Assembly: GCA_017549765.1 (NCBI GenBank)
Contig: JAFYNM010000010.1
Coordinates: 1 to 64,000, forward strand
DNA length: 64,000 nt
Direction of reading: 5' to 3'
Source: Bacteroidales bacterium
GTDB lineage: Bacteria; Bacteroidota; Bacteroidia; Bacteroidales; WCHB1-69
Position 1 is the first letter of the stretch. Every line of letters starts with the position of its first letter. The position numbers were made by a program, and so were the translations under genes. The notes beneath the pieces are model-generated. The model was not told where the DNA came from, made no database searches, and worked only from the letters and a program-made list of their open reading frames with translations. Positions 1 to 64,000 of this stretch are shown here, in pieces.

Positions 1-3000
1 GCCGTCCAGGGTGTTGCAGAGTGTTCTGACCGAGAAACCGGCATTCTCGGCGTATATACCATGCTTGCGGTCTGGATAGTATCCCGTGGTGAGGTTCTCG
101 AAGGTGCAGCCCTCGAAGGAGACGCCCTTCACGTCCCACAGGGTGACATGGTTGAGAAACTCCATGTTCTGGGAGAGGAAGAGGTTGTCGTTGTTGAGGG
201 TGAAGGTGCAGTCCTTGAACCAGCTCTTGTTGTCGCCGATGTTGCCGGAGGCAAGCGTGTCGGCGTAGGAGTAGAAGGAGACGGCGCGGCGGTTGTTGCG
301 GAAGGTGGAGCCGGAGCACTGGACGATGCCGCCGGCAGTGAGCCATTCGTTCCCCTCGAGGCCGGTCCTGATGGCACAGTGGGCGTTCTCTATGGTGGCC
401 CCGTTGCGGAGGATGACGGTGCCCTGGATGACGGTGCCCTGGTTGGTGGAAGTCTGGTGCTTGGTGCGGTCGCCCGCCACCTCGATGCCCTGCCACATCT
501 CGCCGGCACAGGCGGAGGTCAGCGTACCACCATCCAGGATGAGCGTGCCCCCGGGACGGACAATAATGTGGGTGTTTGGAGAACAATACAGTGTGCCTGA
601 AACAGTCAGGGTCTTGCCATTTTCTACACAAAAGGTATCGGTGGTGAGATATCTGGCGTCGTTAATTACAAGAGTTTGTCCTTGTATTGTCGTCCCGTCC
701 ACCATGGGTGTCATTAGTTCGTTATTACTGATATGGATTGGATAACGGGCTATATTCTTATGGTGCTTTAATGTGGAAACTTCTGCGTTTATCCATGCGT
801 TTCCTGTGGAAAGAGGCACAACAATGACTTCGTAAGGATTGTTTGTGGGTTGAATACGAATGCTGTCACTACAAGTCCAAACGACAGTGGCTGTGGAGTC
901 TTGGGGAAGATGTAGGGTGTAAGAGGATTGAGTACACATTTTTATTTCCCGAGGACCTTGGATATAGGTCTCCACTTCATTAATTAGATAGTCAACCATG
1001 TTTTGATTGAGCGTTGCATGATACATGTTACTATCCATCACACCTATATAACTGTCAAAAGGTGTCAACCCTTCTGCCACGAGATCTCTGGAGGATATGT
1101 TTGTTGCATAGTTCATATTGCCCCTGATATCCAAGGTGCTGGTGATGGGCATGAAACAATGTGAACTTCTTGTCATTGTTATTTGCTTGATCTGCTCATT
1201 GGTTTGTGCAGCATCTTCTATCATCTGAAAAGTGTTAAAAGCTCCACCTGGTGCAGCATCTATACTGAAATTATTGTCAGAAGGGGCAAACAACCAGAAT
1301 TTGTTTCTATTTCCTATAAAATAACCCATTTTTCCTGGAGTATACATCCCATAAAACATCTCGCAAACGCCAGATGTTGGAAAGAGTTGAATTTTAGAAA
1401 CCCTAATGTTGTACTTAGCATCAAGTTCAATGGCTTCAGAACAGCCTGATCCAAAAGTGATCGAATTCAAACTTCCATTGACTATTGATAGATTTCTGCA
1501 ATTTCTAGGATATTCAAGACTTTCGATAGCTTGATAAAAATGTGTAAAATATGGATGAGGAACGTACTGGTTAATTGTTAATGAACATGTTTGAAAAGGC
1601 TGAACGGGTGCATAGATATTAAATTGGTGTTTTAACATTTGCTTTGCTGCGGGGCAATTGATCACATTGTCCCAAACATATAAAGCATCTTCTTTATTTC
1701 CGACAGAACCAAAAAAATACATAAAAGCTTGGGCGCCGAGATTGATGTTTGCACCCTGTTGCGGTGAGTCAAAAGCAATCCACAATCTACAGTTATGGTC
1801 TCCATAATTAGTTGTCTCTGAAGGATTGTTTTCGATATATGACAATGCATAATGAGTCACGGGACCTCCCATGCTTGGCCCAACAACCACTATTTGTTCT
1901 TGGCTCTGATTTTGCTTCAACATCTTGTTCAGCGTATCTATGACTGTCACAAAAACCATGGCATTTCGCTCAATGTATTCTCCACCATCGTCATAATCAA
2001 CAAAGACAATGTCATAGTCATAAACACTTATCAATGTGTCACCTAAATGCTTGTTGTTGTAAGCCAACATGTTCCAGAGAGACTCTTTCCCTTCCTCACC
2101 CGATTCAAAACACCTGGCATTTTGCGGATCAAAACCATCGGATACAATAATTGGTTTTCTCAGGAGTTTATCGCTATGTGCATAACAGATGCACATTTTT
2201 CCTGTTGCACACAACGAAGTATCCCCTTCGTAATCCATAAAAGGGATTTTTGCACGGATGGGAATAATATCTTTGGGATAGGGAATCTCATTTGTTTTTT
2301 TCTGAAAACATACTATCTTTGAAAAGGCATCATATACGCGACTATCGGGTAAAAATAATCTAAAATGTAAAACATGCGTACCTGTATCCGAATAATTCAC
2401 GGGAATTATCTCATCAAAATGTACATTTTGAAATCCGAGGCCATCTCCAAAATCAATAAAAACATTCTCTATTTCATCTCCCGTATTGTTAAAGACAGTT
2501 GAACCTGCAACTTTATAATACAGAAGGCCTTTTTCAACTCTGTCAACAAGTGGTGAGGCAAAGAAAATCGTATCCTCTACAAACAATGAAGCCGCTATGG
2601 ATTTATCTTCCCGCAACACACTATCTTCATCAAAATATAATTTTTGTACGGCTACATTACTGTCTATAGTATTATAACGATAGTGAACAATCCCAATATT
2701 AATCAGGTTAGTATCTTTGGGAATCATATTTCTAAGCTCATCGACTGTGTATGGAGGTCTTTCTGTAGGTACAATTGCTGCATTGTATAGTTCAAAATAA
2801 CCTTGCATGAATAAGTTCGCATTTGTTGTATCCACAACCGGATTCCGAAGCGAATTGAATCCTGGCAAGTTAGCAAAAGGCACCACCCGGTCATAAAGTA
2901 GTCCTGTTGTTGCATCAGTCATGCTGATATTTGCAAAAAGGCTGTCAAATAACCTTGTAAAAGACGGCCCCGTCTGAGAAAAGGCTGTAGAACAACAAAT

Positions 3001-3033
3001 GATTGTTAGAAAATACAACAAACTCTTTTTCAT
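1..3033 (-). CDS. Large secreted alpha/beta-hydrolase plus beta-helix protein, 3' end outside the window
   Basis: I read this frame codon by codon from the ATG at 3033 to position 1 and found no stop, so at least 1011 residues are encoded and the C-terminus lies outside the window. It opens with a signal peptide (MKKSLLYFLTIICCSTAFSQ). The region around residues 270-420 resembles a serine hydrolase fold: a GPSMGG nucleophile elbow places Ser387 after a beta strand (QEQIVVVG), preceded by a YDIVFVDYDDGG segment. From about residue 800 the sequence turns into G/T/N-rich strands typical of a right-handed parallel beta-helix (for example TLTVSGTLYCSPNTHIIVRP). By analogy with Bacteroidetes exoproteins a T9SS sorting domain may follow off-window; that is inference. 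It lies 25 bp downstream of a small outer-membrane barrel gene and is probably co-transcribed with it. The exact substrate is unknown; a lipase or esterase role is only a possibility. Confidence 0.85.
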   Translation of the reverse strand, partial: MKKSLLYFLTIICCSTAFSQTGPSFTRLFDSLFANISMTDATTGLLYDRVVPFANLPGFNSLRNPVVDTTNANLFMQGYFELYNAAIVPTERPPYTVDELRNMIPKDTNLINIGIVHYRYNTIDSNVAVQKLYFDEDSVLREDKSIAASLFVEDTIFFASPLVDRVEKGLLYYKVAGSTVFNNTGDEIENVFIDFGDGLGFQNVHFDEIIPVNYSDTGTHVLHFRLFLPDSRVYDAFSKIVCFQKKTNEIPYPKDIIPIRAKIPFMDYEGDTSLCATGKMCICYAHSDKLLRKPIIVSDGFDPQNARCFESGEEGKESLWNMLAYNNKHLGDTLISVYDYDIVFVDYDDGGEYIERNAMVFVTVIDTLNKMLKQNQSQEQIVVVGPSMGGPVTHYALSYIENNPSETTNYGDHNCRLWIAFDSPQQGANINLGAQAFMYFFGSVGNKEDALYVWDNVINCPAAKQMLKHQFNIYAPVQPFQTCSLTINQYVPHPYFTHFYQAIESLEYPRNCRNLSIVNGSLNSITFGSGCSEAIELDAKYNIRVSKIQLFPTSGVCEMFYGMYTPGKMGYFIGNRNKFWLFAPSDNNFSIDAAPGGAFNTFQMIEDAAQTNEQIKQITMTRSSHCFMPITSTLDIRGNMNYATNISSRDLVAEGLTPFDSYIGVMDSNMYHATLNQNMVDYLINEVETYIQGPREIKMCTQSSYTLHLPQDSTATVVWTCSDSIRIQPTNNPYEVIVVPLSTGNAWINAEVSTLKHHKNIARYPIHISNNELMTPMVDGTTIQGQTLVINDARYLTTDTFCVENGKTLTVSGTLYCSPNTHIIVRPGGTLILDGGTLTSACAGEMWQGIEVAGDRTKHQTSTNQGTVIQGTVILRNGATIENAHCAIRTGLEGNEWLTAGGIVQCSGSTFRNNRRAVSFYSYADTLASGNIGDNKSWFKDCTFTLNNDNLFLSQNMEFLNHVTLWDVKGVSFEGCTFENLTTGYYPDRKHGIYAENAGFSVRTLCNTLDG

Positions 3034-3058
3034 ACTACAATAAGCATTTCAAAATCAT

Positions 3059-3718
3059 CTAAAAATTATATGAATAACCGACTTCCAGTATTCCTTCAGG
3101 ACCGAATCCCAATTCAATGTTGGCAGCTTTTGCTTTTCCCACGCGCATGCCAAGCAGTGTCAACTGAGCTGTCGGTCCCACGAAAAACCGGTCAGTAATA
3201 CCGTCGTCACCAAGCCAGATTGTCCGGGTGAACTCATTGATCTCTTTCGCTTCGATTCCAAAAGTGGCACCTATTCCAACTCCCAGGTAGAAATCAATAT
3301 TTGGAAAACTCTTATATGTGAATTTATATGTTGCATTTAATGTCATATAAGTGTTTATACCACGATAGTCTCTTGAGGATGTAGGTATTGTCACCTTTAA
3401 CAATGTGGTGGACACGACGGCCCCCACACTATGCTTGCGGGTAATGTTATAGAAATAATGGAAATTGAACGCACCGACTTTATATGATTGGTTGGGAGAA
3501 TCAGGAGTTGTTCTGTAATGAAAGAAATCTGGTTCATAAATAGGTCCCATAAGAGAGGCTGGCCTCCAGAAATCTTCTCCTTCGGGCATTATTCCGATAG
3601 AAAATCCAATTTCATGATGCTTGAAACTCTCATTGGTATTCAAATTCGTTTCCTGACCTCTCGCCACTTTGCCGCATAGTAGCAATAATATGAATAAAGG
3701 GAATAGACTCTTTTTCAT
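3059..3718 (-). CDS. Outer-membrane beta-barrel protein, unknown function
   Basis: This 219-residue protein starts with a signal peptide (MKKSLFPLFILLLLCGKVARG). The remainder alternates aromatic and polar residues with repeated Gly-rich turns (VGAFNFHYFYNI, FYLGVGIGATFGIEAK) and ends in an aromatic residue (SYNF), as expected for a barrel whose last strand is recognised by the BAM complex. An in-frame ATG 24 bp further upstream would put eight extra residues before the signal peptide, so I prefer 3718. The gene precedes the hydrolase/beta-helix gene by 25 bp on the same strand, and a TATCTTTG box lies about 75 bp upstream. No specific family could be named; PorT-like or OprF-like small barrels are the nearest analogues. 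Confidence 0.75.
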   Translation of the reverse strand: MKKSLFPLFILLLLCGKVARGQETNLNTNESFKHHEIGFSIGIMPEGEDFWRPASLMGPIYEPDFFHYRTTPDSPNQSYKVGAFNFHYFYNITRKHSVGAVVSTTLLKVTIPTSSRDYRGINTYMTLNATYKFTYKSFPNIDFYLGVGIGATFGIEAKEINEFTRTIWLGDDGITDRFFVGPTAQLTLLGMRVGKAKAANIELGFGPEGILEVGYSYNF

Positions 3719-3792
3719 GATAATATTGTTTTTTATATTCAATTATTATTTTAGACCCTCTTCAACAAAAGATCAAGACAACAATTAAGCGG

Positions 3793-3800
3793 CAAAGATA
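3793..3800 (-). promoter_or_regulatory. Bacteroidetes -7 box for the barrel/hydrolase operon
   Basis: On the minus strand the sequence reads TATCTTTG, matching the Bacteroidetes TAnnTTTG element. It sits directly after the amidase stop codon and about 75 bp before the barrel ATG at 3718, so the two downstream genes need not depend on amidase transcription. Confidence 0.5.
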
Positions 3801-4973
3801 TTATTTTTTCAGCAAAGCGTTGGCTTCGGCGACAGTGATTTTCTTGTCGCCTTGGAAGGCGATGAGGAAGGCGTCTCCATACACTTTTTTCACCTCTTGG
3901 AGGATGGCGGCGGCACCGGCCTGCGTGGGCTCGTCGCCGGCGGTGTACTTCCAAAGGTTGTTTTCATAATAACATCCGACCTCCGGGATGTTCTTGAATT
4001 GCGGGTCGGTGAGCGCGATCTTCTTGGGCGAACTTAAAAACTGGACTTTGAAGTGGACATCGTTCTGGAAGGTCTTCTCGGGGATGAGCGGAGAGGGTGG
4101 GACAATCACGGAGTCCGGCTGGCTTTTGGGCTCTGCAGGTGCCGTCGCCACAGGGGTCTCCGTGACGGGCAGGGGAGTTGCGGGGGTTGTCTCCAAGTTC
4201 TTGTTCATCACGGTGTTGTAATAATCTACAAAGCCGCTGTAGATGGCGGTAGCCATGGCATTCTGGTTGGCGTCCTTGATCAGATACCGTTCATCGTCCA
4301 GGTTGCTGAGGAAGCCGAGCTCGATGAGGATGCTGGGCATGGCTACTTTGTACAATACCCAGAATCCGGCCTGCTTGATGCCCCGGTTGATGAAATGGTT
4401 GGTGTTGACCATGTTTTTCTGCACCTTGTTAGCCAGCAGGATGGAGTTGGAGAGGTAGGCGTTGGAGTAGAGGGAGAAGATGATGCTGGCCTCCGGGGAG
4501 TTGGGGTTGTAGCCTTCGTAGTTGTTCTCGAAGTTTTTCTCCTTCAAGATGGCCGCGTTCTCGGCACGCGCTACCGCCAGGTTGGCTTCGCTCTTATGCA
4601 AGCCCATGACCCAGGTCTCCGTGCCGTTGGCGGAGGTGTTCTCGGCCGCGTTGCAGTGGATGGAGATGAAGAGGTCCGCCTTGTTGGTGTTCGCAATCTG
4701 TGCCCGGCGGTATAGCTCTACAAAGACATCGGTCCGGCGTGTGTAGATGACCTTCACGTTCGGGCAGTTGTCGGTGATGAGCTTGCCCAGCTTCAAAGCC
4801 GTGGAGAGACAGACATCCTTCTCCTGCGAGTTCTTGCCCCTGCAGCCCGGGTCATGTCCGCCATGACCGGCATCGATCACCACCTTGAAGGTCTTCGGGT
4901 CTGTCTGGGCGTTCATCGTGCCGCCGACAAAAAAAATCATCAAACACAATAAGAGCCCTATTTTTTTGTTCAT
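3801..4973 (-). CDS. N-acetylmuramoyl-L-alanine amidase (Amidase_3)
   Basis: A zinc amidase that cuts the bond between N-acetylmuramic acid and the stem peptide, acting in the periplasm. The 390-residue protein has a signal peptide (to about residue 23), then an Amidase_3 domain at about 28-255 with the expected zinc and catalytic residues: His37 in VIDAGHGGHDPG, Glu51 in QEKDV, His106 in SIHCNA and Glu218 in IELGF. A Pro/Thr/Ala-rich linker (about 265-300) leads to a C-terminal module of about 85 residues that begins VHFKVQFLSS and resembles a SPOR-type peptidoglycan-binding domain. It is divergently transcribed from the LptD-like gene across a 71-bp gap. A role in cell separation or wall turnover is inferred from the family. 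Confidence 0.92.
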   Translation of the reverse strand: MNKKIGLLLCLMIFFVGGTMNAQTDPKTFKVVIDAGHGGHDPGCRGKNSQEKDVCLSTALKLGKLITDNCPNVKVIYTRRTDVFVELYRRAQIANTNKADLFISIHCNAAENTSANGTETWVMGLHKSEANLAVARAENAAILKEKNFENNYEGYNPNSPEASIIFSLYSNAYLSNSILLANKVQKNMVNTNHFINRGIKQAGFWVLYKVAMPSILIELGFLSNLDDERYLIKDANQNAMATAIYSGFVDYYNTVMNKNLETTPATPLPVTETPVATAPAEPKSQPDSVIVPPSPLIPEKTFQNDVHFKVQFLSSPKKIALTDPQFKNIPEVGCYYENNLWKYTAGDEPTQAGAAAILQEVKKVYGDAFLIAFQGDKKITVAEANALLKK

Positions 4974-4990
4974 AATTCTGAAACTTTAAG

Positions 4991-5024
4991 TATTTTTGCA
5001 GATTTAAATATTTTAGCAAAAGTA
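4991..5024. promoter_or_regulatory. Overlapping divergent promoters of amidase and lptD-like gene
   Basis: Two -7 boxes face each other in the 71-bp gap. TATTTTTG at 4991-4998 reads rightward, about 47 bp before the LptD start. TACTTTTG (minus strand of 5017-5024) reads leftward, about 44 bp before the amidase ATG. Both match TAnnTTTG. Predicted start sites would lie within a few bases of each other, so the two transcripts would overlap at their 5' ends. Confidence 0.5.
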
Positions 5025-5044
5025 TATTAATTACTTTAATAAAC

Positions 5045-7666
5045 TTGTTCTTGGAGAAAAAATTATACACACCCGATTTTTTATATTTCAGAGGGGCGCT
5101 CTGCTGCCTTCTACTGATATTTTTGACATCGGTGGTGTATGCCCAGCGCCCGAACGTCAGGAAGCGCCCCCAACAGCAAGACACTTCCCTGGTGGCTCCC
5201 ACACTGGACAGTCTCCAGCTGGACTCCCTTCTCCGCGCCGCTCACACCCCCAAGAAGATATCCCCCAACGCCATCGACCAGATCGTATATTATAGTGCCG
5301 CCGACTCCACTGTCAACGACCTGCAGCGCCGCTATACCTACCTCTTCGGCGATGCGGTGGTGAAGTATGACGACATGGAGCTCCGTGCCGACTATATCGA
5401 GATCGATTTCCGCAACAACGAGCTCTACGCCTCCGGGGTCATCGACACCTCCGGCAATCTGAAGGGGAACCCTGTCTTCAAACAGGGGGAGATGGAGTAC
5501 AAGGCCCGCGAGATCAAGTATAACTTCACCACCCACAAGGGCAAGATCTCCCATGTCATCACCACCGAGGACGAGGGCTTCATCCATGGAGAACAGGTGA
5601 AGAAGATGGGCGACAAGGAGGCCTTTATCAAGAACGGCAAATATACGACCTGCGATCTGGAGAACCCGCACTATGAGATCGCCTTCACCAAGGCCAAGAT
5701 CATCCAGCACGACAAGATCGTCATCGGTCCGGCCTACCTGAGCTTCACGGGTGTGCCGACCCCGCTGGCGCTGCCCTTCGGCTTCTTCCCGCTGGAGAAG
5801 GCCCGTCGCTCCGGTCTCGTGATGCCCAGCATCGGCGAGTCTTCCTCGTTGGGCTTCTATCTCCAAGACCTGGGCTTCTACTTCGGCATCAACGACAATA
5901 TCGACCTCCTGCTCTCTGCCGACATCTACACCCGAGGCAGCTGGGCTGTCAAGGCCAAGTCCGACTATGTGTATCGCTACAAATGCAAGGGAGTGGTCCA
6001 GGCCGCCTTCTCCCAGACCTATCTGGGCGAGCGACTCATAGACTCCTCTTTCTATCATTCCAACGACTTCAAGATCTACTGGGATCATCAGCAGGATGTC
6101 AAGTCGCACCCGACCACCCGCTTCAATGCCCATGTGGACATCGTGAGCTCCAACTACTCCAAATACAACATGACCTCGGCAAACGACTATCTTTCAAATC
6201 AATATACCTCCTCCATCAACGTCTCGACCTCTGCGCGCGACATCTTCTTCCTGGATGCCACCCTTTCGTACTCGCAGAATACGGGCACCAAGGCCATCAA
6301 CCTGAAACTGCCCGACATCAGCATGTCGGTCATCCAGTTCTATCCTTTCCGGAAGAAAAACAAGGCGGGCGCGCTGAAGTGGTACGACAATATCTCTATG
6401 AAGTGGACGTCCCAGTTTACGGGACAGGTGGACACCTACGATTCTCTCTTCTTCAAGCCGCAGACATGGAATGATATGAACTTCGGCATGATGCACACGG
6501 TGCCCCTCACCATTCCCATCAAGATTGCCAAGCTGATCAACTGGAACACCACGGTCACGTTGACGGAGAAGTGGTATCTGCAGAACTATACCCGCGATAT
6601 GACCATCGACACGGTGGATGACGTCGCCTATGGTGTCGTCAACCGCTATTTTCACCGTGGCTTCAATGCGCTGCACGACCTGCGCGTCTCCTCCGACCTG
6701 ACCACGAAGATATATGTCATGTACTCCTTCAAGAAGGGAGGACTCTATGCCATCCGCCATGTTGTCACGCCCGTGCTGAACATGACCTACCAGCCGGCCT
6801 TCAGTAAGGGCATCAACGACCGGTACTATAACCCTGTCACCGGCGAATATGTGGAATACTCCTATTACGACGGCGCCATCTTCGGGACCGTCACCCAGCA
6901 TACCCAGGCCTTGGTTCGGCTCTCTTTCGGCAACAACCTGGAAATCAAGGTGCGCTCCAAACGCGACACGGTGACGGGCTTCAAGAAGATCTCCATCTTC
7001 GACAACCTGAACGTGTCGATGAACTACAATATCGCCGCCGACTCCCTGAACTGGTCCAAGCTGACGGTCACGGGCAGAAGCACCATCTTCAAACAGTTGT
7101 ATCTGACCTACAACTTTGTCTTTGACCCCTACATCATCAACGAGAACGGCGTGCGCTGCAACACTACCGAATGGAAGGCCAACCACCGGCTCTTCCGTAT
7201 GTCTTCCACCGACTTCAGCATAGCCCTTAACTGGCGCATCGACCAAAACACTTTCAAGAAGAAATCCGTGGATCAGAAAAATGACGCCAACAAGAAACGG
7301 CTTCCGTGGTCGTTCACCTTCAACTATACCTTCTCCTACGGTCTTGCCGACAACATCTACTACTACCGACTGCAGGACTCCCTTCTATATACCCGCAACA
7401 TGATCCACACCATCAATGTCGTGGGCAATTTTTATGTGACGGAGAAATGGAAGATCGGGTTCACCACGGGCTATGATTTCGTGCAGAAGGACTTCTCCTA
7501 CACTTCGGTGGATGTCTATCGCGACATGCACTGCTGGGAGATGGCCTTCAGCTGGATACCGTTTGGATATCGCAAGGGCTGGAGTTTCCAGATCAATGTG
7601 AAGGCCAATGTCTTGAAGAATGTGTTGAAGTTGCCGCTGCATGACGACTTCAGGAACCATCTGTGA
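5045..7666 (+). CDS. LptD-like LPS assembly outer-membrane protein
   Basis: The 873-residue protein fits the Bacteroidetes LptD/OstA-like family, which inserts lipopolysaccharide into the outer leaflet. After a signal sequence (ALCCLLLIFLTSVVYAQ) comes an OstA-like region at about 95-215, with repeated short strands such as DDMELRADYIEIDF and the conserved stretch PLALPFGFFPL. A long aromatic-rich barrel fills the rest. The start is uncertain: the frame has no upstream ATG and the best candidates are TTG codons at 5045 or 5051, just before the signal sequence. It is first in a co-directional run with two DUF3857 proteins and the branching enzyme (gaps 39, 32 and 1 bp). Whether it handles LPS alone or also other glycolipids cannot be told from sequence. 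Confidence 0.85.
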   Translation: MFLEKKLYTPDFLYFRGALCCLLLIFLTSVVYAQRPNVRKRPQQQDTSLVAPTLDSLQLDSLLRAAHTPKKISPNAIDQIVYYSAADSTVNDLQRRYTYLFGDAVVKYDDMELRADYIEIDFRNNELYASGVIDTSGNLKGNPVFKQGEMEYKAREIKYNFTTHKGKISHVITTEDEGFIHGEQVKKMGDKEAFIKNGKYTTCDLENPHYEIAFTKAKIIQHDKIVIGPAYLSFTGVPTPLALPFGFFPLEKARRSGLVMPSIGESSSLGFYLQDLGFYFGINDNIDLLLSADIYTRGSWAVKAKSDYVYRYKCKGVVQAAFSQTYLGERLIDSSFYHSNDFKIYWDHQQDVKSHPTTRFNAHVDIVSSNYSKYNMTSANDYLSNQYTSSINVSTSARDIFFLDATLSYSQNTGTKAINLKLPDISMSVIQFYPFRKKNKAGALKWYDNISMKWTSQFTGQVDTYDSLFFKPQTWNDMNFGMMHTVPLTIPIKIAKLINWNTTVTLTEKWYLQNYTRDMTIDTVDDVAYGVVNRYFHRGFNALHDLRVSSDLTTKIYVMYSFKKGGLYAIRHVVTPVLNMTYQPAFSKGINDRYYNPVTGEYVEYSYYDGAIFGTVTQHTQALVRLSFGNNLEIKVRSKRDTVTGFKKISIFDNLNVSMNYNIAADSLNWSKLTVTGRSTIFKQLYLTYNFVFDPYIINENGVRCNTTEWKANHRLFRMSSTDFSIALNWRIDQNTFKKKSVDQKNDANKKRLPWSFTFNYTFSYGLADNIYYYRLQDSLLYTRNMIHTINVVGNFYVTEKWKIGFTTGYDFVQKDFSYTSVDVYRDMHCWEMAFSWIPFGYRKGWSFQINVKANVLKNVLKLPLHDDFRNHL

Positions 7667-7705
7667 TAATTTTACGACAATAAAAACTTTAACTGTAATA
7701 ACGAT

Positions 7706-9664
7706 ATGAAGCATTTCTATTCACTGTTAGTCATGATGACAGTCGCGTTGTGCGGGTTTGCGCAGCCGGCTGCGCAACGCTTGGCGCAGGTCAAGGACGC
7801 CGATTTTGAGTCTTACGACATCGTGACGGTCTTCGACAGCACCTCCGTGATGATGGAGGAGAGCGGTCTGAGTCACGTGTATGGTCACAAGTTATGGAAG
7901 ATTCTCACCGATGACGGGGCTCGCGATTTCAACACGGTCAAGATGGACTACGATCCGCAGTCGGCCTACGTGGAGATCCGCGAGGTGACCATTTATCGTA
8001 AAGACGGCACCAAAGAGGTGTTGGACAATCCGGTCTTTGACTATCCCGCCCCGGCGTACATGATCTACTGGGGTGCACGTCAGAAGATGGTGGCGTTGGG
8101 CCGTCTGGAGACTGGCGATGCTGTGGAGGTGCACACCTACAGGAAGGGCTTCACCTATGCGCTGCTCCAGGGCGGCGAGGACCCCGACGCCAAATATATC
8201 CCGCCCATGCGGGGGCATTTCTACGACATTGTGCCTTTCTGGAGCGACCAGCCCGTGATGGAGAAGGTGTATCAGGTCAATGTGTTGGCATCCAAGAACC
8301 TGCGCTATGCAGTCTATAATGGACAGTTGGAAGAGAGGCAGCAGCTGGCCGACGGCGGGCGTGTGCTTTATACCTTTGTGAAGAAAAACATCTTCCCGAT
8401 AGAGACTCCTCGCTATACGTTGGCTGCCAACGATATACAGACCAAACTGCTGCTCTCCACCGCCCAAGACTGGGAGTCCAAGTCGCGCTGGTTCTATGGC
8501 GTCAACGAGGATTACGGCAGTTTTGTGCCCACCGAGGAGGTGAAGGAGAAGGTCAACAGTCTGCTCAAGAAGGCCAAGACCGAGAACGACAGCATCTTCA
8601 TCCTGACGCACTGGGTGGCCGACAATATGCGCTACTCCGGCATCTCGATGGGGGAGGGTGAGGGCTTCACGCTCCACAAGTGCGAGATGAACTACACCGA
8701 CCGTTGCGGGGTCTGCAAGGACAAGGCGGGCATGCTCATCAGCATGTTGCGGGCAGCGGGCTTCGAGGCTTTCGCTGCCATGACGATGGCGGGTGAGCGT
8801 ATCGACGACATCCCTGCCGACCAGTTCAACCACTGTGTGACGGTCGTCAAGCGGCGCAACGGCAACTACCAGCTGCTGGACCCCACCTGGGTGCCCGGTG
8901 TGCGCGAGCTGTGGTCCAGCGCCGAGCAGCAGCAGAACTACCTGATGGGACTGCCCCAAGGCGCCACGCTCGGCAAGACCCCCGTCTCCCGTCCCGAGAA
9001 CCACTACCTCAAGATGATCGCCAACACCAAAGTCAAGAAGGACGGCACCCTCTCCGGCACGGTGACCATCACCGCCGAGGGACAGTCGGACCGCACCGTG
9101 CGCTATCTCTTCAGCGGCCGCAAGTCGGAGTGGCGCGACAACGTGGAGGCCCAGATGCGCTCCCTCTATCCCAACATCAAGCTCCGCTCGGTGAAGTACT
9201 CCGACGAGGAGACCTACCTGGAGCATCCGGTGACCATCACCTATAAGTTCGACATCCCGCACTATGCCACTGTCAGCGACCGCGAGGTCGTCGTCACCCC
9301 GCTGCTGGCCCGCGGCATCTATAAGTTCGCCATGCGTGAGCTCTATTATGACACCAGCCTGGAGAAACGCGACTATCCCTTCAGCGACCGCTGCTCCCGA
9401 CTGGTCATCCTGCAGGAGACGATGAGCCTCCCTGCCGGCTATACCTCTGCCAAGATGCCCAAAGCCAGAACCCTCGAAGGCACGGACATCTCCTTCCATG
9501 GTGGCTATAAGTTTGAGAATAACAAGTTCGTCTTCCATGAACGCATCCGGCTGGGCAAACGCGTCTATGAGGCTGCCGACTGGCCCGCCTACCGGACTGC
9601 CGTCGAGAACCAGAAGTTTTATCAGAACACCCCGCTGATTGTGGTGAAGCCTGTTGTACAATAA
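7706..9664 (+). CDS. DUF3857 / transglutaminase-like secreted protein, catalytic residues intact
   Basis: A 652-residue protein with a signal peptide (to about residue 20, ending CGFAQ), a DUF3857-type beta domain at about 35-250, and a transglutaminase/cysteine-peptidase-like core at about 285-400. The triad is present: Cys337 in GVCKDKAG, His376 in FNHCVTV and Asp392 in LLDPTW. The C-terminal 250 residues look like a beta-rich DUF2569/DUF3858-type extension. Members of this family are common in Bacteroidetes, but substrates are generally unknown; they may cleave or crosslink envelope peptides. A paralogue with a defective triad follows 32 bp downstream. The start is supported by the signal peptide immediately after the ATG. 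Confidence 0.88.
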   Translation: MKHFYSLLVMMTVALCGFAQPAAQRLAQVKDADFESYDIVTVFDSTSVMMEESGLSHVYGHKLWKILTDDGARDFNTVKMDYDPQSAYVEIREVTIYRKDGTKEVLDNPVFDYPAPAYMIYWGARQKMVALGRLETGDAVEVHTYRKGFTYALLQGGEDPDAKYIPPMRGHFYDIVPFWSDQPVMEKVYQVNVLASKNLRYAVYNGQLEERQQLADGGRVLYTFVKKNIFPIETPRYTLAANDIQTKLLLSTAQDWESKSRWFYGVNEDYGSFVPTEEVKEKVNSLLKKAKTENDSIFILTHWVADNMRYSGISMGEGEGFTLHKCEMNYTDRCGVCKDKAGMLISMLRAAGFEAFAAMTMAGERIDDIPADQFNHCVTVVKRRNGNYQLLDPTWVPGVRELWSSAEQQQNYLMGLPQGATLGKTPVSRPENHYLKMIANTKVKKDGTLSGTVTITAEGQSDRTVRYLFSGRKSEWRDNVEAQMRSLYPNIKLRSVKYSDEETYLEHPVTITYKFDIPHYATVSDREVVVTPLLARGIYKFAMRELYYDTSLEKRDYPFSDRCSRLVILQETMSLPAGYTSAKMPKARTLEGTDISFHGGYKFENNKFVFHERIRLGKRVYEAADWPAYRTAVENQKFYQNTPLIVVKPVVQ

Positions 9665-9696
9665 TCTAAAATCATGAACCTCAAAAAGATACAGAT

Positions 9697-11355
9697 ATGA
9701 AAAAGATAGCAATCCTGATCTCTATATTCCTGCTTGCCCTTACCTGCTGTTGGGCCGGCGAGCAACCCGATGCCGTCTATCATAAAATCCTCCGCAGCTA
9801 CAAACTCCACGAGGATGGCACCATGGATGTGCGCTTCCGCAAGGAGCTGCAGCTCTTCTCGCTGGACGCCTTTTACAACACCTACGGAGAGACCTTCATC
9901 CCGTATAATTCAGACTTCCAGACGTTGACCATCAACGAGGCCTACACTGTCCGCAAGGACGGCAGCATCGTACAAACGCCTGCCAATGCCTTCAACCCTT
10001 CATTGCCTTATGGATGCACTGATTGTGACCGCTTGAACTCCATGCGGGAGATGGTGGTCACGCATACGGCACTCGAATATGACGCCACCATCGTGCTGGA
10101 CTATACCATCCACACCCAGACCATCTTCTTTGCCCAGATCATGGAGCAGATCGCCTTGTATGAGGATGCGCCCATTGAGTTGTACGAGATCATGGTGGAG
10201 GTGCCCGACGAGTTTCCCCTTCACATCTTCAAGAACTATGATGAGTCCATTGAGCAATATTCGGAAAAGCGCACCGACACCAACACGATGGTGGCAAGTT
10301 GGACCTTCCGCAATCTTCCCCAGAAGCCTGCCGAAGCCTATGTAGCCCCTGGCTATCTGCCCAGCCTGCTGGTGACCACCGTGCCCAGTCCTGCCTTTTT
10401 TGGGGATCTGATGATGAACCAGACGGGATTCTTGTATCACAATCCGGATCTCTACAAAGAGGTGATGGCGGAGATTGTCAAGCCTGAGGATTCCAAAATA
10501 GAGCAGGTCTTGGCCATCCGTGACTATGTGGCCAATCGGATCCACACCAACGATCTCTCCATCCGTCACCTCAACTATCTGGTGGCTTCGTCTTATACTG
10601 TATGGATGAGCAACTGCGGCACCCCCTTCGAGAAGGATATGCTCTTGGCTGACATGCTACGCTCGGCGGGCTTTACCTGCGATTTTGGTGTCTGGTATGA
10701 GAGTCTGATGAGTGAGGTGGAGAGCACCGTCCGTGTCTTTGTTGACGGTAGTCCCTATTATATCTCCACCGCCTATACCGACAATGTGCCCATGGACCAG
10801 CGCAAGGCTCCCGACAGTTTCATTGCCATGACCGGGGAGGTGACCCAAGTCTCAATGCCGCCTGTCAAGGTGGACCTCTCTGCGGTTGTCTCCTTGGACC
10901 TGAAGTCAACATCGTCGATTCGCAAGGCGGAAGCGGAGCAGCACACGTTGCTCCCGGCCAAAGAGCTGAAGCTGAACACGAATGTCTCCCCGCTGCATAA
11001 TGGTTACTACCAACTGTATCTGCGTCCTTCTGTGGCTGGAACCCCTGTCAAGGCTGCCAGTCTGAACGAGCGCCGTATCAGTCCGCTGGCAACCCCGCTG
11101 GTGGAGGAGCGTTACGAATACGACCTCCTTCTGCCCGCCGGTGCCCGCTGGGTGACACAGCCTTACGAGGTCTCCAAAGAGTATCCTTTCGGCAAGATAT
11201 ACATCCGTTATTCCATCGACGGCAACACCATGCATGTGCTCCGGAAGCTCTCTGTGACCCAGAATATCATCAGCACAAAGGACTACCCCGCCTTCAAGAC
11301 GATGATGTCATTGTGGGATGAGCAATATGACCTGATTTATACTACAAACCGATAA
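9697..11355 (+). CDS. DUF3857 / transglutaminase-like protein, catalytically degenerate paralogue
   Basis: This 552-residue secreted protein (signal peptide ending LALTCCWAG) is built like its upstream neighbour: a DUF3857-like N-terminal half and a transglutaminase-like core around residues 270-360. Aligning the helix ending MLRSAGF with the neighbour's MLRAAGF puts a proline where the neighbour has its catalytic Cys (NCGTPFEKD versus RCGVCKDKA). The expected His and Asp segments are replaced by STVRVFVDG and YYISTAY. I infer a non-catalytic, probably binding or partner, role. The stop TAA is one base from the branching-enzyme ATG, suggesting coupled translation. Confidence 0.82.
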   Translation: MKKIAILISIFLLALTCCWAGEQPDAVYHKILRSYKLHEDGTMDVRFRKELQLFSLDAFYNTYGETFIPYNSDFQTLTINEAYTVRKDGSIVQTPANAFNPSLPYGCTDCDRLNSMREMVVTHTALEYDATIVLDYTIHTQTIFFAQIMEQIALYEDAPIELYEIMVEVPDEFPLHIFKNYDESIEQYSEKRTDTNTMVASWTFRNLPQKPAEAYVAPGYLPSLLVTTVPSPAFFGDLMMNQTGFLYHNPDLYKEVMAEIVKPEDSKIEQVLAIRDYVANRIHTNDLSIRHLNYLVASSYTVWMSNCGTPFEKDMLLADMLRSAGFTCDFGVWYESLMSEVESTVRVFVDGSPYYISTAYTDNVPMDQRKAPDSFIAMTGEVTQVSMPPVKVDLSAVVSLDLKSTSSIRKAEAEQHTLLPAKELKLNTNVSPLHNGYYQLYLRPSVAGTPVKAASLNERRISPLATPLVEERYEYDLLLPAGARWVTQPYEVSKEYPFGKIYIRYSIDGNTMHVLRKLSVTQNIISTKDYPAFKTMMSLWDEQYDLIYTTNR

Positions 11356-11356
11356 A

Positions 11357-13363
11357 ATGAATACGGTGAACAGATTCTCGGTAGAGCTGGTGAAGAAGGA
11401 TCCCTATTTGAAGCCCTTCACCCGCCAGTTGCAGAAACGGCGCGAGCGTGCCCTGTTGCGGGAGTTGTCGTTGACCGACGGCACCTGCCCGCTCTCGGAT
11501 GTCGCCAACGGACATCTTTACTATGGCCTTCACAAGACAGAGAAGGGGTGGGTGTTTCGCGAGAAGGCCCCCAACGCCAAGGCTATCTATCTCTACGGTG
11601 ACTTCTCCCGTTGGGAGATACAGCCCTCTTTTGCCCTTACATCGTTGGGCAACGGCGACTGGGAGATCCAACTGCCCGGGTTCGCACTGAAACACGGAAT
11701 GCTATACAAGCTGTGGATGGTCTGGTCCTCAGGCGCGGATGAACGCCTCCCTGCCTACGCCACCCGTGTGGTGCAGGACGAGCAGACCAAGGTCTTCTGC
11801 GCCCAGGTGTGGGATCCTGAACCGTATGACTGGAAGCATGCAGTTCCCGAGAAGCCTGCCCATCCGCTGATCTACGAGGCGCACGTGGGCATGTCGTCCG
11901 CAGAGGCGAAGGTCTCTACCTATTGGGAGTTCAAGGAGGCGGTTATTCCCCGGATCAAAGAGCTGGGCTATAATACCATCCAGTTGATGGCCATCCAGGA
12001 GCATCCCTACTATGGCTCCTTCGGCTATCAGGTCTCCAACTTCTTTGCCCCCTCCTCGCGCTTCGGTACGCCTGAGGAGCTTAAGGAGCTGATAGATACT
12101 GCCCATGGCGCCGGCATCTCCGTCATCCTAGACGTGATACACTCCCACTCTGTCAGCAATGAGAAAGAGGGCCTCTCCCTTTTCGACGGCAGCGACCATC
12201 TCTACTTCCATAGCGGTGAGAAAGGGCAGCACCCTGTCTGGGACTCCCGCTGCTTTGATTACGGCAAGACAGAGACGATCCAGTTCCTGCTCTCCAACCT
12301 CAAATACTGGCTGGAGGAGTTCCGCTTCGACGGTTTCCGCTTCGATGGCGTGACGAGCATGAGCTACTGGGATCATGGCTTGGGCGTGGACTTCCTGGAA
12401 TATAGCCAATATTTTGATGACAATGTAGATGAGGACGCGCTTGTCTATCTGACGCTGGCCAACAATCTGGTCCGCTCGGTGCGGCAGGATGCCATGACGA
12501 TTGCGGAGGATGTGAGCGGTATGCCTGGCATGGCGTTCCCCACCGCCCAGGGTGGTATCGGCTTCGACTATCGCATGTCGATGGGCATCGCCGACTACTG
12601 GGTCAAGACCGTCAAGAAACTCCCAGACGAGCAATGGGGCGTGGGCGATATCTATTTCCACCTGACCAATAAAAGGAGCGAAGAGGAGACCATCAGTTAT
12701 GTGGAGTGCCACGACCAGGCGATGGTGGGTGACAAGACGTTGATATTTAGATTGATAGATAAGGAGATGTACGACAAAATGTCGGTGCTGGAGCACAGTC
12801 TGGTGGTAGATAGGGGCGTGGCGTTGCACAAGATGATAAGGCTCATCACACTCACGCTGGCCTCAGGGGGCTACTTGAACTTCATGGGCAATGAGTTCGG
12901 CCATCCCGAGTGGATCGACTTCCCGAGGGAGGGCAATGGCTGGTCGTACTATTATGCCCGCCGCCAGTGGAACTTGGCCGATGACAACTTGTTGAAATAT
13001 GCAGGTTTGAACCGCTTTGACCGCGACATGGTGCATCTGGTGACGCAATATCGTCTGCTGGATGCGTTGCCGCAGAAGATCTATGAGCAAGGACAGGACC
13101 AGGTCCTCGTCTATGAGCGCAACGGCTTGCTCTTTGTCTTCAACTTCAATCCGACCCAGTCGTTTGCCGACTATGAGATTCCCTGTATGGAGCAAGACTA
13201 TCGCTTGTTGCTCAGCAGTGACGACAAGCGGTATAATGGCTTTGGCAATGTGGAGGAGGGCACAACCTATCCGTCTCGCAAGCGCGGAGGTCAGCGCACC
13301 CTGAAGTTGTACATCCCTTCGAGGACGGCGTTGGTACTGGCTGATTGTGGGCTCTATGCGTAG
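11357..13363 (+). CDS. glgB: 1,4-alpha-glucan branching enzyme, eukaryote-like GH13_8 type
   Basis: A 668-residue cytoplasmic branching enzyme that forms alpha-1,6 branches in glycogen. An N-terminal CBM48 domain (about 60-150, YLYGDFSRWE) precedes the GH13 barrel. Visible catalytic residues are Asp330 in RFDGVTSM, Glu384 in TIAEDVSG, and the Asp of VECHDQAMVGD. The barrel start (YEAHVGMSS) and the RFDGFRFDGVTSM signature resemble eukaryotic and Bacteroidetes branching enzymes rather than the enterobacterial type. The partner enzymes are not adjacent: a fused synthase/phosphorylase lies at 37063-41280. The last 10 bp overlap the convergent cytochrome biogenesis gene. Confidence 0.94.
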   Translation: MNTVNRFSVELVKKDPYLKPFTRQLQKRRERALLRELSLTDGTCPLSDVANGHLYYGLHKTEKGWVFREKAPNAKAIYLYGDFSRWEIQPSFALTSLGNGDWEIQLPGFALKHGMLYKLWMVWSSGADERLPAYATRVVQDEQTKVFCAQVWDPEPYDWKHAVPEKPAHPLIYEAHVGMSSAEAKVSTYWEFKEAVIPRIKELGYNTIQLMAIQEHPYYGSFGYQVSNFFAPSSRFGTPEELKELIDTAHGAGISVILDVIHSHSVSNEKEGLSLFDGSDHLYFHSGEKGQHPVWDSRCFDYGKTETIQFLLSNLKYWLEEFRFDGFRFDGVTSMSYWDHGLGVDFLEYSQYFDDNVDEDALVYLTLANNLVRSVRQDAMTIAEDVSGMPGMAFPTAQGGIGFDYRMSMGIADYWVKTVKKLPDEQWGVGDIYFHLTNKRSEEETISYVECHDQAMVGDKTLIFRLIDKEMYDKMSVLEHSLVVDRGVALHKMIRLITLTLASGGYLNFMGNEFGHPEWIDFPREGNGWSYYYARRQWNLADDNLLKYAGLNRFDRDMVHLVTQYRLLDALPQKIYEQGQDQVLVYERNGLLFVFNFNPTQSFADYEIPCMEQDYRLLLSSDDKRYNGFGNVEEGTTYPSRKRGGQRTLKLYIPSRTALVLADCGLYA

Positions 13364-15438
13364 CTGTGCAGGCCTCCCAATAGCAGGTTGACGCCGAAGT
13401 AGGTGATGACTACGCTCAGGAATGCCAGGATGCTGTAGAGGTGGAAGAACAGGGGCTTGCGGAAGGCAGGCCATACCGACTGGTGCAGCGGGAAGGCGTA
13501 GATCAGAAGGGTGATGAGCGCCCACACCTCTTTGGGATCCCACGACCAGTAGTTGCCCCAGGTGATGTTGGCCCACACAGCCCCGATGAAGATGCCGGCC
13601 GCCAACAAGGCCACGGCGGGATACAACATGATCATGCTGATGTTTTGCAGCCGCTCGAGATAAGCGGTGTTGCCTGGTTGGGAGAACCGCACCAATATGG
13701 CACTGATGCCGTTCAGCATGATGAAGAACAGCAGTGCGTATGCGATCATGATGACCGTGACGTGCAGACTTAGCAGCGGTGACAGGAGTACGGGCATCAG
13801 ATTGGTGATGGGCGGATTGGAGCCCCCGATCATTTGCACCAGCAAGACAAAGCCGGTGATCAGCAGCCCAGCGGGCAGCGCCATCTCGTATCTCTTGCTC
13901 AAGAGCAGCGTGAGGATGCATACACTGAGGGCCAGCAGGTTCATGGAGTCGAAGCTGCCTGCCATCGGCACGTGGCCGCCCGCAATCCATCGGAGGATGA
14001 ACAGCAGGGCGAGGAAGGCGCACAGCAAGACCATCCACACGGTGGCTGCCCAATGCAGGGGTCTGTAGAGAGCTCTGCCTTTCCCCAGACAGATCAAGGA
14101 GATGGCAAAACAGAGAATGCCTAAGGTGATGTTGGTGAACGCCAGCCAGCGCCCCGCTGTCAGCCGGTTGTAGATTCGTTCGGCACGATACTGCGCTACG
14201 GGCTGCACGTGGCCAAGGGCGTACTTCTCCTGATAGATCTTGGTCTTCTCCAGTACCTCGTCCAATGCCTTGATGTCTTCCGTTACCACATACTCCTGGC
14301 AGAGGCTCTGTTGCTTGCGGATGAAGAGATATTCTTCGTCAGAGATCTCTAGCGGCAGTTGGTCGTTTTGCGAGTACCAGGTGATGTTGCCGAGTGAGTC
14401 GGCGTGCGGGAACATCTTCAGCAGCTGCCCGTCTTGCAGTATCTGGATGAGTTGCAGCTTTTCATCTTTCTTTTTGGTGTCATCGGTCAAGGTGGAGTTC
14501 CAATCGCTGGTGTAGAACAGCCAACCGCCGAGAACCTGTTCCGGGGAATAGCCATGATAACGGGCCTTCCCGTAGAGTTTGGTGGTGAAGTCCTTGGCTA
14601 ACGTTTGCATAGGACACACACGCCCTTTGTACATGACGTACATCTGCCCCATCTTGTCTGCGCTCTCCTTGGGCAGCGTGCGTGGCTTGCTGGCAGCCTG
14701 CATGGACAAGGCACTGCCGAGGGTGAGGATGGCCACCAGCAAGACGGCTTTGCCCGCCGTCTGTCGGAGCAGTGCCCGGAATGGTCCTCCGCGCTGGACA
14801 AACAGCCACGCCAGGGAGACGAACAGCAGGATGTAGCCTGCGTAGGTCACGCCGACACCCCAGGGGTCGTGTGCCACCGCAAGCACCGAGTTGCCCTCCT
14901 CGTCGTAGTCGCTCTGGTAGAAACGGTAGTGGCGGAACTTCAGGATGTGGTTCATGGAGATATTGGCATCTGTGGTGTTGCCTCTGTCTGAGATCTGCAG
15001 GTGGCTCACAAAGTCCATGGGCGAACGCGTGCCCGGGTAGGTCACCACTTCGAAGTGGTCAAGAGTGAGTTGGAAGGGCAACTTGGCGGTGCTCTTCTCG
15101 CCGTGTTTCTCGATGGTGTACTGACCAGTGGGCACGCCGGGTTGCAGCGTCATCTCGCCGTGTTGGCCGGTGAGCATGGTCAGCAGGGCACCGAGCAAGA
15201 TCAGCAGGATGGAGGTGTGCAGGAGGCAGACGACAGGCCGTTTCCATGTTTTTCGCCGAAACAGCGCGATCACCATGCCGAGGGCGGCCAAGCCCCATAG
15301 GGCGACGAACCACCAGGAGCCATAGACGTGGCCCAGCGCATAGTCGGAGCCGTGGTACTTCTCCACGATGGTGCCGCCGGCCATGGCCGCTATCAAGGCA
15401 ATCATCAAGACAGAGAGGAGGTGTCGGATATTTTTCAT
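13354..15438 (-). CDS. Cytochrome c biogenesis protein, fused ResB/CcsA type
   Basis: This 694-residue membrane protein combines a ResB-like N-terminal half (TM helices near 10-30, 45-65, 70-90, a periplasmic segment, then another TM near 205-225) with a CcsA-like C-terminal half carrying about eight TM helices. The CcsA tryptophan-rich heme-handling motif is clear: WGNYWSWDPKEVWALIT. Family members export heme and attach it to apocytochrome c. Conserved His residues flank the motif (SLHVTVI, FPLHQSVWP). No cytochrome or nrfHA genes adjoin it in this window. Its stop codon overlaps the convergent branching-enzyme gene by 10 bp. Confidence 0.9.
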   Translation of the reverse strand: MKNIRHLLSVLMIALIAAMAGGTIVEKYHGSDYALGHVYGSWWFVALWGLAALGMVIALFRRKTWKRPVVCLLHTSILLILLGALLTMLTGQHGEMTLQPGVPTGQYTIEKHGEKSTAKLPFQLTLDHFEVVTYPGTRSPMDFVSHLQISDRGNTTDANISMNHILKFRHYRFYQSDYDEEGNSVLAVAHDPWGVGVTYAGYILLFVSLAWLFVQRGGPFRALLRQTAGKAVLLVAILTLGSALSMQAASKPRTLPKESADKMGQMYVMYKGRVCPMQTLAKDFTTKLYGKARYHGYSPEQVLGGWLFYTSDWNSTLTDDTKKKDEKLQLIQILQDGQLLKMFPHADSLGNITWYSQNDQLPLEISDEEYLFIRKQQSLCQEYVVTEDIKALDEVLEKTKIYQEKYALGHVQPVAQYRAERIYNRLTAGRWLAFTNITLGILCFAISLICLGKGRALYRPLHWAATVWMVLLCAFLALLFILRWIAGGHVPMAGSFDSMNLLALSVCILTLLLSKRYEMALPAGLLITGFVLLVQMIGGSNPPITNLMPVLLSPLLSLHVTVIMIAYALLFFIMLNGISAILVRFSQPGNTAYLERLQNISMIMLYPAVALLAAGIFIGAVWANITWGNYWSWDPKEVWALITLLIYAFPLHQSVWPAFRKPLFFHLYSILAFLSVVITYFGVNLLLGGLHSYA

Positions 15439-15466
15439 ATTGGATTCTGATACAAAAGATGAGGTG

Positions 15467-15474
15467 CAAAGATA
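15467..15474 (-). promoter_or_regulatory. -7 box for the cytochrome c biogenesis gene
   Basis: The minus strand reads TATCTTTG about 29 bp upstream of the ATG at 15438, matching TAnnTTTG. The rest of the 15475-15675 gap shows no gene that I can support. Confidence 0.5.
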
Positions 15475-15675
15475 TTAAAAATGATAGAAAAGGGTGTGCA
15501 GTGCCAACCGATAAGCTATATGGGCATGATGGCTGAATACCCAATAGTGATGAATCCTGCCAAGATTCTAATAAATAATGAGGATAGAAGAAGAGTGCGT
15601 AGATTATTCTCTCAATAGGATGCATGTTTTATTTTTTTACTGTATCTATGCAACTCGGTTTTTAATATTTTTATC

Positions 15676-15963
15676 ATGATGACAACTCGTTCAACTACAG
15701 ACACTCAGACTACTTTTGTGAATCAGAAACTATGCTTTGTGGAGGACTTGGTCTTGCGCACACAGGCGCACATCTTCCTCACGGGGCGTGCCGGCATGGG
15801 CAAGACCACCTTTTTGAGAAGCTTGCCAGCCAAAACGCCAAAGCGCTCAAAGCCCAAGAAGAGCACCTGTCAGATCACCTACGAGATGCTGGAAGATGGA
15901 ATGTCGGCTGAGGAGATTGCTGCTGAGTGGGAGCGAGAGCATGTCCGCTCCGAGAAGAACTAA
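15676..15963 (+). pseudogene. Internally deleted remnant of a Pif1-like/HTH helicase gene
   Basis: The 95-residue frame joins two pieces that are normally far apart. Residues 18-55 contain a P-loop start (IFLTGRAGMGKTTFLRSL) like the N-terminus of Bacteroidetes Pif1-like helicases. Residues 62-85 (TYEMLEDGMSAEEIAAEW) resemble the helix-turn-helix module found at the C-terminus of the same proteins. Walker B, the helicase motifs and the rest of the HTH are missing. The simplest reading is an in-frame internal deletion of an ancestral gene of several hundred codons. It remains open, so a short product could still be made. It is convergent with the pyridoxal kinase gene, 18 bp away. Confidence 0.6.
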
Positions 15964-15981
15964 CACCAGAAAAAGTTGGCG

Positions 15982-16800
15982 TTACAATATGATGTCGTCC
16001 AGATAACGCTCAATGGGGATGCCGTTGTCCGGTGTGGGGTAGTTCTTGTTGACCTCAATCATGTGCGACACGAAATTCATGGCCTTCAGAACGCTGTCTT
16101 CCAACGATGCCCCATGCAGGAAATGTCCGATCAGGATAGAGGAGAACATGTCGCCTGTGCCGGAGAACTGAACAGGGATCAGCTGGTAGGGGAGGATGCT
16201 CATTTTGGCCGTCTGAGCATCATAGAGCATGGTGCAGGTGGTGCCGTCCATGACCATACTGGAGATGACCACGGAATTATCGCCCATATAATGCAACAAC
16301 ATGATGAGCTCGTCGGCCTCTTCACGGGTGAGGGAGGTCTTGCCCTCATAGCGGCCTGCCAGGAAGGTGGCCTCTGTCATGTTGGGCACGATGACGTCAG
16401 CGACTTTGCACATGCTGCGCATGTATTCCACCGTCTTGGTGGTGACGCCGTTGTAGAGCTTGCCGTCATCGGCCATGATGGGGTCCACGAAGATCTTGGC
16501 TCCCCGGCTTTTCAACTTCCGACAGTAATCGGCCACGATGCGGGTCTGCTCCTCCGACACCAAAAATCCCGTGCTGACCGCGTCAATGTGGAAAGCCTCC
16601 TGCTCCCAGATCTCAATGCACTGGCGCATGTAGTCGGTGGTGTCCATGACCGCAAAACGCTCGTAGCAGAAGTTGTTGGATACCAGTGAGGAGGGCAGGC
16701 GGAGAATCTCGTATTTCATCTTCGACAAGATGGGAATCATCGCGGACATCCCCAGGTTGCCGTATCCTACCATATCGCCGATTAACAGTATGTTGCTCAT
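15982..16800 (-). CDS. Pyridoxal kinase
   Basis: A 272-residue ribokinase-fold enzyme that phosphorylates pyridoxal, pyridoxine or pyridoxamine to make PLP precursors in the cytoplasm. Visible features are the N-terminal strand MSNILLIGDMVGYGN, the substrate and Mg-binding segment KIFVDPIMADDGKLY, the VPNMTEATFL motif and the anion-hole/catalytic motif FSGTGDMFSS near residue 215. Length is normal for PdxY/PdxK proteins. It begins 7 bp after the stop of the CobW-type GTPase gene on the same strand, so the two are probably co-transcribed. Pyridoxal kinases need divalent or monovalent metals, but a functional tie to the GTPase is only inference. Confidence 0.88.
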   Translation of the reverse strand: MSNILLIGDMVGYGNLGMSAMIPILSKMKYEILRLPSSLVSNNFCYERFAVMDTTDYMRQCIEIWEQEAFHIDAVSTGFLVSEEQTRIVADYCRKLKSRGAKIFVDPIMADDGKLYNGVTTKTVEYMRSMCKVADVIVPNMTEATFLAGRYEGKTSLTREEADELIMLLHYMGDNSVVISSMVMDGTTCTMLYDAQTAKMSILPYQLIPVQFSGTGDMFSSILIGHFLHGASLEDSVLKAMNFVSHMIEVNKNYPTPDNGIPIERYLDDIIL

Positions 16801-16807
16801 AGTCAGA

Positions 16808-18064
16808 TTATTCCAAACAGTTGTCCAATTCTCTGATGATTTGCTCTTTATCCATATTCTGACCGATGAAGACGATCTTGATCATGCGGTCACCGTACTC
16901 TGGATCCCAGTCGTGCATGAAGTTGGGATCCTGCATCATCAGCTGCATGAGTTCCTCTTCGGGGGCGGTGGCGTACCAGAGGCCCGCCTCGGTCAGCTTC
17001 TGCTGCACGCCGGCCTGCTCGTAGAGGTACGACATATCGCGGTACTCTTTGAAGTAGAGCACGCCCTTGGAGCGGATGATGTTCTTGGGACGGTCCTTCG
17101 ACAAATACTTGTTGAATTCCACTATCTTAAAGGGTTCTCTGCGGTAATAGACGAAGGTGGAGATGCCGTATTCCTCCGCTTCGCCTTCCTCGTGATGGTG
17201 GTGATGATGATGGTGCCCGTGCTCTTCCTCGTCCTCATCTTCATGCTCGTGATGATGGTGTTCGTGTTCCTCTTCATCGTGGTCGTGATGATGATGGTCG
17301 GCGCGTGCCTCGCGCTCCTCTTCCTCCGTGGTGGCGCGTTCCAGCTCGCGTACCCAACCCGTGGAGATGGAGACCCGCTCGTAGTCAAAGGCGTCCGTAT
17401 GGATGATCTTGGCCAGATCGACCTGCGTGTAGTCGGTCTCGATAATCTCTGCCCCAGGGTTCAGATGCTTGATGATCTGCTTGATGCGATTCACCTCTTC
17501 GGGTTGCACTTCCGAGACTTTGTTCAACAGCACGATGTTGCAGAATTCGATCTGCTGCACGAGGAGGTTTTCGATGTCTTCTTCGTCCAGATTCTTCCGC
17601 TCGAGGTCATCGCCGCAGGAGAACTCGCTCTGCATGCGCAGGGCGTCCACCACCGTGACGATGCAGTCGAGGGTCGGCGTGCCGTATTCCGTGTATTTGG
17701 CATTCATCCGGGGGATGGAGCAGATGGTGCGGGCGATGGGCTCGGGCTCGCAGATGCCACTGGCCTCGATGACGATATAGTCGAAGCACTGCATCTTGAC
17801 GAGGTCGGTGAGCTGGTCCACCAAGTCCATCTTGAGGGTGCAGCAGATGCAGCCGTTCTGCAGAGCTACCAGACTGTCGTCCTTCTCCGCCACCACGCCG
17901 CCTTTCTGAATCAACGACGCATCGATGTTCACCTCGCCGATGTCGTTGACAATCACCGCGAAGCGGGTGCCCTGACGGTTGGTGAGGATGTGGTTTACCA
18001 AGGTGGTCTTGCCACTGCCTAAATAGCCTGTGAGCAGTAAAACGGGTATGTCATTTTTGATCAT
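16808..18064 (-). CDS. CobW/COG0523 GTPase with poly-His metal-binding region
   Basis: A G3E-family P-loop GTPase, a family of metal chaperones that often supply zinc. With the start at 18064 (419 codons including stop) the Walker A motif is GYLGSGKT at residues 13-20 and the signature CICC motif is at 72-75. A very His/Asp/Glu-rich stretch lies at about 250-297 with runs of four to eight His, and a CobW C-terminal domain follows. I chose 18064 over an ATG nine codons upstream because a good AAGGAGAT ribosome-binding site precedes it and the upstream codon falls inside a -7 box. It precedes pyridoxal kinase by 7 bp. The metal is inferred, most likely zinc. Confidence 0.9.
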   Translation of the reverse strand: MIKNDIPVLLLTGYLGSGKTTLVNHILTNRQGTRFAVIVNDIGEVNIDASLIQKGGVVAEKDDSLVALQNGCICCTLKMDLVDQLTDLVKMQCFDYIVIEASGICEPEPIARTICSIPRMNAKYTEYGTPTLDCIVTVVDALRMQSEFSCGDDLERKNLDEEDIENLLVQQIEFCNIVLLNKVSEVQPEEVNRIKQIIKHLNPGAEIIETDYTQVDLAKIIHTDAFDYERVSISTGWVRELERATTEEEEREARADHHHHDHDEEEHEHHHHEHEDEDEEEHGHHHHHHHHEEGEAEEYGISTFVYYRREPFKIVEFNKYLSKDRPKNIIRSKGVLYFKEYRDMSYLYEQAGVQQKLTEAGLWYATAPEEELMQLMMQDPNFMHDWDPEYGDRMIKIVFIGQNMDKEQIIRELDNCLE

Positions 18065-18088
18065 AATATCTCCTTTTTTTTCGGGGTG

Positions 18089-18096
18089 CAAAAGTA
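18089..18096 (-). promoter_or_regulatory. -7 box for the CobW-type GTPase gene
   Basis: TACTTTTG on the minus strand, 25 bp upstream of the ATG at 18064. I see no clear Zur-type palindrome nearby. The box overlaps the alternative upstream start codon and so argues against it. Confidence 0.55.
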
Positions 18097-18157
18097 CACT
18101 TTATTACAAGGTTTGGTCTTGATGAATAATTAATAAATGGGATATTTGGCGATGTCG

Positions 18158-19243
18158 TTATCTCAGGTATCTTACGGAGGTGCCCTTTTCAATCAGCGGC
18201 CATGTGGTGGATGTGAAAGTCACTACGGCGGTATCACCTTCTAGTGTGATCAATCCACCGATAGGGTTTCCGGCAGCATCAGTGGCGGTAAATTCCAGCC
18301 CGTCATCACCCATTACTGCCATGCCGTCATCCAGTGTGGTGAGTCGTGGAATTCCGATCTGGACATTGTATTTTCCATCATTTCTTCGATAGGAAATCTC
18401 CAGGTTTGGTTCGCCATAATCCTCATCCTTGAAACTGCCTTCAAATGGCCAGATAATAGAGTTCTCGTCAGACAGGGTGAACCTGCCATCTTTGTCTATC
18501 GTAATTCTGGCCTTTAGAGTGGGCATATTTTCATAGGAAAGCACCAAGCCAGTCACAAATTTCAAACCGGGTACAAAATAGACAGATACGTCATCGCCGC
18601 TGATATCGTAAAATAACTGTTCGCCAATCCATATCGCATCCTCGTCAATGTCGCCCATATTCTTCTCCTTGTTCTCACAACTATACAGTTGTCTGTTCCC
18701 GGCATAAAAGGTAATTATATCATCTTTGATGGAATATCCAAACTTCTTGCAGAGTTCATCTTGCATCAGATACGGGTCTATATCCCCAGCGATGTAGGCT
18801 TTGCCATCATCATGAAACTTGATATGATATAATTTTTCCACCAGAACGCCAGTACCTTCCAAGACACCTCCTGTCAGCCAAAGGGAGTTGCTTTTCGCAT
18901 CATATCTGGCCAGAGGGTTTTTCCCATGACAAATCTGCGGAAATGCAGACCAAACACCATCTTTATGAATCAGAATCCCATATCCTTCCGAGGAGGTGCC
19001 ATCGGCAAAGCCTAGAATACTGTAAACACCTACAAGGTCTTTCTCTTCGTCCAAGAGTTTCTCATATTGTTCATCAAATCCGAATTCAGAAGCTATCCTA
19101 TTGACTATTTCAGGGGCCTCAGACTTGATAACGGAATCCAGAACCCCGTTGAAAGGTTTGATATGATTTTGGTTGCATGAGGATAAGGCGAATCCTAAGA
19201 ATGACAAAAAAGCCATGACGCCAGCAAAAAACTTCTTGTTCAT
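18158..19243 (-). CDS. Hypothetical lipoprotein
   Basis: A 361-residue protein with a lipoprotein signal ending FALSSC, so Cys23 is the probable lipid anchor. The body is rich in Asp and Gly and in short strands; several segments describe paired beta hairpins (GVLEGTGVLVEKLYHIKF, KARITIDKDGRFTLSD). I recognise no catalytic motif or named family. It stands alone between its own -7 box and the CobW gene, with the OmpA-family gene upstream on the same strand but separated by a terminator-like hairpin. Base composition is lower in GC than the flanking long genes. Confidence 0.75.
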   Translation of the reverse strand: MNKKFFAGVMAFLSFLGFALSSCNQNHIKPFNGVLDSVIKSEAPEIVNRIASEFGFDEQYEKLLDEEKDLVGVYSILGFADGTSSEGYGILIHKDGVWSAFPQICHGKNPLARYDAKSNSLWLTGGVLEGTGVLVEKLYHIKFHDDGKAYIAGDIDPYLMQDELCKKFGYSIKDDIITFYAGNRQLYSCENKEKNMGDIDEDAIWIGEQLFYDISGDDVSVYFVPGLKFVTGLVLSYENMPTLKARITIDKDGRFTLSDENSIIWPFEGSFKDEDYGEPNLEISYRRNDGKYNVQIGIPRLTTLDDGMAVMGDDGLEFTATDAAGNPIGGLITLEGDTAVVTFTSTTWPLIEKGTSVRYLR

Positions 19244-19266
19244 AGTGATGTATCTAAAAAGGGCTG

Positions 19267-19274
19267 CAAAAGTA
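19267..19274 (-). promoter_or_regulatory. -7 box for the 18158-19243 lipoprotein gene
   Basis: TACTTTTG on the minus strand, 24 bp before the ATG at 19243. It lies immediately after the T-run of the upstream terminator, so the lipoprotein is likely an independent unit. Confidence 0.55.
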
Positions 19275-19275
19275 C

Positions 19276-19308
19276 GAAAAAAAAAGAGCCGTCGGTAGGA
19301 CAGCTCTT
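19276..19308 (-). terminator. Intrinsic terminator of the OmpA-family gene
   Basis: On the minus strand AAGAGC pairs with GCTCTT, with an inner GTC/GAC helix, and a run of nine T follows. It begins 24 bp after the end of the OmpA-family gene. Confidence 0.7.
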
Positions 19309-19331
19309 ACTATATATAAATATGGTATATC

Positions 19332-21845
19332 CTATTTGAAGATGATCATGTTGCGGCTGGTGTCCACGTCGTAGGCGCCCCAGGAATCCTTGATGAAGCC
19401 GTCGCCGATCACGAAAGCGGCGGGCAGGCCTTTCTTCACGATCACTTTTACATTCTCTTCATAGTCGTCACCCACACGCAACTCTTCCAGATAGAGGACT
19501 GCACCTTCAATGATGCTGCCGTCTTCCTGCTTGATGGCACCGGACTTCTCTTCAAAGTCGTTCAGGTTGATGATGGACTCTTTCAAGAAGCGGGTAGCGT
19601 CGGTGTAGTTCATGAAGATCTCTTCGGAGTTGTTGCCAATCTGGAACTCCATGGACTTGTTGTTGGCAAAGCAGGTGCCTTTCACCACGTCCCCGGCGAT
19701 GGTCACGGGCACGGTGCGCTCTGTGACAATGGCGATGCCAGACTGGGCAGCGGCCAAAGACTCGGCGCTTGGCACGTAGTCGTCACGCAGGATAATGAAT
19801 TCGGTACGACGGTTCAGCTGGTGGGCAGCCTCCTGTTCGGGTTTGGATGACAAGCTGTTGATGTAGTCATCGGTCAGGTAGGTACCTTTGGCGAAGAAGT
19901 ATTTCTTGCCGTTGTAGGTGGAGTACATGTCTTTCTCCAGTCTGCGCGGCACACGCTCGCCATAACCCTTAGCCACGATACGGTCGGCAGCGATGCCTTT
20001 CTCGTTGACGAGGAAGTCCACACAGGATTGGGCACGTTTCTGAGACAACACAAGGTTCTTATCGTCGTCGTCACGGGTATCGGTGTGGGAACGCAACTCG
20101 ATGACGATGGTCGGGTTCTTGATCATGATGTTGTAAAGGTACATCAGGGAGTCTTTGTATTGCGGTTTCAGATCCCATTTAGCCAAGTCGTAGAGGATCT
20201 CAGGCAGTGGGATAGGATCAACAGGGATAGGCTCGAGGGTAAAGTCTTGTTTGAGGTCGGTGTTCTCCGTCAGGCCGATGGTCGTTTGCTTGGCGGTGTT
20301 GCCCTGCTCCCAGTAGCCTTTCTTCACAACCTTGATGTCGTATGAGGTGTTGCCTAAGATTTTGGCCTTGTCGAAATGATAGTAGCCCTTCACGTCCGTG
20401 GTGGTCTTGTAGAGGGTGCCGTCGGTGCCTTGGATCTCTACTTCGACACCGTCCATGTACTGGCCGTTGTTCTTGTCGCGGACATAGCCAGAGAGGGTAT
20501 AGACGAGCGGACGGAGGAGGAAGTAGTAGATGTCGTCGCCGCCGCGGCCGCCTTCACGGTTGGAGGAGAAGTAGCCCTTGGCCAGATACGGAGACTTGGA
20601 CTGCGGGTCGATAGCTTCGTTCTCGTCGAAAATGATGCCGATATCGTCGCCGTTGGAGTTGATGGGCACCATCAGGTTCTCGGCTTGTTGGAACTGGCCG
20701 TCCTTGATGTAGGACACGAAGATGTCGAGACCACCCATGCCAGGCCAGCCGTCAGAGGAGAAGTAGAACTCCTGGTCGTTGCGGAGACAGGGGAACACCT
20801 CCTGGCCGGCAGTATTGATGTTGGGACCCAGGTTGGTGATGTCGGTGAACTTGGCAGATTTTTTGGAACGGGTGGCCATGTAGATGTCGTAGCCGCCGTA
20901 GCCGCCCGGTTTGTTGGAGGCGAAGTAGATGGTCAGTTCATCGCCGCTGATGAAGGGGTGCACGTAGTTGTAGGAGGAGTCGCCCAGTTCGACGATCTCG
21001 GCCTCGCCCCACGCTTTGCCTTTCTTCATGGACTTATAGATGTAGCAGCCTTGTACTTTCTTCTTGTCTTGCGGACATTTGGTGAAATAATAGACAGTGC
21101 CTTTGCGGTTGGAGCAGGCCTCGCCCTCATTGACACCGGTGTTGAGTGTGCCGCCTTCGTCGAGGGTGGTCACAGGAGACCACTCGCCCGGCCAGTCGGT
21201 GTTCTTGCTCTTCGGCTTGTTGGTGATGTAGATGTCGGAGAAGGAGATGCCCGTCCATTGGTCGGTGCCCTTGCCTACAGAACCTTCGCGGTTGGAGGAG
21301 AAGATGATGCAGTTGCGCTTCTCATCGTTGCCCCAGCGCGGTGCCCACTCGTCGTCACGGGTGTTGAACTTCTTGAGGTTCTCCACCTCGTAGCGGGTCG
21401 GGTTCTCCGTCCACATCTTGGCATTCTGACAACCCTGGATGCGCTCCTCGACACGGGAATCTTCCGGGGCACGCTTCTTGTAGTTGTTGTAGTACTTCAA
21501 CGCCAGGTCGTAATCACCCCGCGTGTTGTAGATGCTGGCCAGATGGAAGAGGATCATCGGGTTGTCCTTCTGGTAGTTTTTCTTCTCCAACCGGATGTAC
21601 TGTTGCTCCGCCTTTTTCAGGTCGCCCATGATACGATAGCATTCGGCAATCTGGAAAGTGGCGCGCTGAATCTCCACACGGTTGGACTGCAACTTCTTGA
21701 TTCCTTTCTTATATTGCTCCAAGGCGTTCTCATATTGACAATCACGGAAAAGGTTGTCAGCTTCTCGGAGAATCTGAGCATTAATCGTGCAAATGCTTGC
21801 TAATAAGATAGATACAAAAAGCAGAATATGTTTATATACCTTCAT
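19332..21845 (-). CDS. OmpA-family protein: TPR, PD40 propeller, regulatory beta-domain, OmpA, retropepsin-like tail
   Basis: An 837-residue envelope protein. A signal peptide (to about 23) is followed by TPR-like helices (about 25-150), WD40/PD40-type blades (about 160-440; repeated FSSNREG, YFASNKPGGYGG, FSSDGWPGMGG), a carboxypeptidase-regulatory-like fold (about 450-530, LSGYVRDKNNG), and an OmpA peptidoglycan-binding domain (about 560-700; IELRSHTDTRDDDDKN, NRRTEFIIL). This order matches T9SS-associated PorE-like proteins, but no lipobox is present. The last 127 residues resemble an aspartic-protease (retropepsin) fold in which the catalytic Asp-Thr-Gly is replaced by Asn-Asn-Ser at about 738-740. 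It probably anchors outer-membrane machinery to the cell wall; a T9SS role is inference. Confidence 0.85.
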   Translation of the reverse strand: MKVYKHILLFVSILLASICTINAQILREADNLFRDCQYENALEQYKKGIKKLQSNRVEIQRATFQIAECYRIMGDLKKAEQQYIRLEKKNYQKDNPMILFHLASIYNTRGDYDLALKYYNNYKKRAPEDSRVEERIQGCQNAKMWTENPTRYEVENLKKFNTRDDEWAPRWGNDEKRNCIIFSSNREGSVGKGTDQWTGISFSDIYITNKPKSKNTDWPGEWSPVTTLDEGGTLNTGVNEGEACSNRKGTVYYFTKCPQDKKKVQGCYIYKSMKKGKAWGEAEIVELGDSSYNYVHPFISGDELTIYFASNKPGGYGGYDIYMATRSKKSAKFTDITNLGPNINTAGQEVFPCLRNDQEFYFSSDGWPGMGGLDIFVSYIKDGQFQQAENLMVPINSNGDDIGIIFDENEAIDPQSKSPYLAKGYFSSNREGGRGGDDIYYFLLRPLVYTLSGYVRDKNNGQYMDGVEVEIQGTDGTLYKTTTDVKGYYHFDKAKILGNTSYDIKVVKKGYWEQGNTAKQTTIGLTENTDLKQDFTLEPIPVDPIPLPEILYDLAKWDLKPQYKDSLMYLYNIMIKNPTIVIELRSHTDTRDDDDKNLVLSQKRAQSCVDFLVNEKGIAADRIVAKGYGERVPRRLEKDMYSTYNGKKYFFAKGTYLTDDYINSLSSKPEQEAAHQLNRRTEFIILRDDYVPSAESLAAAQSGIAIVTERTVPVTIAGDVVKGTCFANNKSMEFQIGNNSEEIFMNYTDATRFLKESIINLNDFEEKSGAIKQEDGSIIEGAVLYLEELRVGDDYEENVKVIVKKGLPAAFVIGDGFIKDSWGAYDVDTSRNMIIFK

Positions 21846-21890
21846 ATAGATTTAGATTTATCCATGTAAATAAAAGCCCGCTAAAATAAA

Positions 21891-21927
21891 AAAAATATTC
21901 GGATTGAGAGCCAATCCGAATATTTTT
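21891..21927. terminator. Strong bidirectional terminator between secDF and the OmpA-family gene
   Basis: A 15-bp perfect stem (21891-21905 with 21913-21927) with a 7-base loop, A-rich on one side and T-rich on the other. It lies 30 bp after the secDF stop on the minus strand. Confidence 0.85.
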
Positions 21928-21956
21928 TTATTTGGGTAATTATATGGTACGGAATA

Positions 21957-24900
21957 TTACTTCTTCTCCATTTTGACGGTCTTCACTTTGCCGCCGCCGA
22001 GACGGATGAGGTCGTAGGCGAACGGGCTGGAGATGAGGATACCGGAGTAGGTACCGAAGAGGATACCTACGAACATGGCGAAGATGAAGCCGCGGATAAC
22101 CTCGCCGCCGAAGATGAAGATCACCAACAGGGTCACCAACGTAGTACCGGCGGTGTTGATGTTACGGCCGAGGGTCTGGTTGATGGCGGCGTTGAAGTTG
22201 TCGTAGTTCTCACGTTTCGGATAGAGGGCCAAGTTCTCACGAACACGGTCGAAGATCACCACGTTGTTGTTGATGGAGTAACCGATCACCGTCAGGATGG
22301 CGGCGATGAAGTTCTGGTCGATCTCCATGGAGAACGGCATGATCTTATAGAGCAGGGAGAACATACCGATGGTGAGGAAGGTATCGTGGAACAGGGCGAA
22401 GATACCGGCCATACCGAACTGCCAGTTTCTGAAACGGATGGCGATATAGATGAAGATCAGCACCAAGGAGGCGAGCACGGCCCAGATGGACTTGGCCAGC
22501 AATTCGCGGGCGATGGTGGGTTGGATCTTCTGGGAGGACTGGATACCACGTTGGTCGAGGGTCAGGTTTGTGAAATCCTTCTCCGTGAGGTCTTGCTTTG
22601 CGTAGAAGCCCTTCAATGCGTTGTACAGCTTGCTCTCGCACTCTTTGTCATCTTGCGTGTCGTTGCTCTCGATCTTGTAGTTGGTGACGATACGGATCTG
22701 GTCGTTGCTACCGAAGGTCTTGACCTCGGGATTGCCGCCGAACTCTTTGGCGACGGCTGCACGGACCTCCTTCGTGGTCACATCCTTGTCGAAGCGCACC
22801 ACATAGCAACGGCCACCGGTGAAGTCGATACCGGGTTGCAACTTGAGGGTGCAGAAGGAGATGATGGAGATGATGAAGAGAATGCCGGAGAGGATGTAGA
22901 AATACTTTCTCTTGGCGAGGAAATCGATATGGGTGTTGGTGAAGGCGTTGATGGTGACCTTGTTGCCCACTTCGATGGATTTGCCTTTCTTCAGGCGTGA
23001 CTCGATGATCATACGGGACATCAGGATGGCCGTGAAGAGGGAGGAAACGATACCGATGATCAACGTGGTGGCGAAGCCTTGGATAGGACCGCTGCCGAAG
23101 ATGTACAGCACGATGGCGGTGATCAAGGTCGTCACGTTACCGTCGATGATGGCGGAGTAGGAGTTCTTGAAACCTTCGTCGATGGCGACGCGGATGCCCT
23201 TGCCGGCGCGCACCTCTTCGCGTACACGCTCGTAGATAATCACGTTGGCGTCAACGGCCATACCGAGGGTCAGGACGATACCGGCGATACCGGGCAACGT
23301 CAGGACAGCGCCCATGGAGGCGAGCACACCGAAGATGAAGAATACGTTTGCAAACAAGGCGATGTCGGCCACCAGACCGGCGCGGCTGTAGTACAAGAAC
23401 ATGTAGATGACAACCAAGAGGAAGGCACCCAAGAAGGAAAGCATACCGGAACGGATGGACTCCTTACCGAGGGTAGGTCCCACGATCTCGGATTGGACGA
23501 TGTTGACGCGGGCCTCCAGGTTACCGGAGTTCAACACGGTGGCAAGGTCCTTGGCCTCTTCAATGGTGAAGTTACCGGAGATCTCAGAGTTGCCGTTCGG
23601 AATCTCGCTTCTCACAGAAGGAGCAGAATAAACGAACTCATCCAATACGATAGCGATGCAGGTGACACCCTTGGAAGCGGTGTTGTCGGCAGCCTCTTTG
23701 GTGATCTTGCGCCACTCGTCGGAGGCTTGGTCTTCCATAGACATGTTCACGACGATACGGTTGTTCTGATCCACATCCTGGCGGGCGTTGCGTACCACGC
23801 GGGCGCCACCGATGGTCTCGGAACTCAACAACGGTCCGATACGGTCGTTTTTCTTCTTCAAAGGATACAACGGATAGGCGTTGTCGTGGCTTTTCTCAGG
23901 AGAACCCCAATAGAAAACGACATTGTTGTCGCCCAGGATCTTCTGCAGCTCGGGGAGCATCTGGTTGATGGCGGGCATGTCAGACTCTTTGAAGTAGCCG
24001 ATCACGAAGCCGTCCATGGCCACTGCCTTGCTGAGGATGGCGCCTTGGCTCTCATCGACAAGCTCGTCGTCCTCGTCTTCTTCATCATTTGCTGCGATGG
24101 CGTCGATAGCGGCGGCGGCACTGTCAACAGCAGTGCTGTCGGCCACCTGCTCTGTCGGCTCGTTTTTCTTGTTCTGCAACTGCTGCGCCAACTGATTGTC
24201 GGCGATGGCGAAACGCTGTTGGATGGTACGTCCACCCACCACTTCGTTATAGACCTGCCAGAACTCCAGCTTGGCGGTGGTCTTCAACAGGTCGGTCACA
24301 CGCTCGGGCTCCTTGACACCAGGAAGCTCGACGAGGATACGGCCACCCTGCAAACGCTGCAAGTTGGGCTGTGCCACACCGAAACGGTCGATACGGGTGC
24401 GGAGGATCTTGAAGGTGCGGTCCACAATCTCGCTGGACTCAGTCTTCAACCAGCTGATGATCTGTTGGTCGGAAGCGTTCTTGATGCCGGAACGCTCGCC
24501 GAAATAGGTGCGGAGGTTGGCATTGTTCATGTTCAACGCTTTCTTCTGCGCATTGAAATTGTTTACAAACAGATCTATGAAGTCGTTGTCACTGTTCTTC
24601 TCGAAGTCTGCTACAGACTTCTCAAAAGTGGTGGTGAATAATTGGTCTTCTTTGTTGGTGGCCAAGCTTTGAACCACATCGGGAAGGGAGATCTCCAAGG
24701 TGACGTTCATACCGCCCTTCAGGTCCAGACCCAGGTTCAACTCTTTGTACTTACACTCTTTGTAAGTGTTGCCTAAATACACTTTTTTGTCGTTGTGCTC
24801 GGTCAGGTACTCACGGGTTCTCGCATCGATGATGGAGTCTGTCAGGTGCTTCTCGAGCATCAAGTCGCCATTTGCCAACGTCTTTACCTGCTCCAAGGCT

Positions 24901-25031
24901 TGCGGATCATTCGCGTACTGCTCGGCCTTTTTCTCTACACGCCAGGAGGCGAAAGAGAAGGAGAGACAATACAAACATACCAACGCGAGTAGGATGGTAA
25001 AGAATAAAATCAGTCCTTTGTTGTTTTTCAT
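21957..25031 (-). CDS. secDF: Fused protein translocase SecDF
   Basis: A single 1024-residue chain containing SecD (residues about 1-650) and SecF (about 690-1010), which use the proton gradient to help SecYEG export proteins. Visible features are the N-terminal TM helix, the SecD LGLDLKGGMNVTLEI motif, an acidic insertion at about 310-330, the SecD TM bundle (AGIVLTLGMAVDANVIIYERV), the SecF entry LQPGIDFTGGRCYVVRF, and the SecF bundle (VIGYSINNNVVIFDRV, NTAGTTLVTLLVIFI). The acidic, Ala-rich insertion is a low-complexity segment within the periplasmic part. The gene stands alone with its own -7 box and a strong terminator. Confidence 0.96.
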   Translation of the reverse strand: MKNNKGLILFFTILLALVCLYCLSFSFASWRVEKKAEQYANDPQALEQVKTLANGDLMLEKHLTDSIIDARTREYLTEHNDKKVYLGNTYKECKYKELNLGLDLKGGMNVTLEISLPDVVQSLATNKEDQLFTTTFEKSVADFEKNSDNDFIDLFVNNFNAQKKALNMNNANLRTYFGERSGIKNASDQQIISWLKTESSEIVDRTFKILRTRIDRFGVAQPNLQRLQGGRILVELPGVKEPERVTDLLKTTAKLEFWQVYNEVVGGRTIQQRFAIADNQLAQQLQNKKNEPTEQVADSTAVDSAAAAIDAIAANDEEDEDDELVDESQGAILSKAVAMDGFVIGYFKESDMPAINQMLPELQKILGDNNVVFYWGSPEKSHDNAYPLYPLKKKNDRIGPLLSSETIGGARVVRNARQDVDQNNRIVVNMSMEDQASDEWRKITKEAADNTASKGVTCIAIVLDEFVYSAPSVRSEIPNGNSEISGNFTIEEAKDLATVLNSGNLEARVNIVQSEIVGPTLGKESIRSGMLSFLGAFLLVVIYMFLYYSRAGLVADIALFANVFFIFGVLASMGAVLTLPGIAGIVLTLGMAVDANVIIYERVREEVRAGKGIRVAIDEGFKNSYSAIIDGNVTTLITAIVLYIFGSGPIQGFATTLIIGIVSSLFTAILMSRMIIESRLKKGKSIEVGNKVTINAFTNTHIDFLAKRKYFYILSGILFIISIISFCTLKLQPGIDFTGGRCYVVRFDKDVTTKEVRAAVAKEFGGNPEVKTFGSNDQIRIVTNYKIESNDTQDDKECESKLYNALKGFYAKQDLTEKDFTNLTLDQRGIQSSQKIQPTIARELLAKSIWAVLASLVLIFIYIAIRFRNWQFGMAGIFALFHDTFLTIGMFSLLYKIMPFSMEIDQNFIAAILTVIGYSINNNVVIFDRVRENLALYPKRENYDNFNAAINQTLGRNINTAGTTLVTLLVIFIFGGEVIRGFIFAMFVGILFGTYSGILISSPFAYDLIRLGGGKVKTVKMEKK

Positions 25032-25096
25032 CTTTCTACTTACTTATTTGATTTTTAAATAATTATATAATTTCAAGCCTAAATTTTTTAAGGTTG

Positions 25097-25104
25097 CAAA
25101 TATA
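25097..25104 (-). promoter_or_regulatory. -7 box for secDF
   Basis: TATATTTG on the minus strand, 66 bp upstream of the secDF ATG, matching TAnnTTTG. Confidence 0.5.
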
Positions 25105-25164
25105 CATTTTTTATGATATCAAACAACACTATTTTTTCGGGCTGTTTAATTCCATAAAATGATA

Positions 25165-25293
25165 GCCATTGGTCATCGGCCATTAGCTATTAGCCATTGG
25201 CTGTTAGCTGTTGGCCGTAGAACAACCATCAACTTCTAACTCCTAACTTCTAACTCCTAACTGAAAACTGATAACTGACAACTGCCAACTTTT
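25165..25293. repeat. Heptad-periodic intergenic array (GCYRTTR type then AACTNNN type)
   Basis: From 25165 to 25220 eight consecutive 7-bp units fit a GCYRTTR-like pattern. From 25231 to 25293 nine consecutive 7-bp units each begin AACT, with the last three bases varying. A 10-bp spacer separates the two blocks. The array fills the gap between secDF (starts 25031, minus) and the LuxR-type gene (ends 25292, minus) and touches the latter's stop. Related arrays occur at 51655, 56475 and 62819. No function is known to me. Confidence 0.85.
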
Positions 25294-25891
25294 AAAGAAT
25301 GTCTTTCTCTTCGATGAGGTTGTGGAGGATGGCATAGACGGTGAGGGCGGCGACCGATTTGATGCCAGTCTTCTTGATGATGTTCTTCCGGTGGGTGATG
25401 ACGGTGTGGACGCTGATGTTTAACGCGTCGGCAATCTCGCTGTTTTTCTTGCCCTTGGAAAGGCATATCAGCACCTCTTTCTCGCGGTCCGACAACATGG
25501 GCGATTCGCTCTCTTCTTGGTCTTTTTGCGTCGTCCGGATGACTTGGTGCAGGGTGGACTTGATGCGCTGCAGGTTGTCGTTGATCTCGATGACACCGTC
25601 GTATTGCTTCAGCAACTGGCTCTCGAAATAGAGGGAGGTCAGCGCCACGACCTTCATCTTCGGCAGGTCGCGGAAGACATCGCGGAGCATCATCCGCTTG
25701 CTGTAGTCCAGCATGACCGGGTTGATGATGAGCATGTCCGGATTGGTGAGGTGGATGCGCGTCATCACCGTGTGCATGTCGGTGGACTTCAACACGACCT
25801 CGAACTCCGGCAACTCCTTGATCATATAGGCCAGACCGATCAGGGTGATGGGGGAGGGGTCAGCCAATACTATTTTATAATTATGAGGCAT
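25292..25891 (-). CDS. LuxR/NarL-type response regulator with atypical receiver
   Basis: A 199-residue regulator. Residues 5-120 look like a CheY-type receiver, but the usual phospho-acceptor Asp is Asn57 (MLIINPVML), and the usual conserved Lys region reads GVIEIND. Residues 135-195 form a LuxR-family DNA-binding domain (LSDREKEVLICLSKGKKNSE, then ISVHTVITHRKNIIKK). It is therefore probably not controlled by standard aspartate phosphorylation. Its ATG overlaps the end of the hemerythrin gene by 11 bp, indicating translational coupling, so the two likely act together. The target genes are unknown; sensing of oxygen or nitric oxide by the partner is an inference. Confidence 0.85.
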   Translation of the reverse strand: MPHNYKIVLADPSPITLIGLAYMIKELPEFEVVLKSTDMHTVMTRIHLTNPDMLIINPVMLDYSKRMMLRDVFRDLPKMKVVALTSLYFESQLLKQYDGVIEINDNLQRIKSTLHQVIRTTQKDQEESESPMLSDREKEVLICLSKGKKNSEIADALNISVHTVITHRKNIIKKTGIKSVAALTVYAILHNLIEEKDIL

Positions 25892-26588
25892 GGCTTTCCA
25901 GATATTTGATGTAGGGAATTAAAATCTTATCTTCCATAATAGTGTGGTTCTCAATGTCTTCTGCTAACATGAAGATGTCCACCAGCATGTTGATCAGGTC
26001 TCTTTGTCGGGCATCGGACGGGATGTATTTCATCAGCAGGTTGGTGAAGTCCTGCAACTTGTCTTCGATGTCGCTGTGTTGTTTGTCGAAGTTGGTGCTC
26101 CGGGTGCGGCCCTTGCCTCCTTTTTTGTCACTCAGCAGCTGGATGTAGGGAAATACCACATCCTCTTCGTGTTTGAAGTGTTGCACAACCTCCTGCTTGT
26201 ATTGGGTGTAGAAATTGGTGATGAGGGTCTTGTATTTCGGAGCCCAGTCCTGCATGATTCTTTCCAGATGGGCCTCTATGTGCGGGAAATTGTAGGTCAG
26301 GTAGTCTTCGTGGGAGGCCTTCAGATAGTGGACGATGTTGATGATGGGGCAAGCGGTCAGCGTCTCGATGTCGGGAGTGTAGTCCTTCTGTGCATATACG
26401 TTGCAGACCAGCAGGAAGAGCGGGATGGAGACGTGGCTCTCCTCGCAGACCTGACGTACGGTTTTGTCGCCGAATCCCAGAGAGATGCCCAGGCGCGGGA
26501 AGAGGGTGATCAGGTTGTTGTACTGCGCCACGGCATCGGCCAGTTTTATGTTGGCATTCACGAAAGAATAGGTGTCGTCTTTTTTCAT
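25881..26588 (-). CDS. Hemerythrin-like (YtfE/RIC-type) di-iron protein
   Basis: A 235-residue protein carrying hemerythrin-type iron ligands: His/Glu in KASHEDYLTYNFPHIEAHL (about 115-135), HFKHEEDVVFPYI (about 155-170) and DIENHTIMEDKILIPYI near the C-terminus. An N-terminal region of about 80 residues resembles the ScdA/RIC N-terminal region, and relatives repair iron-sulfur clusters after nitrosative or oxidative stress. I chose the ATG at 26588 (MKKDDTYSF) because the upstream alternative falls inside the -7 box. Downstream and overlapping is the LuxR-type regulator; upstream and divergent is dsbD. The physiological ligand is not evident from sequence. Confidence 0.82.
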   Translation of the reverse strand: MKKDDTYSFVNANIKLADAVAQYNNLITLFPRLGISLGFGDKTVRQVCEESHVSIPLFLLVCNVYAQKDYTPDIETLTACPIINIVHYLKASHEDYLTYNFPHIEAHLERIMQDWAPKYKTLITNFYTQYKQEVVQHFKHEEDVVFPYIQLLSDKKGGKGRTRSTNFDKQHSDIEDKLQDFTNLLMKYIPSDARQRDLINMLVDIFMLAEDIENHTIMEDKILIPYIKYLESHAS

Positions 26589-26612
26589 TTTTCGCTGTAA
26601 ATAATTCGGTGG

Positions 26613-26650
26613 CAAAAGTACATTAAAATTCTTTATTTTTTGTATTTTTG
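26613..26650. promoter_or_regulatory. Back-to-back divergent promoters for hemerythrin and dsbD
   Basis: TACTTTTG (minus strand of 26613-26620) faces left, 25 bp before the hemerythrin ATG. TATTTTTG at 26643-26650 faces right, about 32 bp before the dsbD ATG. The two -33 regions must overlap, so one regulator could control both directions. Confidence 0.55.
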
Positions 26651-26681
26651 CGCTCTTTATTTTACAATGTATAATATGACG

Positions 26682-28688
26682 ATGAAAAGACTGATTATCG
26701 CTTTTTGGGCGATTTGCGTGACCATCCTGGCATTACAGGCCCAGGAATCCCCCGTAAAATGGACCTATACTACTACAAAGATCAACGATTCGGTGGCGGA
26801 GTTGCAATTCAAGGCCAACATACAGCCTGAGTGGCACCTCTATGCCCAGAAAAAAGGAGAGGGCCAGATTGAGTTGCCCATGGTTTTCAATTTCACGGCA
26901 TCGCCGCAATACGAGCGCATAGGAAAGGTCAGTGAGCCCACCCCGCAGAGCGAATATGATGATTTGCTTGATGCGCGCTCCAATTTCTATACCAAACAGG
27001 TCATCTTCAAGCAACGTGTCAAGGTGAAGGACAGCGAGCCTTTCACCATCAAGGGCAAGTTGGAGGGACAGGCCTGCAAGGAGGGCCGCTGCACGCCCGT
27101 GGAGGAGAAGTTTTCCTTTGAGCTGAAGGACTTCCATCCTGCCGTGACGGCCACTGCCGAGGTTGAGGAGCCCGTGGAAGATACGGCCACAGCCACCATC
27201 ACGCCCGCCCCCGAGAATCAGGATCCTGCCAAGTCAGAGCCCGACAAGGAAGAGTCGCTGTTGCTCTACTTCCTGATCGCCATTGGCGGCGGTCTGGCCG
27301 GTCTGGTGATGCCGTGCGTCTTCCCGATGATCCCCATGACGGTCTCCTTCTTCTCCAAAGAGGGACACAAGGGCAAACGCGACGCCCTGCTCTACGGTCT
27401 CTTCATCATCTTGATATTCCTCACCATCGGGCTGGTGTTGTCGGCTATCTTCGGTGCCGATCTGGGCAACATCATGAGTACCCACTGGATTCCGAACCTG
27501 CTCTTTGCAGTCATCTTCCTGATATTCGCCTTCTCGTTGCTGGGCTATTTTGAGATCACCCTGCCCAGCTCTTGGGTCAACGGTTCCGCCAAGCGCCAAC
27601 GCCAGGGCGGTGTCGCTGGCATCTTCTTCATGGCCCTGACCCTGGTGCTGGTCTCCTTCTCTTGCACGCTGCCCATCGCGGGTGCCGTCGCCCTCAACGC
27701 CGCGGGCGGCTCGTTCCTCAAGCCCATCATCGGCATGCTGGGCTTCTCTTTGGGCATCGCCGTGCCGTTCACCCTCTTCGCCCTCTTCCCGGGACTGCTG
27801 AAGAAACTGCCCAAGTCGGGCGGCTGGATGAACACGCTGAAGGTCATCCTCGCCTTCGTCGAGTTGGCTTTCGCCCTGAAGTTCATCAACGTGCCCGACC
27901 AGACCTATCACTGGGGTATCCTCGACCGCGAGGTCTATCTGGCCTTCTGGATCGTGATCTTCTCCCTCTTGGGTCTCTACCTGATGGGCAAGATCCGCTT
28001 CCCGCTCGACGACGAATACCCCGTACAGAAGAGCTGGTTCCGTTTCACACTCGCTATCTTCGTCTTCACCTTTGTGGTCTATATGATCCCCGGCATGTTC
28101 GGTGCCCCGCTGAAGGCCATCTCCGGCTGGCTGCCGCCGATGACGACCCAGGATTTCGATATCTCCACCATCGTCCGTAACGAGAGCGGCAACGCCACCT
28201 ACCAGCTGGATGAGGATCCGTTGTACGCCGACAAGCTTCATATCCCCTTCGGCATCAAGGGCTATTTCGACTACGACCAAGCCCTGCGCGTGGCCAAGAA
28301 AGAGGGCAAGCCGGTATTCCTGGACTTCACCGGCCACGGCTGCACCAACTGCCGCAACGTGGAGAACGCCGTCTGGATAGATCCCGAGGTGCGCCGCATC
28401 TTCGCCGAGGAGCTCATCGTCTGCACCCTCTACGCCGATGATAAGACGATAGAGTTGCCCAAGGACGAACAAGGCAAGCTGAAAGATGCCGACGGCGACC
28501 CCATCACGATGCTGGGTGCCAAGAACCGCTTCATCGAGCAGACCAAATATCACGAGAACTCACAGCCTTGCTATTTCGTCGTGGATCCCGACGGCAACAT
28601 CCTCTCCGGCCCTACCTACTATGAGCGTAACGTGGACACCTACATCAAGTTCCTGCGGGAGGGCATCGACAAGTTCAACAAGAAATAA
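26682..28688 (+). CDS. dsbD: Thiol:disulfide interchange protein DsbD
   Basis: A 668-residue membrane protein that passes electrons from the cytoplasm to periplasmic thiol proteins. The N-terminal DsbD-alpha-like domain has a Cys pair (CKEGRC near 131-136). The transmembrane core has the two redox cysteines in LVMPCVFPMIP (about 211) and VSFSCTLPIAG (about 328). The C-terminal thioredoxin-like domain carries CTNC near residue 555. Of the in-frame starts, I prefer 26682 because the signal sequence MKRLIIAFWAICVTILALQA follows directly, and the earliest frame start (26640) is upstream of the -7 box. It is followed by lnt after 21 bp. Confidence 0.93.
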   Translation: MKRLIIAFWAICVTILALQAQESPVKWTYTTTKINDSVAELQFKANIQPEWHLYAQKKGEGQIELPMVFNFTASPQYERIGKVSEPTPQSEYDDLLDARSNFYTKQVIFKQRVKVKDSEPFTIKGKLEGQACKEGRCTPVEEKFSFELKDFHPAVTATAEVEEPVEDTATATITPAPENQDPAKSEPDKEESLLLYFLIAIGGGLAGLVMPCVFPMIPMTVSFFSKEGHKGKRDALLYGLFIILIFLTIGLVLSAIFGADLGNIMSTHWIPNLLFAVIFLIFAFSLLGYFEITLPSSWVNGSAKRQRQGGVAGIFFMALTLVLVSFSCTLPIAGAVALNAAGGSFLKPIIGMLGFSLGIAVPFTLFALFPGLLKKLPKSGGWMNTLKVILAFVELAFALKFINVPDQTYHWGILDREVYLAFWIVIFSLLGLYLMGKIRFPLDDEYPVQKSWFRFTLAIFVFTFVVYMIPGMFGAPLKAISGWLPPMTTQDFDISTIVRNESGNATYQLDEDPLYADKLHIPFGIKGYFDYDQALRVAKKEGKPVFLDFTGHGCTNCRNVENAVWIDPEVRRIFAEELIVCTLYADDKTIELPKDEQGKLKDADGDPITMLGAKNRFIEQTKYHENSQPCYFVVDPDGNILSGPTYYERNVDTYIKFLREGIDKFNKK

Positions 28689-28709
28689 TCATCCTAACTC
28701 CATTCTCCT

Positions 28710-30359
28710 ATGAAATGGTATAGACTTTTGCTTCTTAGTATCCTTGGAGGACTGCTGATGGGCGTGGCATGGTATCCGTATGGATTGCCTTTCCTGGTCT
28801 TTTTTGGCTTGATACCGTTCTTCTTTGTCAGTGACCATCTGCTGAAGAAGAAAAGCAAGGTGGCTTTCTGGAAAGGGTTTATCTTCTCATATCCTGGCTT
28901 TGTGGTCTGGAATGCCATCACCACCTACTGGATCTCTTATGTCAGTGTGCCTGGCGGACTGTTCGCAGTCTTCGTCAATGCCCTGCTGATGGCGTTGGTG
29001 TTTGGCCTATGGCATGGATGTCGCAAATGGGTGCCCCAGACCTGGATACACCCCATCATGCTCACCAGCTTCTGGATTTCTTTTGAGTATCTGCATCTGA
29101 ACTGGGAACTCACCTGGCCATGGCTGAACCTCGGCAATGTCTTTGCCGTATGCCCTCAGATGGTGCAATGGTATTCTGTGACGGGCGCTCTGGGAGGCAC
29201 CTTGTGGATATTCATCGTCAATTTCCTGCTCTATTATTTGATTAAAGCAACGGTAAACAAGGAGAAAAAAAGGATCTGGTCGTTTTCCATCGCCTCGTTC
29301 CTCTTGCTGTTTGTTCCGATGCTGATTTCCGGCATCCAGTATAAGAGTTTTCAGAAGCGGATAGATCACTCCACTCCCGTGTCGGTGGTGGTGGTACAGC
29401 CCAACACCGACAATTTTGAAGAGGAATTTGTAATGACCAACCTGGAGCACGCGAAAAGGGTGGACTCCCTCATCGCACCGTTTCTGAGCCCGAAAATCAA
29501 TCTTGTGGTGTGTCCTGAAGATGTCTTTCCTCACACCCTCTCGTTGAAGTCGCTCACTGCCAATCAGCTGCCTCCCTCTCCCTCCGCTTATGGATGTTTC
29601 AAGATATTAGACAGCTTGATGCTGAAGTATCCCCAGCTGACCATGCTGGTAGGCCTCTCTACCTTTGACATTCTCGACCATCCGACCCACACATCCACAA
29701 AGATCAGCAATAATGTCTATGGGGAGAATTACAATACCGTGATGTGCTGGAACCGTGATGGTTATAATGGTCATTATCATAAGAGTCGTTTAGTCCCTGG
29801 AACGGAAGCCTTCCCATATCCGCAGGTGTTCGGATTCTTGTCTGATCTGATGATTGAGTTGGGAGGCTACAACGGCACGCTGGGCCGTGATACATCGCAA
29901 CGTGTCTTTACGATGGATGTGGACGGCAAACAGCTGAAGGTGGGTACGGCCATTTGCTATGAGTCCATTTATGGCGACTTGGTCCGTAAGTTCACCAAGG
30001 CGGGTGCCAACCTGCTGACAGTGATTACCAACGACTCTTGGTGGGGCGACAGTCCCGGCCATTTCCAGCATTATGAGATGTCGCGGCTGCGGGCGGTGGA
30101 GAACCGTCGTTATGTGGTGCGCTCCGCCAATGGAGGCAACTCCGGATTGATTGACCCGATGGGTAATGCGCTGAAAATGACAGACTATAACACCAGACTA
30201 GCATTTTTAACCACTGTTTTTGCACAGAACAATCTCACTTTCTACACAAAGCACGGGGATTATCTGGGTTGGCTGGCAGTTGACTTGATGGCCATTTGCC
30301 TCCTCTGGTTTATCATCTACATCGCTGCAGCACTTAGTGTAAAATTCGGTTCAAAATAG
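28710..30359 (+). CDS. lnt: Apolipoprotein N-acyltransferase
   Basis: A 549-residue integral membrane enzyme that N-acylates the lipidated Cys of lipoproteins. Six N-terminal TM helices (to about residue 215) precede a CN-hydrolase domain (about 225-500). The Glu-Lys-Cys triad is present: Glu in VVCPEDVFPH, Lys in YHKSRLVPGTEAFPY and Cys in GTAICYES, with the NDSWWGDSPG segment downstream; a C-terminal TM helix ends the protein. Length is typical. It lies between dsbD and a C10 peptidase gene with gaps of 21 and 7 bp, in a co-directional run. Confidence 0.94.
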   Translation: MKWYRLLLLSILGGLLMGVAWYPYGLPFLVFFGLIPFFFVSDHLLKKKSKVAFWKGFIFSYPGFVVWNAITTYWISYVSVPGGLFAVFVNALLMALVFGLWHGCRKWVPQTWIHPIMLTSFWISFEYLHLNWELTWPWLNLGNVFAVCPQMVQWYSVTGALGGTLWIFIVNFLLYYLIKATVNKEKKRIWSFSIASFLLLFVPMLISGIQYKSFQKRIDHSTPVSVVVVQPNTDNFEEEFVMTNLEHAKRVDSLIAPFLSPKINLVVCPEDVFPHTLSLKSLTANQLPPSPSAYGCFKILDSLMLKYPQLTMLVGLSTFDILDHPTHTSTKISNNVYGENYNTVMCWNRDGYNGHYHKSRLVPGTEAFPYPQVFGFLSDLMIELGGYNGTLGRDTSQRVFTMDVDGKQLKVGTAICYESIYGDLVRKFTKAGANLLTVITNDSWWGDSPGHFQHYEMSRLRAVENRRYVVRSANGGNSGLIDPMGNALKMTDYNTRLAFLTTVFAQNNLTFYTKHGDYLGWLAVDLMAICLLWFIIYIAAALSVKFGSK

Positions 30360-30366
30360 GCGTCGA

Positions 30367-33300
30367 ATGAAAAGACTATTCCTCCTATCCGTTTTTCTGC
30401 TTACTCTGCTGGTGGGAACAAGCCCATCGTTGAGAGGAGCACCGATAGATACCAGTGTGGCGAAGCGGGTGGCTGGACATTTCTTTCAGAATAAAATGAA
30501 TGCACCTGCAGAGCCCGAACTGGTCTATGTGGCCATGGGGATCGGAACGGTGAAAGGGCAGGTGCCGATGCTATATATATATAATGTAGCGGATAACTTT
30601 GTGATTCTTTCTGGCGACGACCGGGTCAAGCCGGTGTTGGGCTATTCCACCGAGTCTGCCTTTGATCCGGCAAATATCCCGGATGCTCTGCAGGAATGGT
30701 TGGAAGAGACTCGACAACAGATCAGCGGGGTGATGTCTTCAGGAACCGCCCCCGTGCCTGCCAACTTGGCACAATGGGAGTCGCTGTATCAGACTGCCCC
30801 GACACAAAACCGCTCGGTGGTGATCGGACCACTACTATCGACCCAATGGGACCAGAACGCCTATTACAACAACCTTTGTCCGGCAGACTCGCTAGGGCCT
30901 AATGGACATGTATATGCGGGATGTGTCGCCACCATGATGGCTCAGGTGATCCGCTATTGGCAGTATCCCACGACCGGAATGGGAAGCAGGTCTTATTACT
31001 TGACGAAATATGGATGGCAGAACGTGGACTATTCAGCTGCCCAATATAATTATGTGATCATGCCGGACAAGTTGACTGCCTCTACTCCCACCAATATGGT
31101 CAACGAGACAGCCAAGCTGATCTACCATTGCGCAGTCAGCGTTAAGATGCAGTTCAATTATAATGCAAGTGGTGCTTCTTTGGAGGATGTCAACGGTGCG
31201 CTGCAAAACTATTTCGGCTATGCATCCGGACAATATGTTTACCGCGATAACAATACCACTGATGCAGCCTGGATTGCAACGATGAAGAGTGAACTGGATT
31301 TGCTGCATCCCATCATGTATAGGGGAGCTGGTTCCCAAGGCGGGCACGCTTTTGTGTGCGATGGCTATGATAGCGACAATCTGTTCCATTTCAATTGGGG
31401 ATGGAATGGGGCCTATAACGGGTATTACAATGTCAACAACCTGAACCCGTATGCTTATGTTTTCTCCACACAGCATGCAATGTTGATAGGCATCCAGGCC
31501 GCCACCCCTATCTTGATTGTGGACCAAGAGAGCCTCTTTTTTCAAACACCTTCCGGGGTGGAGAGCCATGCCCAACCGGTCCAAGTCCATACCCACCTCA
31601 TCACAGACTCCATACAGATCACTTCATCTGGTAGCTTTTTGGTCGGGTCAGATACAGTCAATATGTCACATTATGCAAAAATCAGTCCGGCAGGACAGAC
31701 CTTTTATGTGCGCTACAATCCTGTCTGGTCGGATCATGTGGTTATGGAGAATGCCCAGATTGCGATTCAGGCAGATGCCTTGTCGGACACCATTGCCTTG
31801 TCAGGTATTGCATTCGCATGTCCATTACCGCAGACACTCACGCTGACACAAGTAATGGACACTGTCATGCTCCAATGGACTGCCCCATCGTCCCCTTCAA
31901 ACACATATACGATCTCGAAAGATTCCTCGAATACCGTTTTTGGTTTTTCTATGGGCAACTTGCCGTTGGAGGCGATACAACGGTTTTTGCCCTCAGATTT
32001 GTCTAGTTATCACTTGAAAGCGCTGACCCAAGTCTCCTTTATCCCTCTTTCGGGCATTGATTCCTGTGCCGTCAGAGTCTATATGGGTGGCAGTCTCGTG
32101 GATAATGCGCTGGATCCAGGGACGCTGGTTCTGCATCAGCCGGTCAATGTGAGTGACTTGAATATGGGGGTATGGAATACTATTGACTTGGATAGTACGG
32201 TAATAGTGGATGCTACTCAAGAGATGTGGATAGGGGTGTTGTACAAATGCCAAGCGGGACAGCTTAGTTTCCCGTTTTCTACTTCAGGAGATACCATACA
32301 GTATGAAAATAATATTGTGGGACTGCATGTGTCTAGCACCAAGACTCTCTGGTACACCTATAATTATCCTGCCGGAGTGATGAAAGCCACCATAGAGGAC
32401 TTGCCAGTCTCGGTGGTTTCCCATGTTGTGCAACGAGACCATCTGCCTATTGCTGAAGTCTTGGGCTCTGGATATCACGACGCTCCAGTTTTGTCGGGAC
32501 ATTACGTTTATGATGTGATAACCAACTGGGATAATGGGTGTATGGTTGTCGCCACGGATAGTATTGATGTAGTTGTATCCACTGTCAGCCTAGATACGGC
32601 CGTATGCTCGAATGCGTTCCCGTTGGTGTGGCATGGCGTCACCTTTATGGGGGCTGACACACAGTATGTTGTTGTTTCTAATCAGATACTCGTTTTGCAT
32701 GTCGCCGTCAACCCTACGGTCCTTACCGACATTAATGACACCATCTGCTCCACCTCCCTCCCATATCTCTGGCACTCCCACGCCCTCACCCAGTCGGGCT
32801 CCTACACCGACACCCTCGACACCGTCCACGGCTGCGACAGCATCGTCACGCTCCACCTGACGGTCCTCCCAGGCACACACAATGCCGTCAACGTCGAGGA
32901 GTGCGAGCAGTACACGTGGCACGTCACGACCTACACCGCCTCGGGCACCTACACCCACGACTACACCAACGCCCAGGGCTGTCCCAGCACCGACACCCTC
33001 CACCTCACCATACACCCTAAAGTCTTTACCGACCTTACCGACACTGTCTGCTCCTCAAGCCTGCCCTACCTCTGGCACTCCCACGCCCTCACCCAGTCGG
33101 GCTCCTGCACCGACACCCTCGCCACCGTCCACGGCTGCGACAGCATCGTCACGCTCCACCTGACCGTCCTCCCAGGCACACACAATGCCGTCACCGTCGA
33201 GGAGTGCGAGCAGTACACGTGGCACGGCACGACCTACACCGCCTCGGGCACCTACACCCACGACTACACCAACGCCCAGGGCTGTCCCAGCACCGATACC

Positions 33301-33912
33301 CTCCACCTCACCATATTCCCTAAGGCCGTTAAAGACCTTAATGACACTATCTGCTCCTCCGAGCTTCCCTACCTCTGGCACTCCCACGCCCTCACCCAGT
33401 CGGGCTCCTGCACCGACACCCTCGCCACCGTCCACGGCTGCGACAGCATCGTCACGCTGCACCTGACCGTCAATCCAACTGCAGTGACGTATGACACGCT
33501 GTTGCTTTCGGTACACGATTTGCCTTACGAGATTGAGGATGTGCAAGTGGTCGTCGCCTCGGATTCGTTAGAAACGATGGAATTTCAGTACCTGCTGGAG
33601 ACAATGGAAGGCTGCGACAGTCTGGTATATCTGTATGTTCACCTCGTAGATGTTGGGGTGGATGACCCTCAACCTATCACACTGAAGATATATCCTGTCC
33701 CCGCATCTTCGGTTCTCTATATTGAACATGAAGATCTGGAATCCATACTTATCTACGATATGAATGGCCGGTTGTTGAAAATGATCGAGTGCCATGGCAC
33801 CGCGCTCCAACAGGTGCAGGTGACAGATCTAGCCGATGGTGTATATCTTCTCTCCGTTCGTTTGAAGGACGGTTCTATGTCAAGAAAATTATTTAATATT
33901 ATAAATCAATAA
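30367..33912 (+). CDS. Secreted C10 (streptopain-like) cysteine peptidase with tandem repeats and T9SS sorting domain
   Basis: A 1181-residue exoprotein. A signal peptide (to about 24) and an Spi-like propeptide (about 25-150) precede a C10 catalytic domain, with Cys186 in YAGCVATMMAQVI and His327 in GGHAFVCDGY, then HFNWGWNG. A beta-rich region follows to about 780, then 2.5 copies of a 101-residue repeat (about 787-1035; ALTQSGS, HGCDSIVTLHLTV, AQGCPSTDTLHLT). The last 80 residues are a T9SS type A sorting domain (KIYPVPASSVLYI, NGRLLK, LADGVYLLSV). It should be exported by Sec, then T9SS, and surface-anchored. The repeats may be spacers or adhesive. Confidence 0.9.
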   Translation: MKRLFLLSVFLLTLLVGTSPSLRGAPIDTSVAKRVAGHFFQNKMNAPAEPELVYVAMGIGTVKGQVPMLYIYNVADNFVILSGDDRVKPVLGYSTESAFDPANIPDALQEWLEETRQQISGVMSSGTAPVPANLAQWESLYQTAPTQNRSVVIGPLLSTQWDQNAYYNNLCPADSLGPNGHVYAGCVATMMAQVIRYWQYPTTGMGSRSYYLTKYGWQNVDYSAAQYNYVIMPDKLTASTPTNMVNETAKLIYHCAVSVKMQFNYNASGASLEDVNGALQNYFGYASGQYVYRDNNTTDAAWIATMKSELDLLHPIMYRGAGSQGGHAFVCDGYDSDNLFHFNWGWNGAYNGYYNVNNLNPYAYVFSTQHAMLIGIQAATPILIVDQESLFFQTPSGVESHAQPVQVHTHLITDSIQITSSGSFLVGSDTVNMSHYAKISPAGQTFYVRYNPVWSDHVVMENAQIAIQADALSDTIALSGIAFACPLPQTLTLTQVMDTVMLQWTAPSSPSNTYTISKDSSNTVFGFSMGNLPLEAIQRFLPSDLSSYHLKALTQVSFIPLSGIDSCAVRVYMGGSLVDNALDPGTLVLHQPVNVSDLNMGVWNTIDLDSTVIVDATQEMWIGVLYKCQAGQLSFPFSTSGDTIQYENNIVGLHVSSTKTLWYTYNYPAGVMKATIEDLPVSVVSHVVQRDHLPIAEVLGSGYHDAPVLSGHYVYDVITNWDNGCMVVATDSIDVVVSTVSLDTAVCSNAFPLVWHGVTFMGADTQYVVVSNQILVLHVAVNPTVLTDINDTICSTSLPYLWHSHALTQSGSYTDTLDTVHGCDSIVTLHLTVLPGTHNAVNVEECEQYTWHVTTYTASGTYTHDYTNAQGCPSTDTLHLTIHPKVFTDLTDTVCSSSLPYLWHSHALTQSGSCTDTLATVHGCDSIVTLHLTVLPGTHNAVTVEECEQYTWHGTTYTASGTYTHDYTNAQGCPSTDTLHLTIFPKAVKDLNDTICSSELPYLWHSHALTQSGSCTDTLATVHGCDSIVTLHLTVNPTAVTYDTLLLSVHDLPYEIEDVQVVVASDSLETMEFQYLLETMEGCDSLVYLYVHLVDVGVDDPQPITLKIYPVPASSVLYIEHEDLESILIYDMNGRLLKMIECHGTALQQVQVTDLADGVYLLSVRLKDGSMSRKLFNIINQ
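32725..33471 (+). repeat. In-gene tandem repeat, 303-bp period, about 2.5 copies
   Basis: Matching positions recur exactly 303 bp apart (for example the LWHSHALTQSG codons at about 32764, 33067 and 33370). Copies are nearly identical in DNA, and third positions are strongly C-biased, unlike the A/T-richer flanks of the same gene. Each 101-residue unit itself holds two related halves of about 50 residues ending in TLHLT. This points to recent duplication or homogenisation within the peptidase gene. Confidence 0.9.
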
Positions 33913-33915
33913 AAC

Positions 33916-35106
33916 ATGAAAAAGATTTTTTGTTTGATGACCATTGTTCTGATGAGCGTATCGATGTTTTCTCAGACGAATGAGGAGCTCACGCAGATGC
34001 TGGCCGAGTTAAACAGCGATTCCATCCAAGCCACCATGCTGGAACTGCAGCAATATCAACGATGTGCGTTCTTTAACAATAGAGATGCGGCCCAATATCT
34101 TGTGGGAAAGATGCAGCAATATGGCCTGCAAAATGTCAGGATTGACTCTTTCTACACATGGCTTTATGATGCTCATATTTATAATGTAAGAGGTACTATC
34201 CCTGGTAGTTTGTCTCCTGATTCCGTGGTTTTGGTGGGGGCGCATTACGATAAATTGACCGTAGGTACTACAGGTGATACGCTTATGACCACGCTGGGTG
34301 GTGCCGATAATAATGCGGCGGGTGTGGCTCTTATCTTGGAAGTGGCTCGCGTTCTGAACAATCATCAGTTTTCCCCGCGCACTACGGTGGAATTTATTGC
34401 GTTGGATGCTAATGAAATCAGCATGCTTGGCAGTGACATGGATGCCGTGGACCGATCTTCACATCAAGAATATGTCAAATTGATGCTGAATAATGATCGG
34501 ATAGCCTATGATCCTCAAAATATGCATATGATGACGATTCTGTGGTATGAGAATGCTATGCAGGAACGCTCCGATGCGGCGCTGATGTTTGAAAGCTTCT
34601 CCCAATTGATGCCTGTTATGATGGATGTGGCTGGCAATCTTCCTGAAAGTCAGGAAGTGGATGCCTATTCCTATTCTCGATATGGATTTCCTGCTGTGTC
34701 CTTCCGTGAAACGACTCTCTCTCCCTATCATCACACAGAAAACGACCTGATGGAGACTTGTAATCTCTCGAATGTGGTGGAACTGGCCAAGGTCAACATG
34801 ACGATGATCATCCATTATGCTTATCACGATGTCTTCTCCCTGCCGGATGGGGTTGCTTCCTATTCTCAAAAGTTGTTGGAGGTTAAACCTAACCCAACGA
34901 CTGATTTGGTCTGGCTGGATCTGACGGATATGGCTGACGAGGTGATGGTGGATGTAATCAGCGCACAAGGCCAGGTGCTGTCACATCAAATTGTTTCCGC
35001 GAGTAACCCTACTATATCCATGTGTTCATTGCCTTCCGGATTCTATTTTCTGAAGGTGTATGATGGAAATAAATCAATAGGTACTTCTAAAATCATCAAA
35101 TGGTAA
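33916..35106 (+). CDS. M28-family peptidase homologue, active-site Glu replaced, T9SS sorting domain
   Basis: A 396-residue secreted protein with a signal peptide (to about 19, ending MFSQ), an M28 zinc-peptidase fold (about 60-305) and a C-terminal T9SS domain (about 320-396, KPNPTTDLVWLDL, LPSGFYFLKV). Zinc-ligand positions appear as His110 in GAHYDK, Asp131 in GGADNNAAG, Glu167 and the His of YHHTEND. The residue before Glu167, normally the general-base Glu in M28 enzymes (xEE), is Asn166 here (LDANEISML). I infer weak or no peptidase activity. A second, canonical M28 gene overlaps its stop codon. Confidence 0.85.
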   Translation: MKKIFCLMTIVLMSVSMFSQTNEELTQMLAELNSDSIQATMLELQQYQRCAFFNNRDAAQYLVGKMQQYGLQNVRIDSFYTWLYDAHIYNVRGTIPGSLSPDSVVLVGAHYDKLTVGTTGDTLMTTLGGADNNAAGVALILEVARVLNNHQFSPRTTVEFIALDANEISMLGSDMDAVDRSSHQEYVKLMLNNDRIAYDPQNMHMMTILWYENAMQERSDAALMFESFSQLMPVMMDVAGNLPESQEVDAYSYSRYGFPAVSFRETTLSPYHHTENDLMETCNLSNVVELAKVNMTMIIHYAYHDVFSLPDGVASYSQKLLEVKPNPTTDLVWLDLTDMADEVMVDVISAQGQVLSHQIVSASNPTISMCSLPSGFYFLKVYDGNKSIGTSKIIKW

Positions 35107-36392
35107 TGAAAAAGTCGCTGCTGATCGGATGTTTGCTGTTGCTGGCGTGTGGATTGAGCGCCCAAGACAGCAGCAGGGTCCGCAACCACATGGAGACATT
35201 GACGTCCCGTGCCATGTATGGGCGAGGCTACGCGTACCATGGCGATAGCCTGGCAGCCAACTATATCCTCCAAGTTCTACGGAATCTGAATTTGAATCCA
35301 CAGGAACAGACGTACAGTTTCCGGGTTCATGCGATGGAAGGCCCTGTGGTCGTAGAGCTGAATGGCAGGAAGTTGACAGGCTGGGAGGACTATGTCATAG
35401 GTCCCTATTCTCCCAGCACCCATGCCAATATGCAGATTATCCCGTTGGACTATAGGACTCTTCTGGATCAGACGGCGCTGAACAATTTTTTTGCCACCCA
35501 TAAGAAGTCTAAAAATGCTTTGTTGTACGTGGATAAGACCTTGTGTACGAATACGGATACGCTGAAAATCTTGGACAAGCTGTTCGGATCTTTACATTTT
35601 TTCAATAATGCCTTTCCGTGTAATGGATTCTTGGTGGGGGTGGACGAGATGTCGGCTTGGACCGTCGGTCTGGGTGTCGGGAATTCCCAATATGTTCTGA
35701 TGTATATAAAAAGAGATTTGATGTCCGGACAGAAGAATAAGATGAAGGTCTCTTTTAACAACGATGTGCGGATGCACCATACCCGCAATATCTGCGCAGT
35801 CATTCCCGGTACGGGACATACCGATAGCCTGATAGTCCTGACTGCCCATTATGACCATGTGGGGATGATGGGGGAGGAGGTGATGTTTCCGGGCTGCCAC
35901 GATAATGCTTCCGGGACAAGCGCCGTGCTGGACTTGGCCAACTATTTCTGCCAGCATCCGCTGAAAGATGATGTTGCCGTTGTCTTCTTCAGTGGGGAAG
36001 AGGCTGGATTGAGAGGTTCCATCTATTTTACCAAACATCCGCTGTTTGACTTGGAGAAGGTGAAGCTTTTGGTAAACCTGGATATGCTGACGGGCGGTGA
36101 TGAGGGTATTATGATGGTGAACGCCAAAGACTCCATGACCCATTGGTTCTATAACTCACTGGTACAACATAATGAAACCAATCATTGGGTGAAAGAGGTC
36201 AAGGCGCGCGACAATGCTGCCAACAGCGACCATTTTCCTTTTACTGAAAAAGGGGTTCCGGCCGTCTTTGTCTATACGCTGGGAAAGTATGGTGGTTATC
36301 ATGATCCTTACGACACAGCGGAAAGAGCCACCCTCTTTGCCTATTCCGGTATTGCCCGTCTCTTGATTCAGGCAATGGAAGAAATCCGATAA
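35106..36392 (+). CDS. M28-family zinc peptidase, canonical active site
   Basis: A 428-residue secreted peptidase beginning with a signal peptide (MKKSLLIGCLLLLACGLSAQ). The M28 residues are all present: His in LTAHYDHVG, Asp in CHDNASGT, Glu-Glu in FSGEEAGL, Asp in VNLDMLTGG and His in GGYHDPYDT. There is no T9SS domain at the end, so it is probably periplasmic. The start at 35106 shares a base with the preceding TAA (TAATG); an ATG six bases earlier is possible. It closes the run dsbD, lnt, C10, M28, M28 and ends 5 bp from the convergent thiamine pyrophosphokinase gene. Confidence 0.9.
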   Translation: MKKSLLIGCLLLLACGLSAQDSSRVRNHMETLTSRAMYGRGYAYHGDSLAANYILQVLRNLNLNPQEQTYSFRVHAMEGPVVVELNGRKLTGWEDYVIGPYSPSTHANMQIIPLDYRTLLDQTALNNFFATHKKSKNALLYVDKTLCTNTDTLKILDKLFGSLHFFNNAFPCNGFLVGVDEMSAWTVGLGVGNSQYVLMYIKRDLMSGQKNKMKVSFNNDVRMHHTRNICAVIPGTGHTDSLIVLTAHYDHVGMMGEEVMFPGCHDNASGTSAVLDLANYFCQHPLKDDVAVVFFSGEEAGLRGSIYFTKHPLFDLEKVKLLVNLDMLTGGDEGIMMVNAKDSMTHWFYNSLVQHNETNHWVKEVKARDNAANSDHFPFTEKGVPAVFVYTLGKYGGYHDPYDTAERATLFAYSGIARLLIQAMEEIR

Positions 36393-36397
36393 GGTTG

Positions 36398-37057
36398 TTA
36401 TAGTAGTGTCTGATAGACGATGACCACCCCAGACCCATGGAGGGTGACGGTAAAGCTGTCGCTGGTGGCTTCATTCAGCGATCCTTCCCAAAGATGCAGG
36501 AAACAACGCTCTCTGACGGGATACTTTAATCCTTCAAAAGAGAGCGGGAGATGTGGATCTTTGCTAAAAATAGAAACCTGCTGCCCATTAAAGGAGGATA
36601 GGGTGGCATTCTCTCTGATGACTTGGAAGATGCCGTGTCTGGTCAGCATGGCCAAATCCATCTTCTCGCTATAGGTGACTAGGATGCTGAGGTTGGCGAT
36701 GAAATGATCCTCCCGTTTGCCCTCACAACCCAACAACAAAACACGATCGTATTTTCTCTTCTGACAACATTTCAGCGCTTTCTGCAAGTCGTTGTACTCC
36801 GTACTTTTATCACAAATGAAAGATTCACCGCAGCGTGCAATAAGCTCCTGAGACAGCGAATCTCCGTCCCCCGTGACGACAATGTCGGCGGAGGTCTCTA
36901 TCTTTTGTCGTAGAAAAGAGTCGTATGCACCATCGCAGCAGACGATGACCTTGGCGCGGCGTAGGATGTCCAAGGCTGGCTCATAGGACGGAAACTCCCC
37001 ATTGGCGATGATTACAACAGGGTAGGTTTTCAATATGCTCGTGAATGGCTGGCCCAT
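36398..37057 (-). CDS. thiN: Thiamine pyrophosphokinase
   Basis: A 219-residue enzyme that transfers pyrophosphate from ATP to thiamine. The N-terminal TPK catalytic domain has ANGEFPSYEPAL, VCCDGAYDSFL, TGDGDSLS, and the Asp-rich STEYNDLQKAL plus GCEGKREDHFIANL motifs; the C-terminal beta domain (about 150-219) is the thiamine-binding part. I start at 37057 because upstream codons would overlap the end of the glycogen synthase/phosphorylase gene, leaving a 5-bp gap. Another in-frame ATG at 37072 is possible. Confidence 0.9.
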   Translation of the reverse strand: MGQPFTSILKTYPVVIIANGEFPSYEPALDILRRAKVIVCCDGAYDSFLRQKIETSADIVVTGDGDSLSQELIARCGESFICDKSTEYNDLQKALKCCQKRKYDRVLLLGCEGKREDHFIANLSILVTYSEKMDLAMLTRHGIFQVIRENATLSSFNGQQVSIFSKDPHLPLSFEGLKYPVRERCFLHLWEGSLNEATSDSFTVTLHGSGVVIVYQTLL

Positions 37058-37062
37058 AGGGG

Positions 37063-40000
37063 TTAGAACCATTTCACCAGGTTGAAGTCCAGGTCGTGCG
37101 GCAAAAGAGGATTGGCGGGGATCACACGGACCGCATAGGACCAGTTGCCCACCTTCTTGGCATCCACTTCGCACTTGTAAACAGCCAATCCATTGTCTTG
37201 ATGCTGGAGCACAAAGGGATACTTGACGACGAGCTTGGGAGTGCTTCCGTGCTCGTTGTCCACCACGACAAGCTCAACCTTCAATTCGTCGGGTGACAGC
37301 ACGCCGCACTCCATCGTGAGCTCCATGCAGAACTTCTCGCCAATGTAGTAGGTGCTGTCGGAATTCTTCTCGCTGGTCAGGGAGCGGCAAGCCAGGCCGT
37401 CCCAGCCGGTGATGACATGCTCTTTCCACTTGATGAGCTGGCGGGTCTTCTTCAAGTCGTCGGCGCTGATCTCTAGATAGCGGTCTTCCAGTTTGTGGTA
37501 GAACTTGCTGTAATAGTCGTCCAGCTGCCGTTTCATTGTATAGATGGGAGAGATCTCGGCGAAGCACTTCTTCATCATGGCTACCCATGTCTCGGGGATG
37601 TTCTCTTTGTTGCGGTTGTAGAAGGCAGGGGCGATTTCTTCTTCCAGGGTGCTGTAAAGCGTGGAAGCGTCCAGCTCATCCTGCAGCCGGTTGTCTTGAT
37701 AGGTGATCTCCTCCTTGATGGCCCAGCCGGCGCCGGGCACATAGCCCTCTGCCCACCAGCCGTCCAAGACGCTGAAGTTGAGCACGCCGTTCATCACCGC
37801 CTTCTCGCCGGAAGTGCCGGAAGCCTCCAGCGGACGGGTGGGCATGTTGAGCCACAGGTCACAGCCTGAGATGAGCTTCTTGGAGAGGATCATATCGTAA
37901 TTCTCCACGAAGATGATCTTCCCGATAAACTCGGGCTTGTGCGACAAACGGATGATGTTGGTGATGATGTCCTGACCGGCTTTGTCGTGCGGGTGCGCTT
38001 TGCCGGCAAAGATGAACTGTACGGGCATCTTCTCGTTGCAGAGGATCTGGCGCAGACGCTCTTCGTTAGTGAACAGCAGGTGTGCGCGCTTATAGGTGGC
38101 AAAACGACGGGCAAAGCCAATGGTGAGCACGTCGGTGCGTATCTGTTTCAAAGTGGCCGTGATGAAGGCCGGAGACTCGTTGCGGCGGCGCAACTGCTCG
38201 CTCAACATCTCTTTGACCGCTAAGATCATCTCCTTGCGGAGGTCCTGTTTGAGATTCCAGATCTCCTCGTCGGCGACCTCATAAATCTTCTGCCATTGTG
38301 CCGGGTTGGACTGGTCAGAGAGGAAGTCGGCGCCGAACACCCTGTGATGCAAGGCTTGCCAACGCTTGTGCGCCCAGGTGGGGTAGTGTACGCCGTTGGT
38401 GACGTAGCCGATGTGCGACTCCGCCGCAAAACGACCTTCGTACAGATTGGCGAACATCTCCTGCGACACGCGCCCGTGAATGCGGCTGACACCATTGACC
38501 TCCTGCGAGAAATGACAGGCCAGGATGCTCATAGAGAACTTGTCGTTGAGACAGTCGTCATGTCGACGGCCAAAGCCCATGAAGGTCTCCCAAGAGATGT
38601 TGAAACGATCCGGATAGGTGGCGAAGTAGGTGCGCATGAGGTCCTCGTGGAAGGCGTCATGTCCTGCCGGCACCGGCGTATGGGTTGTGTAGAGGGAGGA
38701 ACTGCGCACCAGCTCGATGGCAACCGACATGTTGACGTGCTTCTCTTGCATGGTCTGATAGATGCGCTCCAGATTGACGAAGGCGGCATGACCTTCGTTG
38801 AGGTGGAAGAGCGTGGGCTCTTCTCCCAACAACTTGAGCATGCGCAAGCCGCCAATACCTAATAACATCTCCTGCTTGAGACGGTTTTCCTGGTCGCCAC
38901 CGTAAAGAGTGGCGGTGACACCACGGTCTTCGTCCCAGTTGGCGGCAAAGTCCGTGTCCATCAGATAAAGCGGGATGCGGCCGACATCCACACGCCAGAT
39001 GCGTGCGTAGAGGTTGCGCCCCGGAAGCGACAGACAGATGGTGAGCCAGTTGCCCTCCTGGTCTTTGATCGGCGTGATGGGCAGCTTGGAGAAGCTCTGC
39101 GGCGGGTATAGGTTGACCTGCTCGCCATAGCTGGAGATCTGCTGGGTGAAATAGCCATATCGATATAACAAACCGACACCGATCATGTTGACATTGGAGT
39201 CGGAAGCCTCTTTGAGATAGTCGCCTGCCAACATGCCCAGACCGCCGGAATAGATCTTCAACTCGTTGCTGATGCCGAACTCCATGCTGAAGTAGGCAAT
39301 CTTCTGTTCGGATCTGGTGCGGGGCGTGTCCATGTACTGATGGAAAGCGGCATATACACGATCCAACTTGGCCAGGAAGTTATGGTTCTGGGTGAAGGAT
39401 TCCAGACGTTCGTAGGGCAAAACCTGCAAGAGATAGACGGGATTCTGCTGACAACGCTCCCAGAGCTCTGCGCCGGCAATCTCTTCAAAAAGCTCCCGGG
39501 CTTCATAATTCCAACTCCACCAAAGGTTTTCAGACAATAGTTCTAATTTTTCGAGACTCTTGGGAAGATGTGATTTGATGGAGATCTGTCTCCATTCGGG
39601 CTGTTGAATGTTGGAGTGTTTCACAATTTGGCTGATATTAGAGGTTTTAGTTTGATATTGGTCGTAACGGCTGTCACTCTTGGCTAATGCGATGTCGTAA
39701 GCTTGCAGATAGTGGTCGTACAGACTGCTCCACAGTGCCTGCTGTGACATTTCAGCCGCTTTTTGGTCCAGCTGGGCTTTTTCTTCTGCAGAACAACCAC
39801 TGTAGAAGCCAATGGCACTGGAGATGTTTGCCACCACTTCGTCATCGTTGTGGTCTGTGCGGGGCACCACGGTCACGCTGCGCTGGTTGGAGAAGTTTTT
39901 GTTGACCCACAAGCCAAACCCTGCCAACGAGGTGGTGATGGTGGGGATGCCGAAGGCAATGCTCTCCAAAGGCGTGTAGCCCCAGGGTTCGTAGTAGGAG

Positions 40001-41280
40001 GGGAAGGCCGACAAGTCGAAGCCGAGAAGGAAGTCATAGTAGGGAAGGTCGAAGATGCCGTCCTGGCCGTCGAGATAGACGGGGACAAAGACCACCTTGA
40101 CCTTCTGCTCGGGGGCGTTGTGCAATCCGTATTGCTTGCAGGCGCGGATGATGGGGTCGTTGTAGGGATCGTGCAGCACATGGGTGGAGAAGTCGTCCAG
40201 AATAGGGGTGGAGGAGATCGGATGGCTCATGCGTTGCAGGAGGTCTTCTCGTTTGCCGCTATGACCGGCGGGTACGGCGATGAAGGCGCATACCGTGCGG
40301 TCGGGGTTCTGTTCCGAGTAGTGAGCCAGACTGCGGATGAAGACGTCGATACCTTTGTTTTTGAACTCATAACGACCGCTGTTGATGACGAGCAGCGTGT
40401 CGTTAGGCAGTTGTTGCTGCATCAAGGCGGAGGCGACGCGCAACAGTTTCTCGCGGGCGGCCTGATGGCGCTGTACCCGCTCGTCGCCCTGTGGCACGAA
40501 GCCGTTCTCAAAGCCGTTGATGGTGATGACGTCGGCAGGATGCGGGAAGAAGGCCGCACACTCCTCGTTGGTGATGTCGCTCACCGTGGTGTAGGCGTCC
40601 GCCACCTCCGCGGAGAGGGACTCCAAGGAGTACTTCGACTGGACTCCAAAACGCTGGGCAGTCTCGGCCGGAGGATATTGGCGGATGTTCTCGTATAAGG
40701 GCAGACCGTTGCCTGCGATGCAACGTCCCAAGACGGTGGCGTGGGTGGTGAAGACCGTTGCGATCTGCGGGGCTACCGTTTCCAGATGCAGGATGCCCGT
40801 GCCCGTCATCCATTCGTGGAAGTGGGCGATGATCTTGTCCATGGAGTTGCAGTAGTAGTTGTAGAAACTCTCGATGACCTTGCCGGCGGCATAGCCGAAC
40901 AGGGCCGGCTCGATGTAGTCCCACTGTCCCGAGATGGAGTCCAACTTGTAGTTGATCCAGAATGTGGTTAGGATGTCGTTCTTGTGCTCAAAGAAAGGGG
41001 TGAAGTTGACGAGGATGACAACCGGAGACCCGCAGATCTGCCAGCGTCCGACACGGATTCTCAATCCTTCCTGCTGCGCTATCTCCCGCCAGTTGCGGAA
41101 AAGCGTCGGGTCCTCCACAAAATCCCCCTGATACTCTTTGGAGATGTCAGGGCCAATGCAGATGTAATGGTCCCCGAATTGTTGCACGGCCGTCGATGCT
41201 TTGGAAGAGAGAACGGTGTAAATGCCGCCCACTTTGTTGCAAACCTCCCACGAGGTTTCGAAAATATAGTCTGCACTCAT
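37063..41280 (-). CDS. Fused glycogen synthase (GT3) / alpha-glucan phosphorylase (GT35)
   Basis: One 1405-residue chain joins two opposing activities. Residues 1 to about 550 are a GT3-like, eukaryote-type glycogen synthase (FETSWEVCNKVGGIYTVLSS, AHFHEWMTG, PSYYEPWGYTPLES). Residues about 570-1405 are a short-type glucan phosphorylase (AYFSMEFGIS, IYSGGLGMLAGDYLKE) with the PLP-binding region SGTSGEKAVMNGVLNF, where Lys1160 is the likely PLP lysine. The ORF is uninterrupted through the junction. I start at 41280 (MSADYIFETSW) because an ATG 30 bp upstream falls inside a -7 box. It acts with the branching enzyme at 11357 in glycogen storage. The two halves are usually separate genes in Bacteroides. 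Confidence 0.9.
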   Translation of the reverse strand: MSADYIFETSWEVCNKVGGIYTVLSSKASTAVQQFGDHYICIGPDISKEYQGDFVEDPTLFRNWREIAQQEGLRIRVGRWQICGSPVVILVNFTPFFEHKNDILTTFWINYKLDSISGQWDYIEPALFGYAAGKVIESFYNYYCNSMDKIIAHFHEWMTGTGILHLETVAPQIATVFTTHATVLGRCIAGNGLPLYENIRQYPPAETAQRFGVQSKYSLESLSAEVADAYTTVSDITNEECAAFFPHPADVITINGFENGFVPQGDERVQRHQAAREKLLRVASALMQQQLPNDTLLVINSGRYEFKNKGIDVFIRSLAHYSEQNPDRTVCAFIAVPAGHSGKREDLLQRMSHPISSTPILDDFSTHVLHDPYNDPIIRACKQYGLHNAPEQKVKVVFVPVYLDGQDGIFDLPYYDFLLGFDLSAFPSYYEPWGYTPLESIAFGIPTITTSLAGFGLWVNKNFSNQRSVTVVPRTDHNDDEVVANISSAIGFYSGCSAEEKAQLDQKAAEMSQQALWSSLYDHYLQAYDIALAKSDSRYDQYQTKTSNISQIVKHSNIQQPEWRQISIKSHLPKSLEKLELLSENLWWSWNYEARELFEEIAGAELWERCQQNPVYLLQVLPYERLESFTQNHNFLAKLDRVYAAFHQYMDTPRTRSEQKIAYFSMEFGISNELKIYSGGLGMLAGDYLKEASDSNVNMIGVGLLYRYGYFTQQISSYGEQVNLYPPQSFSKLPITPIKDQEGNWLTICLSLPGRNLYARIWRVDVGRIPLYLMDTDFAANWDEDRGVTATLYGGDQENRLKQEMLLGIGGLRMLKLLGEEPTLFHLNEGHAAFVNLERIYQTMQEKHVNMSVAIELVRSSSLYTTHTPVPAGHDAFHEDLMRTYFATYPDRFNISWETFMGFGRRHDDCLNDKFSMSILACHFSQEVNGVSRIHGRVSQEMFANLYEGRFAAESHIGYVTNGVHYPTWAHKRWQALHHRVFGADFLSDQSNPAQWQKIYEVADEEIWNLKQDLRKEMILAVKEMLSEQLRRRNESPAFITATLKQIRTDVLTIGFARRFATYKRAHLLFTNEERLRQILCNEKMPVQFIFAGKAHPHDKAGQDIITNIIRLSHKPEFIGKIIFVENYDMILSKKLISGCDLWLNMPTRPLEASGTSGEKAVMNGVLNFSVLDGWWAEGYVPGAGWAIKEEITYQDNRLQDELDASTLYSTLEEEIAPAFYNRNKENIPETWVAMMKKCFAEISPIYTMKRQLDDYYSKFYHKLEDRYLEISADDLKKTRQLIKWKEHVITGWDGLACRSLTSEKNSDSTYYIGEKFCMELTMECGVLSPDELKVELVVVDNEHGSTPKLVVKYPFVLQHQDNGLAVYKCEVDAKKVGNWSYAVRVIPANPLLPHDLDFNLVKWF

Positions 41281-41307
41281 AGATTTCTGCTTAGGAAAAT
41301 AAAGATG

Positions 41308-41315
41308 CAAAAATA
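41308..41315 (-). promoter_or_regulatory. -7 box for the glycogen synthase/phosphorylase gene
   Basis: TATTTTTG on the minus strand, 28 bp upstream of the ATG at 41280. It overlaps the alternative ATG at 41310. Confidence 0.5.
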
Positions 41316-41375
41316 CAAAAAAACCTCGTGAAAACCAAAACCGAAGAGGCTTTAAAATATTTTTTTCCGCAGCCG

Positions 41376-41405
41376 TTGCCGATAATGAAAAAAAATGTAT
41401 TTTTG
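41376..41405 (+). promoter_or_regulatory. tRNA-Met promoter with -33 and -7 elements
   Basis: TTG at 41376-41378 and TATTTTTG at 41398-41405 are separated by 19 bases, matching the Bacteroidetes TTG-N19-TAnnTTTG layout. The tRNA begins 14 bases after the -7 box. This is the clearest full promoter in the window. Confidence 0.7.
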
Positions 41406-41418
41406 CGGCCTCAAAAGC

Positions 41419-41492
41419 GGCGGGGTAGCTCAGTCGGTTAGAGCGTCGGATTCATAACCCGGAGGTCACGAGTTCAATTCCCGTTCCCGCCA
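41419..41492 (+). tRNA. tRNA-Met (anticodon CAU)
   Basis: The cloverleaf is complete over 74 nt. The acceptor stem pairs GGCGGGG with TCCCGCC, followed by discriminator A. The D-arm has GCTC/GAGC, and the anticodon CAU is at 41453-41455 in a TTCATAA loop. The T-arm carries GTTCAAT. CCA is not encoded. The paired first base (G1-C72) argues for an elongator rather than an initiator; a lysidine-modified Ile tRNA cannot be excluded by sequence alone. Confidence 0.95.
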
Positions 41493-41500
41493 CTCAACAG

Positions 41501-41531
41501 CAGGATGTCTTGACGGCATCCTGTTTTTTTG
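41501..41531 (+). terminator. Intrinsic terminator after tRNA-Met
   Basis: CAGGATG (41501-41507) pairs with CATCCTG (41517-41523) around a 9-base loop and is followed by seven T. It begins nine bases after the tRNA. Confidence 0.85.
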
Positions 41532-41583
41532 TCCCCGTTGTTTTAAAAATCGTATCTTCGCCGCCACAAACATCGTCACCACC

Positions 41584-42219
41584 ATGACCGCTGATCTTCT
41601 ACCAAAAGTTGTCATCTTTGACCTGGACGGAACCCTCTACGACAAGCACGCCCTGGCCCGCCGGCTCATCCTCTCTTCGCTAGCGCATGGCGACCTGCGC
41701 CTCCTGGGCCGCGAACGACAGGTGCGCAAGAAACTGCGCGGCACCCCTTTCGACTCCGAGGAGCAGTTCTACGAGGCCTTCTTCGCTGAGTTTCCCCATC
41801 CCGACAAGGCCCGCCGCTGGTATTTCCAGCGCTATATGCCCCTGATGGTCCGCACACTGCAGAAAAAATATACCCTTTATCCATGGGTGGAAGACACTTT
41901 TAAAACACTGAGAGAAAAACAGATACATACTGTCGTCTTCTCCGACTACGGCTGTGTGCGGGAGAAGCTGGAAGCCATCGGTTTTGACCCCCAATGGGCC
42001 GATTTTCTCTTCGATGCCCCCGCGCTGGGAGGCCTGAAGCCTTGTAGGGAGTCTTTTGCCAAAATATGTACGCTTTTGGACGTCCGTCCCGAAGAGTGCC
42101 TCATGGTCGGCGACCGGCGCGACACCGACGGACTGGGCGCTGCCGCTGTGGGGATGCCCTTCTCACTCTACATCCGGGGCAGCCGGCCAGGGATTGACCT
42201 CGATGCCGGCCATCTCTAA
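41584..42219 (+). CDS. HAD-superfamily hydrolase, phosphatase-like
   Basis: A 211-residue HAD enzyme with the four motifs: I, FDLDGTLYD near residues 12-20 (nucleophile Asp); II, Ser in VFSDYG; III, Lys in GLKPCRES; IV, GDRRDTDGLGA. The helical cap between motifs I and II has about 90 residues. The substrate is not evident; phosphoglycolate- or nucleotide-phosphatase-like proteins are the nearest relatives. The last 57 bp overlap the end of the convergent acyltransferase gene. Confidence 0.85.
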   Translation: MTADLLPKVVIFDLDGTLYDKHALARRLILSSLAHGDLRLLGRERQVRKKLRGTPFDSEEQFYEAFFAEFPHPDKARRWYFQRYMPLMVRTLQKKYTLYPWVEDTFKTLREKQIHTVVFSDYGCVREKLEAIGFDPQWADFLFDAPALGGLKPCRESFAKICTLLDVRPEECLMVGDRRDTDGLGAAAVGMPFSLYIRGSRPGIDLDAGHL

Positions 42220-43014
42220 CATCATGCTGTGCGCTGTCGCCCGCAGACGATCCAACTCCTCTTTCCGGTTTCCCTCTTTGTTGATCAAGATAGGTGTGCC
42301 CACATGGATGGTCATGCAGGGTAGCTCCTTCTTGCCAAACAGCCGGTATAACCCCTTGCGCTCCCGATAGTTGATGACGGTCGGGATGATGGGGAGGTCG
42401 AATTTGTAAGCCATGGAGAAGGCGCCCCGCTTGAAGGGACGCAGCGGCTTGTAGAAGTTCCAGCGCGTGGTCTCGGGGAAGAGCAATATCCAGTCCTTGC
42501 GCCGATGATATTCGTCAAAAGCCTCGTTGAACTTCTTCATGCCCCCTAAGGTCTCGGGAATGGGAATGCCGCCGACATATCGCATGAACCAGCTCATCTT
42601 GCCGTTGAAATGCTTGGCATACATCGGAATCCGAAGCTTCCGGAACTTGCGGACAGCCTGGTAAACACACAGGGCGTCAAATACATAGATATGGTTGCAA
42701 AGGCACATCGCCCCGTTCTTCAATGCGTCTCTATATCCTCTCAGATTCTTCTTTCCCCGAACCTTTAACCCGAAATGGGTCCGGTTCCAAAAGGTGGCCG
42801 CAATCCACTGGACAAAGAAGCCGAAGAAGTTGTTCACTTTGTACTTCCATGAGTTGTCAAGGTAGGGATAGGTCTCGTCGAATTGGTACTTCCCCTGGGC
42901 GGAGTCCTCGACCTGCACGGTCAAGAGCCTGACATAAGGGTCGTCAGTGGGGTATTGGATGCCCATGTCGGGGACATAGACCCCCTCCTTCACTTTGAAT
43001 TCTCCATATTGCAT
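42163..43014 (-). CDS. PlsC-like acyltransferase
   Basis: A 283-residue 1-acylglycerol-3-phosphate-type acyltransferase. The HX4D catalytic motif is NHIYVFD, with the LLFPETTRW motif (usual FPEGTR) and PIIPTVINYR further on. A region of about 85 residues precedes the acyltransferase domain and has no clear assignment. It is the last of three genes (MMPL exporter, LolA-like, this), 9 bp after the LolA-like gene, so its acyl product is probably handled by those transport proteins. The C-terminal 57 bp overlap the HAD gene on the other strand. Confidence 0.85.
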   Translation of the reverse strand: MQYGEFKVKEGVYVPDMGIQYPTDDPYVRLLTVQVEDSAQGKYQFDETYPYLDNSWKYKVNNFFGFFVQWIAATFWNRTHFGLKVRGKKNLRGYRDALKNGAMCLCNHIYVFDALCVYQAVRKFRKLRIPMYAKHFNGKMSWFMRYVGGIPIPETLGGMKKFNEAFDEYHRRKDWILLFPETTRWNFYKPLRPFKRGAFSMAYKFDLPIIPTVINYRERKGLYRLFGKKELPCMTIHVGTPILINKEGNRKEELDRLRATAHSMMLEMAGIEVNPWPAAPDVE

Positions 43015-43023
43015 ATCCCAGGA

Positions 43024-43563
43024 TTATTTTTTGACGGATATGTTGCTGAACGTGTAATGCGTGGTGTTGCCGTTGAATTCCTCTAACAACATGTCTATCA
43101 CCATATTGTCGGACTTTCGGTAGGTGACGGTGATCTTGGAATAACCTCTGGCCGCGGCTTTCTTGGCGGTGATGGTGACCACTCGGTTGCTGCCTATCTC
43201 CTTCACGGAACACTCCGCGTCATTGTCGGTCGCCACCTGTTTGTAGTTGCCCTTGATGCAGTTCAGCAGAGTGTTTTTCTGAACCTTCATGGTCGCGTTT
43301 TTTGTGACATCCACCGTCGATTTTTTGCCGTTCATATTCAGTTTGATGGTGTTGCCCTCGATGATGAAATAGTCGCCGGCGGGTTGCGTGTAGTTCATCT
43401 TCAAGGTCTCCGGCGACTGGTACAGCACCGTGCCTTTGGACTCAATCTTTTTGCCCGAGGCTTTGATGAACTTGCTCTGCGTAAAGGAGGCGTTGATTTG
43501 CGACTGGGCGCCCAAGGAGAGCACCATGCCAATGACCAAGAATAGGGTGAGGATTCTTTTCAT
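43024..43563 (-). CDS. LolA-like outer-membrane lipoprotein carrier protein
   Basis: A 179-residue periplasmic protein: signal peptide (to about 19, ending SLGAQ) and a LolA-like beta-barrel pattern (NASFTQSKFIKASGKKIESK, LYQSPETLKMNYTQP, GDYFIIEGN, TYRKSDNMVIDMLLEE). LolA ferries lipoproteins or other lipids across the periplasm. Its position between an MMPL exporter and a PlsC-like acyltransferase resembles lipid or aryl polyene/flexirubin export modules rather than canonical LolA-LolCDE lipoprotein sorting. That specific link is inference. No LolCDE is seen in the window. Confidence 0.85.
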   Translation of the reverse strand: MKRILTLFLVIGMVLSLGAQSQINASFTQSKFIKASGKKIESKGTVLYQSPETLKMNYTQPAGDYFIIEGNTIKLNMNGKKSTVDVTKNATMKVQKNTLLNCIKGNYKQVATDNDAECSVKEIGSNRVVTITAKKAAARGYSKITVTYRKSDNMVIDMLLEEFNGNTTHYTFSNISVKK

Positions 43564-43572
43564 AAGGGTTGA

Positions 43573-45996
43573 TTATGAGATTTTTAATGATTTTCTGATA
43601 AATGGGACTTTGATCATCCAGCGGAACAATAGCGGCTGCAGGGTGTAGGTGATCAAGATGGTGGAGGCCATGCCGATGAGCGTACAGATGCCGATGGATT
43701 TGATGGCCGGGTGTGTGGCGAAGATCATGGCGCAGACCACGATGATGAGCACCAGGGCGGAGAAGAAAATGGCCACCTTGTGGTACGACAGCAGATGGGT
43801 GTCTTCACCGCGAGCCTCTGCCAACAGTCCCTGCACCACGAAGATGCTGTAGTCCACACCGATACCGAAGATAAAGGTGGAGATGACGATGTTGATGAGG
43901 TTGAACTGCAACCCGAAGATGGCCATCCAGCCCTGCACCACATACCAGCTCAGGAACATGGGCAGGAAGGCAAGCAACGCTACGGAGACCCTGCGGAAGG
44001 AGAGGAATAACACCGCCAAGACAAATAGGGAGGAGATGAGCAGGATGGATTTGAAATCCTTGTGTATCAAGGAGATCATATTGCCCGTGTAGTAGAAGGG
44101 GTCCACCACGACAGCGTGCGGCATGGCAGCGATTTGCTCATCCACATCGGCCTTGTGCTCTTCGCTCATCTCGGTGGCGTTGAAGATGAGAAAGCTGCCG
44201 TCAGACTCCTCAATAAAGTTGCAGAGCAGTCCGTCTGGAACAAGACTGTCGCCATAGAGGTCGCCCACCTCATAGTCGTTTTCCACCATGGCGCGGAAGG
44301 GGACGAAGATGGAGGGGTCGAGGTCGTGCGCGCGGGCGGCCTGCTGGACCGCTCGTACCGCTTCGTCCAGCTTCTCGGGTGTCCAATAGTCGCGCCACGC
44401 CTGGATGCGTCGTTCCTGCTCGGCTGCCGACTGGAACAGCATCGAGACGACCGGGGTGTATTTGGTCAGCACCTTGGCGTCCCGCAAAGAGTCGAGGGTG
44501 CGGGAGAGCCGACGGTTGGCGTCCAGGGCCTCGTCCAAGGTCGGCGCCACGACGGCATAGTAGCGCTGGATGCCACCGCTGGTGCACTTCTCGGCATAAA
44601 GGTTCTCGGAAGCATGCAAGGCATCGCTCTCATAGCCGATGTGCTTCAGATTGTTGTCAAACTGTACTTTGGGGGTAAAGATGAAACCGACCACGATGAT
44701 GAGAAGCAAGGCGATGATCAACACAGGATTGCGGTCGTATGCATAATGGTTGACGCGCTGGATGAGATGGAAGATCTTGTCATGATGCGAAGTTTTGCCA
44801 TCTTTCAAGAAATGGGGCAGGAAGACCAACGCGAACAACGTGTTGCCTATCAGCATGAAGGTGGCGAAAAGGCCGAAGTCCTGCAGCAACTCGCTCTTGG
44901 TGAACAAGAGTCCTAAGAAAGCACCTATGGTGGTGATGCATCCTAAGCAGACCGGCTTGGCCTCGTCGGAAAGCATCTTCTCCACATCGCCGACAAAGTG
45001 GTGGTGGATGATGACATGCAGGCAGTAGCTGACAGCTACGCCCAGGACCACCGAGCCGATGCCCAGGGCCATCAGCGACATGCCGCCCTTGATCCAGTAC
45101 ATGCAAGCCAAGGCGAAGAAGGTGCCGTAAGCTACTGGCAACACGTTCTGCCAAAGGATCCGCACACTCTTGAAGCAGATGCAGAGCAGAATCAGGATGA
45201 CCGCCAGCGACAGGCAGATGGTCAGTGCGATGTCGCGGTGCATCATGTGCGAGTTGCCGGCGGAGCGGACAGGCGAGCCGTGGAAGAGCACATGGGCATC
45301 CGGGTGCGCCTGCTCGAACTGCTGGATCCGCTTGTCGAGATAATGGACAACCTCGCTGCTGATATGAGAGTCGAAAGACTGGGCGTTGGGCGAGATGAAC
45401 ATCAAGGCCACAGTGCTGTCGGTGGAGAACAGATGGCCATCGATGAGGGTGTAGCCCATGCCTTCGGAGATCTCGGGCATCAGGTACTGGCGCAGGTTGA
45501 GGGGGTCGGTGGTGACCATCTGGGTCACAGAGCCTGTCTCGTCGTTCATCACCAACTCATAGTTCTGGGCCATGGTCTCGTCCGCCTGGGCGATGGCCTC
45601 GTCAAAACGGGGGTACAGGTCGGGGGAGACGAAGGAGGGCACGTGCGCCAGCGCATAGTCCAACGCGTTGATGGCGACATCCACATCCAGCTTGTAGAGG
45701 GTGTTGGCAATATGGTCGGGCTGCGTCAGGATGGAGTCCATCAGCTCATCGACGTAGGCCGTCATCACCTCGGGTGCCGCCCCGGTCATCTCCAGGAAGA
45801 TCTTGTCCTTCACCTTCAGATTGCCGAAGACCAGGCCGCTCTCTTTCTCATCGCCGGAAGGTAATAGCTGCGACAGGTCCTCCTCGTAGCGCACCTTGGT
45901 GCCGAAGAAGACAAAGACCACGCTGGTGACAATCAAGAGGGTGTATAATAAGGGCTTACGCTTCTGAAAAAATCTATATAACGATATAAAAAACAT
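43573..45996 (-). CDS. MMPL/RND-family membrane exporter
   Basis: An 807-residue RND-fold membrane protein with a first TM helix (YTLLIVTSVVFVFFG), a periplasmic loop (about 35-230), five TM helices (about 255-400), a second TM start near 440, a second loop (about 460-640) and five more TM helices at the end. Such MMPL proteins export lipids or lipid-like compounds using the proton gradient. The gene begins a three-gene run with LolA-like and PlsC-like genes (gaps 9 bp each). It has its own -7 box. No biosynthetic genes for a lipid or polyene adjoin it. Confidence 0.88.
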   Translation of the reverse strand: MFFISLYRFFQKRKPLLYTLLIVTSVVFVFFGTKVRYEEDLSQLLPSGDEKESGLVFGNLKVKDKIFLEMTGAAPEVMTAYVDELMDSILTQPDHIANTLYKLDVDVAINALDYALAHVPSFVSPDLYPRFDEAIAQADETMAQNYELVMNDETGSVTQMVTTDPLNLRQYLMPEISEGMGYTLIDGHLFSTDSTVALMFISPNAQSFDSHISSEVVHYLDKRIQQFEQAHPDAHVLFHGSPVRSAGNSHMMHRDIALTICLSLAVILILLCICFKSVRILWQNVLPVAYGTFFALACMYWIKGGMSLMALGIGSVVLGVAVSYCLHVIIHHHFVGDVEKMLSDEAKPVCLGCITTIGAFLGLLFTKSELLQDFGLFATFMLIGNTLFALVFLPHFLKDGKTSHHDKIFHLIQRVNHYAYDRNPVLIIALLLIIVVGFIFTPKVQFDNNLKHIGYESDALHASENLYAEKCTSGGIQRYYAVVAPTLDEALDANRRLSRTLDSLRDAKVLTKYTPVVSMLFQSAAEQERRIQAWRDYWTPEKLDEAVRAVQQAARAHDLDPSIFVPFRAMVENDYEVGDLYGDSLVPDGLLCNFIEESDGSFLIFNATEMSEEHKADVDEQIAAMPHAVVVDPFYYTGNMISLIHKDFKSILLISSLFVLAVLFLSFRRVSVALLAFLPMFLSWYVVQGWMAIFGLQFNLINIVISTFIFGIGVDYSIFVVQGLLAEARGEDTHLLSYHKVAIFFSALVLIIVVCAMIFATHPAIKSIGICTLIGMASTILITYTLQPLLFRWMIKVPFIRKSLKIS

Positions 45997-46045
45997 ATCA
46001 GATCTGTCGGCTTTCTTTCAACAATAGTGTTTTGAAACAAAGCGG

Positions 46046-46053
46046 CAAAAGTA
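46046..46053 (-). promoter_or_regulatory. -7 box for the MMPL/LolA/PlsC run
   Basis: TACTTTTG on the minus strand, 50 bp upstream of the MMPL ATG at 45996. Confidence 0.5.
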
Positions 46054-46119
46054 TAAAAAAATGCAATAAGCGCCCTACTTATACGCAAATAGTCAAGACG
46101 TTTTTCTTAGACCGCGAAT

Positions 46120-46530
46120 TTATGATGCACATGTGATAGGGTTGCCTGGATACAGTTTTGCACACAGATTGATGATGGAGTTTGCTAATTCAAAACCCCC
46201 TTCACAAGTCTTTTTGTTCTTCGTGCCATCATAACCCATGTGTAGGTGCATGGTTTCATAGCCGGAGTTTACAAGCTGCAATAATTTCCCGTCTCGCTGA
46301 GCGGCCGCTTTCTTGTATTTTTCGATAGATGGGCGCCCCTTGCCCTGTCGTACATTCAGAACCGCATCCAGGGCAATCAGACAGCCCTTCCACAAGGTGT
46401 CGCCAGCAATGCGGACATATTTCTTATCTTTAAACAATTTTGTTTCAGGATCATATTTGGATTTTTCTATGATCTCCTGCGCATTGGCCATATATCTTCT
46501 GGCCTCATCAAAAGGATTACTTTGTTCCAT
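46120..46530 (-). CDS. DUF5618-like protein
   Basis: A 136-residue helical protein (start at 46530, MEQSNPFDEARRYMANAQEI). The N-terminal half holds a repeated helical pattern, then KKYVRIAGDTLWKGCLIALD and a C-terminal LHMGYDGTKNKKTCEGG. These features match what I remember of the Bacteroidetes DUF5618 family, possibly a HEPN-like all-helical fold, but I could not check it. The longer upstream frame is not used because a -7 box lies between it and this ATG. It stands alone. Confidence 0.7.
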   Translation of the reverse strand: MEQSNPFDEARRYMANAQEIIEKSKYDPETKLFKDKKYVRIAGDTLWKGCLIALDAVLNVRQGKGRPSIEKYKKAAAQRDGKLLQLVNSGYETMHLHMGYDGTKNKKTCEGGFELANSIINLCAKLYPGNPITCAS

Positions 46531-46554
46531 AACTTTAGGTTTTATTATTCGCGG

Positions 46555-46562
46555 CAAAGATA
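46555..46562 (-). promoter_or_regulatory. -7 box for the DUF5618-like gene
   Basis: TATCTTTG on the minus strand, 25 bp upstream of the ATG at 46530. Confidence 0.5.
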
Positions 46563-46679
46563 TAAAATTTTGTGATATAAAAACAGATTTGCTAAATATT
46601 TTCAATAATATTTTCTGTAAATTAACAGTCGAGAATTAAAAGATAGTGATAATATGCAGGATGGTACTCTTTTGGTTAG

Positions 46680-46910
46680 CCGACATGAATGCCGCCCGCT
46701 CTGTCCGCCCTCTGACAGCGGCATCTTTTCCGCACCGCATGTCGGCCTTCCCACCCGCGTGCTCTATGGCGAAGTGTCTCGGAGAGACACTATCCAAATA
46801 ACCCCACACAAGCGACTGGAAGGAGCGAGTGTGGGGTATGGCATGTGCGCAAGGAGAAACTCGCGGCGCAGGTGACACCTGCTAAGGTGCATGTGGTGCG
46901 CCCGCCGCGA
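46680..46910. other. GC-rich, highly structured intergenic element upstream of eno (candidate ncRNA)
   Basis: The 480-bp gap between the DUF5618-like gene and eno holds a series of perfect inverted repeats: 46680-46687 with 46738-46745 (8 bp, enclosing a smaller hairpin at 46691-46722); 46773-46780 with 46784-46791 (8 bp, 3-base loop); 46801-46809 with 46829-46837 (9 bp); and 46861-46868 with 46903-46910 (8 bp, enclosing a near-palindrome at 46868-46882). The element is far richer in GC than its flanks. No convincing protein frame covers it. I could not match it to RNase P, tmRNA, SRP or 6S signatures. Strand and transcript are unknown. Confidence 0.5.
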
Positions 46911-46973
46911 AAGGGGAATCTGTGCATAATCACCAAAAAATAAGGAAGAATATGAAAATTCCGATGGTTTTTG

Positions 46974-46981
46974 TATCTTTG
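46974..46981 (+). promoter_or_regulatory. -7 box for eno
   Basis: TATCTTTG 29 bp upstream of the enolase ATG, matching TAnnTTTG. No clear TTG -33 element at the usual spacing. Confidence 0.5.
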
Positions 46982-46992
46982 CCGCCCGTTAA

Positions 46993-48300
<1,308 letters not shown>

Positions 48301-48325
48301 TTTCTTCCTGATAGAACCATAGCTA

Positions 48326-48364
48326 GGGAGAGGATGTTGTTTGACTTCCTCTCCCTTCTTTTTG
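48326..48364 (+). terminator. Intrinsic terminator of eno
   Basis: GGGAGAGGA (48326-48334) pairs with TCCTCTCCC (48347-48355) around a 12-base loop and is followed by a T-rich run (TTCTTTTTT). It begins 25 bp after the enolase stop. Confidence 0.85.
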
Positions 48365-48423
48365 AATTCATGCGAACTTGCTCGGATTGTGCAAGTTTGG
48401 GGTCTGCGCCTATTTCGCCTAAT

Positions 48424-48984
48424 CTATAGGAGAACCAATAATAATGTCAGGAGCAGCGCCACGCCGAGACCACCCAGCGTGACACCTAGGATGGTACTGT
48501 TCTGATCCACCACTGTCACCACAGCATCGGGATTGTTAATCGTGTTCTGCATGTTGCTCTGCACAATCCCATTCATTCCGCATATTGTATTGTAGTCTTT
48601 GCTCGCACTACAATTGCTCACACTCAGGTCTTGCACATATTCCTGTCCCTTGGAATCCTTCTTCAACTGGAACTTCACCGTGTATGAGACGCTGTTGTTG
48701 TCGGAATCCAGATAGCTGTATTCCTGATATTGCCAGTAGTTGTTCTTCATGGCACTGCCATAGCCGGTATAATAGGAATAGGAAGTGCCAGACACGGACA
48801 CCTCGTTTTTTGTCTCATTGGCAGTTCCGCTCAGGGTAAAGCCCTTTTCAGACAATTGCTCCGAGATCGTAGCCACGGTACTGTCGTAATAAGAAGAGGA
48901 GACAGCACGGAAAGTGGTGGTGCAACTCATAGCCAACAATGCGGCCACAGCGAAAAATGATAGGAGAAAACAAAATCTTCTCAT
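48424..48984 (-). CDS. Small lipoprotein with C-terminal transmembrane helix
   Basis: A 186-residue protein from the ATG at 48984. The lipobox LLAMSC sets the lipid anchor near residue 20. A central Ser/Tyr-rich region is predicted to be beta-structured (GTSYSYYTGYGSAMKNNYWQYQ), and the C-terminus is a hydrophobic helix (GVTLGGLGVALLLTLLLVLL). I recognise no family. It lies 26 bp downstream of a 28-residue microprotein gene on the same strand, which may be co-transcribed. Length and composition suggest a surface or periplasmic membrane-associated protein. Confidence 0.65.
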   Translation of the reverse strand: MRRFCFLLSFFAVAALLAMSCTTTFRAVSSSYYDSTVATISEQLSEKGFTLSGTANETKNEVSVSGTSYSYYTGYGSAMKNNYWQYQEYSYLDSDNNSVSYTVKFQLKKDSKGQEYVQDLSVSNCSASKDYNTICGMNGIVQSNMQNTINNPDAVVTVVDQNSTILGVTLGGLGVALLLTLLLVLL

Positions 48985-49010
48985 AAGATGATTATTTTTG
49001 TGTTGCATTT

Positions 49011-49097
49011 TTAGCTACGAGGTTCTTTACCCATAAAGATTCCGAAGAAAGTTTCAATAATCCATGCGATTCCGCCGATGATGATTAAAAGGCCCAT
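49011..49097 (-). CDS. 28-residue membrane microprotein
   Basis: ATG at 49097 opens a frame of 28 codons ending TAA at 49011-49013. The peptide begins MGLLIIIGGIAWII, continues with FFGIFMG and ends KEPRS: one hydrophobic helix of about 20 residues and a short charged tail, typical of a single-pass membrane microprotein. It lies 26 bp upstream of the small lipoprotein gene on the same strand. I have no homologue in mind; coding capacity is suggested only by the composition and position. Confidence 0.5.
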   Translation of the reverse strand: MGLLIIIGGIAWIIETFFGIFMGKEPRS

Positions 49098-49228
49098 ATT
49101 TCTTTGTTTTTAGCGTGTTTAATAATTACTTGTATTCCAATAATCGGAGAGTTTTCTTTCCTGATTATTGCAAGTGCAAAAAAACAAACCAAGCATGACA
49201 TCTCTTGTCTTTCACCATTTTTTATTTT

Positions 49229-49245
49229 GTGACAGGATTTGTCAC
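49229..49245 (+). promoter_or_regulatory. Candidate operator palindrome upstream of the WYL regulator
   Basis: GTGACA (49229-49234) and TGTCAC (49240-49245) form a perfect 6-bp inverted repeat with a 5-bp spacer. It sits just upstream of the TACTTTTG -7 box at 49256-49263, in the zone where a regulator would block or aid RNA polymerase. An autoregulatory site for the WYL protein is the simplest idea, but another regulator could bind it. Confidence 0.45.
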
Positions 49246-49255
49246 TAAGATATAG

Positions 49256-49263
49256 TACTTTTG
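49256..49263 (+). promoter_or_regulatory. -7 box for the WYL regulator gene
   Basis: TACTTTTG 32 bp upstream of the ATG at 49296. A five-codon frame (ATG at 49282) ends by overlapping that ATG (ATGA), which could act as a leader peptide. Confidence 0.55.
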
Positions 49264-49295
49264 CCGCATGATTATGATATCATGAATAAAATAGA

Positions 49296-50204
49296 ATGAA
49301 TATGGATCAGCCAAGAATTGTACGGGAGCTACAACTGCTAATGGCTTTAGCCAACAATCGATACGCCACCAACGAGGAGATATGCGATCGGTTCGAGTTC
49401 ACCCCACGGACATTGTATCGGTATATTGACTCTTTCCGGGAAGCCGGTTTTGTGGTCAAAAAAAACGAACATGGCGTGTATCGGCTGGAAACTGCCACTA
49501 ACAAATTGACCAGACACCTCAGTGAATTACTGCATTTCTCGGAAGAAGAGGAAGTTATTCTGAACTACGCCATTGACTCTATAGAGCCAACCACCAGAAC
49601 CAGAGAACTGCTCAAGAAGAAACTGTATGCGCTGTATGACTATAAAGCCATCGCCAAAGTGGCTTTTGAAAAAAAAGACATGAAACATATCCAACTGTTG
49701 ATAGATGCCATTGGAATGCGCAAACAGGTAATCCTGAAAAATTACCGTTCCTCACATAGCAACACCACCTCTGACCGGTTGGTTGAACCCTATGCCTTCA
49801 CCGACACATTGGATCAAATCTGGTGCTATGAGATCAGCAGCAAGACAGTCAAAATATTCAAAATCGCCAGGATTGGCGATGTGGAAACCACTCTCCAATC
49901 TTGGAAATATGAAAAAAAACACAAGACAGGCTTTGTGGATATTTTCCGCATTCACAGCACCCAAAGATTCCCTGTTCAGCTCAAATTGTCGCTCAGGGCT
50001 GCCAACCTCTTAATGGAAGAATATCCCCTTTCCACCAAGTACCTCACTGAGATTGAAGGGAATCGCTATCTTCTCCAGACAGATGTCTGCAGTTTTGACG
50101 GTATCACCCGGTTTATTTTGGGCCTCTATGACGATATTGAAATATTGGGAAGTCCAGACCTTAAAAGTTTTGTGCAGTATAAAATCAAAATGTTGAACAG
50201 ATAA
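49296..50204 (+). CDS. HTH/WYL-domain transcriptional regulator
   Basis: A 302-residue regulator of the YafY type: an N-terminal winged helix-turn-helix (about 5-65; TNEEICDRFEFTPRTLYRYI) and a WYL domain (about 135-220; KQVILKNYRSS, WCYEIS, FKIARIGDVE), which in relatives binds nucleic acid or nucleotide ligands. Its target is unknown. The gene is monocistronic, with an operator-like palindrome and a -7 box upstream and a strong terminator downstream shared with the convergent creD operon. WYL regulators in bacteria often govern DNA-damage or defence genes; I see no such system in this window. Confidence 0.88.
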   Translation: MNMDQPRIVRELQLLMALANNRYATNEEICDRFEFTPRTLYRYIDSFREAGFVVKKNEHGVYRLETATNKLTRHLSELLHFSEEEEVILNYAIDSIEPTTRTRELLKKKLYALYDYKAIAKVAFEKKDMKHIQLLIDAIGMRKQVILKNYRSSHSNTTSDRLVEPYAFTDTLDQIWCYEISSKTVKIFKIARIGDVETTLQSWKYEKKHKTGFVDIFRIHSTQRFPVQLKLSLRAANLLMEEYPLSTKYLTEIEGNRYLLQTDVCSFDGITRFILGLYDDIEILGSPDLKSFVQYKIKMLNR

Positions 50205-50214
50205 TACAAAAAAA

Positions 50215-50242
50215 ACGGACTGACGATCGTCAGTCCGTTTTT
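50215..50242. terminator. Bidirectional terminator between WYL regulator and creD
   Basis: A 24-bp perfect palindrome centred on GACGATCGTC (50215-50238), with an A-run before and five T after. It lies between two convergent genes ending at 50204 (plus) and 50255 (minus). Confidence 0.9.
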
Positions 50243-50254
50243 CAAAGCAGTGGA

Positions 50255-51613
50255 TTATGAATTATACCACTTGATCCGGCTCGTGATGAACATCGCCACC
50301 GCGAGAATGATGAACAGTCCGATGCTGCCGGCGAGCAGGGCGTAAGTCTCCATCTGCATCAGGATATAGATGAAGCCGTACAGGACGGCCAGCAGTCCGC
50401 CGACCAGCAAAGCCGGTTTCTTCTCCTTGAGGATGGCCGCCATGAAGATGGTGATGAGCGCGATGGTCATCACCGATGCGATGAGGTAGGCGCCCCAGAA
50501 GACCACATGCTCGCTGAACGACAGCAGCAAGGTATAGTAGAGCAACAGCGCGACACCTACCAACAAGTACTGCACCGGATGGATGCGCACGCCCGTGCGG
50601 ATCTCCACGAAGAAGACAGTCGCGAAGGTCAGCACGATGATCAGGAAGGCGTACTTGATGGAACGCTCGTTCTGCTGGTACTGTTCCACCGGCAGGCGCA
50701 CCTCCACCCCGAAACTCTCCCCGTTCTCGTTGTCGTACCAAAAACTCCGACTCCAGTCCGTCATCACTTCGCGCAGACTGGTGTTGAGGGAGAGCACTTT
50801 CCATGTGGCCTCGAACCCTTGGTCGCTCACCTCGCGTGTGACGGGCAGGAAGTTGCCTTGGAAATTGGGTGTCGCGCAGTTGGAGACCAGATGCACACTC
50901 GTGGCCCCGCCCACTGGGAAGAAATGCAGATTACGGGATCCTTTCAACCCCAATTTCACTCGGTACTCTGCACTGTCATGGGTCATCAATTCGGCGAGAC
51001 TGATGGGACTGACGATGACTGCCCCCAACTCCTTGTCTTGGCCCGATCCCATCTTGTAATCCTTGCCTCCCAAGGTGAAGACCACATTGTCGGTCAAGCC
51101 CCGCAAGTCGCCCAGACCGACGAGCAGGCGCGCTCCGTCAAAATCGTATTGGTCGGGATGAATGCCCATTTCCTCCAACTTCGACCACTGGAAGTTGCCA
51201 TGCATGTCAAGATCGGACGTGAAGACCGCAACGTCAAAGATGCCTTTATGCAGCTTTTGCGTCTGAACGTCCCCGTTGACTGTCAACTCCTCCGGCAACA
51301 GATAGGCGTCCGGTATTTTTTCTGTCCTGCCCGGAATGAGGACGACAGGTCCCACGATCGTCTGCTCACGGCTCCACATACGGCCCACCTCTGACTCCGC
51401 ATCGCGGGAGCTGGTGTTGCGCTCTCGGATAAGACTTAGGATCATGTGCTGGGGGATGAGCATCAGGAGGCCCATTACCACGATAATGATGATTTTCAAG
51501 CCCAACTTGGCCTGACTGAGTTTGGAATTGCCTTTCTGGGCAACTCCCCGTTGGTTGCGATTGGATGACGGCTGTGCGTCATACGGTTGATTTTCTTCTG
51601 AAAAATTGTTCAT
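50255..51613 (-). CDS. creD: CreD-like inner-membrane protein
   Basis: A 452-residue membrane protein. A long N-terminal tail rich in Asn/Gln/Ser (to about 30) precedes a TM helix (LKIIIIVVMGLLMLIPQHMI), a periplasmic domain (about 65-310) and five or six C-terminal TM helices (about 313-450). The motif RERNTSSRDAESEVGRMWS and the domain order match the CreD family, an envelope-integrity protein linked to beta-lactam response in some bacteria. It is the third gene of an apparent operon with a membrane protein and a winged-helix regulator. Confidence 0.85.
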   Translation of the reverse strand: MNNFSEENQPYDAQPSSNRNQRGVAQKGNSKLSQAKLGLKIIIIVVMGLLMLIPQHMILSLIRERNTSSRDAESEVGRMWSREQTIVGPVVLIPGRTEKIPDAYLLPEELTVNGDVQTQKLHKGIFDVAVFTSDLDMHGNFQWSKLEEMGIHPDQYDFDGARLLVGLGDLRGLTDNVVFTLGGKDYKMGSGQDKELGAVIVSPISLAELMTHDSAEYRVKLGLKGSRNLHFFPVGGATSVHLVSNCATPNFQGNFLPVTREVSDQGFEATWKVLSLNTSLREVMTDWSRSFWYDNENGESFGVEVRLPVEQYQQNERSIKYAFLIIVLTFATVFFVEIRTGVRIHPVQYLLVGVALLLYYTLLLSFSEHVVFWGAYLIASVMTIALITIFMAAILKEKKPALLVGGLLAVLYGFIYILMQMETYALLAGSIGLFIILAVAMFITSRIKWYNS

Positions 51614-51654
51614 GATGTTGAAATTTAAAAGGGTTTATACTGATTTTTTCTTTA

Positions 51655-51682
51655 GCTGTCGGCCTTTGGCTATTGGCTGAAT
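51655..51682. repeat. Short heptad array (four GCYNTNG-like units)
   Basis: Four consecutive 7-bp units, each starting with GC, fill part of the 119-bp gap between creD and the winged-helix gene. They resemble the units at 25165 and 62819. Confidence 0.6.
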
Positions 51683-51732
51683 TTCTGTTTATAAAGAACT
51701 TTGCATTTCAAAGTGGAAAGGTCAAAAAAAAA

Positions 51733-52029
51733 TTATTTGTTCAGTTGGAGAAGGTTTTCGAGGGCTTGGAGGTGCTGGGTGAAAGCTGCTCGTCCCGCCT
51801 CCGTGACGGAGAAGAGGGTGTTGGGCTTGCGGCCGATGAACTTCTTCTCGCAGCGGATGTAGCCAGCCTCCTCCAGGTAGCGGGTGTGACTGGCCAGGTT
51901 GCCGTCGGTGACCTCCAACAACGTCTTCAGTGTGGTGAAGTCGGCGGCACCGTTGGCCATCAGGATGGACATGACGCCCAGTCGCACCTTGTTCTCGAAA
52001 GCTTTGTTCAGTCCGTCTATGAACGTCAT
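51733..52029 (-). CDS. Winged-helix transcriptional regulator (HTH_34-like)
   Basis: A 98-residue DNA-binding protein starting at MTFIDGLNKAF (52029), with a winged helix (residues 10-90; ENKVRLGVMSILMANG, LEVTDGNLASHTRYLEEAGY, KFIGRKPNTLFSVTEAG). The frame is longer upstream, but those residues are out-of-family and overlap the previous gene, so I reject them. One base separates the ATG from the previous gene's stop. It likely regulates its own operon and creD; the signal is unknown. Confidence 0.85.
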   Translation of the reverse strand: MTFIDGLNKAFENKVRLGVMSILMANGAADFTTLKTLLEVTDGNLASHTRYLEEAGYIRCEKKFIGRKPNTLFSVTEAGRAAFTQHLQALENLLQLNK

Positions 52030-52030
52030 G

Positions 52031-52663
52031 TTAGCGGGATTTTTTTTCGTACAACATGATATATAGGATGCCGAAGAGGATATGGAGCACGCCGAAGCCG
52101 AGGAACCAAAAAAGGAGGGCTTGATGGACCACGAAGCAGTCGATGAGGCCGAGCAGGATTTCACCATAGCCCAGAAAGCGCATGGCGGGGTAGGTGTAGT
52201 GCTGGCATTCCACGAGGGCAAGGCCGTAGAAGATGAGCATGATGGAGGAGGTGAGTCCGTAATGGCCTTGCAGAATCATGGCCAACGAGAGAAGACCGCC
52301 CGCCACCATGGGGATCATGAAGCTGAACATCATCTTACGCATCCGGCTGTCGAAGCCAAAAGGCAGATGGTGACGTTTGGCTTTGGCGTAAGCCATGATA
52401 GTCACGGTAGCTGACGAGATGACAAGCAGAACCAGTGCCGCCACAATGGCCGTGGTGATCCGGATGCCGAGAGGCGCGAGTCCCATATCGCGGTGCAGGA
52501 AGGGAATTTCCAATCCGATGATGCCCGCTGCGATGACCGCCGCCACGCATGCATACAGTCCCACGATGACGATAGACCATCCGCTAATAGCCTGAAACTG
52601 AGACGACTTACTCATCATCTCTTTAATGTCGGTCAGTGTTTTTTCAATCTCTTTTCGCTCCAT
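52031..52663 (-). CDS. Conserved six-TM membrane protein
   Basis: A 210-residue membrane protein of unknown function. A short N-terminal helix (EIEKTLTDIKEMMSKSS) precedes about six TM segments (SIVIVGLYACVAAVIAA, TTAIVAALVLLVISSATV, FMIPMVAGGLLSLAM, SIMLIFYGLALVE, GYGEILLGLIDCFVVH, WFLGFGVLHILFGILYI). It opens the operon with a winged-helix regulator and CreD; the same three-gene arrangement would be worth checking in other Bacteroidetes. No catalytic residues stand out. Confidence 0.8.
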   Translation of the reverse strand: MERKEIEKTLTDIKEMMSKSSQFQAISGWSIVIVGLYACVAAVIAAGIIGLEIPFLHRDMGLAPLGIRITTAIVAALVLLVISSATVTIMAYAKAKRHHLPFGFDSRMRKMMFSFMIPMVAGGLLSLAMILQGHYGLTSSIMLIFYGLALVECQHYTYPAMRFLGYGEILLGLIDCFVVHQALLFWFLGFGVLHILFGILYIMLYEKKSR

Positions 52664-52685
52664 ATTTCAAAAGTACTTTGCGCCG

Positions 52686-52693
52686 CAAAGATA
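52686..52693 (-). promoter_or_regulatory. -7 box for the membrane protein/winged-helix/creD operon
   Basis: TATCTTTG on the minus strand, 23 bp upstream of the ATG at 52663. Confidence 0.5.
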
Positions 52694-52729
52694 ATAATTT
52701 TTTGAATATGCAAGACATTTTTGTAAAAA

Positions 52730-52759
52730 AAAAGAGTGGGCCCTTGAGTCCACTCTTTT
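52730..52759 (-). terminator. Terminator of the COG2403-like gene
   Basis: AAAAGAGTGG (52730-52739) pairs with CCACTCTTTT (52750-52759) around a 10-base loop; on the minus strand a T-run follows. It lies 20 bp after that gene's stop. Confidence 0.8.
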
Positions 52760-52779
52760 TTGTGTTCGAGAGAGAAGGA

Positions 52780-54201
52780 TTATTTTCTTCTCTTTCTCGG
52801 TTTGAGGTTGTGTGCTTTGATGAAATCATCCAAAACATCCTTCAAGGTCGGGGTGCCGATCTCCTGAAGCTCATAACCAACCTTCACAACGGGTTGTTTG
52901 ATCTTGATGAAGCGCGGCAGGTCGATAGGAGTACCGATGACCACAGCGTCGCACGGAGTGTTGGCGATGGTCTTCTCGAGGTCCTTCATCTGTTTAGCAC
53001 CGTAGCCCATAGCAGGCAGCAAGGTGCCGATGTTCGGATATTTCTCATACGTGGTGGTGAGCTCGCCAACGGTGTAAGGACGAGGATCGATCAGCTCGGC
53101 AGCGCCATACTTCTGGGCGGCAACCGTACCGGCACCGATCTTCATCTCGCCGTGGGTCAAGGTCGGACCGTCTTCCACTACGAGCACTTTCTTGCCCTTG
53201 AGCAGTTCAGGTTTGTCAACGGTGAGGATGGAAGCAGCGTCGATCTGCTTGGCAGTCGGGTTGATCTCACGCAGGTTGTTACGAACGATGTTGATGTTCT
53301 CCAAAGAAGCGGAGTCGATCTTGTTGATGACGATGACGTCAGCAATACGAGCGACCACCTCGCCAGGATAGTAGCTGACCTCTGCGCCGGGACGCAACGG
53401 GTCGGCAACACCGATGGTGAGGTCCGGTTTGTAGAACGGGAAGTCGTTGTTACCACCATCCCACAATACGATATCGCAACCGTCGGGATCTTTCTCGGCA
53501 CCAGCCATCTCAATCCACTTGCCGGTTTGAGGATCTTTGGTCTTGCCACCTTTGAGGATAGCCTCATAGTCAACACCGGCGTAGATGACGTTGCGTTTGG
53601 TCACCACGTGCGGTTCATACTCTTCCATCTCCTCGATGGTGCAGTTCTGATATTTGAGGTCATCCACGCAAGCGAAGCGTTGGACGATTTGTTTGTTCAG
53701 ATCGGGATCGTACGGCATCGGGTGACGAACGGCGACCACTCTGAAGCCCATACCAACGAGGTATTCAATGATTTTGCGGGAAGTCTGGGACTTGCCACAG
53801 CCTGTACGGGTAGCGCCAACAGCGATGACCGGTTTCTTGGAGGGGATCATCGTGTCTTTCGGGCCCATCAACCAGAAGTTAGCGCCGGCAGCGTTCACGA
53901 TAGCACTGATCTTCATCACGTAAGCATAGGGCTTGTCGCTGTATGCGAACACGCACTCGTCCACGTTGAATTCCTTGATGAGTTCGGTCAACTTGGATTC
54001 TGGATAGATCTTAATGCCCTTCGGATACAAATCCTCACCGGCCAGCTCCTTCGGATACCAACGGTCGTCGATGCCGGGGATCTGCTCAGCGGTAAAAGCT
54101 ACCACGTTGTAGTTTTTGTTGTGGCGGAAAAAGGTGTTGAAATTGTGGAAGTCTCTTCCTGCAGCACCAATAATGATTACATTTCTTCTTTTTTGTGGCA
54201 T
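52780..54201 (-). CDS. COG2403-type predicted GTPase, related to cyclic 2,3-diphosphoglycerate synthetase
   Basis: A 473-residue cytoplasmic protein. An N-terminal Rossmann-like region (IIIGAAGRDFHNFNTFFR) is followed by a P-loop (GATRTGCGKS, residues 128-137), a metal-binding or Walker B-like stretch (IVLWDGGNNDFPF), and VINKIDSAS, resembling the NKxD specificity motif. Archaeal relatives make cyclic 2,3-diphosphoglycerate. The bacterial role is poorly known. It lies next to the phosphoglycerate mutase gene, whose enzyme uses 2,3-BPG as cofactor, which hints at a shared metabolite. The ATG at 54201 is preferred over a nearby non-ATG start. Confidence 0.8.
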   Translation of the reverse strand: MPQKRRNVIIIGAAGRDFHNFNTFFRHNKNYNVVAFTAEQIPGIDDRWYPKELAGEDLYPKGIKIYPESKLTELIKEFNVDECVFAYSDKPYAYVMKISAIVNAAGANFWLMGPKDTMIPSKKPVIAVGATRTGCGKSQTSRKIIEYLVGMGFRVVAVRHPMPYDPDLNKQIVQRFACVDDLKYQNCTIEEMEEYEPHVVTKRNVIYAGVDYEAILKGGKTKDPQTGKWIEMAGAEKDPDGCDIVLWDGGNNDFPFYKPDLTIGVADPLRPGAEVSYYPGEVVARIADVIVINKIDSASLENINIVRNNLREINPTAKQIDAASILTVDKPELLKGKKVLVVEDGPTLTHGEMKIGAGTVAAQKYGAAELIDPRPYTVGELTTTYEKYPNIGTLLPAMGYGAKQMKDLEKTIANTPCDAVVIGTPIDLPRFIKIKQPVVKVGYELQEIGTPTLKDVLDDFIKAHNLKPRKRRK

Positions 54202-54271
54202 AATCAAAAAGGTTTTAAGTGATTAATTATTTTGATGAATGATGAAATAAATATCTTTCAAAAAACGAGCG

Positions 54272-54279
54272 CAAAGATA
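54272..54279 (-). promoter_or_regulatory. -7 box for the COG2403-like gene
   Basis: TATCTTTG on the minus strand, 71 bp upstream of the ATG at 54201. The rest of the 172-bp gap is AT-rich without a gene. Confidence 0.45.
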
Positions 54280-54373
54280 ATAAAAATGTTGAAATGTTGA
54301 GTTGTTTATTTGTAGAATTGTTGTTTTTTGTCGAAAAAAAGTAAAAAAATGAAGAAATAAAGGGGTGTCAAGG

Positions 54374-55123
54374 TCATGCTTTCGTCTGATTGGCGACTCC
54401 TTCTTGTCTTGCTTTGAGTTCCTCTTCTGTCACGCCCAGATACTGGTCGCTAACCACCTGCATGTCATCGTCCAGCTCCATCAGATAGGGGATGCCGGTA
54501 GGGATGTTGAGTTTGACAATCTCCTCATTGGAAATGTTCTTCATGAACTTGATGATGCCGCGGAGCGAATTGCCGTGTGCGACGACCATCACTTGCTTGT
54601 ATTGGCGGAGTTTTTGCACGATATCGACGTTCCAGAGGGGGATGATACGGCGGGTGGCGTCCGAAAGAGACTCGGTGCCGGGACGTGCCTCCTTGTATTT
54701 GATGCTTTGGTAGCGGATGTCGTTCTTGGGATGCCGCGGATCGTCCTCCGGCAGCGGCTCCGGGGCCACATCATAGCTGCGGCGCCACAAAGTGACTTGC
54801 TCTGCTCCATACACCGCCACGGCCTCTTTCTTGTTCTGGCCTTGCAACATGCCGTAATGTTTCTCGTTCAACCGCCAGGTCTTCTCCACCGGCAGCCACA
54901 TGCGGTCCATCTCTTCCAGTACGTAATTGAGCGTCTTGATGGCTCTCTTGAGATAGGATGTATAGGTGTAACGGATGTCCAAATCCGAGTTTCTCAGTAT
55001 GCGGCCGGCTTCTTTCGCCTCTTCAATGCCTTGCGGGGTAAGGTCCACGTCTGTCCAACCGGTGAACTGGTTCGACAGGTTCCACTCACTCTGCCCGTGC
55101 CGTATAAGTATCAATTTGTACAT
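54374..55123 (-). CDS. gpmA: 2,3-bisphosphoglycerate-dependent phosphoglycerate mutase
   Basis: A 249-residue glycolytic enzyme interconverting 2- and 3-phosphoglycerate. The phospho-His motif RHGQSEWN is at residues 8-15 (His9), followed by FTGWTDVDLT, TSYLKRAIKTL, the Glu of LNEKHYG and the second catalytic His in VVAHGNSLRG. It belongs to the cofactor-dependent class and so needs 2,3-BPG. Enolase, the next pathway step, is at 47011. The COG2403-type gene follows on the same strand 172 bp downstream. Confidence 0.97.
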   Translation of the reverse strand: MYKLILIRHGQSEWNLSNQFTGWTDVDLTPQGIEEAKEAGRILRNSDLDIRYTYTSYLKRAIKTLNYVLEEMDRMWLPVEKTWRLNEKHYGMLQGQNKKEAVAVYGAEQVTLWRRSYDVAPEPLPEDDPRHPKNDIRYQSIKYKEARPGTESLSDATRRIIPLWNVDIVQKLRQYKQVMVVAHGNSLRGIIKFMKNISNEEIVKLNIPTGIPYLMELDDDMQVVSDQYLGVTEEELKARQEGVANQTKA

Positions 55124-55168
55124 AGTATCTTAACTTCTTAACTTCTTATTTTCTTAACCAAAAACATA

Positions 55169-55513
55169 TCAGATATGATTGTCTTTGTCTGGGAAAATCA
55201 CCCAGGGCTTGAACTGCTTGGCCTCTTCAAAGTCAAGGGAGGCGTAGGAGATGATGACCACGATGTCGCCCACGCAGGCTTTGCGTGCGGCGGGACCGTT
55301 CAGGCAGATGACGCCGGAACCGTACGCTCCTTTGATGACGTAGGTCTCCAACCGCTCGCCGTTATTGACGTTCAGCACCTGCACCTTCTCATTCTCGATC
55401 AGATGAGCAGCTTCCATCAACTGCTCGTCGATGGTGATGCTTCCGACATAGTCCAAGTTGGCCTCGGTGACCTTGACTCTATGTATTTTGGATTTTAAAA
55501 GCTCTATAGTCAT
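55169..55513 (-). CDS. panD: Aspartate 1-decarboxylase
   Basis: A 114-residue pyruvoyl enzyme that makes beta-alanine for pantothenate and CoA. The self-cleavage site Gly24-Ser25 is visible in [10 protein letters not shown]; Ser25 becomes the pyruvoyl group. Other family residues include the [10 protein letters not shown] start, [12 protein letters not shown] and [13 protein letters not shown]. Length is typical. It has its own -7 box and a hairpin-bearing leader. Other pantothenate genes are not in the window. Confidence 0.96.
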
Positions 55514-55565
55514 ACTCTTTGGATGTTTTTTGTGCCAAAAAATAGCCCTAAATGATTGAAATATA

Positions 55566-55588
55566 CCTTTTGAAGGAAATTCAAAAGG
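55566..55588 (-). promoter_or_regulatory. Leader hairpin in the panD 5' UTR
   Basis: A 9-bp perfect stem (55566-55574 with 55580-55588) and a 5-base loop lie between the panD -7 box and its ATG. The plus strand continues with ATTTTT, so it might also be a terminator of plus-strand transcription. No known riboswitch consensus was recognised. Confidence 0.45.
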
Positions 55589-55604
55589 TTATTTTTAACG
55601 GCGG

Positions 55605-55612
55605 CAAATATA
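55605..55612 (-). promoter_or_regulatory. -7 box for panD
   Basis: TATATTTG on the minus strand, 92 bp upstream of the panD ATG, leaving a leader of about 80 nt. Confidence 0.45.
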
Positions 55613-55682
55613 CAAAAACAATTGGTACGAAAAACGTTCAAAAATAAGTTTCGGAATCTGGAAACCTGATCTTAGACCTAAG

Positions 55683-56468
55683 CTATCTCAATTCTTCCAC
55701 TGGAAACTCAAAAAAAGTCTTCGGATATGGCTCGTCTTGCAGGGTGAAGTGCCACCACTCGCTATCGACGGGTTTGAATCCGTGTTTCAACATTACCTTC
55801 CGCAAAATCATGCGGTTGCGGAACTGCTCTTCCGTGATGGTGCGGCCGGCGGGAGACGGTTTCCCGTTATAGACACCCGTTTCCGGGTCTCCGCCGAAGT
55901 CGGGGTGGCTCTCCTCGCCGAACCAGTCGAAGGTGCCGCCCATATCGACCTCCTTCTCCGTGGTCATGTCGAAAAGGGTGAGATCGACGGTGGAGCCACG
56001 CGTGTGGCCGCTCTTCGCCGCAATGTAGCCTTGTTCGAACAACAGGCTCTTATCGACTTCAGGATAGAAATACTGTCGCATCAAGGTGTCGGGAATGTCG
56101 GCAGCCCAGCGCACAAAATGATCGACGGCCATCTGGGGACGGTAGGCGTCGTAGATCTTGAGCCTGTAGCCCATGCGCATCACCTCGTCGCTTACCACTT
56201 TCAGACTGTCGGCGGCACGCTTGGTCATCAGAGCGGTAGGCTGCAGGTAACCGTCAATGCGTGAGCCTACGAAGTTATAGGTGCTGAAGTAGCGGATCTC
56301 TAAGATGGCGTCGGGCACCACGTCGGTGAGGTTTACAAATTGACTGGCATCATGCACATCGGGAGCGGTACGCAATTGTGCACGTGCCGATTGCCCCATC
56401 ATGGAAGGCCAGGAAATAAAACTCAATGCGATAAAAAGAATCGTGATTTTGATGTTGTATTTGCTCAT
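55683..56468 (-). CDS. D-alanyl-D-alanine dipeptidase, VanX/DdpX-like
   Basis: A 261-residue zinc dipeptidase of family M15D. A signal peptide (to about 30) suggests a periplasmic enzyme that trims peptidoglycan-derived D-Ala-D-Ala. The zinc and catalytic residues are visible: SGHTRGSTVDLTL (His and Asp ligands) and DSEWWHF (Glu and His) near residue 235; DAYRPQMAVDHFVRW is also characteristic. There are no other van-type genes nearby, so a nutritional or wall-recycling role is more likely than vancomycin resistance. Confidence 0.92.
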   Translation of the reverse strand: MSKYNIKITILFIALSFISWPSMMGQSARAQLRTAPDVHDASQFVNLTDVVPDAILEIRYFSTYNFVGSRIDGYLQPTALMTKRAADSLKVVSDEVMRMGYRLKIYDAYRPQMAVDHFVRWAADIPDTLMRQYFYPEVDKSLLFEQGYIAAKSGHTRGSTVDLTLFDMTTEKEVDMGGTFDWFGEESHPDFGGDPETGVYNGKPSPAGRTITEEQFRNRMILRKVMLKHGFKPVDSEWWHFTLQDEPYPKTFFEFPVEELR

Positions 56469-56474
56469 ATTATT

Positions 56475-56509
56475 AGTTGTTAGTTGTCAGTTATCAGTTA
56501 TCAGTTGAT
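56475..56509. repeat. AGTTNNN heptad array
   Basis: Five consecutive 7-bp units each start AGTT, the reverse complement of the AACT-type units at 25231-25293. It starts 6 bp upstream of the VanX-like ATG. A further AT-rich, TTCTTAG-containing stretch lies to 56576. Confidence 0.8.
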
Positions 56510-56606
56510 GCTTTGAACTACGACAGGGACTATGATTTACGGTGGCGCTTCTTAGTTTCTTAACTTCATCACTTTGTTGAGCAACTTGATGAGTTTCAAG
56601 CTGAGT

Positions 56607-57284
56607 TTAGTCTATCTCGTACACGATGCCACCCATCAGCTTGTGCTCGGGGTTCTTGACCTGCACCTCGTCAGACAGACGCAGGAAGAAGTCCAGGGTG
56701 TGGTGTTTCTTGATGGTGTACTTCACACCCACCGTGGTGCGCAGTTCGTCGATGATGTTCTTGCCCGGGTGGTAGAGTCTCCACCAGAACTCTTCGGAGA
56801 CGTAGATTTTGACGGGCTTTTCGGGAATGCTGAAGGTGCATTGCAGCCGGTTGCGCATGTAGGTCTTGGGGTTGAACTTGTAATTGCCTCGCTTCTCGTC
56901 GCGGAAAGTGCTCTGAAAGGCGGCGCGATAGCTGAGCTTGGCGATGCCAAACTTCTGGCTGATGGAGAGCGAGCCCGTGATGCGATGGCGCCAGTCGAAA
57001 TAGCCATAGTCGTCCTGATAGTTCATGAGACTATAGGTGGCGCCAATTTTGAGACGTTTCTTCCAGAAGGTGTAGTCGGTGCCCACGGCAATCTTCCACC
57101 GGTCGTAATGGGTGAAGTTGTGGTCGAAACGCACTTGCGTCTCTGCATTGAAATGCCAGCCCTTCAGTATCTTCTGGTCGTATTCCACCCCGACGATGCC
57201 TCCTGTCTCGAAGGTCTGAGCGCGGAGGCAGGTGACGGACAGTGTCACGCAGCAAAGGAATAGCAGTGTTTTTTTCAGGCTCAT
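56607..57284 (-). CDS. DUF2490-family outer-membrane protein
   Basis: A 225-residue outer-membrane protein. A signal peptide (ends near residue 23, CLRAQ) is followed by about eight amphipathic strands with the DUF2490 look (WHFNAETQVRFDHNFTHYD, RWKIAVGTDYTFW, FDWRHRITGSLSI, YMRNRLQC, KIYVSEEFWWR, IVYEID). Function is unknown in the family. It overlaps the upstream DUF4956 gene by 4 bp and is the last gene of the polyphosphate-related run, so it may be its outer-membrane component. Confidence 0.85.
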   Translation of the reverse strand: MSLKKTLLFLCCVTLSVTCLRAQTFETGGIVGVEYDQKILKGWHFNAETQVRFDHNFTHYDRWKIAVGTDYTFWKKRLKIGATYSLMNYQDDYGYFDWRHRITGSLSISQKFGIAKLSYRAAFQSTFRDEKRGNYKFNPKTYMRNRLQCTFSIPEKPVKIYVSEEFWWRLYHPGKNIIDELRTTVGVKYTIKKHHTLDFFLRLSDEVQVKNPEHKLMGGIVYEID

Positions 57285-58018
57285 GCGTTGAAGTATTTAT
57301 CTGATTTCACCTTGGTGAGATGGTTGATGGTGTTGGCTTGGGAGGAGGCGGGCTTGTAATAGACCTTCACATAGGCGGTGTCTTTCAAGAAGTTGATGTG
57401 ACCCACTTCCACGTCCAGAATATCCAAGCCGGTACGCTCCACGAGGTCGGCTTTCAGCTCTTCCTCGCGTCCAGCCTTGATGAGCTCGATTTTCTCATAG
57501 AGGATGATCTTGGTCTCCATCCGTTGTTTTCGCCCTTGGATGAACTCGAAGAACCAGACGGCCAGCACCACAAAGATGTTGGTGAAGAACAGCTCTGCAT
57601 AGCTGGTGGTCATGGCCAAACCGTTGATGACAGAGATGCCGATGGTGACGAACAGATAGGTCATCTCCCGGATGGGGATGGTCTCGGTCCGGTACCGGAT
57701 CATGCCGAAGATGGCGAAGAGTCCTAATGCAAAGCCGATTTGCACTTTCACATTGTCCATCAGGAAGATCATGAAGAAGATGGTGATGCTGAAGAGCATG
57801 AAGGTGAAGTAGTAGTCTTTGCGGTGACTCTTGCGATAGTAGAAGAGGCCTATGATGATCCAGCACACAATCAGGTTGATGGCAAAGCGGAAGAGCAGTT
57901 GCCACAGGGAGGGGCCGTCGAACCAGGGGATGCCGAAGAGCTGGCTGCTGTCCATCTCGTTAACGCCGAACTGCCGGGCTATTTCAGGATCATAATCTGG
58001 GAAATCTGATTGAAACAT
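57281..58018 (-). CDS. DUF4956 membrane protein
   Basis: A 245-residue inner-membrane protein with four TM helices (about 40-150; FRFAINLIVCWIIIGLFYY, YFTFMLFSITIFFMIFL, FALGLFAIFGMIRYR, YLFVTIGISVINGLA) and a soluble C-terminal domain (about 165-245). The IFGMIRYRTETIPIREMTYLF stretch is the usual DUF4956 signature. DUF4956 proteins are typically encoded next to VTC-domain polyphosphate polymerases, exactly as here (14 bp apart). The start at 58018 is chosen because the upstream frame would overlap the VTC gene. Confidence 0.88.
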   Translation of the reverse strand: MFQSDFPDYDPEIARQFGVNEMDSSQLFGIPWFDGPSLWQLLFRFAINLIVCWIIIGLFYYRKSHRKDYYFTFMLFSITIFFMIFLMDNVKVQIGFALGLFAIFGMIRYRTETIPIREMTYLFVTIGISVINGLAMTTSYAELFFTNIFVVLAVWFFEFIQGRKQRMETKIILYEKIELIKAGREEELKADLVERTGLDILDVEVGHINFLKDTAYVKVYYKPASSQANTINHLTKVKSDKYFNA

Positions 58019-58032
58019 AATATGTCGTTTTG

Positions 58033-58860
58033 TTAATGAATATTCTTTTCGCTGCAAATCTGGAGCGGCTGGCCGATCAGTTTGCTCACATAACGCACTT
58101 TATCTTTGAAACGGTTGTATTTGATCTGTTCATCGGTGAGAAGCATGCCGAGGCAGTATTTGCTCAGGCCGCGTTGCGGCACGCGGGCGTTGAGCAACAG
58201 CTCTTTGAAGTCGGAGGACTTGTTGCCGTCCTGCTTCACCTCTACAATGACGAGATCGGAGACATCCGCTTCGCATTGGGACACCTTGTTCTGGAACCGG
58301 ATGCCGCTGTCGATGGTGATGCGCTCGGTGCGTGCTCTGTTGACGAGGGTGACACGTTGGAAGTGGTTCTGCAGTCGCGGTGTCAGCGGCTCGTCGGTCA
58401 CCCACACCTTTTGGCGGAGGAACTCTGCCGTCTCGGGATGTTCGTATAACGTGCCCCACGCGTGCTCCGGGATCTCGATGCGCTTTTTCTTGGTGCGCCC
58501 GGTGTTGATCTTGTTCTTGACTTCCAAAAAGATACTGCCAGTGTCCAGATAGTGGCGCTGGCGTATCTTCTGACGATGCAGGCGCTGGTTGTGATGGATG
58601 GTATAGGTCAGCGCGTCGCGAGTGTCGAAGTAGAGCGTGGTGTAGCGTGCGGAGCGAAGCCCGTCGATGTCCTGCACATAGAATAACGACTCCCAATGTT
58701 GCGCCATCTCCCGAAGCGTCTGCCGGTTGGTCAGATACTTGGTGTCGGTGCGGTTCATCAGCTTGACGGTCTTCATCTCCTCCAGGGTGATAGGTTGCAT
58801 GCCAGACAGGATACTGTCCAGAAACGCGAAGTGGTTGTCGTTGAAAGTCTCCTCACTCAT
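58033..58860 (-). CDS. VTC-domain polyphosphate polymerase
   Basis: A 275-residue protein of the VTC family, whose yeast counterpart makes polyphosphate from ATP inside a basic tunnel. Visible signature residues are NRTDTKYL near 35-45, TLYFDT, RQRHYLDTGSIFLEVKNK, TKKKRIEIP, and VIVEVKQD, with Arg/Lys/Glu at the expected spacing. No SPX or TM region is present, so it is a soluble catalytic unit probably working with the DUF4956 membrane protein that follows 14 bp downstream. A CotH-type partner, often found in such loci, is absent. The ATG at 58860 is preferred over a TTG 9 bp earlier. Confidence 0.88.
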   Translation of the reverse strand: MSEETFNDNHFAFLDSILSGMQPITLEEMKTVKLMNRTDTKYLTNRQTLREMAQHWESLFYVQDIDGLRSARYTTLYFDTRDALTYTIHHNQRLHRQKIRQRHYLDTGSIFLEVKNKINTGRTKKKRIEIPEHAWGTLYEHPETAEFLRQKVWVTDEPLTPRLQNHFQRVTLVNRARTERITIDSGIRFQNKVSQCEADVSDLVIVEVKQDGNKSSDFKELLLNARVPQRGLSKYCLGMLLTDEQIKYNRFKDKVRYVSKLIGQPLQICSEKNIH

Positions 58861-58877
58861 GGCACACAAGGACTGTC

Positions 58878-59282
58878 TTATCGGATATATTCGAACTCCT
58901 TGACAGATATCAATTTGCCGTCGGGAGAGTAGTTGTACTGCTTGTGTTTGGTGCCGTCACTGTTGTACTCGAACTTGCGGATGCGGATTGCTTTGTTGCG
59001 CTCGTCGTACACCACCTCTTGCTTCACTTTGCCGTTTTCGTTATAGGTGTATGTGCAGCGGCTGACCATCTTGGAAGAGGAGTTGTACTCAATCTCCTCG
59101 ATTTTGCGGCCTTGGGCGTCATATTTGGTCACGTGGTCCAGATAGCGGGCGCCTTTGCCGGCGTTGCCACGCTTCCACTCCTTGACGGTCAGGTTCTTGC
59201 GGTTCTCCTGTTTGGAAGATTGTGCAGATGCCACACCCAAAGAGAGGGTGAGCAGGCACACAATTATCAATAACTTTTTCAT
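58878..59282 (-). CDS. Small secreted protein with RHS/MORN-like repeats
   Basis: A 134-residue secreted protein: signal peptide (ends near 21, GVASA) and about four repeats of a Tyr-rich beta-hairpin (HVTKYDAQGRKIEEIEYN, CTYTYNENGKVKQEVVYD, FEYNSDGTKHKQYNYS, PDGKLISVKEFEY). These resemble YD/MORN-like repeats. Its role in the operon is unknown; it is 17 bp upstream of the VTC gene. Confidence 0.78.
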   Translation of the reverse strand: MKKLLIIVCLLTLSLGVASAQSSKQENRKNLTVKEWKRGNAGKGARYLDHVTKYDAQGRKIEEIEYNSSSKMVSRCTYTYNENGKVKQEVVYDERNKAIRIRKFEYNSDGTKHKQYNYSPDGKLISVKEFEYIR

Positions 59283-59326
59283 TGTCTTGTTTTTTTAGAA
59301 TGAGTTACAATGAGTGGTATTCACGC

Positions 59327-60043
59327 TTAAGGTTTAATGGTGACCTCAAATCTGTCGGGGATCTCCACGATGGCGTCGGGTTCGATGACGGAGACGGTCT
59401 TTTGGACGATGAGCGGAATCTCGTCTTCATTGTAGATGCTGGTGGTGAAGACGATATAGTCGCCAGGGGTCACTTTCTGGAACATGAAGACGCCGTCCAG
59501 TCCGGCGCGCACGTCGTCGCAGGGGAACGCCTCGCCCACGCGCTGCAGGTACATGCGGTGGTTGTAGGCTGGTCCGGTGCTTAATACGTTCCCGTTTTTA
59601 TCGATGTAGGTGGCATACACCTGCCCTTTGACGATAGAGGTACCGTAGGCCTTGCCGTCATGAATGTAGATGTCGGGAACCGTGACGGTCTCCCCCTTGC
59701 CCAACGTGACAGTCTGCGCCACCGCTACCCGCTCGCCTGAGGGCTTGGTGGAGTAGGCATATACGGTATAGTTGCCGGGTCGAAGGTATCTGAAGATATA
59801 ATGGCCAGTATGGTCGGTCTCCACATCATCACCGTAGAAAGAGTCATTGCCATAGACGATGAAGACGTCCTCCTTGGCGGCCAAGACAGTGTCCTTGTCC
59901 AGGTTATAGTTGTCGTCGGGGTGCAATACCAGATAGACATTGCCCTCGATGGTGCCGCGACCGCCGGTGCCTTCCCCTTTGTTACAGGAGGAGAAAGAGA
60001 ACAGTGTGGCCGTCAACAGTAGAAAAGTCAGTATTTTTTTCAT
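59327..60043 (-). CDS. Lipoprotein with carboxypeptidase-regulatory-like domains
   Basis: A 238-residue lipoprotein from MKKILTFLL at 60043; the lipobox is FSFSSC near residue 20. Two Ig-like/regulatory-like beta domains follow (TIEGNVYLVLHPDDNY, HTGHYIFRYLRPGNYTVYAY, then IVKGQVYATYIDKNGN, DGVFMFQKVTPGDYIVFTT). The GxYxxxxLxPGxYxV pattern fits carboxypeptidase-regulatory or SdrD-like folds. It may be the periplasmic or surface component of the run. An upstream frame was rejected because the lipoprotein signal needs this start. Confidence 0.8.
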   Translation of the reverse strand: MKKILTFLLLTATLFSFSSCNKGEGTGGRGTIEGNVYLVLHPDDNYNLDKDTVLAAKEDVFIVYGNDSFYGDDVETDHTGHYIFRYLRPGNYTVYAYSTKPSGERVAVAQTVTLGKGETVTVPDIYIHDGKAYGTSIVKGQVYATYIDKNGNVLSTGPAYNHRMYLQRVGEAFPCDDVRAGLDGVFMFQKVTPGDYIVFTTSIYNEDEIPLIVQKTVSVIEPDAIVEIPDRFEVTIKP

Positions 60044-60072
60044 TGTGATATGATTGTTTTTTTCGTTGATGA

Positions 60073-60567
60073 TTAGGCATACAGGTCGATCCATTCGTAG
60101 GTGTTGCCTTGGTGGTCGAGGAAACGGATGAGGTCTTCCCGACGGATGATGAGCGAAGCGGTGTTGATGCAGGGGTGGAAGCTCACCTTCTCTGCCTCTT
60201 GCAGTTTCTTGTCGATGAAGACGTGCACATGATGTTCGGTGTCGTTGATGAGGCCGAAGGGGGTGACGGAGCCGGGATGTACGCCCAAGTACTTCATGAG
60301 CCGTGGCTCTGAGGCGAAGCTCAGCTTCCCTTGGTGCAGTTGCTTCTCGATGGCGTGGATGTCCATGTTCTGGTCACAGTCCAGCAGCACAAGATAGTGC
60401 CTGTTTCCTTTGTGGTTTCGGAAGAACAGGTTCTTGCAGTGCTTGGCATCATGGCCGGCCCAGTATTGCTTGGCAATTTCAATGGTGGGTGCCTCCGGGT
60501 GTTCCAGATATTCAAACGAGATGTCGAGTTGCTCTAAAAGCTGATATAACCGAGGGTCTCCGTTCAT
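60073..60567 (-). CDS. YbaK/ProX-family prolyl-tRNA editing protein
   Basis: A 164-residue cytoplasmic protein of the YbaK/ProX family, which hydrolyses Ala or Cys mischarged to tRNA-Pro. Family features visible here are HPEAPTIEIAKQYWAGHDAK, KNLFFRNHKG, YLVLLDCDQNMDI, LSFASEPRLMKYLGVHPGSV (Lys and Gly in the active site), and PFGLINDTEHHVHVFIDKKL. It lies 11 bp after the C10 peptidase gene and 29 bp before the lipoprotein gene, an apparent passenger in the run. Confidence 0.9.
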   Translation of the reverse strand: MNGDPRLYQLLEQLDISFEYLEHPEAPTIEIAKQYWAGHDAKHCKNLFFRNHKGNRHYLVLLDCDQNMDIHAIEKQLHQGKLSFASEPRLMKYLGVHPGSVTPFGLINDTEHHVHVFIDKKLQEAEKVSFHPCINTASLIIRREDLIRFLDHQGNTYEWIDLYA

Positions 60568-60578
60568 CGGGCAGGATT

Positions 60579-62720
60579 TTATTGAACCATGACCTTGCGG
60601 ATGGTCTTGCCGGAAGGGGTGCTGATCTCCAGCATGTAGAAACCCTTGGCCAGAGAGGAGGTCTGGATGGTGTGGGTGTTCTCGCCACTGAAAGTCTCGA
60701 GCTGATCTACGGCGATCACCTTGCCGGTAGCGTCCATCAGCCGACAGGTAACATCTGTGGACTCCTCCATGGAGAACTTGATGAAGATATGGTCGGTGGC
60801 GGGGTTCGGATAGACGGTCAGGTCTTCGATGCCGCTGTTCTCTTCCACACTGGTGATGGTGAAATAGCGCATGGCGAAACCGTCGCGCTGGTCGTAGTTG
60901 TCGGAGACGAACTGCACTCTCATACGGCGGAAGGGCACGATATAGTTGCCGTTCGGCATGTTGCTGATGTCGAAACGTTTGTAAAAAGTGGGCGGATTGG
61001 TAGTGTTGTTGTAGATGTCCACGAAATCGCCAATGCCGAGGTCGAACTTCTCAAAGTTGAAGGCATATCCATTGCAGAAATTCTGATTGACATTGAACTG
61101 GCAGGAGGTCTGCGGTCTATAGTCGGTGCCTGTCTGGGAGCCGTCCGTGATGAGGGTGGTCCATTCGTTGATGTTGGTGATGTTGTTGCAGTAACGGGCA
61201 AGCAGAGCGGTGTTGTAGCTGAGCATGAAGCCGTAGTATTGGGTGTTGGTGTCGACGGTGGTGTTGCTCGTGAAGGTGATCAGCACACTGTCGGCGTCGA
61301 TGTTCAGGGTGTTGGTGGGTACCTCTTGGCCGGTGAAGGTGCCGGCGACACCGGAGGCAGTGGTCGGTCCATTATAGACAGTCACGTAGTCCACGCCAGG
61401 GTTGAGGTCCAAGCGGTCGAAATGGATGGAGTAGCTGATGGCGTCGGGGACGGCGATCATCCAGGAGCAGTCGGGGTTGGCCTTATAAGGCAAAGCGGTG
61501 TGAGAGCCGTCGGTGATGGTGCCGAAAGAGGGTGTCACCCGTTGCAGTCCTTGACATTGCGGTGCGGGGAAAGCTCTGGAGGGGAAGATGTTGAACAAGG
61601 CCTCTGCGTTGTAGTCATAGTGGGAATAGCCTGCCACGAAGTTGTCGATGGCGTAGTTGCCGTTGGAGGCTCCGCCCCATCCATAGTTGATGTGGAAGAG
61701 GTCATCCTCGTCAAAGCCGTCCACCACGTATGCGTGGCAGGAGTTGAGCTGTTGTGTGCAGCCGGAGTAATATACCGGCAGACGACGTTGCAGCTGGTCT
61801 TTCAGGGCGATGATGTACTCGGAAACCAGTGTGTCTATGTAGTTGCCACGATAGTAGGTGGTGATGGATGGGTCGTAGTAGAAGGTCTGGCGGAGACGGT
61901 CTTTGGCATCTTCCGTCTGGGCGCCGGAGCCGTCAGCGTTGTAGTTCATGCGGATGGCCACGCCGAAGTGATAGGCCAAACGGGAAATCTGGTTGGCGTA
62001 GCTTGTCGGCTGGTTGCACATGGCGTCGTAGTTGTAGTGCTCGTTGGTGAAGTGGACCGTCTGCATACCATAACCTTGGGGAATGTAGGAGGTGAGTCCG
62101 GTGCCGTGCTCGGGCCAGCGATGGTAGTACATGAGTTGTGCGGAGGCCAGCGCCACACAGCCGTTGGGAACCCGGAAGTCATAGTACGCACCAGCATCGA
62201 CATCCCAGGGGCAGTAGGTGTTGTAGTATTTGTTCTGGTTCCAGAAAGAGGTCAGCAGAGGGTCCACCTTCGTGTCTTTCTCGGCAGGGGGAGCGTACTC
62301 GGCGGCCAGATAACGGTCCCAGTTGGCGGCGGCCTTGGGCAGCGCCTTCAGTTGCTGGCTCTCGGCAAAGGCAATCTCCTGCTCATAGAGCCAGAGAAGG
62401 TCGCGTACCGGCGGAATCATCTCAAAAGGCCCTTCGAAAGAATAGGCCAGCACCGGGGGCGTCGTTGTGGAGGCGGAAACGAGGACAAATCCCTCGTCGT
62501 TGAGGTTGTAACGGTAGAGATAGCTTTCGCCGTCCTTGTTCAGCATGACCTCTGCCAGCTGGAAGGTGGGCGTGTCGCCCGCTTTCATCTTTTGTTTGTC
62601 CATCAGAAAGCGCTGACATACTTGGTCGGCTTCTGACCGGGTGACGGATTGAGCCATGCCCTGGACGCCTGCAAACAGACAGACGAAGGCGAATATCAAG
62701 GTGGTGAAATTCTTTTTCAT
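60579..62720 (-). CDS. Secreted C10 cysteine peptidase with CUB-like domains and T9SS sorting domain
   Basis: A 713-residue exoprotein. Signal peptide (about 1-23), Spi-type propeptide (about 25-130), C10 catalytic domain with Cys188 in PNGCVALASAQ and His329 in SCHAYVVDGF, followed by FHINYGWGG. Two CUB-like domains follow (about 400-510 and 510-630). The last 80 residues are a T9SS type A sorting domain (LTVYPNPATDHIFIKFS, LAKGFYMLEI). It lacks the Cys-containing repeats of the C10 protein at 30367. It starts the minus-strand run that continues with YbaK and the polyphosphate-related genes, so a link is possible, but co-transcription is inferred from the 11-bp gap only. Confidence 0.9.
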   Translation of the reverse strand: MKKNFTTLIFAFVCLFAGVQGMAQSVTRSEADQVCQRFLMDKQKMKAGDTPTFQLAEVMLNKDGESYLYRYNLNDEGFVLVSASTTTPPVLAYSFEGPFEMIPPVRDLLWLYEQEIAFAESQQLKALPKAAANWDRYLAAEYAPPAEKDTKVDPLLTSFWNQNKYYNTYCPWDVDAGAYYDFRVPNGCVALASAQLMYYHRWPEHGTGLTSYIPQGYGMQTVHFTNEHYNYDAMCNQPTSYANQISRLAYHFGVAIRMNYNADGSGAQTEDAKDRLRQTFYYDPSITTYYRGNYIDTLVSEYIIALKDQLQRRLPVYYSGCTQQLNSCHAYVVDGFDEDDLFHINYGWGGASNGNYAIDNFVAGYSHYDYNAEALFNIFPSRAFPAPQCQGLQRVTPSFGTITDGSHTALPYKANPDCSWMIAVPDAISYSIHFDRLDLNPGVDYVTVYNGPTTASGVAGTFTGQEVPTNTLNIDADSVLITFTSNTTVDTNTQYYGFMLSYNTALLARYCNNITNINEWTTLITDGSQTGTDYRPQTSCQFNVNQNFCNGYAFNFEKFDLGIGDFVDIYNNTTNPPTFYKRFDISNMPNGNYIVPFRRMRVQFVSDNYDQRDGFAMRYFTITSVEENSGIEDLTVYPNPATDHIFIKFSMEESTDVTCRLMDATGKVIAVDQLETFSGENTHTIQTSSLAKGFYMLEISTPSGKTIRKVMVQ

Positions 62721-62754
62721 GTATGGTGTCTTTAAAATTTTTAAAATGAGGGCG

Positions 62755-62762
62755 CAAAGATA
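62755..62762 (-). promoter_or_regulatory. -7 box for the C10 peptidase and downstream run
   Basis: TATCTTTG on the minus strand, 35 bp upstream of the ATG at 62720. Confidence 0.5.
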
Positions 62763-62818
62763 TAAAAAATCGCGTAATTACATCCATGGAAATGGAGAAA
62801 ATAAGGACTATGACTTTA

Positions 62819-62955
62819 GCTGTTGGCTATTAGCTGTTAGCCATTAGCTATTGGCCATTGGCTGTTGGCTTGAAACTTTGACTTTGAACTTTGACTTTGA
62901 CGCTTGCCACCGCAATTCTTAGTTCCTTAATTTCTTAGTTTCTTAGTTTCTTAGT
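62819..62955. repeat. Heptad and related short-period array
   Basis: Seven consecutive 7-bp units of GCYRTTR type run from 62819 to 62867, then a segment with ACTTTGA-type units, then TTCTTAG-type units at 8-bp spacing to about 62955. It fills most of the gap between the C10 peptidase and the epimerase genes. The word GGACTATGA just before it (62805-62813) also occurs at 56527-56535 near the other array. Confidence 0.8.
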
Positions 62956-63004
62956 TTTTCATCGGATTCATGACCCCATAGGGCACGGCACGAACGAACC
63001 CCCG

Positions 63005-64000
63005 CTAACGCATCAACGCCTCCACAATCATCTCGGCGGTATGTCCGTCGCCGTATAGGTCGTCGGAAAAGAGGTCCGGCATCTCCGTCATGATCTCTGC
63101 CATCCGGATGATGTCGGTGGGTTGTTGCCCTACGATGAAATTGTAGTGCCGGTTTACGAGCTCCATCCACTCTGTCTCCCGGCGCAAGGTGAGACAGTAT
63201 TTGTGGGCGAAGTAGGCCTCTTTCTGGAGCCCGCCGCTATCGGTGAGCACCAGCCGGCAATGATGAAGCAGGTACAGCATCTCGAGATAGCCCACGGGCT
63301 CGATGAAACGGATGGCTGACTGCTCAAAGGGGAACCCCTGTGCGGTCAGCACCTGGCGGGTGCGCGGGTGCAGGGGCAACACGACAGGATATTTCGTGCT
63401 GAGGATCTCCAGTGCCTTCATCAGCTGTCGCAGAATGTCGGGATCGTCAGTGTTTTCGGCGCGGTGCAGGGTGCAGAGCATGAACTCTTCGGGCAATGCC
63501 ACCTGCGGTGCGACGGCCTGGGCGCGGTAATAGAGGGTCGCGTCTTTCATGATGTCGCCTGTGAGAAGCATCCGTTCGCCCGGGATGCCTTCATGGCGGA
63601 GGTGCAGGATGGCACTTTCGGTGGGACAGCACAAAAGGTCGCTGATGCGGTCGGTCTCCTTGCGGTTGTACTCCTCGCGCATGGCGTTGTTGAAGGAGCG
63701 GAGACCCGCCTCGATATGGCAGAGCCGGACGCCGCACGCCTTGGCAGACAAAGCACCCGCGAGCGTGGAGTCGGTGTCGCCAAAGACGACCACCCAGTCG
63801 GGCCGCTCGTCAGAGAGGATGCCTTCTAACCGTGAGCGCATGGCGGCGACCATTTCCTCATGCCCCAGGCTGTGGATGCCGAGGTTGTATTTCGGCTTCC
63901 GCATGCCTAACTGGTCGAAGAAGAGCTGCGACATGTTGGCATCGAAGTGCTGGCCGGTATGCACCACCACCTCATCCACACCTGCGGCGCGGTCCACGGC
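63005..64000 (-). CDS. wecB: UDP-N-acetylglucosamine 2-epimerase (non-hydrolysing), N-terminus outside the window
   Basis: About 332 residues are visible and the open frame continues past the end of the window, so the start codon is off-window. The enzyme interconverts UDP-GlcNAc and UDP-ManNAc for cell-surface polysaccharides. Signatures are EVVVHTGQHFD, VVVFGDTDSTLAGAL, CHIEAGLRSFNNAMREEYNR, LCTLHRAENTDD and the VLTDSGGLQKEA region, all in the usual order. The stop is at 63005. Regions upstream of the usual N-terminal GARPQFIK motif are missing from the window. Confidence 0.93.
   Translation of the reverse strand, partial: AVDRAAGVDEVVVHTGQHFDANMSQLFFDQLGMRKPKYNLGIHSLGHEEMVAAMRSRLEGILSDERPDWVVVFGDTDSTLAGALSAKACGVRLCHIEAGLRSFNNAMREEYNRKETDRISDLLCCPTESAILHLRHEGIPGERMLLTGDIMKDATLYYRAQAVAPQVALPEEFMLCTLHRAENTDDPDILRQLMKALEILSTKYPVVLPLHPRTRQVLTAQGFPFEQSAIRFIEPVGYLEMLYLLHHCRLVLTDSGGLQKEAYFAHKYCLTLRRETEWMELVNRHYNFIVGQQPTDIIRMAEIMTEMPDLFSDDLYGDGHTAEMIVEALMR

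Follow-up and report, generated by a model that had tools for sequence, protein, structure and literature searches.

Degenerate seven-base tandem arrays often abut stop codons and read mostly G-rich away from gene edges in a genus of Bacteroidales

The intergenic DNA of this Bacteroidales bacterium contains tandem arrays of short units that are real and far above chance, with periods of 7 and 8 bp and their multiples. These arrays are a degenerate, non-quadruplex, many-word variant of the known heptamer repeats of bacteria, and they resemble in placement and polarity those described in PMC4692102. The strand of the array is mostly G-rich when read away from the nearest gene edge, whatever the word family. 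Neither this polarity nor the tie of the arrays to stop codons formed part of the initial annotation of this DNA. With regard to their origin, our preferred reading, to which we give a probability of roughly 0.42, is that the arrays were laid down and reshuffled by template switching in intergenic repair and were not kept for a sequence-specific function.

The window, that is, the whole 64-kb stretch of DNA analysed, is contig C8 of a 2.45-Mb genome in 36 contigs (G000). Its arrays and their neighbours are provided in Table 1. Unit counts confirmed the arrays that had been noted at 25165-25293, 51655-51682, and 56475-56509, and the 8-bp-period relative noted at 55131-55155 is the 8-bp array beside the aspartate decarboxylase gene. 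The stretch 62819-62955 had been described as a 7-bp array, which holds for 62819-62870 and not for the rest, where a mixed 6/13-bp period is followed by an 8-bp one. The two units that depart from GCYRTTR within 25165-25220 are GTCATCG and GCCGTAG, and in the array at 51655-51682 just GCTATTG, one unit of four, fits exactly. The last unit of the array at 25231-25293 overlaps the TAA stop codon of the luxR-type gene (25292-25294). In addition, the block at 62958-63004 recurs elsewhere in related genomes joined to 8-bp arrays (L110, L115, L119, and L120). Tandem Repeats Finder recovered the arrays of the window except the short one at 51655-51682. By reading, they mostly obey the outward G-rich rule, as illustrated by the AGTT units that run from the start of the peptidase M15 gene and from the luxR stop. 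The statement that arrays sit only between minus-strand genes was correct for the window and failed elsewhere, as arrays were found in tandem and convergent gaps with genes of both strands. At the gathering score, tRNA was the only Rfam family in the window, with no known RNA family for the arrays. The window also carries a tRNA gene on the plus strand (41419-41492) and a 303-bp tandem repeat with 2.5 copies within a long reading frame (32711-33471).

Table 1. Arrays of the window and the features that adjoin them.
Feature	Position	Strand	Remarks
SecD/SecF-type gene	21957..25031	-	Other flank of the luxR-secDF gap
8 GC-type 7-bp units	25165..25220	+	secDF-luxR gap; exact GCYRTTR in 6/8
9 7-bp units, AACTNNN on the plus strand	25231..25293	-	Equal to the AGTT type, outward from the luxR-type gene
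luxR-type gene, GerE/LuxR-family domain	25292..25891	-	Stop codon overlapped by array
4 imperfect GC-type 7-bp units	51655..51682	+	Outward from the start of a CreD-type gene
8-bp array, AAGAAGTT type	55128..55158	-	Outward from the 3' end of the aspartate decarboxylase gene
5 AGTTNNN units	56475..56509	+	Outward from the start of the peptidase M15 gene
GC-type 7-bp array, about 7 units	62819..62870	+	First part of a composite stretch
ACTTTG-type stretch, mixed 6/13-bp period	62874..62901	.	Middle part of the composite stretch
8-bp array, TTCTTAGT units	62916..62957	-	ACTAAGAA type outward from the 3' end of an epimerase gene
Non-tandem block, about 47 bp	62958..63004	-	Adjoins the 8-bp array 62916-62957

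The periodicity was compared with chance at two levels of stringency. In the loose test of the 64 kb (test windows of 42 compared pairs, cut-off of 28 matches), period 7 gave 100 test windows in the real sequence and none in 50 first-order Markov shuffles; the other periods were 14 (59 test windows), 6 (50), 8 (23), 15 (16), and 3 (9). The strict test (27 of 35 matches), applied to 464 kb of the same genome, yielded 30 segments of period 7, 18 of period 14, 10 of period 21, 6 of period 8, and 2 of period 16, with none for all other periods from 3 to 20 and none in one second-order Markov control. Period 7 also led in three further species (6, 14, and 5 segments), in which other non-multiple periods gave 0-2 segments each. 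The 7-bp periodicity first noted in the window is therefore stronger than in shuffled sequence, and it recurs elsewhere in the genome and across the genus.

Two word families were searched for more widely. Three consecutive GCYRTTR units followed by GC matched 69 times in G000 (overlapping matches counted), and the reversed control of this motif gave no match in that genome. The motif was present in 30 of 35 congeners vs 2 of 24 genomes that belong to other families within the order. A run of four AGTT cores spaced at 7 bp was found in 37 of the 40 genomes of the genus, G000 included, and was absent from G023, G030 (51% complete), and G033. The reversed control of the AGTT pattern also matched in many genomes, probably because the reversed pattern is a real word itself. 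Two congeners, G023 and G033, had neither of the two families searched. In a wider scan, at least 117 four-unit GCYRTTR stretches were present among the matches listed (L161-L277), 80 of them with named sources, which came from many phyla, with Cyanobacteria, Acidobacteria, Chloroflexi, Planctomycetes, Proteobacteria, and Firmicutes included.

These scans support the view that the arrays are dispersed, intergenic, and of more than one family. The two families of the initial annotation are nevertheless too few, as about 10 were present in four sampled species. By reading, the 7-bp words besides AACT/AGTT and GCYRTTR are GTGATTA, AATAACC, TAAATCG, TGATAAT, TGTAGAA/TGAATGC, ATGTACA, GGCAATA, TTGAACC, and AAAATTG, and the 8-mers are GATGAAAC, AAGAAACT, and TGTTGAAT. 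The observation that four bases of the unit are kept and three vary was borne out in 144 AGTT-type units, whose core positions were kept in 137-139 units each and the next three in 104, 60, and 45; phasing of the units on the core flatters its conservation in these figures. Adjacent variable triplets of AGTT arrays were identical in just 53 of 203 cases, and the species pool predicts 32, so that duplication in place occurs with a minor share. The autocorrelation of the triplets is thus weak, as would be expected of draws from a pool. As had been suggested from the window, slippage of an identical unit is ruled out as the whole story by the variable positions and this weak triplet identity.

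The words differ between lineages. Position 3 of the GC units is C or T in G000, G001, and G005, and mostly T in G010 and G021, where GCTTTTR is also used. Among the matches listed, the AGTT triplets read mostly AGC/AGT in G025 and mostly TAG, TAT, TAA, or GAG in G018. A four-tract G-quadruplex motif was present in 0 of 101 arrays, and GGG or CCC in 10 of 101; a G-quadruplex basis was thus rejected.

The placement of these 101 arrays, from four species (G000, G005, G021, and G010), was determined with our own codon-score gene calls, which are uncurated. Tandem gaps held 73 of them, and the placement test covered the 70 whose gaps left at most 600 nt of room, three in wider gaps being excluded. 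Half of the 70 (35) overlap the upstream stop codon or begin no more than 5 nt from it, whereas random placement in the same gaps gave a mean of 10.3 and a maximum of 17 in 1,000 draws; 11 of the 70 lie within 5 nt of a start codon. Divergent gaps held no array in the G000 and G005 samples, four in G021, and two in G010. A second copy of the stop triplet lies one period further downstream in 18 of the 54 genes that abut an array vs 27 of 876 controls, as in TAG followed by CCATTAGC and TAA followed by GAGTTAAG. The last sense codon is repeated in the same manner in 15 of the 54 genes, which means that some arrays extend into the called reading frame. It must be noted that array DNA can supply a stop codon and mislead gene calling.

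The orientation of the arrays relative to genes, a check proposed together with the initial annotation, was biased. The outward strand had more G than C in 34 of the 40 arrays that lay near a 3' edge alone (C>G in 5, one tie) and in 16 of the 19 that lay near a 5' edge alone (C>G in 1, two ties), and array-free edges gave 93 of 222 at 3' and 177 of 342 at 5'. When arrays near both edges were included, the proportion was 47 of 61 at 3' edges (C>G in 12) and just 23 of 40 at 5' edges (C>G in 14). With a looser array definition and the nearest edge within 40 nt, 70 arrays pointed out, 26 in, and 4 were tied. Under this definition, the out:in ratio at 3' edges was 38:14 in tandem and 13:6 in convergent gaps, and the same trend at both makes it unlikely that constraint from the downstream gene is the whole reason. 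More than one array was present in 25 gaps. The arrays faced inward in 16 of these gaps (the left G-rich, the right C-rich) and the other way in one, and eight gaps were mixed or tied. A stop-codon sieve, in which outward words would hold TAA, TAG, or TGA, was dropped by reasoning as a cause of polarity, because the reverse strands hold stops too and stop-free GGGAATC words share the polarity. For the GCYRTTR family across phyla, polarity was scored from crude ORFs with the nearest edge within 40 nt. Among the matches listed, 54 of 125 arrays pointed out and 22 in, with 28 within ORFs left uncounted. The 49 from named Bacteroidota gave 25 out and 6 in, and the 35 from other named phyla 11 out and 9 in, so that in our own scan polarity is not evident outside Bacteroidota.

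The same stop codon was compared between species for three genes, the luxR-type gene of the window and two that we take to be a DUF4159-like gene and fumarase, in the best 30 of 38, 34, and 38 matching genomes, respectively. A strict period-7/8 array was present within 60 nt past the stop in 11, 6, and 7 of the 30, a total of 24 of 90 in which species, not independent events, are counted. Of these arrays, 23 had period 7, one had period 8, and none had any other period from 3 to 13; the control, which consisted of 1,800 coding windows, gave none at period 7 or 8 and one at period 9. On the sense strand, 22 of the 24 had more G than C, one had more C than G, and one was tied. The words at these stops vary by species (AGTTAAG, AGTTAGC, TGTAGAA, GCTGTTG, GTGATCA, GAATGAA), with several word families per gene beside a nearly constant protein C-terminus, and arrays of other words follow the luxR-type gene in several congeners. 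The stretch that runs from the fumarase stop to the end of the following start codon measures 24 nt and has no array in G061; it measures 85 nt in G011, 91 in G000, 95 in G060, 219 in G001, and 229 in G005. The first units in this gap are of AGTT type in G000 and G060 and of GTGATCA type in G001 and G005, and the gap of G011 does not begin with a clean array.

Six close species were followed at further sites. The 119 bp before secDF are constant in length in all six, with an identity to G000 of 0.79-0.92, whereas the luxR-secDF array zone has 0.45-0.64 and an unrelated array 0.56; a conserved anchor served to delimit the promoter zone, so that this contrast is flattered. The arrays thus diverge in sequence as much as unrelated ones do, next to a promoter zone that is conserved. 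The gap after about C29:199264-199265 has AGTT arrays in all six species, and the array at the 3' end at C29:199265 could have been retained by selection. In the gap after C29:200082, GC-type units come first in five of the six, and a palindrome is present in G061.

The STRR repeats of heterocystous cyanobacteria are tandem heptamers. The initial annotation had recognized no described element of this structure, and close relatives are in fact described in PMC4679880 and PMC4692102. According to PMC4692102, GGGAATC and GGGGA(C/T)T heptamers of Xanthomonas and Nostoc lie near ORF edges and overlap stops; those that follow a stop are on the coding strand, and those that precede a start are on the non-coding one. 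They are under-represented between divergent genes, vary in length and sequence between close species, form G-quadruplexes, and favour four units. The present arrays share with them, as there described, the tandem 7-bp structure, the intergenic location near ORF edges with overlap of stop codons, the scarcity between divergent genes, the variation among close species, and the outward G-rich strand, which is weaker here at 5' edges when arrays close to both edges are counted. They differ in that the words are many and not based on G tracts, with none of the 101 arrays of quadruplex type. The polarity is thus common to words unrelated in sequence, which suggests an origin in array-making and not in quadruplexes or one binding protein.

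According to PMC4679880, TAACTGA direct repeats occur in Beggiatoaceae, Cyanobacteria, and five Bacteroidetes. They are intergenic, and other heptamers stand among them in some genomes; the definition requires exact copies, and most repeats of the main genome lie just upstream of starts. The TAACTGA word is present and intergenic here too, as a minority word. Runs of two or more exact units numbered six in the G000 sample, two of them within 60 nt in the comparison with those direct repeats, and zero in the G005, G021, and G010 samples. Unlike those direct repeats, the present arrays are degenerate, lie mostly after stops, and use many further words. The long simple sequence repeats with 7-nt units of Mrazek (2007), as described in PMC4679880 and PMC4692102, share the heptamer preference; they are of one unit, whereas three or more perfect copies occur in just 22 of 88 period-7 arrays here. 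Many-word degenerate arrays with a polarity independent of family were not found in our searches of the open-licence literature on heptamer repeats. The polarity rule makes the heptamer preference of bacterial tandem repeats testable, with gene edges as natural markers.

The combination of free sequence, replacement of words at fixed stops, and build-up from gene edges fits filler DNA, which repair-linked copying may bring up to genes and not far into them. Under template switching in intergenic repair, a 3' end at a gene edge would pair through short homology with an array elsewhere, copy some of its units outward, slip or switch at the conserved four-base core, and then be rejoined. A switch at this point would preserve the four core bases and mix the remaining positions. 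The step in which a donor array is copied is one that we infer. Genes would mark the limit of the arrays because DNA within genes cannot be replaced. Several observations count against this reading. Template switching alone gives no prediction of a G-rich outward strand. The within-species similarity of AGTT arrays was weak in a small set from seven species (0.089 for within minus between species, with shuffles reaching 0.137). Polarity also drops under the looser array definition and, once arrays close to both edges are counted, at 5' edges; it is not evident in the GCYRTTR arrays from outside Bacteroidota, and the array kept at C29:199265 in all six close species could reflect selection.

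Ordinary replication slippage from local seeds, with selection clearing genes and promoters and with words matching by common descent, is a rather doubtful explanation. In its favour, heptamers are the commonest class in most repeat-rich genomes, for which slippage has been proposed (Mrazek, 2007, as reported in PMC4679880). The arrays with three or more perfect copies and the excess of identical adjacent triplets are consistent with it, and in one relative the array-free luxR gap has TAGTTG, a possible seed of the AGTT units of its sisters. Slippage does not predict, however, the outward polarity, the differing word families at one stop codon across species, or a constant core beside variable positions.

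It is improbable that the arrays are functional 3'-end elements (terminators, protectors of mRNA ends, or insulators) selected for spacing and composition and not for sequence. The abutment of stops and the empty divergent gaps of the G000 and G005 samples would agree with such a role, and the six divergent-gap arrays of G021 and G010 would not. After the luxR stop, G061 has a hairpin and a T-run and no array (L063) at the spot where G000, G011, G001, G005, and G060 have a heptamer array. Terminator-like sites, searched as a hairpin plus T-run with 24 of 477 in shuffles, were present at 11 of 70 array-bearing gene ends vs 97 of 407 others, and in convergent gaps at 4 of 17 vs 35 of 73; this could fit such a role, and the difference is small. 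Transcripts start or end more often at G-quadruplex-forming repeats, according to PMC4692102. Against a 3'-end function, arrays in short co-directional gaps would be expected to cut operons, their sequence drifts freely, and G023 and G033 do without either searched family. An RNA hairpin basis was rejected, since the fold signal was weak both in arrays alone (mean z of -1.0, 24% below -2, n = 63) and in array-bearing gaps taken as a whole (mean -1.74, median -0.72, n = 53) vs array-free ones (mean -1.00, median -0.63, n = 84).

Insertion by a transposase-type enzyme, comparable to the TA-flanked palindromes at the same stop codons, has a low probability in our opinion. The TAGAGACG palindrome replaces the array at the fumarase stop in several congeners, and some arrays adjoin non-tandem blocks that are themselves dispersed; by eye, however, no conserved ends or inverted repeats surround the arrays. 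Y1 transposase was found in 36 of 40 genomes, and its presence does not track the arrays, being absent from array-bearing G060 (90% complete, so that the absence could be due to assembly) and present in G023, where the searched words do not occur. The Y1/RAYT transposase was therefore judged an unlikely generator. The palindromes themselves (TAGAGACG...CGTCTC) were observed at the fumarase stop in L382, L385, L391, L393, L394, and L397, with their TAG as the stop of the gene, and each looks like an insertion into a TA target in the stop codon, self-healed as TAG. Species with neither array nor palindrome at this site mostly have a TAA stop, and some TAG or TGA.

With equally little probability, the arrays would be healing scars, in which broken DNA at a gene edge was extended by single seven-base words in succession, with the G-rich strand outward as in telomeres, and then joined. 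The extender would be a bacterial end-extension activity other than a known reverse transcriptase, and the joining of two extended ends would leave inward-facing arrays. If this were true, the heptamers of Xanthomonas, Nostoc, and Bacteroidales would be products of one process. Least probable is the more specific version in which a dedicated polymerase adds one seven-base word per cycle to broken 3' ends, in the manner of telomerase, before joining: the 5'-3' outward G-rich strand at both gene edges, the pairs that face inward in 16 of the 25 gaps with several arrays, and a four-base core plus a variable part that resembles alignment and template speak for it. The approximately 10 words per lineage, which would require many templates, speak against it, and no enzyme of this kind was found. 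RVT_1 was found in 9 of 40 genomes and was absent from the array-rich G000, G011, G026, and G062; G020, the richest in AGTT arrays, had a partial match. A reverse transcriptase was accordingly rejected as the generator.

Finally, a composite element made of an array and a hairpin block was considered and set aside, as a strict pattern gave three copies, too few. The hairpin block itself (CCTTGAGCAGCCCC..GGGGCAAGAGCTCGGTAG) adjoins AGTT-type arrays in G000 at C29:199317-199353 and in the region of C29:299534.
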